Of a stretch of 64,000 bases of DNA, positions 1-64,000 are shown piece by piece. Both the position numbers and the translations under genes were made by a program. Every line of letters begins with the position of its first letter. Position 1 is the stretch's first letter. Source of the DNA: Macrobrachium rosenbergii (lineage: Eukaryota; Arthropoda; Malacostraca; Decapoda; Palaemonidae); NCBI RefSeq assembly GCF_040412425.1, contig NC_089753.1, positions 34,806,413-34,870,412 of the forward strand. Reading direction: 5' to 3'. The notes under the pieces are model-generated. The model worked only from the letters and a program-made list of their open reading frames with translations, was not told the origin of the DNA and did no database searches.

Positions 1-229
1 GTTGAAAGGTGTAACAGGAGGAAAACCTCAAAGCAGTTGCACTATGAAACAATTGCTGGGAGAGGGTGGATAGCAAGATGGAAGAAAGATAATATGAGTA
101 AAAGGAATGAAAAGGGTTTTAGTTAGGGGCCGAAGGGACGCTGCAAAGAAACCGTAAGTAATGCCTACAGTGCACCGTGTGATGTGCACTGACGGCACTG
201 TCCTCCCCGTCCCCTAAAAGGGAACTGGG
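1..229 (+). repeat. Dispersed element REP-A, 5'-truncated by window edge
   Basis: This is the 3' part of a roughly 290-bp dispersed element found at least seven times in the window (see 1919, 15338, 45252, 57072, 61800, 63800). Shared landmarks are TTTGAAAGGTG, GGAGAGGGTGGA, AGTAAAAGGAATGAAA and GGGGCCGAAGGGACGCTGC. There is no poly-A tail and no recognisable coding capacity. I cannot assign it to a named family. Confidence 0.8.
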
Positions 230-1918
230 ACAGGGTATCTTGGATACCACAGAAATTCATTAAATGACTGTGGCAGACTTTGATACGAGCGTAATGTAAA
301 GCACATTATTTTAGACCTACACTGTCGGAGAGTTTTTGATACGAGCGTAATGTAAAGCACATTATTTTAGACCTACACTGCCGGAGAGGTCACTGAATGA
401 TGCTTATAGCCTTCCAGCTCCAAGCAGCTTCCCAGTGGGCCGGGAACTCTGTATCGAGTCTCCTCCTCAGCCGGCCGGTTTCCAAATGCTCCTGGACGTG
501 TTGAAAAACTGTTACGTTGTTTTGCACCCACCTCCACGTCACTCTTAGGCGAGGAAGAAACCGTTAATTTATCCCAAAGGAAACTGCTGGAAGGCGGAAA
601 GGTACCATATCTGAGTTCCACGCTCTCTCAGGGAAATATTTATGCTAGAAATAGGGTGTTAAATTTCTTCTGTATAAGCCAACACTGCTAGGTTTTTGTC
701 AAGTCAGTCTCCAAAGGAACAGAAAGAAGAAAAAAGTTGAAAATCGAAAAATGGAAAATATAAGGTGAGGATATTTCATTAAGCTAAAACAACCATGTAA
801 ACCAAGTCTGCTGACGTCAAGCAAAGGTAAGCACGTAACTTATTGTGTTTAAACTCCATAAGCATATAAAATAATCGTAGCTAACTCCACAGAACCAATA
901 AAACACTTTCTTTGTTAAAGTACCTTTCTCTCCTCGCTAAAATAGGCCACAAAATAATGAAGGGAATTAAAGAGAGCAAGTCCCTCTTTTTACCTTTCTA
1001 CATAGCTTTCAGTTAAAGTTGGATCTAAACAGCCACTTCCTGTTTTCTGTGTGTGAGTCGAATTCACGTTTTCTTCTTTTGATTTTTAGTTGGGAAACTG
1101 AAAGAAAGGAAGTCTGCCGCCAATGCTCGCGCGTGGACACTTCCTCCAAAGGTAAATTGTTCGACGCACCATGTATGGTTATGCTTTTACATTTCAATTT
1201 AATCTAATTTTCTATATAGTTTATTCAATTTGTTACTTGTAAATATCTGATGTCTGCCTCATCACGTCGTATAATTTCCCATTTCTACTATGAAAAGTTT
1301 GGTTTTAAACTTATGTCATTTACTATGTCACAATCAGGACATACACTTCGAAGTGTTTTCTTTATTGTCTTGATGGATATTTGGTAATTTCCATATTGAT
1401 TTTACGATATTTGTTCTTACATTAAGCCATTAAAACTTCCACAACATTAATTGCTTCATACACCTACACAAAATGCTTATCGGGATCACGCCGGATTGCC
1501 TTGCACACTTGGTACCATTCACTACTATCTTGCACGAACTATCATATCTCTTTGATATTAAGATTTTTCTTTTCCAATGCCTCTTGCATCTCATCTACCA
1601 GCAGTGTTTAGGTCCTCATATCCTCTCTTCTACCTCTTCCATATAGCACACTCTTTTCATCACCCCTCCCCTTCCATTCTTCCAATATATCCAAACCATC
1701 TCAGAATACTCCGGACACCTTTTTACTTGTGCTAGACTTTTTACCATTTTTGCGTACCTTACTCTCAATATTTACTCTCAACTTTTCCATCTTGCAAAAC
1801 CTTTCAACTACTTTTACAAGTTTCAGTAGTTAACCTTTACTATCTGCAATCATTACAGCATCAACTGTCAACATCGACCATTCCACATTCCATTTGCAAT
1901 ACATTTTGAGAACATACC
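230..1918. other. Non-genic; partly pyrimidine-rich degraded repeat
   Basis: I see no convincing exon here. A 38-bp sequence (GATACGAGCGTAATGTAAAG and flanks) is directly duplicated around 280-330 and 333-380. From about 1437 the plus strand is strikingly C+T-rich, and similar DNA resumes after the REP-A copy, up to about 2480. This looks like one old repeat interrupted by REP-A. Its family is not identifiable by eye. Confidence 0.5.
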
Positions 1919-2216
1919 AGAATATAGAATTTAGGCCATAGGCCAAGCACTGGGACCTATGAGGTCATTCAGCGCTGAAACGGAAAGTAAAGAGGTTTGA
2001 AAGGTGCAACAGGAGGAAAACCTCGCGGTTGCACTATAAAACAATTGATAGGAGAGGGTCGAAAGTAAGATGGAAGAAAGAGAAGATGAACGGAGGTACA
2101 GTAAAAGGAATGAAAGGAGTTGCGGCTAGGGGCCGAAGGGACGCTGCAGAGAACCTTAAGTGATGCCTACAGTGCACCACGTGAGGTGAACTCACAGCAC
2201 TACCCTTCCTATGGGG
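1919..2216 (+). repeat. Dispersed element REP-A, near full length
   Basis: A full-length example from AATATAGAATTTAGGCC to the CACTACCC end. It carries the head motif CAAGCACTGGGACCTATGAG and the tail TGCCTACAGTGCACC. It splits a pyrimidine-rich tract that continues on both sides. Confidence 0.82.
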
Positions 2217-2611
2217 TTAATACACTTTAATCCACAACTTTGCTACCTCATTAAAAATCCATGAAGAAATTACAAATTTGTCTCTCAGCCAGGTTTACAT
2301 CAAACCAGTCACTCTCACATCTGTATACTGCATTCTATTCTCCCACAAAAAATGTTTATATACTATAATCCCCTAAATAACTATCTTCACCATCACATCA
2401 AAGCAAGGAGGTGTGCCCCATTTCCTTTACACATACTTGACTTCACTTACTCTTGATTTCATCTCCTGTTTCCTATCCACTACCACTCTAGCATTTGTTA
2501 GATACAAGTGTTCTCGGAAGACACAAACAAATGCCTTCGTTGTGTTGAAACCGTCTGCTCTTAATTTCTTCCCAAAAATCAATGAAAGTAGTTGAAAAGT
2601 TGAAACAAATT
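2217..2611. other. Non-genic, pyrimidine-rich continuation
   Basis: This continues the C+T-rich DNA found before the REP-A copy at 1919. The short open frames carry no recognisable domain and no supporting splice structure. Confidence 0.45.
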
Positions 2612-2619
2612 TCGTCGAG

Positions 2620-2992
<373 letters not shown>

Positions 2993-2999
2993 ATGGACC

Positions 3000-3635
3000 A
3001 AACTGATACATAATATTAATCTCAATAACGAAGCAACTAACACACCAACAATAATAATAACATCAAAACTATTGTAGGAACCTCAAACGTAAAATCATGA
3101 ACCAACCTCGAAACCCTTCAAAAGTAATAAGGCCCATATTTCCCACCGCACTGAAAAAATTCTAACCATCGCGCATTTGGCAACTACGTTGGCTGCGGAG
3201 GAAATGGTGTGAACATCAACACAAAACTCCCTAAAAATCTGTCCGGAGTAGGATGAACATTCATCCCAGCATAATACAATATAAGAAAAGCTGCTCGTCA
3301 GCGATTTTCGAGGGCCATATGAAAGAGGAATGTTACGCCAAGGGTGTAATAGGATCCAAATAGCGAGTGTAAGCAGCGCCGTGTGTGTTTTGGGGGGGAA
3401 AGAATTATGTGGCAGCTCAATACGTTCATGTTTTTGTTTTTGTTTTTTTGTTTTGTTTCTGCTGTTTTCGTAGATCAGATTCATTCACGGTGTTAATCAT
3501 GATGCCTATTGATAATGATGCTGAAGCTTGACAGCGTAGTGAATTGAATACGATTTTATTAGATTCGTTACAACTGTATCGCCTTTACAAGATAAATGGC
3601 TACATTTTCAACCACTTTACATTCAATAGCAGGTT
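3000..3635. other. Unassigned, no feature seen
   Basis: No exon, repeat family or RNA gene is recognisable. An open frame of 129 codons on the minus strand (3095-3484) has no domain, no homologous neighbour and no supporting splice sites, so it is not called. Confidence 0.4.
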
Positions 3636-4270
3636 AATGGGGTGGGAACAACGGTTCCTTATCGTATGGGGTACATAGTTAGCTCAAGGAGTAATGGTTA
3701 ACTAATGGGATGCTTGGTTAATCCACGAGGTTGTGGTTAACTATTATTATACTTGATTAAAATACAGGGGGGAGGGGGTTGCTGACAGGGTACTTGGTTA
3801 ACTGATAGCTAATCAGTTAAATCATGGAATACTCGCTTAACAAATGGCTAACCAGTAGGATACTTGGTTAACTTAAGTCGAATGGTTAACTGCTGGGATA
3901 CTTCGTTAACTTACACGGAATGGTTCCCTGATGGAATACTTGGTTATAGAGGATACTTGATAGAATAACTCGTTAAGTTTTGAGTAATAAGTTAACCTAC
4001 TGGATACTTAGGTACTATCTGAAAATATGATACTGAATTAACTTACAGGGGCAATACAATACTAATACAATACGTTGCTAAATTACAGAACGGCTAACTG
4101 ATTACGCTACTTAGAATACGATACACTGCTTTGTTAGCTGATGACTCGTTCAGTTAAATAAATCAGAAATTGGTTAAATCAGGGGAAGTTTGCTCAACTC
4201 AAAGGCTTCTTGGTTATTTCAGGGGTGATTGGGTAATTTTCCAGGTACTTAGTTAACACAGGAGATAGTT
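3636..4270 (+). repeat. Diverged minisatellite built on GGATACTTGGTTAAC
   Basis: Variants of GGATACTTGGTTAACT and GGCTAACCAGTAGGATACTT recur irregularly about every 30-45 bp across roughly 600 bp. Copies have drifted by substitution and indel, so this is an old tandem array. No coding potential is seen. Confidence 0.75.
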
Positions 4271-4466
4271 GAGAACGTGCTGTGCATTCCTACTACATAG
4301 GGTTTGCTCTTGTTTAACAAATTCAGTCATATCAACCTCTAATAAAGGAAAAACTTATTTTTATACGGAATTGTACACTTAAAAAAAGAATGGTATTCAA
4401 TCGTCTTTAGGAGAAAATGCGTAATTAAATAAGAAAGAAATACATAAATTTACACATTGTTATAGT

Positions 4467-4620
4467 CTCTCTCTCTCTCTCTCTGTCAAACTCTCCCTCG
4501 TAATCACTGATTTAAACCTGTTTTTAATACTCTCTCTCTCTCCATAGTAATCACTGATTTAAACCTGTTTTAAATACTCTTTCTCTCTCTCGTAATCATT
4601 GATTTAAACCTGTTTTAATA

Positions 4621-4656
<36 letters not shown>

Positions 4657-4740
4657 ATCACTGATTTAAACCTGTTTTCAATACTCTCTCTCTCTCTCTC
4701 CAATTCTCCCTCGTAATCACTGATTTTAACCTGTCTTTAT

Positions 4741-4771
<31 letters not shown>

Positions 4772-4921
4772 CTTCGTAATCACTGATTTAAACCTGTTTT
4801 AATACTCTCTCTCTCTCTCTCTGTCTCCCTCGTAATAACTGATTTAAACCTTTTTTTAATACTCTCTCTCTCTCTCAAACTCTCCTTCGTAATCACTGAT
4901 TTAAACCTGTTTTTCATACTC

Positions 4922-4986
<65 letters not shown>
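4467..4986 (+). repeat. Minisatellite alternating (CT)n with TAATCACTGATTTAAACCTG
   Basis: About eight units of a (CT)n tract plus the 20-bp core TAATCACTGATTTAAACCTG and a TTTTAATACT linker occupy this span, at 50-75 bp period set by CT length. The array ends in a pure (CT)n run of about 60 bp from 4925. Confidence 0.9.
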
Positions 4987-4987
<1 letters not shown>

Positions 4988-4989
4988 AT

Positions 4990-5424
4990 CAACCTAATTA
5001 CATGAGAATAAAAAAAAACTAACTTTATCTCGACCTGGTAACCAAACGATAAGAAATTTCCAAAAACTTTTGCTAAATTCAAACTGAGCATTAATCTATA
5101 ACAATAAAATCCGAGTGGATATTGCTTGTCCTCCCCTGGGTGACAGTAAGGGAGACATGACACAGCCACCCACCCCCTGCAAATCAGTTTGTTCGCTCCA
5201 GGTGGGGGAAGAGTAGATAGGGGAATGGGAAGGTAGGGGAGACATCCACCCTCCTCCTGCAAACCTGTTTGTCTGCTCCAGGAGGGTAGGGGAGACTGCA
5301 GCACCAGGTTCCAGCACACGCGCACCAACAAGCTCGTAGACAATATTCAGCTATCAAGCAGTAACCAGCCATGCACAAACAACCCTTTTTAGGCATTTAC
5401 TGCAAATGGCCATGAAGGTTAATT
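4990..5424. other. Non-genic; short internal duplication
   Basis: Two related sequences containing GGGGAGACAT and CTGCAAA..GTTTGT..GCTCCAGG repeat about 90 bp apart (5150-5210 and 5240-5295). The minus-strand frames across them (4921-5396) also run into the (CT)n tract. I do not support them as genes. Confidence 0.45.
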
Positions 5425-5695
5425 TAAGTATATCTTAGTTTTACCAGACCACTGAGCCGATTAACAGCTCTCCTAGGGCTGGCCCGAAGGATTAGACTTA
5501 TTTTACGTGGCTAAGAACCAATTGGTTACCTACAAACGGGACCTACAGCTTATTGTGAAATCAGAACCACATTATACCGAGAAATGGATTTCCATCACCA
5601 GAAATAAATTTCTCTAATTCTTCATTAGCCGGCCGGAGACTGGAACTTGGGCCTAGCGAGTGCTAGCTGACAACTCTACCGACGCTCCCAATGAG
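5425..5695 (-). mobile_element. tRNA-derived SINE, reverse orientation
   Basis: This matches the copy at 63143 in inverted orientation. It shares the tail complement (CCAGACCACTGAGC), the middle block CTAAGAACCAATTGGTTACC, and a head next to GGCCGG. The tRNA-like head with a B-box-like sequence is clearest in the 63143 copy; here it is degraded. It is non-autonomous and probably mobilised by a LINE not seen in this window. Confidence 0.75.
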
Positions 5696-6182
5696 GAACT
5701 AAATACTCTAGCAAGACTGTGAGTGGGTATAATTTATGAATTACCCTGACGGCCTAGGAAACCGGAGTTCAGCGCCGGTCCTAGTGGGTATTCAAATAGC
5801 AATTGTTTGTGGATGTTTACTGTGCATATTCTTGCAGATACTCAGGAAGCAAATTTTTGTGGGGTATTCATCATAATCTCGTCCATGGGTACAGTATTCA
5901 TATTTCACCTGTGTATTCATTATATATTCATTTTCTGGATAATGATTGTGAATTTAACCATAATGCTCAATCTACACCTGTCAGCAGTTATTTTATGTCT
6001 CTTAGTTTTTCCTTAATGCATTCTCATTATTTAATTCATTATTAATTCATTTTGTATTCCACAACATCTATGGCTGTCTCTAACATCATCATTAATTTGA
6101 TTTACAACTTTTCTCATAAATTAAAAGCGTAATGTCTTTTTAAAATTCAAGTCCATAATTAACATTTTCATTACCCCATCAG
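5696..6182. other. Probable intron upstream of the Q-rich exon
   Basis: The sequence is AT-rich with no domain-bearing frame. It ends in CATTACCCCATCAG, which I read as the acceptor of the following exon. The upstream coding exon or exons of that gene are not recognisable in 1-6182. Confidence 0.5.
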
Positions 6183-8037
6183 GAGAAGAGGTGACGGGGT
6201 AAGGGCTTCCAGGACTCCCTCAGGAGTGCAACAGGGTCCTTCCAGAAGAGAAGCCTCTGCGTCTTCCACTTATCAGGATCCGTGGGTCCGGCAACCGCAA
6301 GTAAGAGGTCAGGTCGCCCCTTCTTCGGCGACTTACTCCTTGGCACCTTCACAACAGGGGACCCCAGGGGGCCATCAGCCACGGCTGCAGGCCGCGTCTA
6401 GGTCCCTCTCCCCGAGGCCCTCGGATGTCTCTTCAACCGGAGGGGAGCCACGAGCCTCGGGAGCCGCTGCCTCGCGATCTCTGTCGCCACAGCCGCGTGG
6501 CAAAGCCAGCACCAGCAGTGTCTTCTTTAACACGATCAACGAAGGGAGAAACAGGCAGAAAATCCATGCCCAGGCCTTGCAAGAGGGCATTAGTAAAACT
6601 AAACTAGGAGATGTGGTCCAGTACCTGCAAGGCGCCATAGCAGCTGAAGAGAGTACTCTAGACCAGTCAGTGACAGACAGGCACTGGAAGCAAAAGCAGA
6701 AAAAGCAAAAATCGCGGGAGCAGCGCGATTTTCGCGAGCGTCAGAAACAGCAGCAGCTTACCCATCTGCAACAGCTCCAACAACAGGAACAGCAGCTCAT
6801 ACATCAGCAGCATTTACAGAATCAACAGCAAACAAATGAACGCCAGGATCTGCAACAAAGACAGCAGACCCACCTCAAGCAGATTCAGGCTCAGAACGCA
6901 GCACAACTGACGAAGTTTAGCAAATACAAAGAGAGCCATGCTTTCCAAGACCTGAAATACCAGCAGTGGCAAATTCAGCAGCAGCTCGTCCAACAGTACC
7001 AGAACCAGCAGCAAAAATTATATCAGCGTCATGTCCAGCAGTACCAGTATCTACAGCAACAGTTGATTCACACTCAACAACAAATCCAGCAAACAAAGCA
7101 GTTCATAGAGCAACAGCAAATAGAAGAGCGCCAACGAGAAGAGGAGGAGGAAGAAGAGGAGGAGGAGGAGGAGGAAGAGGAGGAGGAAGAGGAAGAGCAG
7201 CAACAACGAGAAGAGCGGGATAGGATTCAACAGAAAGTAGAGGAACGCCTCCGCCAACTGGAAGAGGAAGAACAGAGGAGACAAGAGGCAACCCAACAAG
7301 AACCCACACCAAAACCATCAGATGATACAACAAACAACAACCAGGACCCCTTCAGCAACATCAACAGCCTTCTCAGGCAAGCAGTCACCCCATCGGTAGA
7401 CCAAGAGAGTAACGAGGCAGACCAGAGGGCGTCTACTTCCAAAGCAACTCTCCCTCCTTCAGTCAGTGAACCGGAGGGCCAGGAAAGCAAAGAGCCTCAA
7501 CAACAACAACAACAACAACAACATCCCAAGAAAGACATATCCACACGTAACCGTTCACATAGTTGCAATGAACTAAGCACTCAGGAAAAGGAACGTGACA
7601 GCTACTTTGCCAGGAGAGCTTCTTTCAGCCTAAGCAAAGGTCCATCAGGAATAAATGTTGGACCATCTTCATTGCGCCAGGGTCCAAGTGGGAATCAGAA
7701 AGGACCTGGAAACCTGAACAAAGGTCCTGCCTGGCTCAACAAGGGCCCTGGAAATCTCAGCAAAGGTCCTTGCCATGTTGCCAGAGGACCCAGCGCTTTA
7801 AGCAGAGGCCCTGCGGACCTGAACCAAGGGCCATCTGAGTTGAATGTCGGTCCATCCGAGATCAATTTGGGACCATCAGATATAAGCTTAGGTTCATCTG
7901 GTATTAACAAAGGCCCTTCTGGTATTAACAAAGGTCCAAGCAACATGAACAAAGGTCCTTCTAGTTTAGCAAAGGGCCCTGCAAATACAATCCTTGGACC
8001 AGCTAGCACAAGGCTGTCCGTTGAGCACTTGCACTGA
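6183..8037 (+). CDS. Terminal exon of a Q/E-rich protein with GPx heptad repeats
   Basis: Function unknown. This single exon encodes at least 617 residues up to a TGA at 8035-8037. The frame is open upstream only to 6163 and contains no ATG near its 5' end. An acceptor (CCCCATCAG, AG at 6181-6182) sits just there, so it must splice to an upstream exon. Regions in order: an S/P/R-rich stretch (about residues 1-115) with two SRSLSP motifs; a short ordered-looking segment around SVFFNTINEGRNRQKIHA and TKLGDVVQYLQG; a long Q-rich, probably coiled segment; a run of about 24 Glu; further Q-rich linkers including a poly-Q; then 17 heptads. The domain makeup suggests a scaffold or cytoskeletal/RNA-associated protein, but nothing identifies a family. 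A real coding exon is likely because the heptads keep phase while synonymous positions vary. Confidence 0.72.
7639..7995 (+). repeat. 17 in-frame 21-bp units encoding heptads GPSxxxx
   Basis: GPS, GPG, GPA, GPC or GSS opens every heptad (examples GPSGINV, GPSSLRQ, GPSEINL). The spacing is exactly 21 bp over 357 bp, with no indel. Codons for Gly and Pro vary between units (GGT/GGA/GGC, CCA/CCT/CCC). The array is therefore old and the peptide period appears to be under selection. Confidence 0.92.
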
Positions 8038-8991
8038 ACGTTTAAGTCTCTGCACTGATCCACCGAGATAAAACGCCCTGATGCTACAGCAAAGTTCCTC
8101 ATTTGGTAAACAAAGAAACTTCGTCTGCGATATTTACTACAGAAGCTATGGACACCGTCACGGAACATTCTTTGAACTGCACTCTTTCAAAACTGATATG
8201 AACAATTCTCTAGTTTCCAGTGCTTAGTCAGTACCCTCTGAAAGGAGAACTGACTTTGCCCAAGTACTGTAATGATCAAAAGAGCAACAAAGTTACTTTA
8301 ATACGACATGAATGATGTATAAAATCAAACTGAAAAAATATATAGTGTAATGTATCCTGTTTGATAATCAAAACCACGTGTCCAGAAAATTCACTTTTTG
8401 CAACACGAGACTGCAGTCTTGTAACGTGCCAGTGACCACACAACTTTCATTTAGTTTCACTCATCGATATCATATCAAGACATTATTCACCCACATAAAA
8501 CATCACATAGAGAGAAAATATTTCATGGCGACGTACTTATGTGCCTAAAGTACTATTTGTATAGATTCGTTTCTTAAAAGATATATATGTAAGCCTGTTT
8601 TTTGTAAGTGTCTATGAATCAACGAAGTTCAGATATGCACCGTAAGCACTTGCTACAGATTCTCCGAAACAAAATGAATACATAAATACAGCGACGTACT
8701 TTATGGTGCCTCTTCTCGTTGCACGCACACAACTGCAATTATTCCTGACCGAAAAACTTGAGTAAACTTTCGCACTTGCACAGAAACACGGCCCATTAAG
8801 AAGCCTTACTTCAAAAGGAGTCGATTTGCGTACTGAGAAACGTTACTAATTCCCTGTGGGGTCCAATTAGTGACGTGAATCAGTTTCTGATTAAAGTAAT
8901 CACCCGACTGAAAGTGTTCCATTAATTTATTGGTCTAAAATGAAAGTGCCGCATTAGTATCGAAAACTTGGTGCTCAACACAGTACATCTC
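8038..8991 (+). other. 3' UTR of the Q-rich gene and short intergenic gap
   Basis: AT-rich sequence follows the stop. No AATAAA occurs before 9000; an ATTAAA at 8890-8895 is the best visible polyadenylation signal. The next gene on the same strand begins by about 9 kb, so the two genes are unusually close for this window. Confidence 0.5.
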
Positions 8992-9156
8992 AGAAAACGT
9001 TGCAGTACAGAATAAAGAAATTTGGTTCCGATCGGCTGCATCATTCAACACACATACAAGACATTGAAACAGAACCTGAAGACTTCATCAACGTAGGTCC
9101 GGGTCCTTTTCCAGAGAGATTTGGAACTGTTTATTGGGAGAACAAGACAGGACATC

Positions 9157-9161
<5 letters not shown>
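8992..9161 (+). other. Exon 1 of the glycosyltransferase-like gene (mostly 5' UTR)
   Basis: The donor is CATCATGAG|GTGAGT, with GT at 9162-9163. Only ATG plus two bases (AG) are coding, and they join the leading A of exon 2 to give M-R. The ATG has A at -3 and an in-frame TAG upstream at 9094. The 5' limit is uncertain. Another frame is open through this exon and beyond the donor (to 9194), but its phase does not fit exon 2. Confidence 0.68.
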
Positions 9162-21778
<12,617 letters not shown>

Positions 21779-21784
21779 ACACTT

Positions 21785-21790
21785 AATAAA
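21785..21790 (+). promoter_or_regulatory. AATAAA signal immediately after the stop
   Basis: AATAAA lies seven bases after the TAA; a second copy is at 22013-22018. The downstream one is the likelier functional polyadenylation signal, since the first would leave almost no 3' UTR. Confidence 0.45.
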
Positions 21791-24700
21791 GTCAGTACAT
21801 GATTTGTCAAAGTTGATTTCTAAGCCACCACCATCTGCATTTACTTTCCATGTTGATAAGCTACCACTGCTTGAATAGTTATGAATTCTTTTTCAGACTT
21901 CGTTCAGCTTTGCTGAAGAGTACCGTATTAAATTTAAAAAAAGATATTAAGGTTCTGGAGTAGAAGGAAAGTATATCAAGCCATCATGCACTAATACTGC
22001 CCAATAAATTTGTCCTGCCTTAAGAAACCACAATACTACAACACTGTAAAAGCCATTACCAAAATCACTTATCAATACACCCCATCTTTTAATTACTATG
22101 GATAGTCCAGAACCATTACTCGCAAGTCAGCTGAATCTCCACTTTTAAACATTCTATCATGATACAAGAATGGATAAACAAGAATCAGTAATCTTTTAAA
22201 GCACAGTGTAAAAATTCACACAACAATCACATTACAATCACAGATTTGTCCCACTACACCAGTGCACGACTGAAAAATCTTAATTTTTCGTATAAACAAA
22301 TACCTTAAAAGAGCCAATCCTTCATTACTCGAAAGAGTAGCGTATCCAAAAATTTAAGAAATAAAACATTTCTTATAGATCCAGATGAATCAGTTATGTT
22401 CCTCAAGTACCATATAACCCCATAGTGAGGTGCTTCACTCTCAAGTTTCCTCATGTGAAGTTTCATTCTCAAGTGGTTATTTCTGCATCCAGTATGATGG
22501 CAGGGAAGTGGGAGCTCAGGTAAAGCAAATAGTTGAGTTCTATAAAACAAAAATTGCTGTGTTCCTATTAAACAAATAACAGGCTTTAATTCATTACTCT
22601 CTAAGCTTGCAAATAAGGTAAGGTTGGTTGGGCACTTCTGCCTGAGAACTGGGAAGAGAAAATAACTTGGACAGTTAGTGATAACTTCACAAGCAAAGCA
22701 ACTATAGTTCTTACATTAGTTATATTGTTACACACCCTGAGAAAGCCACATCTCCAGATGATGTGAGGGCTCTAATGCCTCATTGTGACCCAAGGTGAAA
22801 TTCTGGGGGGTAGGCCAGCAATGGGATCAGTGCCCAAAATAGTCTGTAACCACCCTGAAGGATACAGACTGGCCAGGGTTCCAGCCAATGGCACATAAAG
22901 CATTCTCTGTACTCATGGCATCTGGAGAACCAGATAAGTCTACCTCAGCATTTGCCCCTCCTTTCTTCTACCCCTTATCTCCCTCTGAAACGGGCTGGAG
23001 AGCGAGCTAAAAGGGGCGGGAAGACTCCCGGCCCTTTTGCAAGGAAGAAACCTGGGATCCTTATGAAAACACAGAATGTGAGGCTGATTCCAAAGTTTGG
23101 CTGCAGTACCCTTCTAAGCCACAGAGGGATTGAAGGAAACTGCATGGTGGATAAAGGTGTCTCAGCTATCAAAAATCCTTTTCCAATGATGCCTACACAA
23201 AAATCTTCAATTCTGCTAAGTGAGACTATTCTCAGCCAAAACTTGGAAGAGCATAGATGTAAGGACACATCATCTCAGGACGAATTTTGCCCCAAAAAGG
23301 AGGCTGCACCTTTCCTTCTGACATCTACAAACTAATGAACTCTGCCCTCTCAACCACAAATGAGACTTCAGTAAATTAGCAAAGCATGTCTTCTACATTC
23401 TCCTCCTAAACCACAGATCAGACTGTTGAACTGACCAAGACACTACAAGCAAGCAGCATCCAAAGCAGCTGGGATGACCATCTTGCCTCCAGAGGGCACA
23501 CTAACAATATGCTCTGAAATAGGTTCAATTAAGGAGCAAAGGTTTCTTCCTTGAGATCATTATCCTCACAAATGAGCCGAAAAAGGATCCTATTAGATTC
23601 CCCAAACTATGGTCACAATCAATCAGTCCTCTATGTAGGAATTCCTGAACTGAGAGCTGAAAGTGACTCATAACCACTAGAGCCGTAGTCCACATTGCCA
23701 CTGACTTTTGTATGACTGGCCTGAGTAAAGGCTACAGACAAATGCTCAGGCATGCCATTATGCATGTGCATATCAGGAGGAATCTTTGACCACCCAGTGT
23801 CTAGACAATCACATGCACAAGGCATACCCAGCATTATCATAACGTGGCAAACTGTTGCTTGCAAACTGTCTACACACACACACGATCTACAGATTGTGCA
23901 TGCGCTAAAAGAGAAAGCAGAATCTATCCCTACTCTTCTCTACTTACCTTGACAGAAATATAAGGGAAGAGTCTTCTCATGTCACAGCACACACACTTGG
24001 GTCTGCACTGTTAGAGACCATGTGCTGCTTGCCTAAACTCATGGACACATCCCCTTCAGGATAAGCATGTACAGAGAGACAGAGGCCAGGCCAGGAGAAA
24101 GGAACAGAAAAGATTCAGTAGGATGAAGGGCTAAGAAACCTTGGCTCCCACCAAACACCATTTGGCTTTCCTCTGCTGTGAAGGAGACCAGCCAGCACAC
24201 TTTTTGCATGGCATCAGGGTTGCAGGACCTTCCCAAGTAGGGCACCAAAACTGGTTACAATAATGCTAAGGAGAAAAAGAGGCTACACAACGGCTCATGT
24301 CCTTATTTTTTTCTTCACACTTTTTGTTTCCCTCCACTGAAAAAACAACACACCATACATCAAGCTAGAAAGAAATTTCAACTCCAAGTCAGGTATTACA
24401 AAAATACTTACACTTGACAATGGGTGAAATAGTGCTGGCTTATAGCAGTTTAATGAGCGATTCCCACTCTTTGCCTACCACCAATTACCAATCTTGCTTT
24501 CACAGACCAAGGTTGTCAAAGGAAAAGTAATTTCATGTATACCATAATTCTAACAATATCCAGTCGCATTTCTAAAAGGCATAAATCACTCTTTCAAATA
24601 TCTTCACCTAGCTTTTAATAATTTATCTTCATCCTCTGTTCCTAACTCCGAGGTCTATTTTTCCCAATTTACAGGTCCAGTCCTGCTCCACTTGTATCTC

Positions 24701-26329
24701 TTGATTTTCTGACCAAACATTCCTCAACCTTCCCATTACATGGCCACACTATATTAATCAAGATCCATTTTCCCGCTCCTGCAAACATTTCTCCATGCCT
24801 CATTCATAGTATGACCTTCCCACTGTGCTTTAGCATGAATGTAAACATCCTATAATACACATTTCCAAAATATCCATACTTCCGTGATTCTGTTTTTTAC
24901 TGGCTTCTCAAGTCTTGCTTTACAGTTTGGCAAGACTCCAAGGTAACAGAAATGCTCTACTTCTAGGACTTGTCTCTGTACTGCAAGTGTTTTCCACTTT
25001 CATCTTTCTAAATTGGTTCTTTGAGTGCATTTGGCCACCAAAAATCCTCCCACTACAAGTAACTGTTCTAACCGATTCAATATTTTGTGGTGCTTTACTG
25101 AGTTCACCCCACAAATCACCTGGCCACTCCCCCCGGCTACTTTTTCCTTTGCTACCTTACCATTCACCATGCACTATTTTGCTTATGTTGACTTTCAGTC
25201 CTCTCCTAGTCTACTCTTCCACCTGTTAAATGTTTCCAAACCTCCTCTTTAGATTCTACTACTGGACTATTATTTCACCTGCACATATCACTTACCAGGA
25301 ACCTCTTCCTATTCATCCCCATAACTATTATGACAAAGTTCAGCACTGGTCTTTAATGGACACCAACATATATGTTTCTGATAAACCTGGCAGTGTTCTG
25401 AATGTAACTGGTGTTACGGTAAAATGACATCTCTAGATTAAAGTCATTCTGGTTGCTCTTGCCTTTGCAACACCCACCTAATCATTAAAGCACAAACAGG
25501 TGCTTCAACTTCGTGTGGTATTTTCCTGTCATTGCATCATTGTAAAGACTACTCCTGTTACTGATCTGTCACATGGTACTGGCAACTATTGTACCAAATT
25601 CAACTCCTCAGTCTGTCTCATAATTTGAGAGCATGCTAATGCAGTCTCATTACTGTAATCTGTCGTTTATACATAACAGCGCCTTCTTATTAATTACATT
25701 ATTGTAGGATCTTTTTCCCCCCCACTTCTGTCCTATTTCCTTTGTCAGATTCCATCTGTGTTAAAATCCAGAGGTTACTCAAAGTATTGTAGAAGAAATA
25801 AGTACAGTAGTGGAAATACATATCAACACTGAAATGAATAGTCGAACCAGACCACAACAATTAATTATTCTCCCATGGGGGTAGCCTCAAAATCATGCCA
25901 TGTTCACAGAACAATTGGTTCATTATTTTATAATTTCTCAACTTTTTCTTTCCTTAAGACAGCAATATTTGCTCTCCACTGTAGATATGAAGAGGCAGTA
26001 ATTATCTGATCTCTCCTGTGCGCATGGTGAGTTATATTCGTTTGATCGCCAATGACAGTGATGTATATCTGACCTCCACTGTGCCATGAAGTAAAAAGTC
26101 AAAAGCTGCTGGAACACAGGAATGATGAAAAGAGAGAATTTTCCATTTTCAATGAACAGTATTCCCCAACCTCTTGGAATTACAAGTACAGTACTAAATT
26201 TTCAATCTGGACATGGGTCTGTATTACCAAAAAAAATTATCCAAAAAAGAAATGCTATTGCCAGAATGCATTACCACCAAAAAATTATCCTAAATAGGTG
26301 AAAATTCATAGTAAGTGGAACTTCTGATT
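21791..26329. other. Intergenic region between convergent genes
   Basis: No exon is supported. The 22700-24250 stretch is less AT-rich and looks like old repeat DNA, but I found no terminal repeats or coding blocks. The 24580-25700 stretch is pyrimidine-rich. Open frames at 22952-23335 and 24915-25229 lack domains and splice support. The flanking genes converge here. Confidence 0.45.
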
Positions 26330-26335
26330 TTTATT
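26330..26335 (-). promoter_or_regulatory. Polyadenylation signal of copy A
   Basis: AATAAA on the minus strand about 320 nt after the stop. It sits beside CTGGAATGTGACCAATAC (plus strand), also present next to the signal of copy B. Confidence 0.65.
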
Positions 26336-26658
26336 TAATCAATACACTGATATTCAAAAAGGCTGGAATGTGACCAATACAACAAATACCAAAGAGGGGA
26401 CCAATCAATCCTTTATATTGACACTTCAGACATTCAAACCCAAATGAGTGAAGTAGCAGTCATATTTAAAACCATCAATAAAATTCAACACTGTAATTTC
26501 TGTCCCTTGTCATAAGGCAGTTCCACTAGTTTACTCGAGTACTGAGGGGTAGTTTCTACACAATTTCAACCTCTAACAAAAACAAAATTGAAACTTATCA
26601 ATTAACCAAGATGTGCAAGGTACAAAAGAGGATTGCTTGACAGAATGCATGTAACACA

Positions 26659-26725
26659 TCAGTCATCATTTATCTCTTCTCTTGGACTGCCGTTTTGTCC
26701 TGGCGATCGGGATCTGCTACGGTCT
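26659..26725 (-). CDS. SRSF7: Copy A exon 5: C-terminal tail and stop
   Basis: The acceptor is TTTTGTTCCAG. It encodes [21 protein letters not shown] then TGA (26661-26659 on the minus strand). It differs from copy B in two residues (G and R against A and K). Confidence 0.9.
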
Positions 26726-29424
26726 CTGGAACAAAAGAGCTGTGCATAAAAATCTTATGTCTAAATCTAAAACTCCCAAGTGAACTAAAACAATTTTATT
26801 TTGGCAGAAACAAAAATTTCACAAAGCAATGCCAATTCCCCTACCAATGTTACCAAAAAACCTGAATGCAATATTTTAACTTGATCAAATTGGGGGCAGT
26901 ATTTGAAAAATTCTCAGAAAAATCAACAAACTCACAAATGACCCAAGACAAATTTTGTTGCAAACGATTTTTCATGAAAATCCATCTCCCTCTATTTTCA
27001 AATTCTACTTTTTCAAGAACAATACTACAGTTAAGGTATCAAAATTAGTTAATTTAGTACCAGTATATCAAATTAAACTTTCAAGCAGCCTTATCATCAT
27101 CATCATATACTACAATTTTCCAATTCACCCAAGTAGTCTAGAGAGAGGCAAACCGAAATAAATAACCCAACCTTTACTAACCCATATGATTTTTTTGAGA
27201 TATACTTACCCTTTGTCATCATGTGATCGAGAACGTTCCCTTTCTCTTGATTGAGACCTGGATCTAGAACCTCCCCTCGAACGGCTGCGATCTCTTGAGC
27301 GTGAGCGTGATCTAGACCTGTCTCTAGAGCGACTTCTTTCTCTTGACCTTGAATGATCCCTAGTCCTACTCCTGGACCTGTCACGAGAGCGAGACCTAGA
27401 GCGAGTGTAAGACCTCCTCCGTCTGGGAGAGCGACTTCTACTTCGGGACCTCGAGTACCTATGCACAAAAGGCCGTTAGTACAAACGAAAGATGCCAACT
27501 AACGGATTAGTGCAAATCCAATGCCCTGAGTATGAAGGATGCCAGTCTTTGGCTATTACTTCCAACCCTCTCACGATCCTACATGTAAGGGGGTCTGCCA
27601 TGCACGAAAATAGGGCCTGGATCTTTGGGGTAGGAGGAGAACCGCTTCAGCTCAACCTGGCGTGTATAGGCATGACAAGCGCGTTTTCAGTTACATCCTA
27701 AACTCGTTATGGTCTGCCCAATGTACTGTAGTACTAATCAAATTCTAATGAATTCCAAATGACTATAATCTCCATAAAATCTTTTCTACCAATTATTTTA
27801 TATTCTTACTGGCATCAGGAGACCATAAATCAGATTTGCACAGACACTTCGATGGATATAGCAATTACTTACATGAACTGCCTCTGGCTGAAATGATATA
27901 AATAGAAGTAAAGGGGACTAGGAAACTCAGTGAGTAATCTACCTAAATTAAAATAACGATCAATTAAATTTTACATCATTAAGCTTACTGTGCCTCTGTC
28001 TAGTCATGTATCTCAGAAGGTTGTCTGAAGGTCTGACGTTCGACCACGTAGGTAGGTAGGGTCATGTAACTGCGGTGTTTAACCTGCGCTGAACGCTCAT
28101 GTAACTGCGATGTTCAAGTAGAGCACGATAGAGTTCTACGCTGAATGACTGGCAGGCAGTAAGCTTTACAAATGAGGCCATGAAGTTCAAGGAGTGTGGC
28201 CAGAAGGAATTCAAGATGGAGTGCGATGATCTCAATTGACAGAGCGACGATCTTACTACTCGTTTGGGAATGGGGATCTCAGCCGTTTTGCCTACAAAAT
28301 ATGAGTGTGTTTAATAGCAATTCCTTCTTTTTGATAATTACAACCCCCTTATCTTTTACTTATTTTCTCTTTTTTTTTTTTTTTCTTTTTTAATGTAGAC
28401 CACACAAGGCCTTAAGACAGGGCTAAGGCAGATTTAGCATCACAAGAAAGAACTCCTTTGAATGGAAAAAATAAAAAAAAAAAAAAAGTAAAATAAGAGA
28501 GGAAAGCAGCTCCCATTTATGACCTACATGAACCCTAGAATGGACTTATTCTGGCCAAACTAACCACTCGACCACCAACCACCCCTCCCAACTACACCAA
28601 AAAACTTTGCTTACTGACCTAGTTCAGGACTTTAGGATTCGAGCAATAACCACCAGATGCAGAATCGTCATTTCTTATTTACAAAACAAAAACAATACGC
28701 TACCTGGAGTAACGTCGGCTGTACCTATAGCAATCCCTGGCGTAGTGTCCCCTTTCGCCACACTCATAGCATCGGTCCTCTGGATGAAAAGGCCGGCCTC
28801 TGCGCGGTGGAGGGCCCCTGAAGCGGCCTCTGCTCTTTCCTGTGGATAGTTCTACACGCACCCGGCGACCGCATATTGTTCTGAAAAATAAATTCGTTGT
28901 AAATACTTCGCTGACCTTGAAAACTTCACAGCCTTCTCAAACTAATTCTGTCCTACGGCGTCTTCAGTCCCTAAGTACGTTAAACTTTGTTTTGCATGCG
29001 ATAACAGATCCTCTAAACCAGGGGTTCTTAACTTTTCAATGATTCCAGACCCCCAATGGATTGTCCAATATGGTCCCATACCCCCTTCACTTCGACTGTC
29101 GAAATACATTAAATAAAATAAATACCAATACCCAGAGATCAAGTCTCATACCCCCAAGGGGTATGGATACCCCCGGTTAAGAACCCCTGCTCTAAACATT
29201 CCGTAAACCAAAAATGCAGACACTCACCTTCCATCCAGTCCCCTGACGGCGTCTTCAGCATCTCTTACATCTTCAAATTCCACAAAAGCAAAGCCTGGTG
29301 GATTTCTGGCCACCCACACATTTCTCAGGGGGCCATACTTTGAAAAAGCTTCCTCTAACTCCTGCTTGGAAGCACCAGAACCCAAGTCTCCAACATAGAC
29401 TTTGCAGTCTAATGCTGAAGGCAT
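26659..29424 (-). CDS. SRSF7: SR splicing factor, SRSF7/9G8 type, copy A
   Basis: An RNA-binding SR protein that acts in pre-mRNA splice-site choice and mRNA export. Coding exons, minus strand: 29424-29228, 28880-28704, 27458-27210 and 26725-26659; 690 nt, 229 residues, all phases agree. Residues about 7-75 form an RRM with RNP2 (KVYVGDL) and RNP1 (GFAFVEF). Residues about 103-116 form a CCHC knuckle, [14 protein letters not shown] (CX2CX4HX4C), the feature that separates SRSF7 from SRSF3. An RS/RD-rich domain follows, and the protein ends [10 protein letters not shown] non-coding first exon lies near 35296-35430, giving a 5.9-kb intron 1. A second complete copy lies 14.6 kb upstream in the same orientation. 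Intron 3 holds a conserved candidate poison exon, which implies autoregulation by NMD. Human SRSF7 is of similar length. Drosophila x16 is the likely insect counterpart. Confidence 0.94.
27210..27458 (-). CDS. SRSF7: Copy A exon 4: RS domain
   Basis: The acceptor is TGTGCATAG|GTACTC and the donor is AAAGG|GTAAGT. Dense RS, RD and RSRS dipeptides after SPRRRRSY, 249 nt, the same length as in copy B. Phosphorylation of such domains by SRPK/CLK kinases is established for the family. Confidence 0.92.
27873..27887 (-). other. Candidate 15-nt microexon, copy A
   Basis: CCAGAGGCAGTTCAT on the minus strand is flanked by ATATCATTTCAG and GTAAGTAATT. It would insert five codons in frame between exons 3 and 4 (S-Q-R-Q-F-M across the junctions). 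It is identical in copy B at 42338-42352. Confidence 0.62.
27989..28148 (-). other. Candidate poison cassette exon, copy A
   Basis: On the minus strand the acceptor is TACTGCCTGCCAG and the donor is AGGCACA|GTAAGC, bounding 160 nt. Joined to exon 3 (phase 2) the frame reads S-H-S-A-stop (TAG). An alternative acceptor ATTTTGTAG (exon start 28291) would read R-Q-N-G-stop (TGA). Either form predicts NMD. Inference from sequence; no transcript evidence. Confidence 0.7.
28704..28880 (-). CDS. SRSF7: Copy A exon 3: RRM end and CCHC zinc knuckle
   Basis: The acceptor is TTTTTCAG|AACAAT and the donor is CTCCAG|GTAGCG. It encodes [12 protein letters not shown], a [13 protein letters not shown] linker and the CCHC knuckle, ending YSRRYSR across the junction. 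Confidence 0.93.
29019..29189. mobile_element. hAT-like MITE with 8-bp target duplication
   Basis: A 171-bp element with inverted ends CAGGGGTTCTTAAC and its complement GTTAAGAACCCCTG. It is flanked by perfect 8-bp repeats CTCTAAAC (29011-29018 and 29190-29197). Eight-bp duplications and CAGGGG-type ends fit the hAT superfamily. It lies in intron 2 of copy A and is absent from copy B. Confidence 0.9.
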
Positions 29425-29439
29425 GTTTACAAATACACT
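29228..29439 (-). CDS. SRSF7: Copy A exon 2: start codon and RRM
   Basis: The acceptor is CTTCTTTTCAG and the donor is GGAAG|GTGAGT. The ATG at 29424-29422 is preceded by 15 nt of 5' UTR in this exon. RNP2 and RNP1 are intact. Confidence 0.93.
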
Positions 29440-29976
29440 CTGAAAAGAAGAGAGAAATACTTCATTTAGACCTGAAGTTAATCACACCACCATTACAATG
29501 TTTGCACGTGCAATAAAACGTAAGATATGGATATCTTGAAAATAAGAAACATGATTACCTATTGTTAGTGCTTGGCATCGAGTACAGCCACAAACAATTT
29601 TGTTACCATAAGAAGGCAGTGTAGTTCAGTAAGATCAATGAAAAAAATGTTAAACTGTTAACAAGCTACCGCTTTGTGTAAAATCAGAATTACGAAAAAA
29701 TAATCACTTGTCAATAGCTCCTGTGAGAATATAAAAAAAAAAATCTCAGCCCTATAGGGGTAAAACAACATTAAGTCCTTGCATGACACTGATGCTAAAG
29801 AACATAGATGCTAGGATATTTGCTTTTAACTGCAGTATGGTACATGTAATGCATGAAATTATATTTGCTGACATTGGGGATGGAGATCAAAACACTCAGC
29901 ATCAAGCTTCCTAAAATACTATCTACACATAGCTTGATCTTTCCTTAGATCAGCTTCAATTGTAGATATCCAACCA

Positions 29977-29978
<2 letters not shown>

Positions 29979-30066
<88 letters not shown>
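29979..30066. repeat. (AT)n microsatellite in intron 1 of copy A
   Basis: A pure AT run of about 86 bp. Confidence 0.95.
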
Positions 30067-30068
<2 letters not shown>

Positions 30069-32940
30069 TAAACCTTCTAAGTTTGTATATTCAAGATATC
30101 TGCATTTTTCCCATAAATATAAAATGGGTACCTTTTATAAGGATTACCTTTGGCAAAAGCAGGCCTGGTTGTTGAAGCCTGGTAAGAAAGTAGTTAACCA
30201 GTGGTAGATGAGTGACAGGGTGGAGGAGGGACTTACTAAATGTCATTTCCTTTGGCAACAGGGATTAAGATTTCACTCTCATATCGAGGAAAAATATCAT
30301 AGTTGTGTTAGTTTGTATTTATCCTAATTATAAAAATCAAATCCTAATTATAAAAACCAGAGCCTTGTACGCTGGAGTATCCCTCAGCGTAAACTAGGAA
30401 CAGTCACTGAAGCTTCATGACAAGGTGGTAGGCAAGTGAGTGACGGGAGTTCCCAACTCACCTGCCAGAAGACAGCACTTTTACTTTGGCGTATGGGACT
30501 ATGTGTGGGGTTGAGGTGGGACTATGATAAAATGTTCTGGTCTGTATGCCTACGGAAAATATTTATTTGAAATTTTACAAGTCTTTCTACAGAAATACTG
30601 TACAAACTAACTTTTGTGGGGGAGACACTTCTCAGACGGGAGGATACTTTCCACCGACGCAAGTTGAATTTATCAGGAAATGTCATGTTTCCGGTCATGA
30701 TAATGAGCAGGGGTTCATGACTCCTGTACCCTCCCTCTACAATATGGCTTGGGCCCCAAGCCAGCCTGAGTTGTGACTATGCTTTAAATCTAACAACCTC
30801 AAAACAAGCTCTGTTCCCCCCCCCCCCCAAAAAAATGGGAGCTAACATCTGGGTCAACTATCAACTGATGGGTTTAAACGATAGCTTTATGACTGCCCTT
30901 CCCTTTTTGCAAAAGGGGAGAACACTGAGCTGCACCTTATGAACTGATGCTCAATGATAGAATGCTCCACAGCGAAGCCTGCCTGCCTGCACATTCAGCA
31001 TTGCTGCTAAGGAGCTTGGATGACTACACAACCCTCCGAGAAGCCACTTTAGTTCCTAAGGAGAAGGTGTCCTAGGACTTGTGGGTGACGTCCCTACGGT
31101 AAAATGACAAAAAGGTAGTCAGGGCCACCAGGAACCTATCCTCATTACCTGCAAAACTCTGTAGTGCCTTTGCAAACCTCACAACAGACCAACACCCAAC
31201 TCTGTTGAGCTCTCACCAGGACAGGATAGTCATCCTCCTCACAGAAATGCATACCCACTTCTCAAAAGCTAGAAAGAATTGGTGTTCTTGGACACTTCCT
31301 TATGTCTGTTGATCCTATTAAGTGAGACACTGGCAATCTGGCCTAAGATGTACAGTTCTTCTAGTATAGTTATGTAAGGCTAATGCCAGGCAAAAATGCA
31401 CTGCATCCAGACACCCCCCGGCAAAACACAATGGTCCAGAATCTTTTGTCAAAAACTGATGGGTTGCCATAACCTCAGGCACACACAAGAACAGGAGGGA
31501 TTCCCATGCCTCAATGTTAGGCAATATATAAAAGACCTTGTAAAAAAAAAAAATTTTTTTTTTTTTTGCTTGAGTGTCAAGTTCTGGGAGATTTTTGGTT
31601 TAATGTAGAATTTTCATAAGGATAGTTGTTATTTACTACTTGGATTTTGTATTCCTGTTTCTGTACCCTGAATGTATTTGCACCCTCCCTGGATGATTAA
31701 CGCAAATGATGAAAAGTTGATGTATAGATCATATCAGAATTTTAATTCACTACGGTTCACATTTACCAGGTAAAATAACTGTTTATTATACTATATTCCA
31801 CCACTTGCCTTATGATCATTTCAATGTACAGCCACACTGATGCCCATTTTCAATAAGGCGACAATGTTGTTATAACCATATGTTAAGATCTACAATTTGC
31901 TTCGAAATTCTAATGAAATAAAATCAAACCAAGCATATTTCATATTCTGAGATTCTGATAATGACCAAATTGTCACTCAAAAGAAACCTGCCAGAATTAC
32001 TTTTTAATAAGACGTACTAGGCTGATGTCTGGAGGATGTTTGGCAGTTAACTCCAGTTCCCATAATAGTAGTGGCATTTTAATTATCAATAAACTAACCC
32101 ATTCTTAACAGATAACCAAAAAAACAGAGCATACAAGACAATTATCTGAAAGCACACAGGCAATAAGCCAGAACTGAGTGTAGATCCCCTGGACTCAAAG
32201 GGCTTAGTCTAGTATAACCATTCATAATTTTACTATTGTCCGACCTACAAGGGGTTAACACCACCACACCAGAGCAGAATACTGTACTGTACTGCTCTTT
32301 CATGTTAAAAATAATTAGGCAAGGTATATATGCATTAAGTGAATCATTTCACCAAATGCAACAGTATGACAAGTGATGTACAATACATGTGACATATGAT
32401 ATACTTATGTGAAAGTGTCAGTCATTCTGCTGAATACTGGTGCGTGTACAGGTATTTAAACCAGTAATTTTACCAAATACTAAATCCATTATTTATAATT
32501 ATCCTACACTTAATGTCTGAGTGCTGTATTACTGTCAAGGTTTCCTGTTTTACAACCTAAGTAGTGGCATGTACACACTAATAAAAAACTATGGTATTCT
32601 TCTAATAGGCTATTGAAAATTTTCAGAGCACAGACAAGACTAAAGCTGGATATCAGATGTTTAAAATTACTTATGTCAGCATTCAAGATATCATTATGCT
32701 TTACTAACTAATGATCACTTATGGGGAACCAGTTATATTTGAATGCATTCTGATTATTTTTGTTGTCCTTTTAATGAATGACTTTCATCGCCAATGATAC
32801 AATCTTTGGGTCAAGGGAATGTAAAAGGATACGCAAAAAGTATAACACTCGGTTATAGGGTCACTCATAATCATTAGATATAGCCCAGGGAACATTTGTG
32901 CCAGATGGTTATTTAGTAGTTTCAAATTCCCATAAAAAAT
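30067..32940. other. Intron 1 of SRSF7 copy A, unassigned repeat-like DNA
   Basis: The 30300-31550 stretch begins with GTATTTATCCTAATTATAAA and is less AT-rich. It resembles old transposon DNA but shows no clear ends. No exon is supported. Confidence 0.4.
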
Positions 32941-33893
32941 ACCCAATTGGTAACGTAATTTGTATTTTTCCTAGGTATAAAAGCTGTAGCCTTTCAAATA
33001 TGGAGGAGGAGCTAATCAAGGGGTCAGGGCTGCTATGCTATAGGCATAGTAGGCATTTCAAATGAATATGATCTAACCAGATTTACCTTAACATAATCTA
33101 ACCTCAGTCGCTGTGCCTTAACCTGGCTGCCTGGACAGGCCCCTCCCCCACAAGTCAGTCGTAAACCATTACAGTACTCGGCATTCTACCCACTGTGGGA
33201 AAAACTTTACTTTAGTTGCGCTGCCTGATTCCTGCCAGTCACCAACCGAGACATGTTTCTCATACATAGACATAACCTTTCTTATAATGCCAGGTCCTCA
33301 CCTAACCAGATCTTACCCACCTAACCTAAATTAGGGCGACGTGCCCTGACCTGGCCAGGGGGCCGGAACCCCACCCAAAGGCCGTAACCTGTCCTGGTCG
33401 GCGACTGACGGGAATCAGGCCACGCAAGTAAAATAAAGTTTTACCACTAACCTTTCCTAGAATGCTGTATCCTAACCTAACCAAACCTTAACTTCCTAAT
33501 CTGACATAGGGCACCATGCCCTGACCTGGCTAATCCCCCCCCCCAACAAAAGTAACCCTATTAAGTCTCGTGTCAGTTGATTCCCCAAAGGCAGCAAATT
33601 AACCCAGGTGGAACATTAATAACTATGAGGGGAAAAGGAAAAACCCTATCACGCATTTATTTTAAAACCCGACAAACTTTTATTATTTACGTGGAACTGC
33701 TCCTATGAAAATAAATTCCAGATGCTATGCCAAAAAGCCTCCGGGATACGTTTACCTCCATCTAGATTGGAGGAAGCCAATCTAGAAAAAATGTAACACT
33801 GGCAGAAGAGAAGTGGGGAGGCAGACGTAGTTTTCCTCCAACATGAAAAGCTACAGTTTGTATACCTAGGAAAAACAATTTGGTAATTCTATA
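32941..33893. mobile_element. Element with ~40-bp imperfect terminal inverted repeats
   Basis: TTTTTCCTAGGTATAAAAGC at the left (32965-32984) is inverted at the right as TACAGTTTGTATACCTAGGA (33850-33869). The interior holds degenerate tandem segments with CCTAACCTAACC and GCCCTGACCTGGC. Copy B has no equivalent DNA beside the matching flank. Probably a non-autonomous DNA transposon. Confidence 0.55.
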
Positions 33894-34285
33894 TACTAGC
33901 TCCGCATCTGTTTTTACCTTCTCAACTGGTTTTTTCTTCACTTTCAGGGGTTCTGATACTGGCGGTGCATCTGCTTGTTGTCAGCCAAATGGAATGTCCC
34001 TTCGCCGTGTTTAGTACTGGCCCGGGGGGGGAGGGGTTACCCATACGTTAAGTTATTACACTTGCCAAATGGGATACGAACCGTTCGAAACAGACGTAGC
34101 CGTGCCCTATCTTGTGAAGAGCGTGTACGGAAACCCCTTGTTGGTTGGACTTCTGGGGTTAATTACAAGTTAATTAGACTCAAGTGCCAAAAATGAAAGG
34201 TAAATTCATAATTAGCAACCAAAAAATGTAGAAAAAGTAAAGTTATAGTGCCGTCGGCGACGCGGAGCTACCCTGTAGTTCTACC
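33894..34285. repeat. Intron 1 segment shared by both SRSF7 copies (A side)
   Basis: Matches 46049-46445 over about 390 bp with scattered changes (shared: GATACTGGCGGTGCATCTG, CCGTTCGAAACAGACGTAGC). It includes CGCCGTGTTTAGTACTGGCC, a motif also present in foldback elements near 54487 and 61375. It may be a regulatory relic or a pre-duplication repeat. Confidence 0.7.
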
Positions 34286-35295
34286 AAACAATTTTTAAAA
34301 TTTGGTATTTGTAAGTTTGGGTTGTTTCGGCTGTAAGCACAAGTACGTGCAATATGGGCCCCGAGTTACGTGCAGCCCCTTGGAAAAGTACATAAAACAA
34401 AATTATTTGTCCCTGTTGAGAAAGAAATTATTGCATTTCCTAAAGGCTAACGAGACGGTTATTACGGGGAGACACAGGCCTACTGGTCTAACCCTCCTTC
34501 ACCTAGCCTACACTAACACAGGGCGGTGCCTTCTACCAAACGTGGGGTTATTGAGGAAAACTGTAATCCTGTAATTAACAGGTGTCCATACACTTGGCTA
34601 GTCTGGGATACTAAGCAAATTACAAAAAACGGACCTAATGAATATCCTAGGGGGGATAAAAGTCAACATACAGTACATGGGGTCACCAATAAAAGTTAAA
34701 ATATTGTTAAATGTCGGTACCTTGGGGGTGCCTCCCTTACGCTATGCAGGCCGCTAGTCGGTACCTTGGGGTGGAGTCTCTCCCTTACGATACGGACGAC
34801 ACTAGAACTGCAGGAGGATTTTAAAATAACGGCAGAGGCCTCTGCGAAAAAAAGCTGTTGTAAATGACGGAAAAAACGGCCTGCCTCAAAACCGGGTGGA
34901 TAAGCCTTTTCCCAAGCGCAACGTGCTGGAACGCCTGTCACGCTGCCATCTTGGCTACTTAACACCGACAGGCAAATTCACAAAACGCAACAATTTACAC
35001 GAATAAACTCACGTTAAACGTACAAATTGGCAAACTTGACAGACACAAATCAGCATGCACTGTGACTGCGCACCATTCAGGACCCGGGGTGTGGGTGGAC
35101 CGGACCCGAAATCACCCCCTCATCAGCCAACATGGCGCCGAAAATGCCAGCCTCCCTCGCCGGGTCCACCGAAATAAGTTTGCCCGTACACAGCGGAATA
35201 CCGACGGAAATTCTACACTAATTACCACTACAACAAGGCAGGGGTGTTCGCCCTTCAATTCTAAACTATATTTGCAGATAAATTAATATCCTTAC

Positions 35296-35430
35296 CCGTG
35301 AAGGAGCTCGTTCTCGCAGCCAGTCAACTACGTGTCAGTCCCTGCAACTCACTAGACTCGGAGCCTACGGTAAATTCTAAATTCTTGCCCCGCCGCTGCT
35401 GCTCCCCCCCGCGCTCTTCTTCTTCTCTCG
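35296..35430 (-). promoter_or_regulatory. SRSF7: Copy A non-coding exon 1 and core promoter region
   Basis: The donor CTTCACGG|GTAAGG (GT at 35295-35294) matches in position and context the donor of copy B at 47617. The exon runs into GC- and CT-rich DNA around 35380-35450, likely the promoter. The transcription start is not defined. Confidence 0.65.
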
Positions 35431-35459
35431 TTTGACGGCTTGACTTCAGGACGCGTCAG

Positions 35460-35978
35460 CGTTCAGGCTGGCATTTCGTGTCGTATTTTTTGTATTTTAG
35501 GGATGGTTTGCCCAGTTTTATTGTTTTAAATGCACACAGATTCATCAAAGCTAGTCCAAAATTGATTCTAACTTGTAAATAAGGCTTCTGCATAACAGGG
35601 TCCTTGCGGGAAAGAGGAAAACTAAACATTTAAGTACAGATACAACGACCGAATTGTATATCTACCTACGATTAAAAAAAATAAAGATAGGCAAAGTAGT
35701 GACTTTGGTAAAAACAACGTTTTAAAATAATAGTCAATACCAGTCCCTTGCATATAACTTAAAGTAATTACTGAAAGTTTCATCCCATTGTACATTACCC
35801 AGGTCATTTATTCAAATAGTTTGTTAAAGATAATGTTAAGCTGCTGTTTCTACTGCAATTATCTAAATTTTTATTCACACTTATATGAAGGATAGTGGAA
35901 AAAATCATCTTGTTAGGCTGTGAGGCCTCGCAAAGGGTCTTCCTGAAATTCAGCCTCAGCACCGGCCAAAACTGTTCC

Positions 35979-36055
<77 letters not shown>

Positions 36056-39000
36056 TAAAGTAAATAAACAGACCACTGAATCATTTCCAGATTCCCATAG
36101 TTCGCCCTCACTAGTTTTCTGTGAATTTTCTTACTTTTGTACTTGAATATTTAGTCCTGTCTTTTACGTGTAGTCTATAGTATTATCTATGGCAAGTAGC
36201 CATCTGAAAGAAAAATATTGATTTACAATATACAGATCGTTCTCTCTGATACAGATTAAGAGTTTTCCTGGAAGATTAGAAGAACAAGGTAACTTTTAAT
36301 ATGCATATTACACAATCAGCCAGTCAGCCATTAGAAATATTAAAAAGCCATGTAAATTTTGAAAAACAAGGTTTTTTTTGGCAGAAATTATAATGGTTTA
36401 CTAAAGCGGATATTTCGGTATTTCAAATGACAGATAGGCCTCGAGTTTGTGTACAGCAATTCCTGAGAGGTTAGGAATCCTGCTCAATTGTTGTTTAAAA
36501 CAAAACATAAACAAGAATGGTCTTGGTAGTATACAGTAATATATGCTTTAATGTATGCTTTCTTCTCAAGTGAGCAAAGACATTTTTTTACATTTCACAG
36601 GCTATAAAAATTCTTGTGAAAACAGACGTGTTCATACAAAAAAAATAACGTTGCCTTATCGGCGGCAAATATTTGCTATAACGTAAACAACTTTTTTTTT
36701 TCTAGTACTCTAAATGGGACAGCTTCAAGATGCAGACACTTGAAATTATCTGTCATAAGACTTTGTTAATCAAACTTCTACTTAACATTTGCATGTTTTC
36801 TTCTTTAAAACTTCTTTCGAATTTTTTTTTTATCTTATGTTGTCGTTGACGGCACAACATCTGTCCTCTTTTCCCATCTCATTTTCTCTTAATTAGTGAC
36901 CTTCTCCTGTCTGCCTCTTCTGTTCATGCACATTGCCGATGATTCGACTTTCCTTGTGGATACACTCGATCTCAAATTACCATTTCTCTGGGCATGAAAG
37001 TTAGCTGAATTGGGATCCGGTAAAATTGTCAGATTCAATAGGCCTACCTCTGTCTCCTCCCTCATCCTTCCCTCTATTTTTAATAAAAGTTCATTTGAAC
37101 CTCTCAACCTCTCACTTCAGATAAGATTTTGCGTGCTTGAAAAGATCTCAGAGTTCATATTGCGAAAACTTTATCTCAAAAATGTCTAGTGCTTAGATAC
37201 CGCAAGTTATTTTCTTTAAACTGCTGAACCATTACGTAAGAGTTTTTCATTCCTCTTTGAAACACTGCTCTTTTATTTGAAGTGCTTTACATTTGTCTGC
37301 TCCCGTTGATGGGACTGAATCTGCAGCAATGCATTTGACCAGCGATGCAACTCCGGTATTTCTAGACCGTGTCTAACTCGACCTCCTCTCACGATAACCT
37401 ACCAGCTCCATCACAAAGCTGCTCACGCTCTCTTCTTTCTGTAGTTCCAATTTCAGTCATTTCCGTTGAGCTCAAGGAGAAAGTTTGTCCTCTCTTCATA
37501 GGACACATATGGCCTCGCTCACACTGTGGGATTACGGTAGCCCTCTGATCTTCCCTCCTATTACCAAACTGGATTTTTTCGTTTTTTTTTTCCTGTAATA
37601 AGCCCAACCTTTCTCCCTCTCGTTTCCTCTGTAGCTCACTGGAACTGAACGATGTTCGTCTGGTTCCTGTGTGCATGTCTACCTGGCGTAAGCGTTTCAA
37701 AATTTCTACTTCTGCCGAAAAAAAATGCCGTAGGGGCCATAATTATGGGCCAAAGCTCTACAAAGATCACGGGAAAAAGATTAAACATATGCTTGCAAGT
37801 ACAGCAAGGTGGTTTGGTGGCTCAGGTGAGACAGCTAAGTCACGTCGAACACGTTTCACCTGAATGGGAAGCAAAACGACATATGCTGCTTCTAAATTTA
37901 TTTATATCTTTACTGTACATGTTACTTTGCTCTTCGTATAGATACAAAGTAAACCACGTCTTTCGTCCGTTCTTAAACCATTGTATTGTAAAACAACGCT
38001 TTACAAAACAGTGTGCGAAGCGATGTGGGTACAAAACAATTAGACTGTGGCGTTTGTGTAATCAGTATAATTGGGTAATTGAGATAAGATATAATCCCCA
38101 ATACCCTACTCAGCAACGAGTATTATGATTACGATAATGATTATATACGTCCTTTTCTTTATCACGCCGAATGACTTGAACAACCATTGCAAAATGCTTA
38201 AATAATATCGCATTGGAAATAAGACCTGTAAAGGAAATCTCCAAATGCTCCCTAACAACTCTTACTAAACTTCGTTGTCTAGTCATTATATGCTTCATTT
38301 GCCTAACATTAACAAGCAAGTGGATAGAGCATAGAGTTAATAATAAATAGATCGACTATTTCGAACGGGACATCACCAAGGGGATCATGACAAAATACAC
38401 TCGGCATAAATGATAGCGTCCGGCAATTTGTGGTTTTGGTCATGATTACCTGATCGACTCACTTGACCCGGGTAAGTTTATTATTCCTTCTGTTAACTCC
38501 AGTGGATGCTTGTAGGCACCACGTTAGCTCTTATGTTCTGACATGCCCGTGTTGCTCAAGAATTTCAGCTCTGTTGATGAGAATAATTCGGCTGGCCGAT
38601 TTATTATTTGTCACGTTCGTTGAGCCAGATAAAATCAAACGCTTTATGGAATAGGTTTCGAGGTAGTGTTTCAGGACGGGGGTCATGCAAGACGATTGAT
38701 TGAAAATGCTAAATTTCACGCTATACACTCCAGCATATATGGCTCCTCTTTTTCAAGGAAAGTAAGTTAGTCTGTAATTCACGGTGGATTTGAGTTGCTG
38801 CAAACGCTACCTTATACGATAAATGAATTCTAAATTACACGAAGGAGCAAATTTGCGATTCAAAATAAATGGAGGCAGACGCACAATAAGTATTCTGTAA
38901 ATATAACAAGAGAGAAATTTCACCCCCAAAAATTAAGCATTTTGAAACAAAAACATGTACAGAATCTGGAAGTAGTTCAGTGATTTCTTATCTTTTTACG

Positions 39001-40944
39001 TGCTTAAAACTAAATAAGCAATCTAAAATGATAAGATGAAAAACATTTCATCTTGATCTTTATGAGACCACGCAGAGGGCAAAAGACTAGGGTTAATGGG
39101 TGAGTCTAGCAACTAGACCAAACTTGAAATTAGTGGTAAGGAACAGAACGACCATTATAAATCGTAACATACTGTATTCGTGATGGGAACTACCAACTCT
39201 TTCCTTCCTGTGGACTCTCTTTGTGCTGTAATGCAGTTAACTATGATAACCAGCTGACCAAGCGCAGGAACCAGTAGGCCTACCAGTACTAGGGCAGCTT
39301 AATGTAAAATAACAGCAGCTTAGACAATAATGACACATTCATGGATTTACAATGGCTCCTTCATAACATGCATTTTTTAAAAACCTCGAATAAGTGTCTT
39401 GTTCATAGATCTACGACAGTAGCGCCTTTCATAACATGCATTTTTATTTAACCTTGAGTAAGCGTACATCCTGCACTTACGTGTTACCCAGTTTCTCAGG
39501 GGGAGTTTCTGTCACTAAAATAGGTTTCAGTTTTAAGACACCCAGCATATTGCAGGGCTACAGTGTTAAATGTTTTATAAATTACGATCTAATAAGTATT
39601 ACCTCTCAGTCTGTCCCTTATACTTACTCTCGTAGGTATAAATTGCACAAAAGAACCCAATGAAACCATGCTCAACTGGTATTATGTTACTTCGTCCTGA
39701 AAACATAAAAAGCACAAAAAAAGTTTGAGAGGTTGGATAACAAACTGGGGTCATACTTAACACACACACACACGGAGTACAGACCCGTTAGTGTTCAAAA
39801 GAAAGTTTTTACCTACAATATTCTTAATCTGAAACTCTCTGAAAGTGGATTAAAGCTTTTGCATTTTCAAGTGTGCATTTGTGCTTTACATTTCTGCATC
39901 AACAATCTTTTAAATGTTTCGCAGTCGAGTGATCAAGTCAAATGCAACCTTTAACACCATGGAGAAACCAGTAACTATAGTTTCATTTCTAAATCGTTGT
40001 AACGGGGTACATTTCAACAAATCTATTGTACGCACTCCTCACCAGTATCTATTATTGACCAACGCTTCTCTTCCAGCCATAATAAATGTTGCCATGCTGA
40101 AGATACAATTACTTTTCCTTCAAGATTAAACTAATCATCTATTTCCTTATGACGCATTTGTGGAACTGGCACCCTGCCAACCACCTGTGCAAGGCTATCA
40201 TCACGACCAAGATTACAAACTCATTCACCTTGGTGTGACTCGAAGAGGTTTCACTTGTCGAGCTTGGATGTCTGGATGGCACATAAGTCACTGCTCTTGC
40301 ATTTTAAAAATGTCCAAAGTTTGAACAAATTAGACCGATCAGAACTATAAATTCCCTTTTTGGTCGGTATTTTTAGAATGATTACTTGAAAACATGAGTC
40401 ACATAGACACATCACCCACTCTTTCATACACATCCAGACATGGCGATTTACTCGACCTAATTTTAATGAAAATCCTTCAACCAAGTAAAGTTGCAATGTG
40501 TGACAGTCACCGGAAAACCTTCCTTCATGCATGCCAATTCACCGACATGCTAAGCGCCTTCCCTTGTGCATGCTTGCATAACAGTCCACCTTTGTATTAA
40601 GTATGACAAAGATACCTTCAACCGTGTCTGTTGCGATAATGTAATGGACACCCTGATGGAACAAGATGGACGCACTGTCTCCCGAACATTAACAATATTT
40701 TTACATGTTGGTCTACCTTTACCCGAGTTTGACAAAATTCCTTCCATCAGTGTACAATTGTAGGGTGAAATACATCAAAAGATGACTCTTGGGAAAAAAT
40801 AAATCCCCTGACTTTGAAGGGATGGAATCAAAACTAAAATACAATATATTGGCAATTCTAAGCGTTAAATTTCCAAACATACAGTTTCATCCAACTTGGC
40901 AGGCATCTGGAGATTAATCATAGAACATTATGTGATATTCATAT
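35460..40944. other. Intergenic region between the two SRSF7 copies
   Basis: A (TTA)n run lies at 35979-36055. No supported gene is seen. A plus-strand frame of 158 codons (37652-38128) and a minus frame of 103 codons (37389-37700) overlap on opposite strands, have no domain and no splice context. I treat them as chance. Confidence 0.5.
35979..36055. repeat. (TTA)n microsatellite
   Basis: A trinucleotide run of about 25 units. Confidence 0.95.
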
Positions 40945-40950
40945 TTTATT
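40945..40950 (-). promoter_or_regulatory. Polyadenylation signal of SRSF7 copy B
   Basis: AATAAA on the minus strand about 300 nt after the stop, beside the CTGGAATGTGACCAATAC block shared with copy A. Confidence 0.65.
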
Positions 40951-41245
40951 TTAGTCCATACACATTCAAAACTGCTGGAATGTGACCAATACCACACATA
41001 TCAAAGAAACAAATTCTTAACACATATTACAACCACTCAAAATCTAGAGAGTCAGAGGACTGTCTAAAACTAATACAATTAAACACTAAATAATTTGCTC
41101 TGTTTTACCAAAGGGCACTTCTAGTTTGATGTACTGCATTGAAGTACTGTCAAGACAAGATTTCGATCTACATCACAAAAATAAAAGGCTTAACCTAAGA
41201 CATGCAAGGTACAAAAGAGGGCTCCTAAACATATTGCATGAAACA

Positions 41246-41312
41246 TCAGTCATCATTTATCTCTTCCTTGGGACTGCCATTCTGTGCCGGTGATCGAGAT
41301 CTGCTACGGTCT
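41246..41312 (-). CDS. SRSF7: Copy B exon 5: C-terminal tail and stop
   Basis: The acceptor is CATATTGCAG. It encodes [19 protein letters not shown] and two more Asp residues, then TGA. Confidence 0.9.
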
Positions 41313-43991
41313 CTGCAATATGAGAAAAAAGTTTAAAATGCAACATAAACCTTGTGGTTACATCTCATCCATGGCATAATTCAACATTCAATATTTATAT
41401 ATAATCTGATTACTACTCAGTGAAATCCTTAACAAGTCAAAACTCTGAACCTAAGCAACATACAAGCCACTACATACAATCAACCAGGCATTTCATAAAT
41501 TTAACTTTATAGTAAATAGAAATTAAAACTGTACAAAAAATTGAAACTTATGACAAAATTTCAGGTGCGTTTTGTTTTAGAAGATTAATGGGGGGAAAAG
41601 CTAAGATTGTACCACTGGCCTAACAATTTGCAAACGAATCTTTACAAGTACTTACCCTTTTTCATCATGTGATCGTGAACGGTCACGTTCTCTTGACTGT
41701 GACCGAGATCTGGAACCACCTCTAGAACGGCTGCGATCTCTGGAACGTGAGCGTGACCTGGATCTGTCTCTGGAACGGCTTCTGTCTCTTGATCTTGAAC
41801 GATCCCTAGTCCTACTCCTGGACCGGTCACGTGAGCGTGATCTTGAACGGGTGTAAGATCTCCTCCGTCTGGGAGAGCGACTTCTACTTCGGGACCTCGA
41901 GTACCTATGCACAAAGAACTGTTAGTATACGGGAAAGATGTTGACTATAAGATTAGTGCAAATCCAATTCCCTGAGTATGGAGGATGCCAGTCTGTGTTT
42001 AACTTCCAATCCCTTCACGATCCTACATGTAAGGGGGGTCTGCCATGCACGAAAATAGGGCCTGGATTTTTGGGGTGGGAGGAGGGCCGCTTCAGATGAA
42101 CCTGGCGTGTATAGGCATGACAAGCACGTTTTCAGTACATCCCACTCGTTATGGTCTGCCCTATGTACCTGCTATTAATGTTCACTTAAATATAACATTG
42201 CTTTATTCCAATGGAATACTCTTCAAAAATACTAAATTTGATTTTCTTTTTAAAAAGTAAGCATACTGACATAAGGAGACCATAAATCAGATTTGCACAG
42301 ACACTTCAATGGATATTCTCATTCATCAATTACTTACATGAACTGCCTCTGGCTGAAATGATATAAATAGAAGTAAAGGGGACTAGGAAACTCAGTGAGT
42401 AATCTACCTAAATTAAAATAACGATCAATTAAATTTTACATCATTAAGCTTACTGTGCCTCTGTCTAGAGTCATGTATCTCAGAAGGTTGTCTGAAGGTC
42501 TGACGTTCGACCACGTAGGTAGTAGGGTCATGTAACTGCGGTGTTTAACCTGCGCTGAACGCTCATGTAACTGCGATGTTCAAGTAGAGCACGATAGAGT
42601 TCTACGCTGAATGACTGGCAGGCAGTAAGCTTTACAAATGAGGCCATGAAGTTCAAGGAGTGTGGCCAGAAGGAATTCAAGATGGAGTGCGATGATCTCA
42701 ATTGACAGAGCGACGATCTTACTACTCGTTTGGGAATGGGGATCTCAGCCGTTTTGCCTACAAAATATGAGTGTGTTTAATAGCAATTCCTTCTTTTTGA
42801 TATTTACAACCCCCTTATCTTTTACTTATTTTCTCTTTTTTTTCTTTTTTTTTTTTTATGTAGACCACACAAGGCCTTAAGACAGGGCTAAGGCAGATTA
42901 AGCATCACAAGAAAGAAACTCCTTTGAATGGAAAAATAAAACAAAAAACAAAACAAAAAAGAAGAAAGCATCTCCCATTTAAGACCTACATGAAACCTAA
43001 GTATGGGCTTATACTAAACCAACCACTCAACCACCCACCCACCAACCCTCCCAACTACAGTACCCCAAAAAAAGATTGCTTACTGACCAAGCTCAGGACT
43101 TTAGGATTCGTGCAATAACGACCAGATGCAGAATCACGGTTTCTCTCATAAAAAAGGAAAAAAAGTTACACTACCTGGAGTGACGTCGGCTGTACCTATA
43201 GCAATCCCTGGCATAGTGCCCTCTTTCACCACATTCGTAACATCTGTCCTCCGGATGAAAAGGGCGACCTCTACGAGGGGGAGGACCTCTAAAACGCCCT
43301 CTGCTTTTACCTGTGGATAGTTCTACACGCACCCTGCGACCGCATATTGTTCTGAAAAATAACAGAAGACGTGTAAACAAACAGCAATAAAATACTGGAA
43401 AACGTATAAACAAACAGCAATAAAGTACTGGAAAACGTGTAAACAAACAGCAATAAAATACTGGAAAAAGTGTAAACAAACAGCAATAAAACGTGTAAAC
43501 AAACAGCAATAAAATACTGGAAAACGTGTAAACAAACAGCAATAAAATACTGGAGTGTTACTCATACATACAACTACCATACAAATCATATTAAAAAATC
43601 CTTCCCCTTGATTCTATACCATTAACAAGAATTTTCCTACAAAAAACCATGTAAATACTAAAGGGAAATTATGAACAAATCTTGGAGCTCTTGAAACTGC
43701 TTACTTGTATCTCTCAACCATATTAATAAAAACCAGCACTATTGCCAAGTTGGCAACAAATACCTTTTCAATGTTAAAAAGAAATAAGACTTACCTGCCA
43801 TCTAGTCCTCTGACAGCGTCTTCCGCATCTCTCACATCCTCAAATTCGACGAAGGCAAAACCAGGTGGATTTCTGGCGACCCATACATTTCTAAGAGGAC
43901 CGTAAAATGAAAAGGTTTCCTCTAACTCCTGTTTGGATGCACCAGAACCTAAGTCCCCAACATAGACTTTGCAGTCTAATGCTGAAGGCAT
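41246..43991 (-). CDS. SRSF7: SR splicing factor, SRSF7/9G8 type, copy B
   Basis: A second complete SR protein gene. Coding exons, minus strand: 43991-43795, 43351-43175, 41904-41656 and 41312-41246; 690 nt, 229 residues, the same exon lengths and phases as copy A. The domain order is the same: RRM ([14 protein letters not shown]), CCHC knuckle, RS domain, SPKEEINDD end. In the RRM, copy B reads EETFSFYG where copy A reads EEAFSKYG. The replacement of Lys by Phe after alpha-1 could affect RNA or partner binding. The knuckle exon ends YSRRHSR rather than YSRRYSR. All splice sites are intact and no frame is broken, so I see no sign of pseudogenisation. A non-coding exon 1 lies at about 47617-47720. 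Intron 3 carries the same near-invariant poison-exon block as copy A. Confidence 0.94.
41656..41904 (-). CDS. SRSF7: Copy B exon 4: RS domain
   Basis: 249 nt as in copy A, same acceptor TGTGCATAG and donor AAAAGG|GTAAGT. RD dipeptides replace the DHS and RERS variants of copy A, leaving a more regular RS/RD repeat. Confidence 0.92.
42338..42352 (-). other. Candidate 15-nt microexon, copy B
   Basis: Identical to the copy A microexon with identical flanking splice sites. Confidence 0.62.
42454..42614 (-). other. Candidate poison cassette exon, copy B
   Basis: Same acceptor and donor as copy A, 161 nt. The frame after exon 3 again reads S-H-S-A-stop. The small indels between copies do not respect a reading frame, as expected for a non-coding cassette. 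Confidence 0.7.
43175..43351 (-). CDS. SRSF7: Copy B exon 3: RRM end and CCHC knuckle
   Basis: 177 nt. Nearly the same protein as copy A exon 3 but with many third-position changes. Its acceptor lies about 15 bp from a minisatellite in the upstream intron. Confidence 0.93.
43367..43556 (-). repeat. 33-bp minisatellite, ~6 units, intron 2 of copy B
   Basis: Units of CGTGTAAACAAACAGCAATA plus AAATACTGGAAAA; one unit is shortened. On the minus strand each complete unit reads as a T-rich tract ending CACGTTTTCCAG, which looks like a 3' splice site. Copy A has no such array. Confidence 0.9.
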
Positions 43992-44005
43992 GTTTACAAC
44001 ACACC
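43795..44005 (-). CDS. SRSF7: Copy B exon 2: start codon and RRM
   Basis: The acceptor is CTCTTTTTCAG and the donor is GGCAG|GTAAGT. ATG at 43991-43989. Confidence 0.93.
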
Positions 44006-45251
44006 CTGAAAAAGAGAATAAGGGAATGTTAAATCATACCGCTTTAACTTTACCTGGTATACTATTCTTGACCAAATCACTTGAGAACTAAAACTACTCT
44101 CCATATTTATACAAATTAAACAACTTATCTTTAAGAGCATCTTGACTCATGGAACAATCACAATTTTGGGTCTTGAATGGGTATACAATTTTTTTTTCCC
44201 CAAAAAACTTAGTAAAACAAATGCCACAAATGGCAACTTTCTTTTTTTTTTATACTGTACTGAATGGTTTTATAAGCAAATCAATGACACTGTTTCATAC
44301 AGAAAAGCATTACAAAAGGTAACTTAAGTAAATGCTTTCATCCTCCAATAAGTTATCTTTGTGCACTGACAGAAACATTCAATATCACTTTCAAGTGCAT
44401 GTCGCTTCTTTATTGTATCATTTGGCTCTTCAATTATGTTGTCAACAGATAGAGAGCAAAATTCAGTACACACTTTCAAAATCACCAATCAAGTGAGCTA
44501 CACCAACTGATGTACTCAGGCTTCTGCTTCTCTTGGTTTATATAAAAAACTTAATTTTTGCTTCATCTCTCTATCCTGAATGGTTTTATCTTATAAAACA
44601 ATAAAAAAAAATATTTAAAACTGATTGAGGTTTTGGGCTTCAACCTTTATTTGGGATGACTGACTTACATGGATATTAAGCTTCAAAAACCTAGTACAAA
44701 CAGAATTTGGAACATCAGATACTGCTAAACAAATTCTTTGGCCAAGCATCTCCAAAACGCAACACAAAGTGATAAAATATTTGGTACACTTTCAAGTACT
44801 GTTTTTGAGTCAAATTCATGGAAAAAACATAATCCTATTTCAAAAGTTCAGACTGCACTGAGAACCCTATACATTACTTCATCAACATAAATCATTTGAC
44901 ACCAACTTTTCCCTCTATAAGGTTAGACTAAACGCCACTTAATTGTTACCACAATAACACTAAGGAAATCAACTATGAGCCTAATGTGTACCTGGAACGT
45001 AAATCTTTAGGCGTAATTTTACTTTCCTATTTACCAAATGAGATGAACTGTAATGTAATTTTCCTAAAAAGTAATTTGAATATAAAACATAAACACATAC
45101 ACTTACAACTCTTTAGCCTATATCATCACTGCTTCAACCATTGGCTGACCTAGCTTAAAATAGGCTATACACTTGGGTATGTACATATCGTAACTGGATT
45201 TTATCAACATTTCTTTCATACTTTCCTAGATGAAACCATAACTGTAGCTCG

Positions 45252-45550
45252 AATGGAATATAGAATTTAGGCCAAAGCCCAAGCACTGGGACCTATGAGG
45301 TCATTCAGTGCTGAAACGGAAATCAACAATAAAAGGTTTGAAAGGTGCAACAGAAGGAAAACCTCGCAGCTGCACTAGGAATCAATTGTTAGGAGAGGGT
45401 GGAAAGATGCAAGAAAGAGAATATGAAAGGAAGTACAGTAAAAGGAACAAAAGGGGTAGCAGCTAAGGGCTGAGGGCATGCTGCAAAGAACCTCAAGTTA
45501 TGCCTACAGTGCACCACATGAGCAGCACTGACGGCACTAACCCCTTACGG
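45252..45550 (+). repeat. REP-A copy in intron 1 of SRSF7 copy B
   Basis: Near full length, plus orientation (antisense to the gene). Absent from copy A. Confidence 0.85.
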
Positions 45551-46048
45551 AGACTGTAGTTGGAGAGAAAAGTCACATTAAGGTATCTGCATAAACTCTA
45601 CTGGGTTATGTGATGTGGGGGGTGTAATGCTAGTTTGGGGAGAGAAGACCTCCCAGGTCAAGATCTTGGTGCCCTTGGTTAGGTTAGATTATGAGGTTCC
45701 TAGTGATTTTTTTTTTTTTTAGGGGACTGGGATTCTGTTTCTATTTTCCCTTTAAACTCAATCATTTATTGGGATAATGTTCATTTCCAGCCTTAATATC
45801 CCATCAAGTACCCAGTACTCTGTACCATCAAGTACTCCAGTCCAGGTCATCTCAGCCATAGGTCATTACATCCAAACCAACATTTATGGTATTTACCATT
45901 ATGTTTATTGTATTTACCATCATTATTTTATGTTTTCAGTACATCCTCAAGGGGCTGTTACCAAGCACAGTGCCTATTTTGCTCATATAAGTGCTTACGG
46001 CCTGAGGTTTGGAAACTTTACAACGAATGACTCCTGGCTGAAATCTCG

Positions 46049-46445
46049 CTAATTCTATACATTAGCTCCGTGCCATTTTTACCTTTTCAACTGGTTTTTT
46101 TCTACACTTTTAGGGCTTCTGATACTGGCGGTGCATCTGTTTGTTGTGGGCCAAATGGAATGTCCCTTCGCCGTATTTAGTACTGGCCCGGGGGGGGGGG
46201 TACCCATACGTTAACAAGTTATTGCACTTGCCGGACGGAATATGAACCGTTCGAAACAGACGTAGCCGTGCTCTGTCTTGTGAAGATCGCACATGGAAAC
46301 CCCTTGTTGGATGGACTTCAGGGGTTTATTACAGGTTAATTACACTCGAGTACCAAAAATTAAAGGTAAATTCATAATTAGCAACCAAAAAAACTGTAGA
46401 AAAAGATAAGTTAGAAGGCAGTCGCTGTCACGGAGCTACTATATA
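46049..46445. repeat. Intron 1 segment shared by both SRSF7 copies (B side)
   Basis: Counterpart of 33894-34285 within the duplicated unit. It is followed around 46560-46620 by a related motif, TTAGTACCAGCCCCTTGGGG. Confidence 0.7.
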
Positions 46446-46717
46446 GTTCTACCGGAGTTCGGACTGGAAACGAACTTGTACCATTTCTTGAGCAATGTGG
46501 GAGATGCATACCATAGGTAAAAATGAAGACTACTACCGCACCCTTCTGGTTCGCTATTAGCCTACTTAGTACCAGCCCCTTGGGGATGAGCGCTGCCTAA
46601 AAACAATAAAGACTATAAATATCAAACACAAGCAAGAGGGATAAACAGAAACACAAGCAAGAGGGATGGGTAATTTTTCGGAAGACTCCAGCCAGCCATT
46701 TCCAAAGGTGCCAGCTA

Positions 46718-46765
46718 GCCATTTTTGCATGAAAAACCATTTTGGATTTTTCATGCAAAAATGGC
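46718..46765. repeat. Perfect 19-bp inverted repeat
   Basis: GCCATTTTTGCATGAAAAA and its exact complement flank a 10-bp centre (CCATTTTGGA). It lies in intron 1 of SRSF7 copy B. Confidence 0.88.
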
Positions 46766-47616
46766 CAGGAAATAAGGTAGTAAAGAACCTAAAAATCCCA
46801 ACCTAACGTAAACTAGGGGTGTTTACTGGTTACAATTTTGCCGTATTAGTTATGGAGGGGGCTGGTATTGTCTTACCTTACAAGTCCTTATTTTCTCTGC
46901 TATTAGGCATTTGCGAAGGTTATGTATTGAGAAGAAATTTTTTGTTTTGATGTGATTTACCCAAGAAAAATATAAATTATAAAGCGGGAGGTGGCTGGAG
47001 TCTAACGAAAAATAACCGAGGGATGTAAATATGGTCGCAGATAGTCGGGAACCAGGATATGGTAGTGGTCATCCGTTTCACCATAGGCTATTCAGTATTC
47101 GAAACAAACGAGGTAAAACTAACCTAGCCCTATCTCAACTTAAGTATACAATATTTTTGGCAGGCTGGGCCGGGAATAAAGGCAAATCAATGACGTTTCC
47201 AACAGGGATAGCCCAAATCTTGTTATTGCCTTAGAATTAGCGACTCATTTGCGTCTTCTAGACTCCCTACAGGTAAAAGCAGACTGAAATATCGTAAGGA
47301 ATAACCCAAAATGACAGCAGCCTAAAAGGGCCTAGTCTAACCGTGAACCCCTGCCTCGGTGTACTACCCGAATCCTATCTTTTAAAAATTGAATAAATAT
47401 CTCACATAAAACCCTCTACAGCAAAAGGTTACACTGACTTTCAACATATAATTGCGTGATCTCTAGACAGGACTACTAATTTCCCAACATGGCGACGAGA
47501 AACTCCTTCACCGGGTTCATAGTCACAGGGAACCACGGAAATTTCTGTTTTGGCAGCCTTCTACACTTATCTACGTCGCCTGGATAATTAACGTACTATT
47601 ATTCTACCATTCTTAC
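46766..47616. other. Intron 1 of SRSF7 copy B, promoter-proximal part
   Basis: No further exon is seen. The last 140 bp share blocks with the matching part of copy A. Confidence 0.5.
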
Positions 47617-47720
47617 CTGTAAAGGAGCTCCTTATTGTTCCGTATCACTCAAAATACATCATATTTTGCGAAGACCTTCACCGCGAGCGTTGTTGTTTGA
47701 GAAACATTGACATAGCCTCG
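47617..47720 (-). promoter_or_regulatory. SRSF7: Copy B non-coding exon 1 and promoter-proximal DNA
   Basis: The donor CCTTTACAG|GTAAGA corresponds to copy A exon 1 (both have GAGCTCCTT just before the donor). Matching sequence continues into the intron (AACATGGCG, CCGGGTYCA, ACGGAAATT). The 5' limit is uncertain. Confidence 0.62.
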
Positions 47721-47755
47721 GTAGCAGAACTTTTCCGATGGTTCTTTTTCATTAT

Positions 47756-48125
47756 TATTGCTTTCGGGTGAAAAATAATTATAAATACATGTTAAAATAT
47801 TATATAACAATAATATATCACAACAGTTACATAAATTCTGCTTTATTTTGCCAATATATAAGCATTTGGCGAGAAGGTAATTACGTAATAAGAGGCCCTC
47901 GTTATGACGCTGAGTGCTTTAATTTGTTGTCAAGATTACATTGTATTGCTTTCGGGCGAAAAATAATTATAAATACAAGTAACAATATTATTGAACAATA
48001 ATATACCACAGAGGTGACTTCAATTCTGCTTTATCTTGCCAATAAATAAGCATTTGACGAGAAAGTAATTATGTAATACGCGGAATGCACTATGACGCTG
48101 ACTGCTATAATTTGTTGTGAAGAAA
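47756..48125. repeat. Tandem duplication of ~185 bp upstream of SRSF7 copy B
   Basis: Two units share TTGCTTTCGGG.GAAAAATAA, CTGCTTTAT.TTGCCAAT, TAAGCATTTG.CGAGAA and TATGACGCTGA. The units have diverged by substitutions and small indels. They lie just 5' of copy B (minus strand). Confidence 0.82.
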
Positions 48126-48129
48126 AACA

Positions 48130-48753
48130 TCCGGGGAAAATGATACGTAATGGTCTGTCAGTTGAATTGAAGTAACAAGGAGTGCAACGACATGTCATGC
48201 TAAGAGCATTCACATTATTGCATCATATTTTCTGTCACGTGTGGTTGAATACGTTACTAAACGTAGAAATGACTTTATTCTACAAGCCTCGTCTCCGGGT
48301 TTCTTTTTCGCTGCAAAATAAATTACGATTAGTTTGCCATGTTCATCAATGATTGTATCTAGACATAATGCTTGTAACGTAAATGTAAATGATTCGTTCT
48401 ACAATGAACAGCTTACAATTATACGGCGTGGATTCACAAAATTCGTCTTATCTGTTACGTAAAAACTGTTGCCACGAGCGTAAACAACTGTATGTGTTTT
48501 ACAGATTACAGTACATTGAACTGATTTGAAATGTTTGATTTCTTTTTGTTGACTCGTACTGTTTCGTACTGTACTGTATATAGAAATGAGAACATGAAAT
48601 AAGAGGAAGCCTAAAAAAAAAAAACACGAATGAGGGTTGGTGTAAAATTGATGTCCCAACATGCAATATGTTGCTTTTATTGATGTTAAAAACTGCGAGA
48701 CCAAATGAAAGGCGATTTTATTTTCCCACTTTATTTGAAACTGTAGGGCTTTC

Positions 48754-48821
<68 letters not shown>

Positions 48822-48837
48822 ATTGCAGATTTTTCCG

Positions 48838-48909
<72 letters not shown>

Positions 48910-49775
48910 TAGGAAAAATGAACATGATGACACGACGATGATAATGAAAATAAAAAGATAGTTACGATGAAGACATTAGCATGTTAATGCTCACGGAGAT
49001 AACACTTATTTTCTTATTTTATTTTTCCTCCGTGCGTTTCTTTATATGAAGTTGGATCAACCAAACATTATCCTGTCGTAACAAGGGTTTTGCTTTTATT
49101 ACTAATGTAACCACATCTTAAAAATGTGGTCATTGTATCGTACCAAATCTTAGCCAGGCCACTCTCATTCTGCATTACTATTAAGGGCAAGGTCTAGAGA
49201 TTATAGAAGGGAAGACGGCTAGGCTTATAGCGTTTGGGGATATAATTTACCTTTACCAGATGCGCGTTGCAGTTTTATAATGGCTTATATCAGATGCTCC
49301 CCGTGTTTATTTGTCTTTGCATATCGTGGAGACACCGAGAGAGTGTTATTGATTTTCCCGAACTTACAATAAACAGGTTATGAAAATAAATCAATAAATG
49401 GGTAACATAGCAACCAATTTTCTTTTCCCTTGAGCTGTCAGCTTTCATCTTATTTAAAAAGAAAAGTTCAATATAGTACAATTTTCGTTCGAGAAGACGG
49501 GGCTACAAAATTCAGGATTTTTTTTTTTTTTTTACTTATTGATGAAACGGAGGGCGGATAAGAATTGAGAGCCGGGGAAATTCCAGAGCTAGACAGTGAT
49601 TAGATAGAATAAAGCAATCGCCCAGTGAAATCATTCTGCTGCCTTCATTCTAAGCATTAGTATATCGGCGCCCTAAAGGTCTTTTTTCACATTCGTCTAG
49701 TAGTTTCCATAAAAAATGAACTTCGTGAGTTTTATTTTGTATTATAGTTGATGTGAATTGATTCACGAAATTTAG
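48130..49775. other. Intergenic, microsatellites only
   Basis: (GA)n at 48757-48818 and (TAA)n at 48838-48907. No gene is supported. Confidence 0.5.
48757..48907. repeat. (GA)n and (TAA)n microsatellites
   Basis: About 60 bp of GA and 70 bp of TAA separated by AT-rich sequence. Confidence 0.95.
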
Positions 49776-49992
49776 ATTGAGTCAAGCACTGGGGCTCTTT
49801 CAGCCAGCGTTTTTTTCTTTTTTTATCTTTTATTAGTTAAGAAAGTGAAATATGAGGAAGTTGGGGTGGCTGGACAGCAAGATGAAGAGAGCCAGAGAAT
49901 GAAGGAAACGAACTACCCGGGGTAAAATAAAAGGCTAAAAATGGGTGCTGCTAGGAGCCGAAGGGACGCTGCAAACATAATTTGGAATGGAA
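49776..49992 (+). repeat. Degraded REP-A copy
   Basis: CAAGCACTGGGGCTC, GGCTGGACAGCAAGATGAAG and AGGAGCCGAAGGGACGCTGC follow in REP-A order, with an insertion of T-rich DNA near the head. Confidence 0.6.
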
Positions 49993-52900
49993 AGGCACTA
50001 ACACCCCCTACGTGGTCCGGATATTATGGTTGACAGCAACTGTAAATCACTTGCCGGCTCGAAGAATATTGTTGCTGGCTGAAAGAATATTGTTGCCGGA
50101 TACGTACATATCGCATATCAAGCTTGGGTTTTCCACAATACTGAAAGTTATCCCCGGAACTCTGGGATATTTATGTAGGCTCATCTCAGGATCACGGCAG
50201 AGTCTAACCTGACGGTCAACTCTCAAACGTCTTTAAATTTCTAACCTTTCGTCAAGGCTTTCATCCAGTTTCGTGTGATCTCACCCACCGTCCAAGTTCA
50301 CAACTTCACGATGCCAACAGCTCCCAGACATGCTGTACAAGGACCTTGGTAGTACAAACTCATGACGCATACGTTACATCCTAAGTAAAAACCAGTTTCT
50401 CATAATGTCTGACAAATGTTAGTTTAGATCATTGTATCCGAAGACATCCTACAGACGATACGCGTAATACTTGCGGTATCCGGCCCTTGGTGATTACATG
50501 GGGTGCTTATAAATTGTAGGAGTGACCAACACTCAGGCACAGTTACCAGTTGTGTGAAGAAAGGGCGCGTAAAGTGCTTCGAGCGGATAACACTAGACGT
50601 AAACGTTCTTATTTGTGGTGTTTTTTTTTTTGGGAGTGATTCGTAGGTAACTTCAATGATCGGCATTGTAGATAATATGAGATTCACGGAATGTGTCAGA
50701 AACAAAACTTAACTTTTATGATGAAAAAGAAAACGAAGTTCATCTAGTGCAAGATTCTTCCTGCTAGGCCATGTCTCCTATACTCGTTATCCAGGAATAG
50801 ATATCAGGTGTCAACACAAGCTCTCTCCTCGCTGCTGATTACTGTCATGGAACAGGTATGTTTTGCTGGAGACTATATTTCTGTATTCTTTTTAGAGCTT
50901 GGCGGTGCGTCCAAGATTTGATAGATGTTAAAACCATTATGTGGTACGTTCAAAATAGGAACTAATACATTTTCTTAGTGACACTCAGCAGGTTGCAACT
51001 TGGAGCCACCATGTCAGACAACGTATGACCTCACAATTAAACTCCGTAGAAACATAAAGACTTATGCTTTGTCGTTACTTCGTGACTGTCTTGTAAACAT
51101 AACCACATGACATGAAAGCATACACCTAGTTTTGTATATGTGTAGTCACAAGAATACGATATATGTCATGGTATGCGTACATATACACGTACTAAAGAGA
51201 GACAGAGGGAAAGATTTCAAATATCCTGATTCTGATATGCATACAAATGGCCTCGGCATAATTCTTATCACGTATGCAAGGGAAGTTACAGGCTTCCCAA
51301 AAAGCGAGATCCCTGCTGGCAAAGGTTGACTCGGTCTTCAAAACAGCAACAACTGTTGGTTGGTTTAAATCAATCAACCGAAAGAGACCAGAAGAACAAC
51401 AGCATCAATTGTAGGTTGACTAATATGATGGAAATGAATGATTTGTATGAAATCCGACGAAGGGGACCGCCATAACCATGCAGTGATTTTGTAAACAAGG
51501 TGACTTCCTCCCCACAGTATTTCCCAGTTTCTATTCACCGTAGGGTATTCCATGGTGCAATAGGAGTGTGGCACTATTTGGAGTTGAAACCTCACACGGT
51601 CACCGCCCCCGTTGCCCGCTGTTGATTAGAAGAAAACGTTCATGTCTCTTCACAACTGTCTGCCAAATATTTGTATAAAATACATCCCACACCGCATCTT
51701 TAATAGCTAAGAACACAGTCATCGTACAGAGTTGCACATTGAAATGTGCTGCATTATTTATTGAGATCTTTAGTCCTTGCTTTGCCAAGGTATTTACTTA
51801 TATAATATTTAGGTACATTAAGGGACGGCAGTTGCCAGTAAGTCAGATACTTGCTATCTCAGGGCGATGTTGTCCCTTATATCCCTAAGCCACAAGTCTC
51901 AAAATGGCTTGAGAGAAGATTTTGCCCTACCAGGCTGAAGCGCATAAGTGTGGCATGATACGGCAGAAAGACGTTCACTAACACATAGTACTGTGCTTTT
52001 TATGATATTTGTCCTACCTAGTCATCAGAAACCGTGCAATTGTTATCATAGAGTCATATTCCTAGTCTCCAATCTGTATTCATTTCTTAATTTCACCCCT
52101 GTGTATGACCGTGAATAACGTTCATTTTAACGGAGTTCCCAAAGGAGCACCGCCATACCCAACTCGATGCTCAACACTTACTTTCACAAGCAGACATGCC
52201 AGGGAGGTGGGCAGAGCTCGCAGGTCCACACGAGGCCTCTTATACCCTTCAGCACCTTACCACACTTCAGTAATGGGCTCTTGCTGATATATAATTAACT
52301 TAACTATACATTTGAACATGCACACGAGCAGTACCTGAATGAGATTCAGGCATCAAATTTCAGCGAAGGCTTATCAAAATCCAAACAGCTTGGGTTTCTA
52401 AATGCATCAGGACGATTCTAAAATCTTACTAAATGAAAAACAGTCGAGCTGCACAGGCTACAAAAGATCCCTTGCATAGAACAAGCTTATGCTAATACGA
52501 GAAAGCTTTACTTGAACATGAAAAATTAAATTCATAAATTAAACTGAATGTCCTTAAGTGTACCCTCAACCAAGAGAACTCAAACCCTAGGCCGAGGAAA
52601 GGCCAGGTCTATGAAGGTCACCACTAGGTGCAAGGCAGCTGGACGGTACACGGAGAGCCCAGCATACTCGAACAAGACTGCCCTGTTAAAAGTATGTTTA
52701 TGTTAGTGTGAATGTGGAGTGGGTATACACGCCTGTATGCAATAATTAAAAAATTACCTATACTAACAACTGAATTTTATTTTTATGAATATGTCATAAG
52801 TACGAGCATTTAGTTGAGAGCATACTTCTGAAAAGCCATGCAACGCCCCTTTGCTGTCAAGAGTTAATTCTGCGAAAATCCACATAACTTACAACAGGTA

Positions 52901-53199
52901 ATGTTGTTTCCATAGCGACAAATGTTTGCGTATTCATCCCTCAGTGTCCACAATGAGTGTCATTTGAACTGGGTCACCCATGGATATTTCCACCAAGTTG
53001 CATCATAATACATCCATCCGTTCTTCAGATGTTTTCTTAACATACGAAGAGACGCTTAGAAATGTGAACACATTACCTCAGAGGGAGAATGGACAAATTT
53101 GAATGTGAAAATGCTCACTCTTTCAGAATAATGAATTTGCATTCGTGGAAAAAATCAGTAACCTAATGGTCTTTTAGCTTGATATGTGAAAATGTTTAC
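49993..53199. other. Intergenic, no feature seen
   Basis: Moderately AT-rich, low in simple repeats. All open frames are under 95 codons without domains or splice context. Confidence 0.45.
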
Positions 53200-53242
53200 A
53201 CTATTGGATTAACATAACCGAAGGTTATGTTAATCCAATAGT
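53200..53242. repeat. Perfect 20-bp hairpin with 3-nt loop
   Basis: ACTATTGGATTAACATAACC, loop GAA, then the exact complement. There is no repeat context on either side. Confidence 0.93.
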
Positions 53243-53904
53243 ACTTAGTCGACTCTTCGAAGTTGCAGAACGATATAGTACTAGCAGCGACCCCGTCTCA
53301 AGCAGTGGGTCAAAAAGAGAGAAAATGACGTCAATGATAAGAACACACCGTGGCCGTTCGCTGCGTGCGCTGAAGTCAGAATGACTTGCATGGTTCATTT
53401 CCGGTCTCAGGCCGAGTACTTAAACGTTTCACAGAATTTGAACGTGACAAACAGCTTTTAGGAATTTACGCTCGATGATATGTTGAGATTATTTGTTACT
53501 TTTTTTAAAAGGTTTAGGAAGACATCTGTGACAACAACTTATGGAATACATGAATACATACACGGGTTAAATATATTTAATTAAAGAAAGGATACTGATT
53601 CAACTCTTTTATGCAGCAGATTTTAATTTTTTTAATGACTGGAAACGTTTTTGTAGATTAATCTACAAGAAATGTATGTATATTGAACATAAGATTCACA
53701 ACAATTCCTTTCATTGTACTCAAACCTCAACTCTTTTGCATCTACTTGTAGTAGCATGGCAAGGTCTAAAAACTGTTCTTTCGCTGCTGTTTTCTGAGCC
53801 ATCAATTATAACTCACAGCTGCAGTTTATAAATGCTTTCGTGCAGTGTCGGTGTCCGGATGTAGCCCGGGTCCAAAGAGAACGGGAAAAAATAAAATGTA
53901 AAGC

Positions 53905-53906
<2 letters not shown>

Positions 53907-53974
<68 letters not shown>

Positions 53975-54059
53975 AGGCTTCAATCCCGAAGGAAGTGATA
54001 GTCCTATATGTCCATGGAAAACGGAAGTAGGGCTAAAGAAATCTGTTGCAGTCATCGGC

Positions 54060-54103
<44 letters not shown>
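53907..54103. repeat. Two (GA)n microsatellites
   Basis: Runs at 53907-53971 and 54065-54103 separated by unique sequence. Confidence 0.95.
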
Positions 54104-54106
<3 letters not shown>

Positions 54107-54469
54107 AATTCATATAACAACGACAATGTAAGAAAGAAAATAAGCTTCAAAAGTGACATTGTCGGCACAGAAAATTAAATCAAAGTATAGCCTACATTCT
54201 ACTCTCAGTACTATTAATCACCACTTTTTTTAAGGATATTTGAGAGGCTACATTCTGTGACTAGTTCCCCATCCACTTACATTCTTTAAAAACAACGGTT
54301 CAGGATGTGCAAACAACACAAGGAAACTGCTTTCTCGATGTTAACCTTGACAGGGAAGGAGGAAAACAAACACGAGACGCGTCACTGCTCTCACGAATCG
54401 CTTGCGCCGGTTGGAATCCTTGAAAACTTGAGTTCGGTTCGTTTCGGCCGTAAGTCATTTAGCCCGTAA

Positions 54470-54760
54470 ACACGTTTACGTCCAAAATGGGCGCCGTGTT
54501 TAATACCAGCTTCTTGGGGATGTACGTAAAAGATGGAATAATGACCGTAAATACCATAAACATAACGGTAAATGCCATGAACATAACGGCTTACGTTGTT
54601 TTGGATGCTTACAGCCTAAGGGACTTACAGTCGAAACAAGGACCGGAAAACTTTTGGACTGAATTTTGTTATATATCTTTTTCAATTTCCCATTTTGATA
54701 CGGATACATTCTGTTCTGTGGAAGCTTGCGTTTAAAGTTGATATTTTTTTGTATTTCGTT
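54470..54760. repeat. Repeat containing the CGCCGTGTTTAGTACTAGCC family motif
   Basis: TGGGCGCCGTGTTTAATACC and CTTGGGGATGTACGTAAA resemble motifs at 34005, 46150, 56150, 57860 and 61375. Internal CATAACGGTAAATGCCATGA duplicates lie beside it. Ends are not defined. Confidence 0.5.
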
Positions 54761-55084
54761 TCATATGTGCTTGTAACTTTGGAATTGTAAACATAATGAA
54801 TATAGGCCTAGGGTTATTCACGTCCTCTTTGGTCGGCATAGCCCAGAGGTCCACATCGGGCTACTTAACTCTTCTAATATCTCACCACACTTACGAACTC
54901 TCTTAGGGCGAGTGTCCGTGCTGGCATCAAGCCTGCATGACAAAGAAAAAAAACCATCAACCACTATAGGCTTACTCAGAACATAATTGACTTGGTGGGA
55001 AGCCATTGATTTACCATAGTGTAGTGGCGACTGCGTTTGCCACCAGATGTCACCACAGTACCAGCATATATCATCTCCCCGCCC

Positions 55085-55466
55085 ACGCTTTTTTAGTTTT
55101 CTGTAAAAGAAAACTATTGTGCCGACTTTGCCTGTCCGTCCGCACTTTTTCTGTCCGCCCTCGGCTCTTAAAAACTACTGAAGCTAGAGGGCTGCAAATT
55201 GGTATGTTGATCATCCACCCTCCAATCATCAAACATACCCAATTGCAGCCCTCTGGCCGCAATAGTTTAAGGTTAAGGTTAGCCATGATCGTGCGTCTGG
55301 CACCGCTATGGGTGCCAACAACATAGGCCACCACCGGGCCGTGGCTGAAAGTTTCATGAACCGCGGCTGAAAGTTTCATGGGCCGTGGTTGAGAGTTTCA
55401 TATAGCATTATTGCTGTACAGAAACTATTTTGCGCCGAAGACACTTAGGCGCATTTTTTACTTGTT
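55085..55466 (+). repeat. Dispersed element REP-H with long internal hairpin, copy 1
   Basis: CTGTCCGTCCGC start, then an imperfect stem of about 40 bp (AAACTACTGAAGCTAGAGGG .. CCCTCTGGCCGCAATAGTTT). Then CGTCTGGCACC, GGGCCGTGG..AAAGTTTCATG, and a terminal small hairpin CGCCGAAG..CTTAGGCGCATTTTTTACTTG. Same order as 58793-59165. Confidence 0.8.
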
Positions 55467-55668
55467 TATTTTTTAGTGGAACGTGTACATAGAAGCCATT
55501 AGCTTAAATATCCATCGTCGTCCCATTTCATTGATAGAAAGATCAATTTTAAATGAAAAGGTAAGCTTTTAACGATTTACCTTTGTGAAGAAATAGAAAC
55601 TAACAAAGCTTTATCTTTAAAAAAAAAAAAACATTTTCTGTGTCAGAGTCTGTGACCAACTATTTCAT

Positions 55669-55782
<114 letters not shown>

Positions 55783-56084
55783 TGTTTGTTATACTCGAAT
55801 CACTAGGTTATCTTCAACAGCTTCTAGGGCAACATTGGATTAAACCAAATACTTTCCATTTCTTCTGTACACTGACCTTATCAGTGAAAACGTCCCTTAG
55901 GACCTATGTTCAGGTTCGACTTCAGCCATGTCAGTGAAAACCGTGTCCCAGCTGGAGCTTTCACTTAATCAGAATCATCACCTTCCTTTGAACAGCTGCC
56001 CCTCCCCCGTCGTTTCTCCAACTGAGTCTCTACAGTTCTCTGATCAAGTATTTAAGGCTTCAACAATGTTTTGGATATAGGGAG

Positions 56085-56289
56085 AGATCTTTCCTAGACT
56101 GTGACCCCCAAGGGATTTAACCCGGTTTGTATCCACCTTTGCGGCGTGTTAAGTACAAGCACGTTGGGGGTGACCGTAAAAACCCAAATAAAAGACTGTA
56201 AATATCATAAGGATGATGACACCCAAGAAATATTAGTCCTAGATAACGACCCCCGAAAGCCCTAAGGGGTCACTATCTAGGAAAGATCC
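56085..56289. mobile_element. hAT-like MITE, copy 1
   Basis: A 205-bp element with ends (A/G)GATCTTTCC and GGAAAGATCC. It is a sister of 57804-58009 throughout. The flanking 8-mers ATAGGGAG and ATAGGCAT match at five consecutive positions, a decayed target duplication. Confidence 0.8.
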
Positions 56290-57071
56290 ATAGGCATAGG
56301 CAGGAGCCTGTTTGTGCTGTGGGACATTCTTTGCACTGGGAAATCTAAGACACTACATTCTGAAACATTTTCGTTAAATAACAGCCTTAGGTAATAGCTA
56401 CCTACCTTCCTTGTACTTCTAAACCGGTTTGCGCAAACTCTCACAGCTTTTTCAGCTAACCCGTTGGCATGGCTACGCCAACGGGTGATGTAATATCGTG
56501 CCCAAATTCCCACGTTTGGGGAAACCGAGTGTATTTATGGGTTGTATAATGTCAATCTCCATTAGTACCACTGTGCCATACTTTGCCATGTGAGCTTATA
56601 GCTTATCTATGATAAATGAAGATGTGCGCCTCCTTAGCTTATCAGCCAAAAAAAAAAAAAAAATATTCTGAGTAGTAACCTATCACTATCTGATAATTTT
56701 TCCTCTTACTCAAACGCGTTGCAATCTTTGAATATCTCTTGGAAACGGGGTTTCTTTTTGTTGCCACCTTATCATTTTGACAAACACTCTTGGAGCGCAT
56801 TTCTTCTGTTATTGTATTTAGACCTATCCAGTAGCACATCTCAAGTGTCTTTTTGTGTTTGGCAATGCCCAAATGCGCATCATGAATAAGAACAGATAAG
56901 AACAAAGATGCCCCAGAACAATAATTCATCCTGCGGTGTGCATCAGTCGCATTCCTGAAATCCCAAGAGGATTTCACTACATCTAGAAGGTCGTTTCAGC
57001 ACTCTGGCCAACTTGTTATCATTCTTTGCCTAATTTCCGTCGCCTACATTTTTTTTTAACTTGTCTTATAG
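56290..57071. other. Intergenic, no feature seen
   Basis: No domain-bearing frame. A poly-A/T tract lies at 56647-56662. Confidence 0.4.
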
Positions 57072-57371
57072 GAATGGAATATAGAGTTTAGGCCAAAGGC
57101 CAAGCACTGGGACCTATGAGGTCATTCAGCGCTGGAAAGGAAATTGACAGTAAGTAGGTTTGAAAGGTGTAACTGGAGGAAAACCTCGCAGTTGCACTAT
57201 GAAATAATTGTTTGGAGAGGGTGGATAGCTAGATGGAAGAAATATTATATGAATGGAAGTACAGTAAAAGGAATGAAAGGGGTTGCAGCTAGGGGCCGAA
57301 GGGACTCTGCAAAGAACCTTTACTAATGCCTACAGTGCACCCCCTGAGGTGCACTGATGGCACTACCCCTA
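57072..57371 (+). repeat. REP-A copy
   Basis: Near full length, plus orientation, with intact head and tail motifs. Confidence 0.85.
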
Positions 57372-57803
57372 CTTGTCTCACATACTACCAGAGAAAAAAA
57401 TCATGTCATTGTCATCTGCTGGCCTTTGCTCACTCCTAAGCAAATGTAACTTTGACCGAAAATATGAAATTAGAATATCATTGCCTTTCTTGTACACTTT
57501 TCATAGCATGTAGCTATAGCTTGTGATTTATTTTTACTCCAACGTCCTTTCTACAGCATATCAGTTTATGAGCTGTGTGCATGCAAAAACTATTACATGA
57601 CCCTATTTTTTTTTCTGCCTGAATATATTCCTGTTCAGTCTCAAACACTGTCTTGGATGCATCAGCCAAAGACTGTCCTCATTGAAGAAAAGCAAACCTA
57701 AGTCCCTTGTATGAAGCATCACAAGTGATCACAACAGGTTCTTCAGATATGCAGTACCATATCACGTCTGTGGACACTTTTTACACTTTACAAAACATTC
57801 TTG

Positions 57804-58009
57804 GGATCTTTCCTAGATAGTGGCCCCCAAGGGTTTTTAACTCGGTATGTATCCACCTTTGCGGCGTGTTTAGTACAAGCCCGTTGGGGATTTCCGTCTA
57901 AACATAAACAAAAGACTGTACATATCATAAAGATAATGACCCCCAAGAAATATTAGTCCTAGATAACGACCGCCGAAAACTCTTAGGGGTTACTACCCAG
58001 GAAAGATCC
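57804..58009. mobile_element. hAT-like MITE, copy 2, with perfect 8-bp duplication
   Basis: 206 bp with terminal repeats GGATCTTTCC/GGAAAGATCC extending with mismatches to about 35 bp. It is flanked by exact CATTCTTG at 57796-57803 and 58010-58017. Confidence 0.93.
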
Positions 58010-58611
58010 CATTCTTGCTCTGGCTTGGGATTATTTTTTTTTTCAGCGCAATTCAGCATGCTTAAAGATCTCTTAACATCTTTTGACTTTGGTACATGGC
58101 TATCTGGCTCAGTTTCTATTTTGCCACATGCAGTTTTCATACCTTGATCCAAGGTCTAGAGAACTGCCTTGATCTGTTACATTGTGAACTAACCATTCCC
58201 AAGAGAATGCTGTCCCAAAACTTTCCTGGGGTCATTTTAAGATTGTTTTCTCTGCATACCACCGAACTAGACCTTGAATGGCTTTGACGGTTTGGAAGAC
58301 AATGTCGATATTCTTACATTCTTTCCACAAAATGAGCAAACAATCAATGCTAACAAATGCTCTCTAAGTCTGACGAACAGCACAGAATTGATTACTCGAC
58401 ACCAAATTTCAAATTTGTTGCCAAACGCCTCCACCTGGGGCCCAAGATTGCCACCCGTCCAGTAATCTGACTAATGTTTTTAATGTAATTTTATTATTAA
58501 TTTGATTGTTGCTGCTGTCATGGCTATAATTTCAAGTCCCCACTTTACGTCTCACATTCCACTTTATCCTGCATCGTTTTGAAAGTCTCTCTTTCTTCTT
58601 CTTCTTCGCAG

Positions 58612-58767
58612 GACAGAGAGGAGGAGCAGAACAGCCACCGAAATTCGTCCTGCCTTCGGTCCGTCATCGGGAGAATCTGGCAGCTGATCGTGACGATACT
58701 TCAGCAGTTCGTGTGCTGCCCTAATTATGGCGAGGAGTACGTGCCGCGGAGGGAAGAACCCAGAGTT
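58612..58767 (+). CDS. G alpha exon with unusual N-terminal region
   Basis: The acceptor is TTCTTCTTCGCAG and the donor is AGAGTT|GTAAGT, 52 codons in phase 0. It contains two Cys-containing parts (SSCLR and FVCCP) and a hydrophobic helix; the Cys pair is a possible palmitoylation site. Confidence 0.8.
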
Positions 58768-61700
58768 GTAAGTTTCTTTTCGATCTTCTTCTTGTTTTTT
58801 TAGCTTTCTGACACTTTGTCCGTCCGCCCTCATATCTTAAAAACCACTAAGGCTAGAGGGCCGCAAATTGGTATGTTGATCATCCACCCTTCAATCATCA
58901 AACATACCAGATTACAGCCATCTATAGCCTCAGTAGTTTTGATTTTGTTTAAGGTTAAAGTTAGCCATAATCGTGCTTCTGGCAACGATATAGGGCAGGC
59001 CACCACCCGGCCGTGTTTAAAGTTTCATGGACCGCGGCTCATACAGCATTATACCGAGACCACCGAAAGATAGATCTGTTTTCGGTGGCCTTGATTGTAC
59101 GCTCTAGCGGCTGTACAAAAATTTCGATTGCGCCGAAGAAACTTCGGCGCATTTTTTACTTGTTTATTTCCACCCAAGGGTATCTCATTAATAACTATGT
59201 TAGCTACCTTCAAACCAATATGCTCCCTGAATACGTGGTTTTCTCAGTATCGGCAGCCTGTTTACCCATACATTCTCTCTTGTCTCTGTCCTCCCTGAAA
59301 TTCATCAAAATGTACCCTTTGCTTTTGTCTATTCTGTGATGCATCTCATTTGTTCTTCGAGGTTTCTGTCCAGTTACCCCATATCTCAGTACTTGTTTCC
59401 AGCAGAATGATATACATTCTTGATGTTGCTCCAGTCATTACTGATTGTCTGCCTCTCCTCAGGTATGGTTTCTGGAACTACAAATCAATTTCAGCATTTA
59501 ATAGCAAAGGCCTCTTGATATTTGCTGTATTTTAACCCAGCTTGCTTATCCCTACAAATGAATTCCGCCTGACTGTCCGCCTCTCCTCAGAAATGGTTTC
59601 TGGAGTTGCAAATCTATTTCAGCATTTAATAGCAAAAGTTTCTTGATTTTCATATTCAAGAACTTTTGCTGTATTTAATCAAGCCTGCTTATTCTTTCCC
59701 CTACACATGGATTCCACCTGATTGTCTGCCCCTCCTCAGATATGGTTCTGGGACTGCAAATCTGTTTCAGCATTTAATAGCAAAAGCTTCTTGATTTTCA
59801 TATTCAAGGACTTTTGCTGTATTTAATGAAGCCTGCTTATTCTTTCCCCTACAAATGAATTCCACCTGACTGTCCGCCTCTCCTCAGAAATGGTTTCTGG
59901 AGCTGCAAATCTATTTCAGCATTTAATAGCAAAAGCTTCTTGATATTCATATTCAAGAACTTTTGCTGTATTTAATGAAGCCTGCTTATTCTTTCCCCTA
60001 CAAATGAATTCCACCTGACTGTCCGCCTCTCCTCAGAAATGGTTTCTGGAGCTGCAAATCTATTCCAGCATTCAGCTGCAAAAACCTCTCGATGTTCACC
60101 TTCAAGAAACTTTACAGTATTAAACTCAGTTTCCTCATTCTTTCCTGTGCTACTGGATTCCACTTCTCCTGCCTCTTACTTTTCATATTCAGCCAGTCAG
60201 GGAATTCCTGCGTCGCCCTGGCAGGTGCGTGGGACCTCGATCAGTTCTTGTCACCAATGAATGTCCTATGCTTGTCCCTCAGGCCATTCCATTATCCCTC
60301 TCATACCTTCCTCATAACCCTCCGGTGTTTCCGCAAGTCTACCCCTCCCATGCCTTCGTCAGCAGTTCACCGTGGTACTTCCCGTACCAGTTTTCCTACT
60401 CTCTGTAAATATGTTCTGCCCATCTCTACCTGAACAGGCTCTCATACGTTTAGCTGGACAGGTTTCTCGCTAGTTAATTTTCTCATCTTTTCGTTGGTTA
60501 CTCTTTATCCTCCTATTTTTTTTTTTCGAAGGCTACCAACTTCCTACTCGTATCAATATGACAACATCGGCCTAACCCACAGTAACGTTTGCTGCCCTAA
60601 AATGGAAAAGTGCAGTATCTGCAAAATTTTCGAAATTGAGATAAGCCACCTGTTGGGCTCGTGAAACACTAATACACAAGTTACTGCAGCTTCAGAATGC
60701 TTCTTCAGTGTTTTATTTAAGGGGTCCCATTTGCAGTATCTGCAAAATCAGTAGTAAGGCAAGGGAAAACTACAGTGTCTACCATTTTCTCAGTTTTGTA
60801 TTTTTGCAAATACTGCAGTCTTCCATTTTAGGGCAGTTTGGATGTCATATTTGTACTGACTACCTTACACACACCGGTTTCCTGACGTGATTTTTCCGTT
60901 CTTCTTCTCCTCCCCAAGTTTGCAAAGCCGGAGGCGAGGTTGCTGGTCGTCGGAGCGTCCGACACGGGAAAGTCTACCTTCATGAGACAAATGAGGCTGG
61001 AGTTTGGCGACCAGTATCCGGTAGAGGAAAGGAGAAGGTAGGATTTTGATGATTTACTGATTAGCTGCAAGTCTGAATAACTGGTCATACAGAAGTAAGA
61101 AGGTATTATTAGAAATTAAGTGCTGAACTTTTCTATCAAGTGTATGGTTTCGATAGTTTTGTAGATAACAAGATTTGAATAGATAGAAAAAGATATACAA
61201 AAATTAATTACTTAGTTCTGTACTTATCTGCTTCATAGTTTCGGTAACTCTGTGCTTAACGTACGATAACTTTTCAAGCGCATACGAAGGTATAAACATG
61301 TTGGGTGCTACTTTGGCTTGCTATCTACGCGTCACCTGCGAGGTGCTAGTACTAAACATGGCGGAAGCTCAATGGGACGCCGTGTTTAGTACTAGCCCCT
61401 CGCGGATCAAATTATTATATACACCCATTTCTATAGTGTGTGGTCGACAAATTATATTGATAAGCGGTATCTTTGGTCCCCGATGAGCTAGTACTAAACA
61501 TGGCGTAAGCTCAATAAACACAGCGTCCCATTGAGCTTCCGCCATTAGTACTAGTACCTCGGAGGCGACGCGTAGATAACAAGCCAAGTAACACCACGTG
61601 TTGTATGAGAAACACGCCTACCCTTGAGTAATAGTATAAAATGCCTTTAAGAAATAAACATCTTCACCCTACCACTTGAGAGCAGGTTATACTTTGTCAC

Positions 61701-63768
61701 CTTTGTGTGTGTGCGCGCATCAACAGGCTTATCTCGAGAACGGGTGAACCGGTCTTGATGAACGCGGGTGAAAACATTCATTTGGTGAATTGAATTGAAT
61801 TGAATATAGAATTTAGGCCAAAGGCCAAGCGCTGGGACCTATGAGGTCATTCAGCGCTGAAGCGGAATTGGCAGTAAAAGGTTTGAAAGGTGTAACGGGA
61901 GGAAAACCTCGCAGTTGCACCATGAATCAGTTGTTAGGAGAGGGTGGAAAGTAAGATGGAAGAAAGAGAATATGAGAGGAGGCAGAGTAAAAGAAATGAA
62001 AGTGGTTGCAGCTAGGGGCGGAAGGCACGCTGCAATTAACCTTAAGTAATGCCTACAGTGCACCGCACGAGGTTCATTTGGTGAATCCCTGCATATGACT
62101 GACTTTCTGTGAACACTGGTTCAATTAGCCGTATATCTAACAAACTTTAACGAAGTTTTTAACACGATTCACTATGTTCCAGGAAACAGTTTTCCAGATT
62201 TTGGTGTGGATCCAAGTTTATTATTGTCACTGATTTGCCGAGTCATAGTATACATGAAAGAAAGTGTAATAATAATGAACAGACATTCATTGGTAACAGT
62301 TCAATAGATTAGTACATTGCTGAAATACTTTAGCAAGGGTATGTTCGTACTAAGAGCCATTCTCTCTCTCTCTCTCTCTCTTTAACAGCTCAGTGGTCTG
62401 GTAAAACTAAGGTATACTTTTTTTTAACAGACACCAACCCCACATTAGGCGCAACGTAATGGACAGCGTCCACAAGTTGGTAACGGCAGCGGCTCAGTAC
62501 GAATACTCCTACTCCTCTCAGGAGGCCGAAAGTGGCGCCGAGAAGTTCGCCGAATGGCCGCCTCTGGAGGCGATTCTCGAAGCCCCCGACCTCGATTCCT
62601 CTTGGTCGGATTCCATAGAGTGCCTGTGGAAGGACCCTGCGATACAGGCGGCCTACCAGAGGCGGAACGAATTCCATCTGATGACGAATGCCGATTACTT
62701 CATCGCTCACGCCACGAGAATCTTGCAGGAAGACTACGTCCCCACCATCGACGACATCCTGCGCATGCGCATCGTGACGCGGGGAGCCGTCACAAAGACC
62801 TACGAGCTGACGAACATCAGGATGACCTTGCACGACATGGGAGGTCAGCGGCCTGAGAGAAAAGCCTGGGTCAATCAGCTCGACTATCCGTCGGCTATTC
62901 TGTTTGTGGCGTCCTTGTCTGAATACGACCAGACTGTGGAGGAAGCCGAAGAGGTAAATGAAAATGAGGCGGAGAGTCGTCCATTTTCGATAGTTTTCGC
63001 CAGATCTTTGTCTTGTTACTTGCTTATTTTCCTTATGATTGATATATTTGCTTAGTTACTGTCTTAACGCCACCTTCTTTCTTTATACATACGCGTAGTT
63101 CCTCAGTTAATGCGCTGCTGTTAAAACTTTTTTTTTTTTTAACCTATGTAGTTCCTCATTGGACGGGTTGGTATCGTTCTCGGATAGCACTCTAATGGAC
63201 CCACGTTCGATTCTCCGACCGGCCAATGAAGAATGAGAGAAATTTATTTCTGGTGATAGAAATCCATTTCTCGTTACAATGTGGTTCGGATTCCACAATA
63301 AGCTGTAGGTCCCGTTGCTAGGTAACCAATTGGTTCTTAGCCACGTAAGATATATCTAATCCTTCGGGCCAGCCCTCTCTAGGAGAGCTGTTAATCAGCT
63401 CAGTGGTCTGGTTAAACTAAGGTATACTTAACTTTACCTTTAATATGTAAGTATTTTCTTTAATGCTTCATCTATTTGATTCATTCGTTCACATTTCCTT
63501 CATTCACTGGGCTTATTAGTTTCATTCAAGAAGAAAGAATCATTACCCCCAACATATAGATACACACATTCACTTGAAAATATCATTTCTCACCGGACCT
63601 TTTTTCTTTCGCCCAGTCCAAGAACCGCGTGCAAGAGAGCCTGGACATTTACGAGCAGCTGCTCGGCTACTCGCCCTTCGACACGACGCCCGTCATCCTC
63701 CTGCTGAACAAGAGCGACGTCTTCAGCGGCAAGATCAAGGAACAGCCGCTCAAGAAGTACTTCCCGGG
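58612..63768 (+). CDS. Divergent heterotrimeric G protein alpha subunit (partial)
   Basis: A membrane-associated GTPase that relays GPCR signals. Exons 58612-58767, 60919-61037, 62431-62953 and 63617-63768 give 950 nt with consistent phases. The first exon with the start, and the last exons with the G5 TCAT motif and C-terminal helix, are not visible. G1 reads GASDTGKST (canonical GAGESGKST), G2 LRMRIVTRG with the Arg and Thr kept, G3 DMGGQR with the Gln kept, and G4 NKSD. The helical domain lies between G1 and G2 (about residues 92-210 of the visible part). The N-terminal part has a hydrophobic IWQLIVTILQQFVCC instead of the usual charged Gbeta-gamma-binding helix. It does not fit Gi, Gs, Gq or G12 well; it is perhaps an arthropod-specific class like Drosophila Galpha-f. 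Intact frames and splice sites argue that it is functional. Confidence 0.9.
58793..59165 (+). repeat. REP-H copy 2, in the G alpha intron
   Basis: Sister of 55085-55466. The long stem (AAACCACTAAGGCTAGAGGG .. CATCTATAGCCTCAGTAGTT) and the 3' hairpin GCGCCGAAGAAACTTCGGCG are both present. It begins about 25 bp after the upstream exon. Confidence 0.82.
59447..60175 (+). repeat. ~149-bp tandem repeat, 5 units, in the G alpha intron
   Basis: Units run CCTCTCCTCAGAAATGGTTT, then CAGCATTTAATAGCAAAAGC, then TTGCTGTATTTAATGAAGCC, then CCCTACAAATGAATTCCACC. The first unit is shortened and the last diverges. Middle units are nearly identical. Confidence 0.9.
60180..60918. other. G alpha intron, no feature seen
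   Basis: Short self-similar stretches containing CAGTATCTGCAAAAT recur near 60613 and 60735. No exon is supported until the acceptor at 60917-60918. Confidence 0.45.
60919..61037 (+). CDS. G alpha exon with P-loop (G1)
   Basis: The acceptor is CCTCCCCAAG and the donor is GAGAAG|GTAGGA. It encodes LLVVGASDTGKSTFMRQMRL, aligned with the canonical Galpha beta-1/P-loop/alpha-1 segment. Confidence 0.9.
61304..61595. mobile_element. Foldback element with ~75-bp inverted arms and 8-bp duplication
   Basis: 292 bp. Left arm GGTGCTACTTTGGCTTGCTA .. GGCGGAAGCTCAATGGGACG; the right arm is its complement with a few differences. Flanking 8-mers are ACATGTTG (61296-61303) and ACGTGTTG (61596-61603), seven of eight identical, again hAT-like. 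It contains CGCCGTGTTTAGTACTAGCC. Confidence 0.9.
61800..62072 (+). repeat. REP-A copy in the G alpha intron
   Basis: Near full length but lacking the terminal GGCACTACCC. Preceded by a short GAATT repeat. Confidence 0.83.
62384..62420 (+). mobile_element. SINE tail fragment at a splice acceptor
   Basis: CAGCTCAGTGGTCTGGTAAA and AACTAAGGTATACTT match the 3' end of the SINE at 63143. A T-run and the exon acceptor follow at once (AG at 62429-62430). Confidence 0.82.
62431..62953 (+). CDS. G alpha exon: helical domain, switch I and II
   Basis: The acceptor is TATACTTTTTTTTAACAG and the donor is GAAGAG|GTAAAT. It carries TNADYFIAHATRILQ, DDILRMRIVTRG, LHDMGGQRPERKAW and ILFVASLSEYDQ in canonical order. 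GC content is clearly higher than in the flanking introns. Confidence 0.92.
63143..63425 (+). mobile_element. tRNA-derived SINE, full length
   Basis: The head has a B-box-like GTTCGATTCTCC and an upstream TTGGTATCG A-box-like segment, then CGGCCAATGAAG. The middle has AACCAATTGGTTCTTAGCC and CCTTCGGGCCAGCC. The tail is CTCAGTGGTCTGGTTAAACT. It lies in the last visible G alpha intron. Confidence 0.8.
63617..63768 (+). CDS. G alpha exon with NKxD (G4)
   Basis: The acceptor is TTTCGCCCAG and the donor is CCCGG|GTATGA. It encodes NRVQESLDIYEQLL, VILLLNKSDVF and KKYFPG; it ends in phase 2, so the gene continues past the window. Confidence 0.9.
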
Positions 63769-63799
63769 GTATGAGGGTCAGTAGATAGGGGTCAGTAGA

Positions 63800-64000
63800 T
63801 TCAATGGACACTAAGAGGTTTGAAAAGTGTGACAGGAGGAAAACCTCAAAGCAGTTGCACTACGAATGAATTGTTAGGAGAGGGTGGAAAGTAGGATGGA
63901 GGAAGGAGAATATGCAAGGAGGTACAGTAAAAGGAACGGAAGGGGTTGCAGCTTGGGGCCGAGGGGCCGCATGAGGTGCACTGACGGCACTTCCCCCCTA
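63800..64000 (+). repeat. REP-A copy, truncated by window end
   Basis: Starts near GACACTAAGAGGTTTGAAAA about 30 bp after the last G alpha exon and runs to GGCACTTCCCCCCTA. The head is missing. Confidence 0.8.

Follow-up and report, generated by a model that had tools for sequence, protein, structure and literature searches.

Why should part of an intron be better conserved between two duplicated genes than the exons on either side of it? This question is raised by the tandem genes SRSF7-A and SRSF7-B of Macrobrachium rosenbergii, which both lie on the minus strand of the 64,000-nucleotide stretch of DNA analysed here (the window). Our reading, to which we give a probability of about 85%, is that the conserved block is a decapod SRSF7 poison cassette exon together with its splice signals, kept in both tandem copies. 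Each gene has a coding sequence of 230 codons including the stop, and both proteins possess one RRM, one CCHC zinc knuckle and a C-terminal RS domain with long RS repeats, as is typical for the SRSF7 (9G8) subfamily, with PF00076 and PF00098 scoring above their cut-offs in both copies. Using the first 125 residues of A as query, the two best PDB matches were SRSF3 and SRSF7 chains. The Macrobrachium rosenbergii entry P0004 equals protein A by eye apart from an internal skip. The coding exons are (slashes in sequences mark exon boundaries):

29228..29424, minus strand, SRSF7-A coding exon with the RRM (PF00076)
28704..28880, minus strand, SRSF7-A coding exon with the RRM end and the CCHC zinc knuckle (PF00098), weak donor CAG/GTAGCG
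27210..27458, minus strand, SRSF7-A coding exon with the RS domain
26659..26725, minus strand, SRSF7-A last coding exon
43795..43991, minus strand, SRSF7-B coding exon with the RRM
43175..43351, minus strand, SRSF7-B coding exon with the zinc knuckle, weak donor CAG/GTAGTG
41656..41904, minus strand, SRSF7-B coding exon with the RS domain
41246..41312, minus strand, SRSF7-B last coding exon

Between the coding sequences of A and B 79 of 229 third positions and 48 of 105 four-fold sites have changed, with nine amino-acid changes as the result, in line with the coding divergence that the initial annotation had set against the conserved block. For the whole CDS dS was estimated as 0.76 (NG86), 0.58 (ML) or 0.40 (YN00), with 0.23 as the lowest estimate for a part (YN00, RS part only), and dN as 0.021–0.025. 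In contrast, a global alignment of both gene regions revealed 474 aligned columns without any substitution in the intron that leads from the zinc-knuckle to the RS exon:

27862..28336, minus strand, substitution-free block of copy A (475 bases), made up of the predicted cassette exon with 45 nt of intron upstream and 11 nt downstream of it
42327..42802, minus strand, substitution-free block of copy B, from the alignment to copy A

The two blocks differ by two indels of 2 nt and 1 nt, both located in tiny tandem repeats. Exactly this had been claimed for 27868–28300 against 42333–42767, where we find 432 aligned columns with no substitution and the same two indels, the substitution-free stretch being in fact longer. 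Compared to the four-fold sites the absence of substitutions from the block gives a Fisher p of ~5e-41, and the 95% upper bound for the divergence of the block is 0.63%. When the block was used as query against the whole 3.18-Gb assembly two matches were obtained, both inside the window. Ultraconserved elements are defined by an identity of at least 200 bp between species; here 474 bases are free of substitutions, with two indels and between paralogues of one genome. Along the intron from the zinc-knuckle exon to the RS exon the divergence of A and B is uneven, ranging from 0% in the block up to 47%:

27459..27566, intron, 19% different
27567..27725, minus strand, second conserved intron patch of copy A between cassette exon and RS exon, 7% different (11 substitutions in 156 aligned columns)
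27726..27816, intron between the second patch and the block, 47% different
27817..27859, intron, 2% different
28337..28452, minus strand, upstream intron flank, 3.5% different (4/115), a candidate overhang of a conversion tract
28453..28609, intron, 25% different
28610..28663, intron, 7% different

Such identity could also be produced by the assembly itself, through a duplicated haplotype or a collapsed repeat. The divergent flanks argue against such an artefact, to which we assign a negligible probability: the three flanking coding exons are ~13% different between A and B, and the preceding intron, from the RRM exon to the zinc-knuckle exon, is unalignable (54% different), partly owing to a MITE inserted in A and to a tandem repeat in B. 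The MITE and its target-site duplication are present in A only, and after its removal the A/B matches left in this intron are 11 nt and 10 nt long. Thus, the duplicated haplotype that the initial annotation had named as a possible refutation is not what we see.

Poison-exon switches are well known in mammals and are ultraconserved in SR genes. In the prawn block the splice sites suggest the following features:

27873..28291, minus strand, predicted poison cassette exon of copy A, 419 nt, from the splice-site scan and the junction in the proteins P0009 and P0011
42338..42757, minus strand, predicted poison cassette exon of copy B, 420 nt, from the splice-site scan and protein comparison
28279..28281, minus strand, first in-frame stop (TGA) of copy A after joining the zinc-knuckle and cassette exons, from the CDS frame and translation
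27989 (last exon base), minus strand, alternative donor ACA/GTAAGC in the cassette exon, 5.7 bits
27873..27887, minus strand, possible 15-nt in-frame microexon TTTCAG/CCAGAGGCAGTTCAT/GTAAGT, from the splice-site scan alone

The acceptor TTTTGTAG/GCAAAACGG at 28291 (42757 in B) reaches 7.5 bits and the donor CAT/GTAAGT at 27873 (42338 in B) 9.4 bits, the highest of all donors listed for this intron, on a scale built from textbook frequencies rather than from a model trained on arthropods. The acceptor is located 45 nt inside the upstream edge of the block and the donor 11 nt inside its downstream edge, and the acceptor coincides with an exon junction in the predicted proteins P0009 and P0011, while use of the donor is predicted. 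An exon-like unit with its own acceptor and donor is thus predicted within the intron, as in the known SR-gene poison cassette exons. If the zinc-knuckle exon is spliced to this unit, both A and B read R-Q-N-G-stop with TGA as the fifth codon, and the premature stop is computed to lie ~400 nt ahead of the cassette donor in both copies, where a poison exon calls for more than 50 nt to the last junction. The anatomy with acceptor, donor and an in-frame stop upon inclusion fits the poison-exon idea of the initial annotation, and its "intron block" is indeed non-coding and conserved, but rather than plain intron it is an exon-like unit on a minus-strand gene. The donors of the zinc-knuckle exons, GTAGCG in A and GTAGTG in B, are below the 5-bit threshold for listing, and such a weak donor in both copies is expected for regulated splicing. 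The alternative donor at 27989 is unused in P0011, which reads past it, and the translation across the candidate microexon, FSQRQFM, is conserved in a third protein, P0121.

In order to find the exon in other animals we used SRSF7-A as query in a protein search, which gave 3,588 matches at E up to 0.001. From the best 120, which were listed, 20 were inspected (12 and then eight more, all eight from insects) and two of these 20 contain the cassette exon, P0009 and P0011. P0009 is the database-predicted SRSF7-like isoform X3 from Palaemon carinicauda, P0011 comes from a contig, and in both proteins the zinc-knuckle sequence continues into the cassette exon at the predicted acceptor. With the part of P0009 that this exon encodes as query three proteins were obtained among three candidates, namely P0009, P0011 and P0121, and the same three were found among 29 candidates with P0121 as query. 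P0121, likewise from a contig, runs unspliced through the acceptor, from a short part of the upstream flank across the exon and the donor; over its share of the flank, to about 28363, it aligns poorly. In P0009 58 of 59 residues match the cassette exon, the first of them spanning the junction, and its C-terminus is located at the next in-frame stop of the window; 59 of 61 codons are identical if one also counts the added stop sign at the end and the codon across the junction, which is one of the two that differ. In a frameshift-tolerant comparison P0011 shares 88 of 106 codons with B and 87 of 105 with A, and P0121 126 of 157 with B and 124 of 157 with A. The scores of the three proteins in this comparison are 178–299, whereas 15 shuffled proteins (five per protein) scored 17.5–31.5 and stretches from elsewhere in the gene, compared nine times, 15.0–28.5.

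As the cross-species divergences are derived from protein sequences of other sources they are lower bounds. P0009 is compatible with 179 of 180 nt of B, i.e. at least 1/180 differs, and block B differs at least at 19/315 bases from P0011 and at least at 30/423 from P0121, in both cases with additional indels. Across the distance to these two contigs, being at least 6–7% different, the block is thus not ultraconserved as judged from these protein-derived bounds. P0011 and P0121 are probably of decapod origin: over exons 1 and 2 P0011 differs from A at 7/124 residues, from B at nine, and from lobster and crayfish at six. P0009 differs over the same exons at 2/124 residues from A and at 1/124 from B, and it shares with B two of the three residues that distinguish A and B. 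These two residues are thin evidence for placing P0009 with copy B, in which case the SRSF7 duplication may be older than the split between Palaemon and Macrobrachium. The cassette exon is absent from the seven other decapod entries inspected (Homarus, Procambarus, Chionoecetes, two from Petrolisthes and two from Macrobrachium), which look like other isoforms and would then be neutral regarding its presence. The initial annotation had proposed selection on a splicing-regulatory element, with conservation across genera as the deciding observation, and the exon in Palaemon carinicauda and in two decapod-like contigs speaks for such selection.

From these matches gene conversion alone, acting on a block without functional constraint, is ruled out as the cause of the conservation, its remaining probability being only a few percent. 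The tandem arrangement of the copies and the sharp drop of identity just beyond 27817 would agree with it, but the block is kept in Palaemon and the two decapod-like contigs with scores far above the shuffled and same-gene controls, and its edges match splice sites.

What is conserved in the exon is the nucleotide sequence. One alternative is that the block encodes the C-terminus of a functional truncated SRSF7, and indeed the exon stays open for its first ~60 codons in P0009 and its first ~110 in P0011, both of which are protein entries. We regard this as improbable, as TGA is the fifth codon in both copies of the window, the A/B indels break the frame, and in P0011 and P0121 the nucleotides of the block are kept across several shifts of frame. 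Moreover, the first stop is variable, with the TGA of A and B being replaced by serine in P0009 and by tryptophan in P0011. The frame-breaking indels and the variable first stop rule out protein coding as the cause of conservation: the constraint acts on the nucleotides and disregards the frame, which as far as the compared sequences tell is purifying selection on an RNA sequence.

A transcriptional enhancer or a non-coding RNA could also lie by chance within the intron, which we consider more improbable still. For 27400–28760 no Rfam family reached its gathering score, and the five matches listed (E 0.3–0.77) are all located outside the exon. The predicted RNA fold of the exon was no better than that of shuffled sequences (z −0.71; 23 of 100 shuffles were as good), so an unusual fold is lacking, and on the other hand the edges of the conservation coincide with splice sites, and in predicted proteins from two sources the upstream exon is joined to this one. 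As expected for animal DNA, a DNA pattern scan for part of the block in bacterial genomes and viral contigs gave no match.

In mammals, poison exons allow SR proteins to limit their own level. For the prawn genes we propose that skipping of the cassette exon would join the zinc-knuckle exon to the RS exon and lead to the full-length SR protein, while upon its inclusion translation would end after four codons of the exon, with ~400 nt left to the next junction. Such an mRNA would be subject to nonsense-mediated decay, with its loss following from the distance between stop and junction by the established rules of this pathway, or else give rise to a protein without RS domain. Autoregulation of the kind seen in mammals might be the outcome, though among motifs of SRSF7, SRSF3 and TRA2 none is clearly enriched in the copy-A exon; the largest excess was seen for C[AT][AT]C with 13 occurrences against 9.4 expected, which 75 of 500 shuffles reached, and the SRSF7 motif GAYGAY does not occur in it. 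With the same element present in both paralogues, any factor that controls its inclusion should affect the two together, and a recent homogenisation of A and B by gene conversion may add to their perfect identity.

Whether selection accounts for the identity by itself is a separate matter. On top of the selection, recent gene conversion could have homogenised a tract of ~630 nt (roughly 27817–28452) between the copies, which are 14 kb apart. This refines the poison-exon explanation rather than excluding it, and we regard it as plausible with about even odds. In its favour, the contigs of P0011 and P0121 are at least 6–7% different from block B. Over exons 1 and 2 the proteins A and B differ at 3/124 residues compared to the seven and nine of P0011; scaled by this ratio, steady selection alone should have left some ten or more A/B substitutions in the block, and none is seen. 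Near-identity also extends into 28337–28452, the flank in which P0121 aligns poorly. On the other side, the substitutions within 27817–28452 avoid the core (0/474 against 5/158 in the margins, p 0.0009, with two of the five in a poly-T run), and the conserved patches outside the tract (27567–27725 and 28610–28663) point to a wider constraint on the intron. The rate estimates come from very small counts, and compared to Palaemon the zero substitutions are compatible with selection alone (P(0) ~0.07 for equal age). A higher identity between paralogues than between orthologues would indicate conversion, and here 0/474 between A and B stands against at least 1/180 between B and P0009, the latter being a protein-based bound. 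The initial annotation had left the choice between selection and conversion: selection is borne out by the cross-genus exon, but it may not be the full cause of the missing substitutions, to which conversion may contribute. A further step would be to regard the tandem SRSF7 genes as one dosage unit, in which the shared poison exon is held identical by selection together with repeated conversion limited to the regulatory exon; we put this forward tentatively and think it somewhat less probable than its opposite.

The mammalian SRSF7 gene reportedly contains an ultraconserved poison cassette exon, said to have been described by Lareau in 2007 and Konigs in 2020. It belongs to the same gene family and shows the in-frame stop and the extreme conservation of a non-coding exon that we see in the prawn pair, and it sits in the intron that follows exon 3, as does the prawn cassette if an inferred 5'UTR exon is counted. 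It differs in that the DNA comparison in the prawn is one between paralogues, with the other genera being known through predicted proteins alone. For the human gene the poison exon is placed in intron 3 by PMC10533491. According to Lareau and Brenner 2015 (PMC4379411), a homologous poison exon is shared by SRSF4 and SRSF6, which are paralogues like the duplicated SRSF7 genes of the prawn, and repeated evolution of poison exons is argued for most human SR genes. The prawn pair differs from SRSF4 and SRSF6 in being in tandem, in its 474 aligned bases without substitution and in an element that is better conserved than its own coding exons.

Truncated SRSF7 isoforms also occur in beetles (P0089 from Tribolium, P0097 and P0101). 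The Tribolium isoforms X1 and X2 (P0016, long, and P0089, short) part just after the zinc-knuckle region, by eye at about the exon junction of the decapods, which is what an unproductive exon or site in the same intron would lead to. The tail peptides of the beetles differ from the decapod exon, being short and unrelated by eye, and the same applies to the truncated amphipod entry P0113 (Hyalella). The position of the cassette may therefore be older than the decapods, judging from these isoforms. With a corresponding junction in beetles and the human exon in intron 3 (PMC10533491), the "independent" decapod origin suggested by the initial annotation is not established.

The discussion of ultraconserved poison exons has mostly concerned vertebrates. 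Among arthropods, Drosophila Rbp1 and Rbp1-like are duplicated SR genes that reportedly regulate each other and are coupled by unproductive splicing; they differ from the prawn pair in being SRSF3-type genes with a different splicing event. In the titles and the beginnings of the abstracts of the open-access literature listed there was no arthropod, crustacean, shrimp or prawn report of the element, and the term "poison exon" is absent from the available part of the shrimp SRSF paper PMC12250561.

A second SR pair, SRSF3-like and with copies 30 kb apart, is located on contig C12. In its RRM exons the silent sites are saturated, with 45 differences in 183 bases and an undefined NG86 dS, and 3/61 residues differ, the first residue included. 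Downstream of the second RRM exon 132 nt of non-coding DNA are kept with one mismatch, starting by eye near an acceptor-like CCCATTACAG/GAC; the sites listed above a 7.5-bit threshold do not include it and the block, being rich in CACC repeats, is partly of low complexity, so that we take its analogy to the SRSF7 block as a lead and not as a result.

In summary the prawn pair would join the known ultraconserved poison exons of SR genes, with the twist that between the tandem paralogues the predicted exon has changed less than the coding ones. As its intron seemingly corresponds to that of the human and beetle SRSF7 events, the decapod exon offers a test between an ancestral event and repeated evolution. 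A tandem pair with an exon conserved above its coding sequence also makes selection separable from gene conversion, using related genomes. Should the two genes indeed form one dosage unit, an RNA switch would be evolving in concert while the coding exons diverge.

Two further stretches of low divergence between the tandem SRSF7 copies A and B lie near or at the start of the RS exon:

27567-27725, second conserved intron patch, located after the cassette exon and before the RS exon, 7% A/B difference
27411-27469, start of the RS exon and neighbouring intron, A/B changes almost absent

The first is separated from the substitution-free block, which holds the predicted poison cassette exon, by a stretch with 47% A/B difference, and it is possibly a further splicing-regulatory element. 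In the second, the near-absence of changes extends to third positions, in contrast to the rest of the RS exon.

The introns of both copies and the surrounding window also carry repetitive elements:

29019-29189, MITE of 171 bp, copy A intron that separates the RRM exon from the zinc-knuckle exon
about 43365-43555, tandem repeat with a unit based on GTGTAAACAAACAGCAATAAAATACTGGAAAA, copy B intron preceding the zinc-knuckle exon
1920-2218, dispersed repeat, reference copy for identities
15338-15639, dispersed repeat copy
45256-45543, dispersed repeat copy
57077-57368, dispersed repeat copy
61802-62064, dispersed repeat copy

The MITE is hAT-like by its features: its terminal inverted repeats are CAGGGGTTCTTAAC, and it is flanked by a target-site duplication, 8 bp long and exact (CTCTAAAC). 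The A/B intron comparison revealed no counterpart in the corresponding intron of copy B. The tandem repeat was not seen in copy A. The dispersed repeat (~290 bp) is present in at least five copies within the window, with 84-88% identity to the reference copy.

Outside the window, an SRSF3-like pair with copies 30 kb apart (contig C12 of assembly G000, near 117,038,000-117,070,000) contains a conserved non-coding block with only one mismatch in 132 nt between the copies, whereas silent sites of the RRM exon are saturated. This block is CACC-rich and its start appears acceptor-like by eye; it is a second candidate for a conserved poison exon in this genome.
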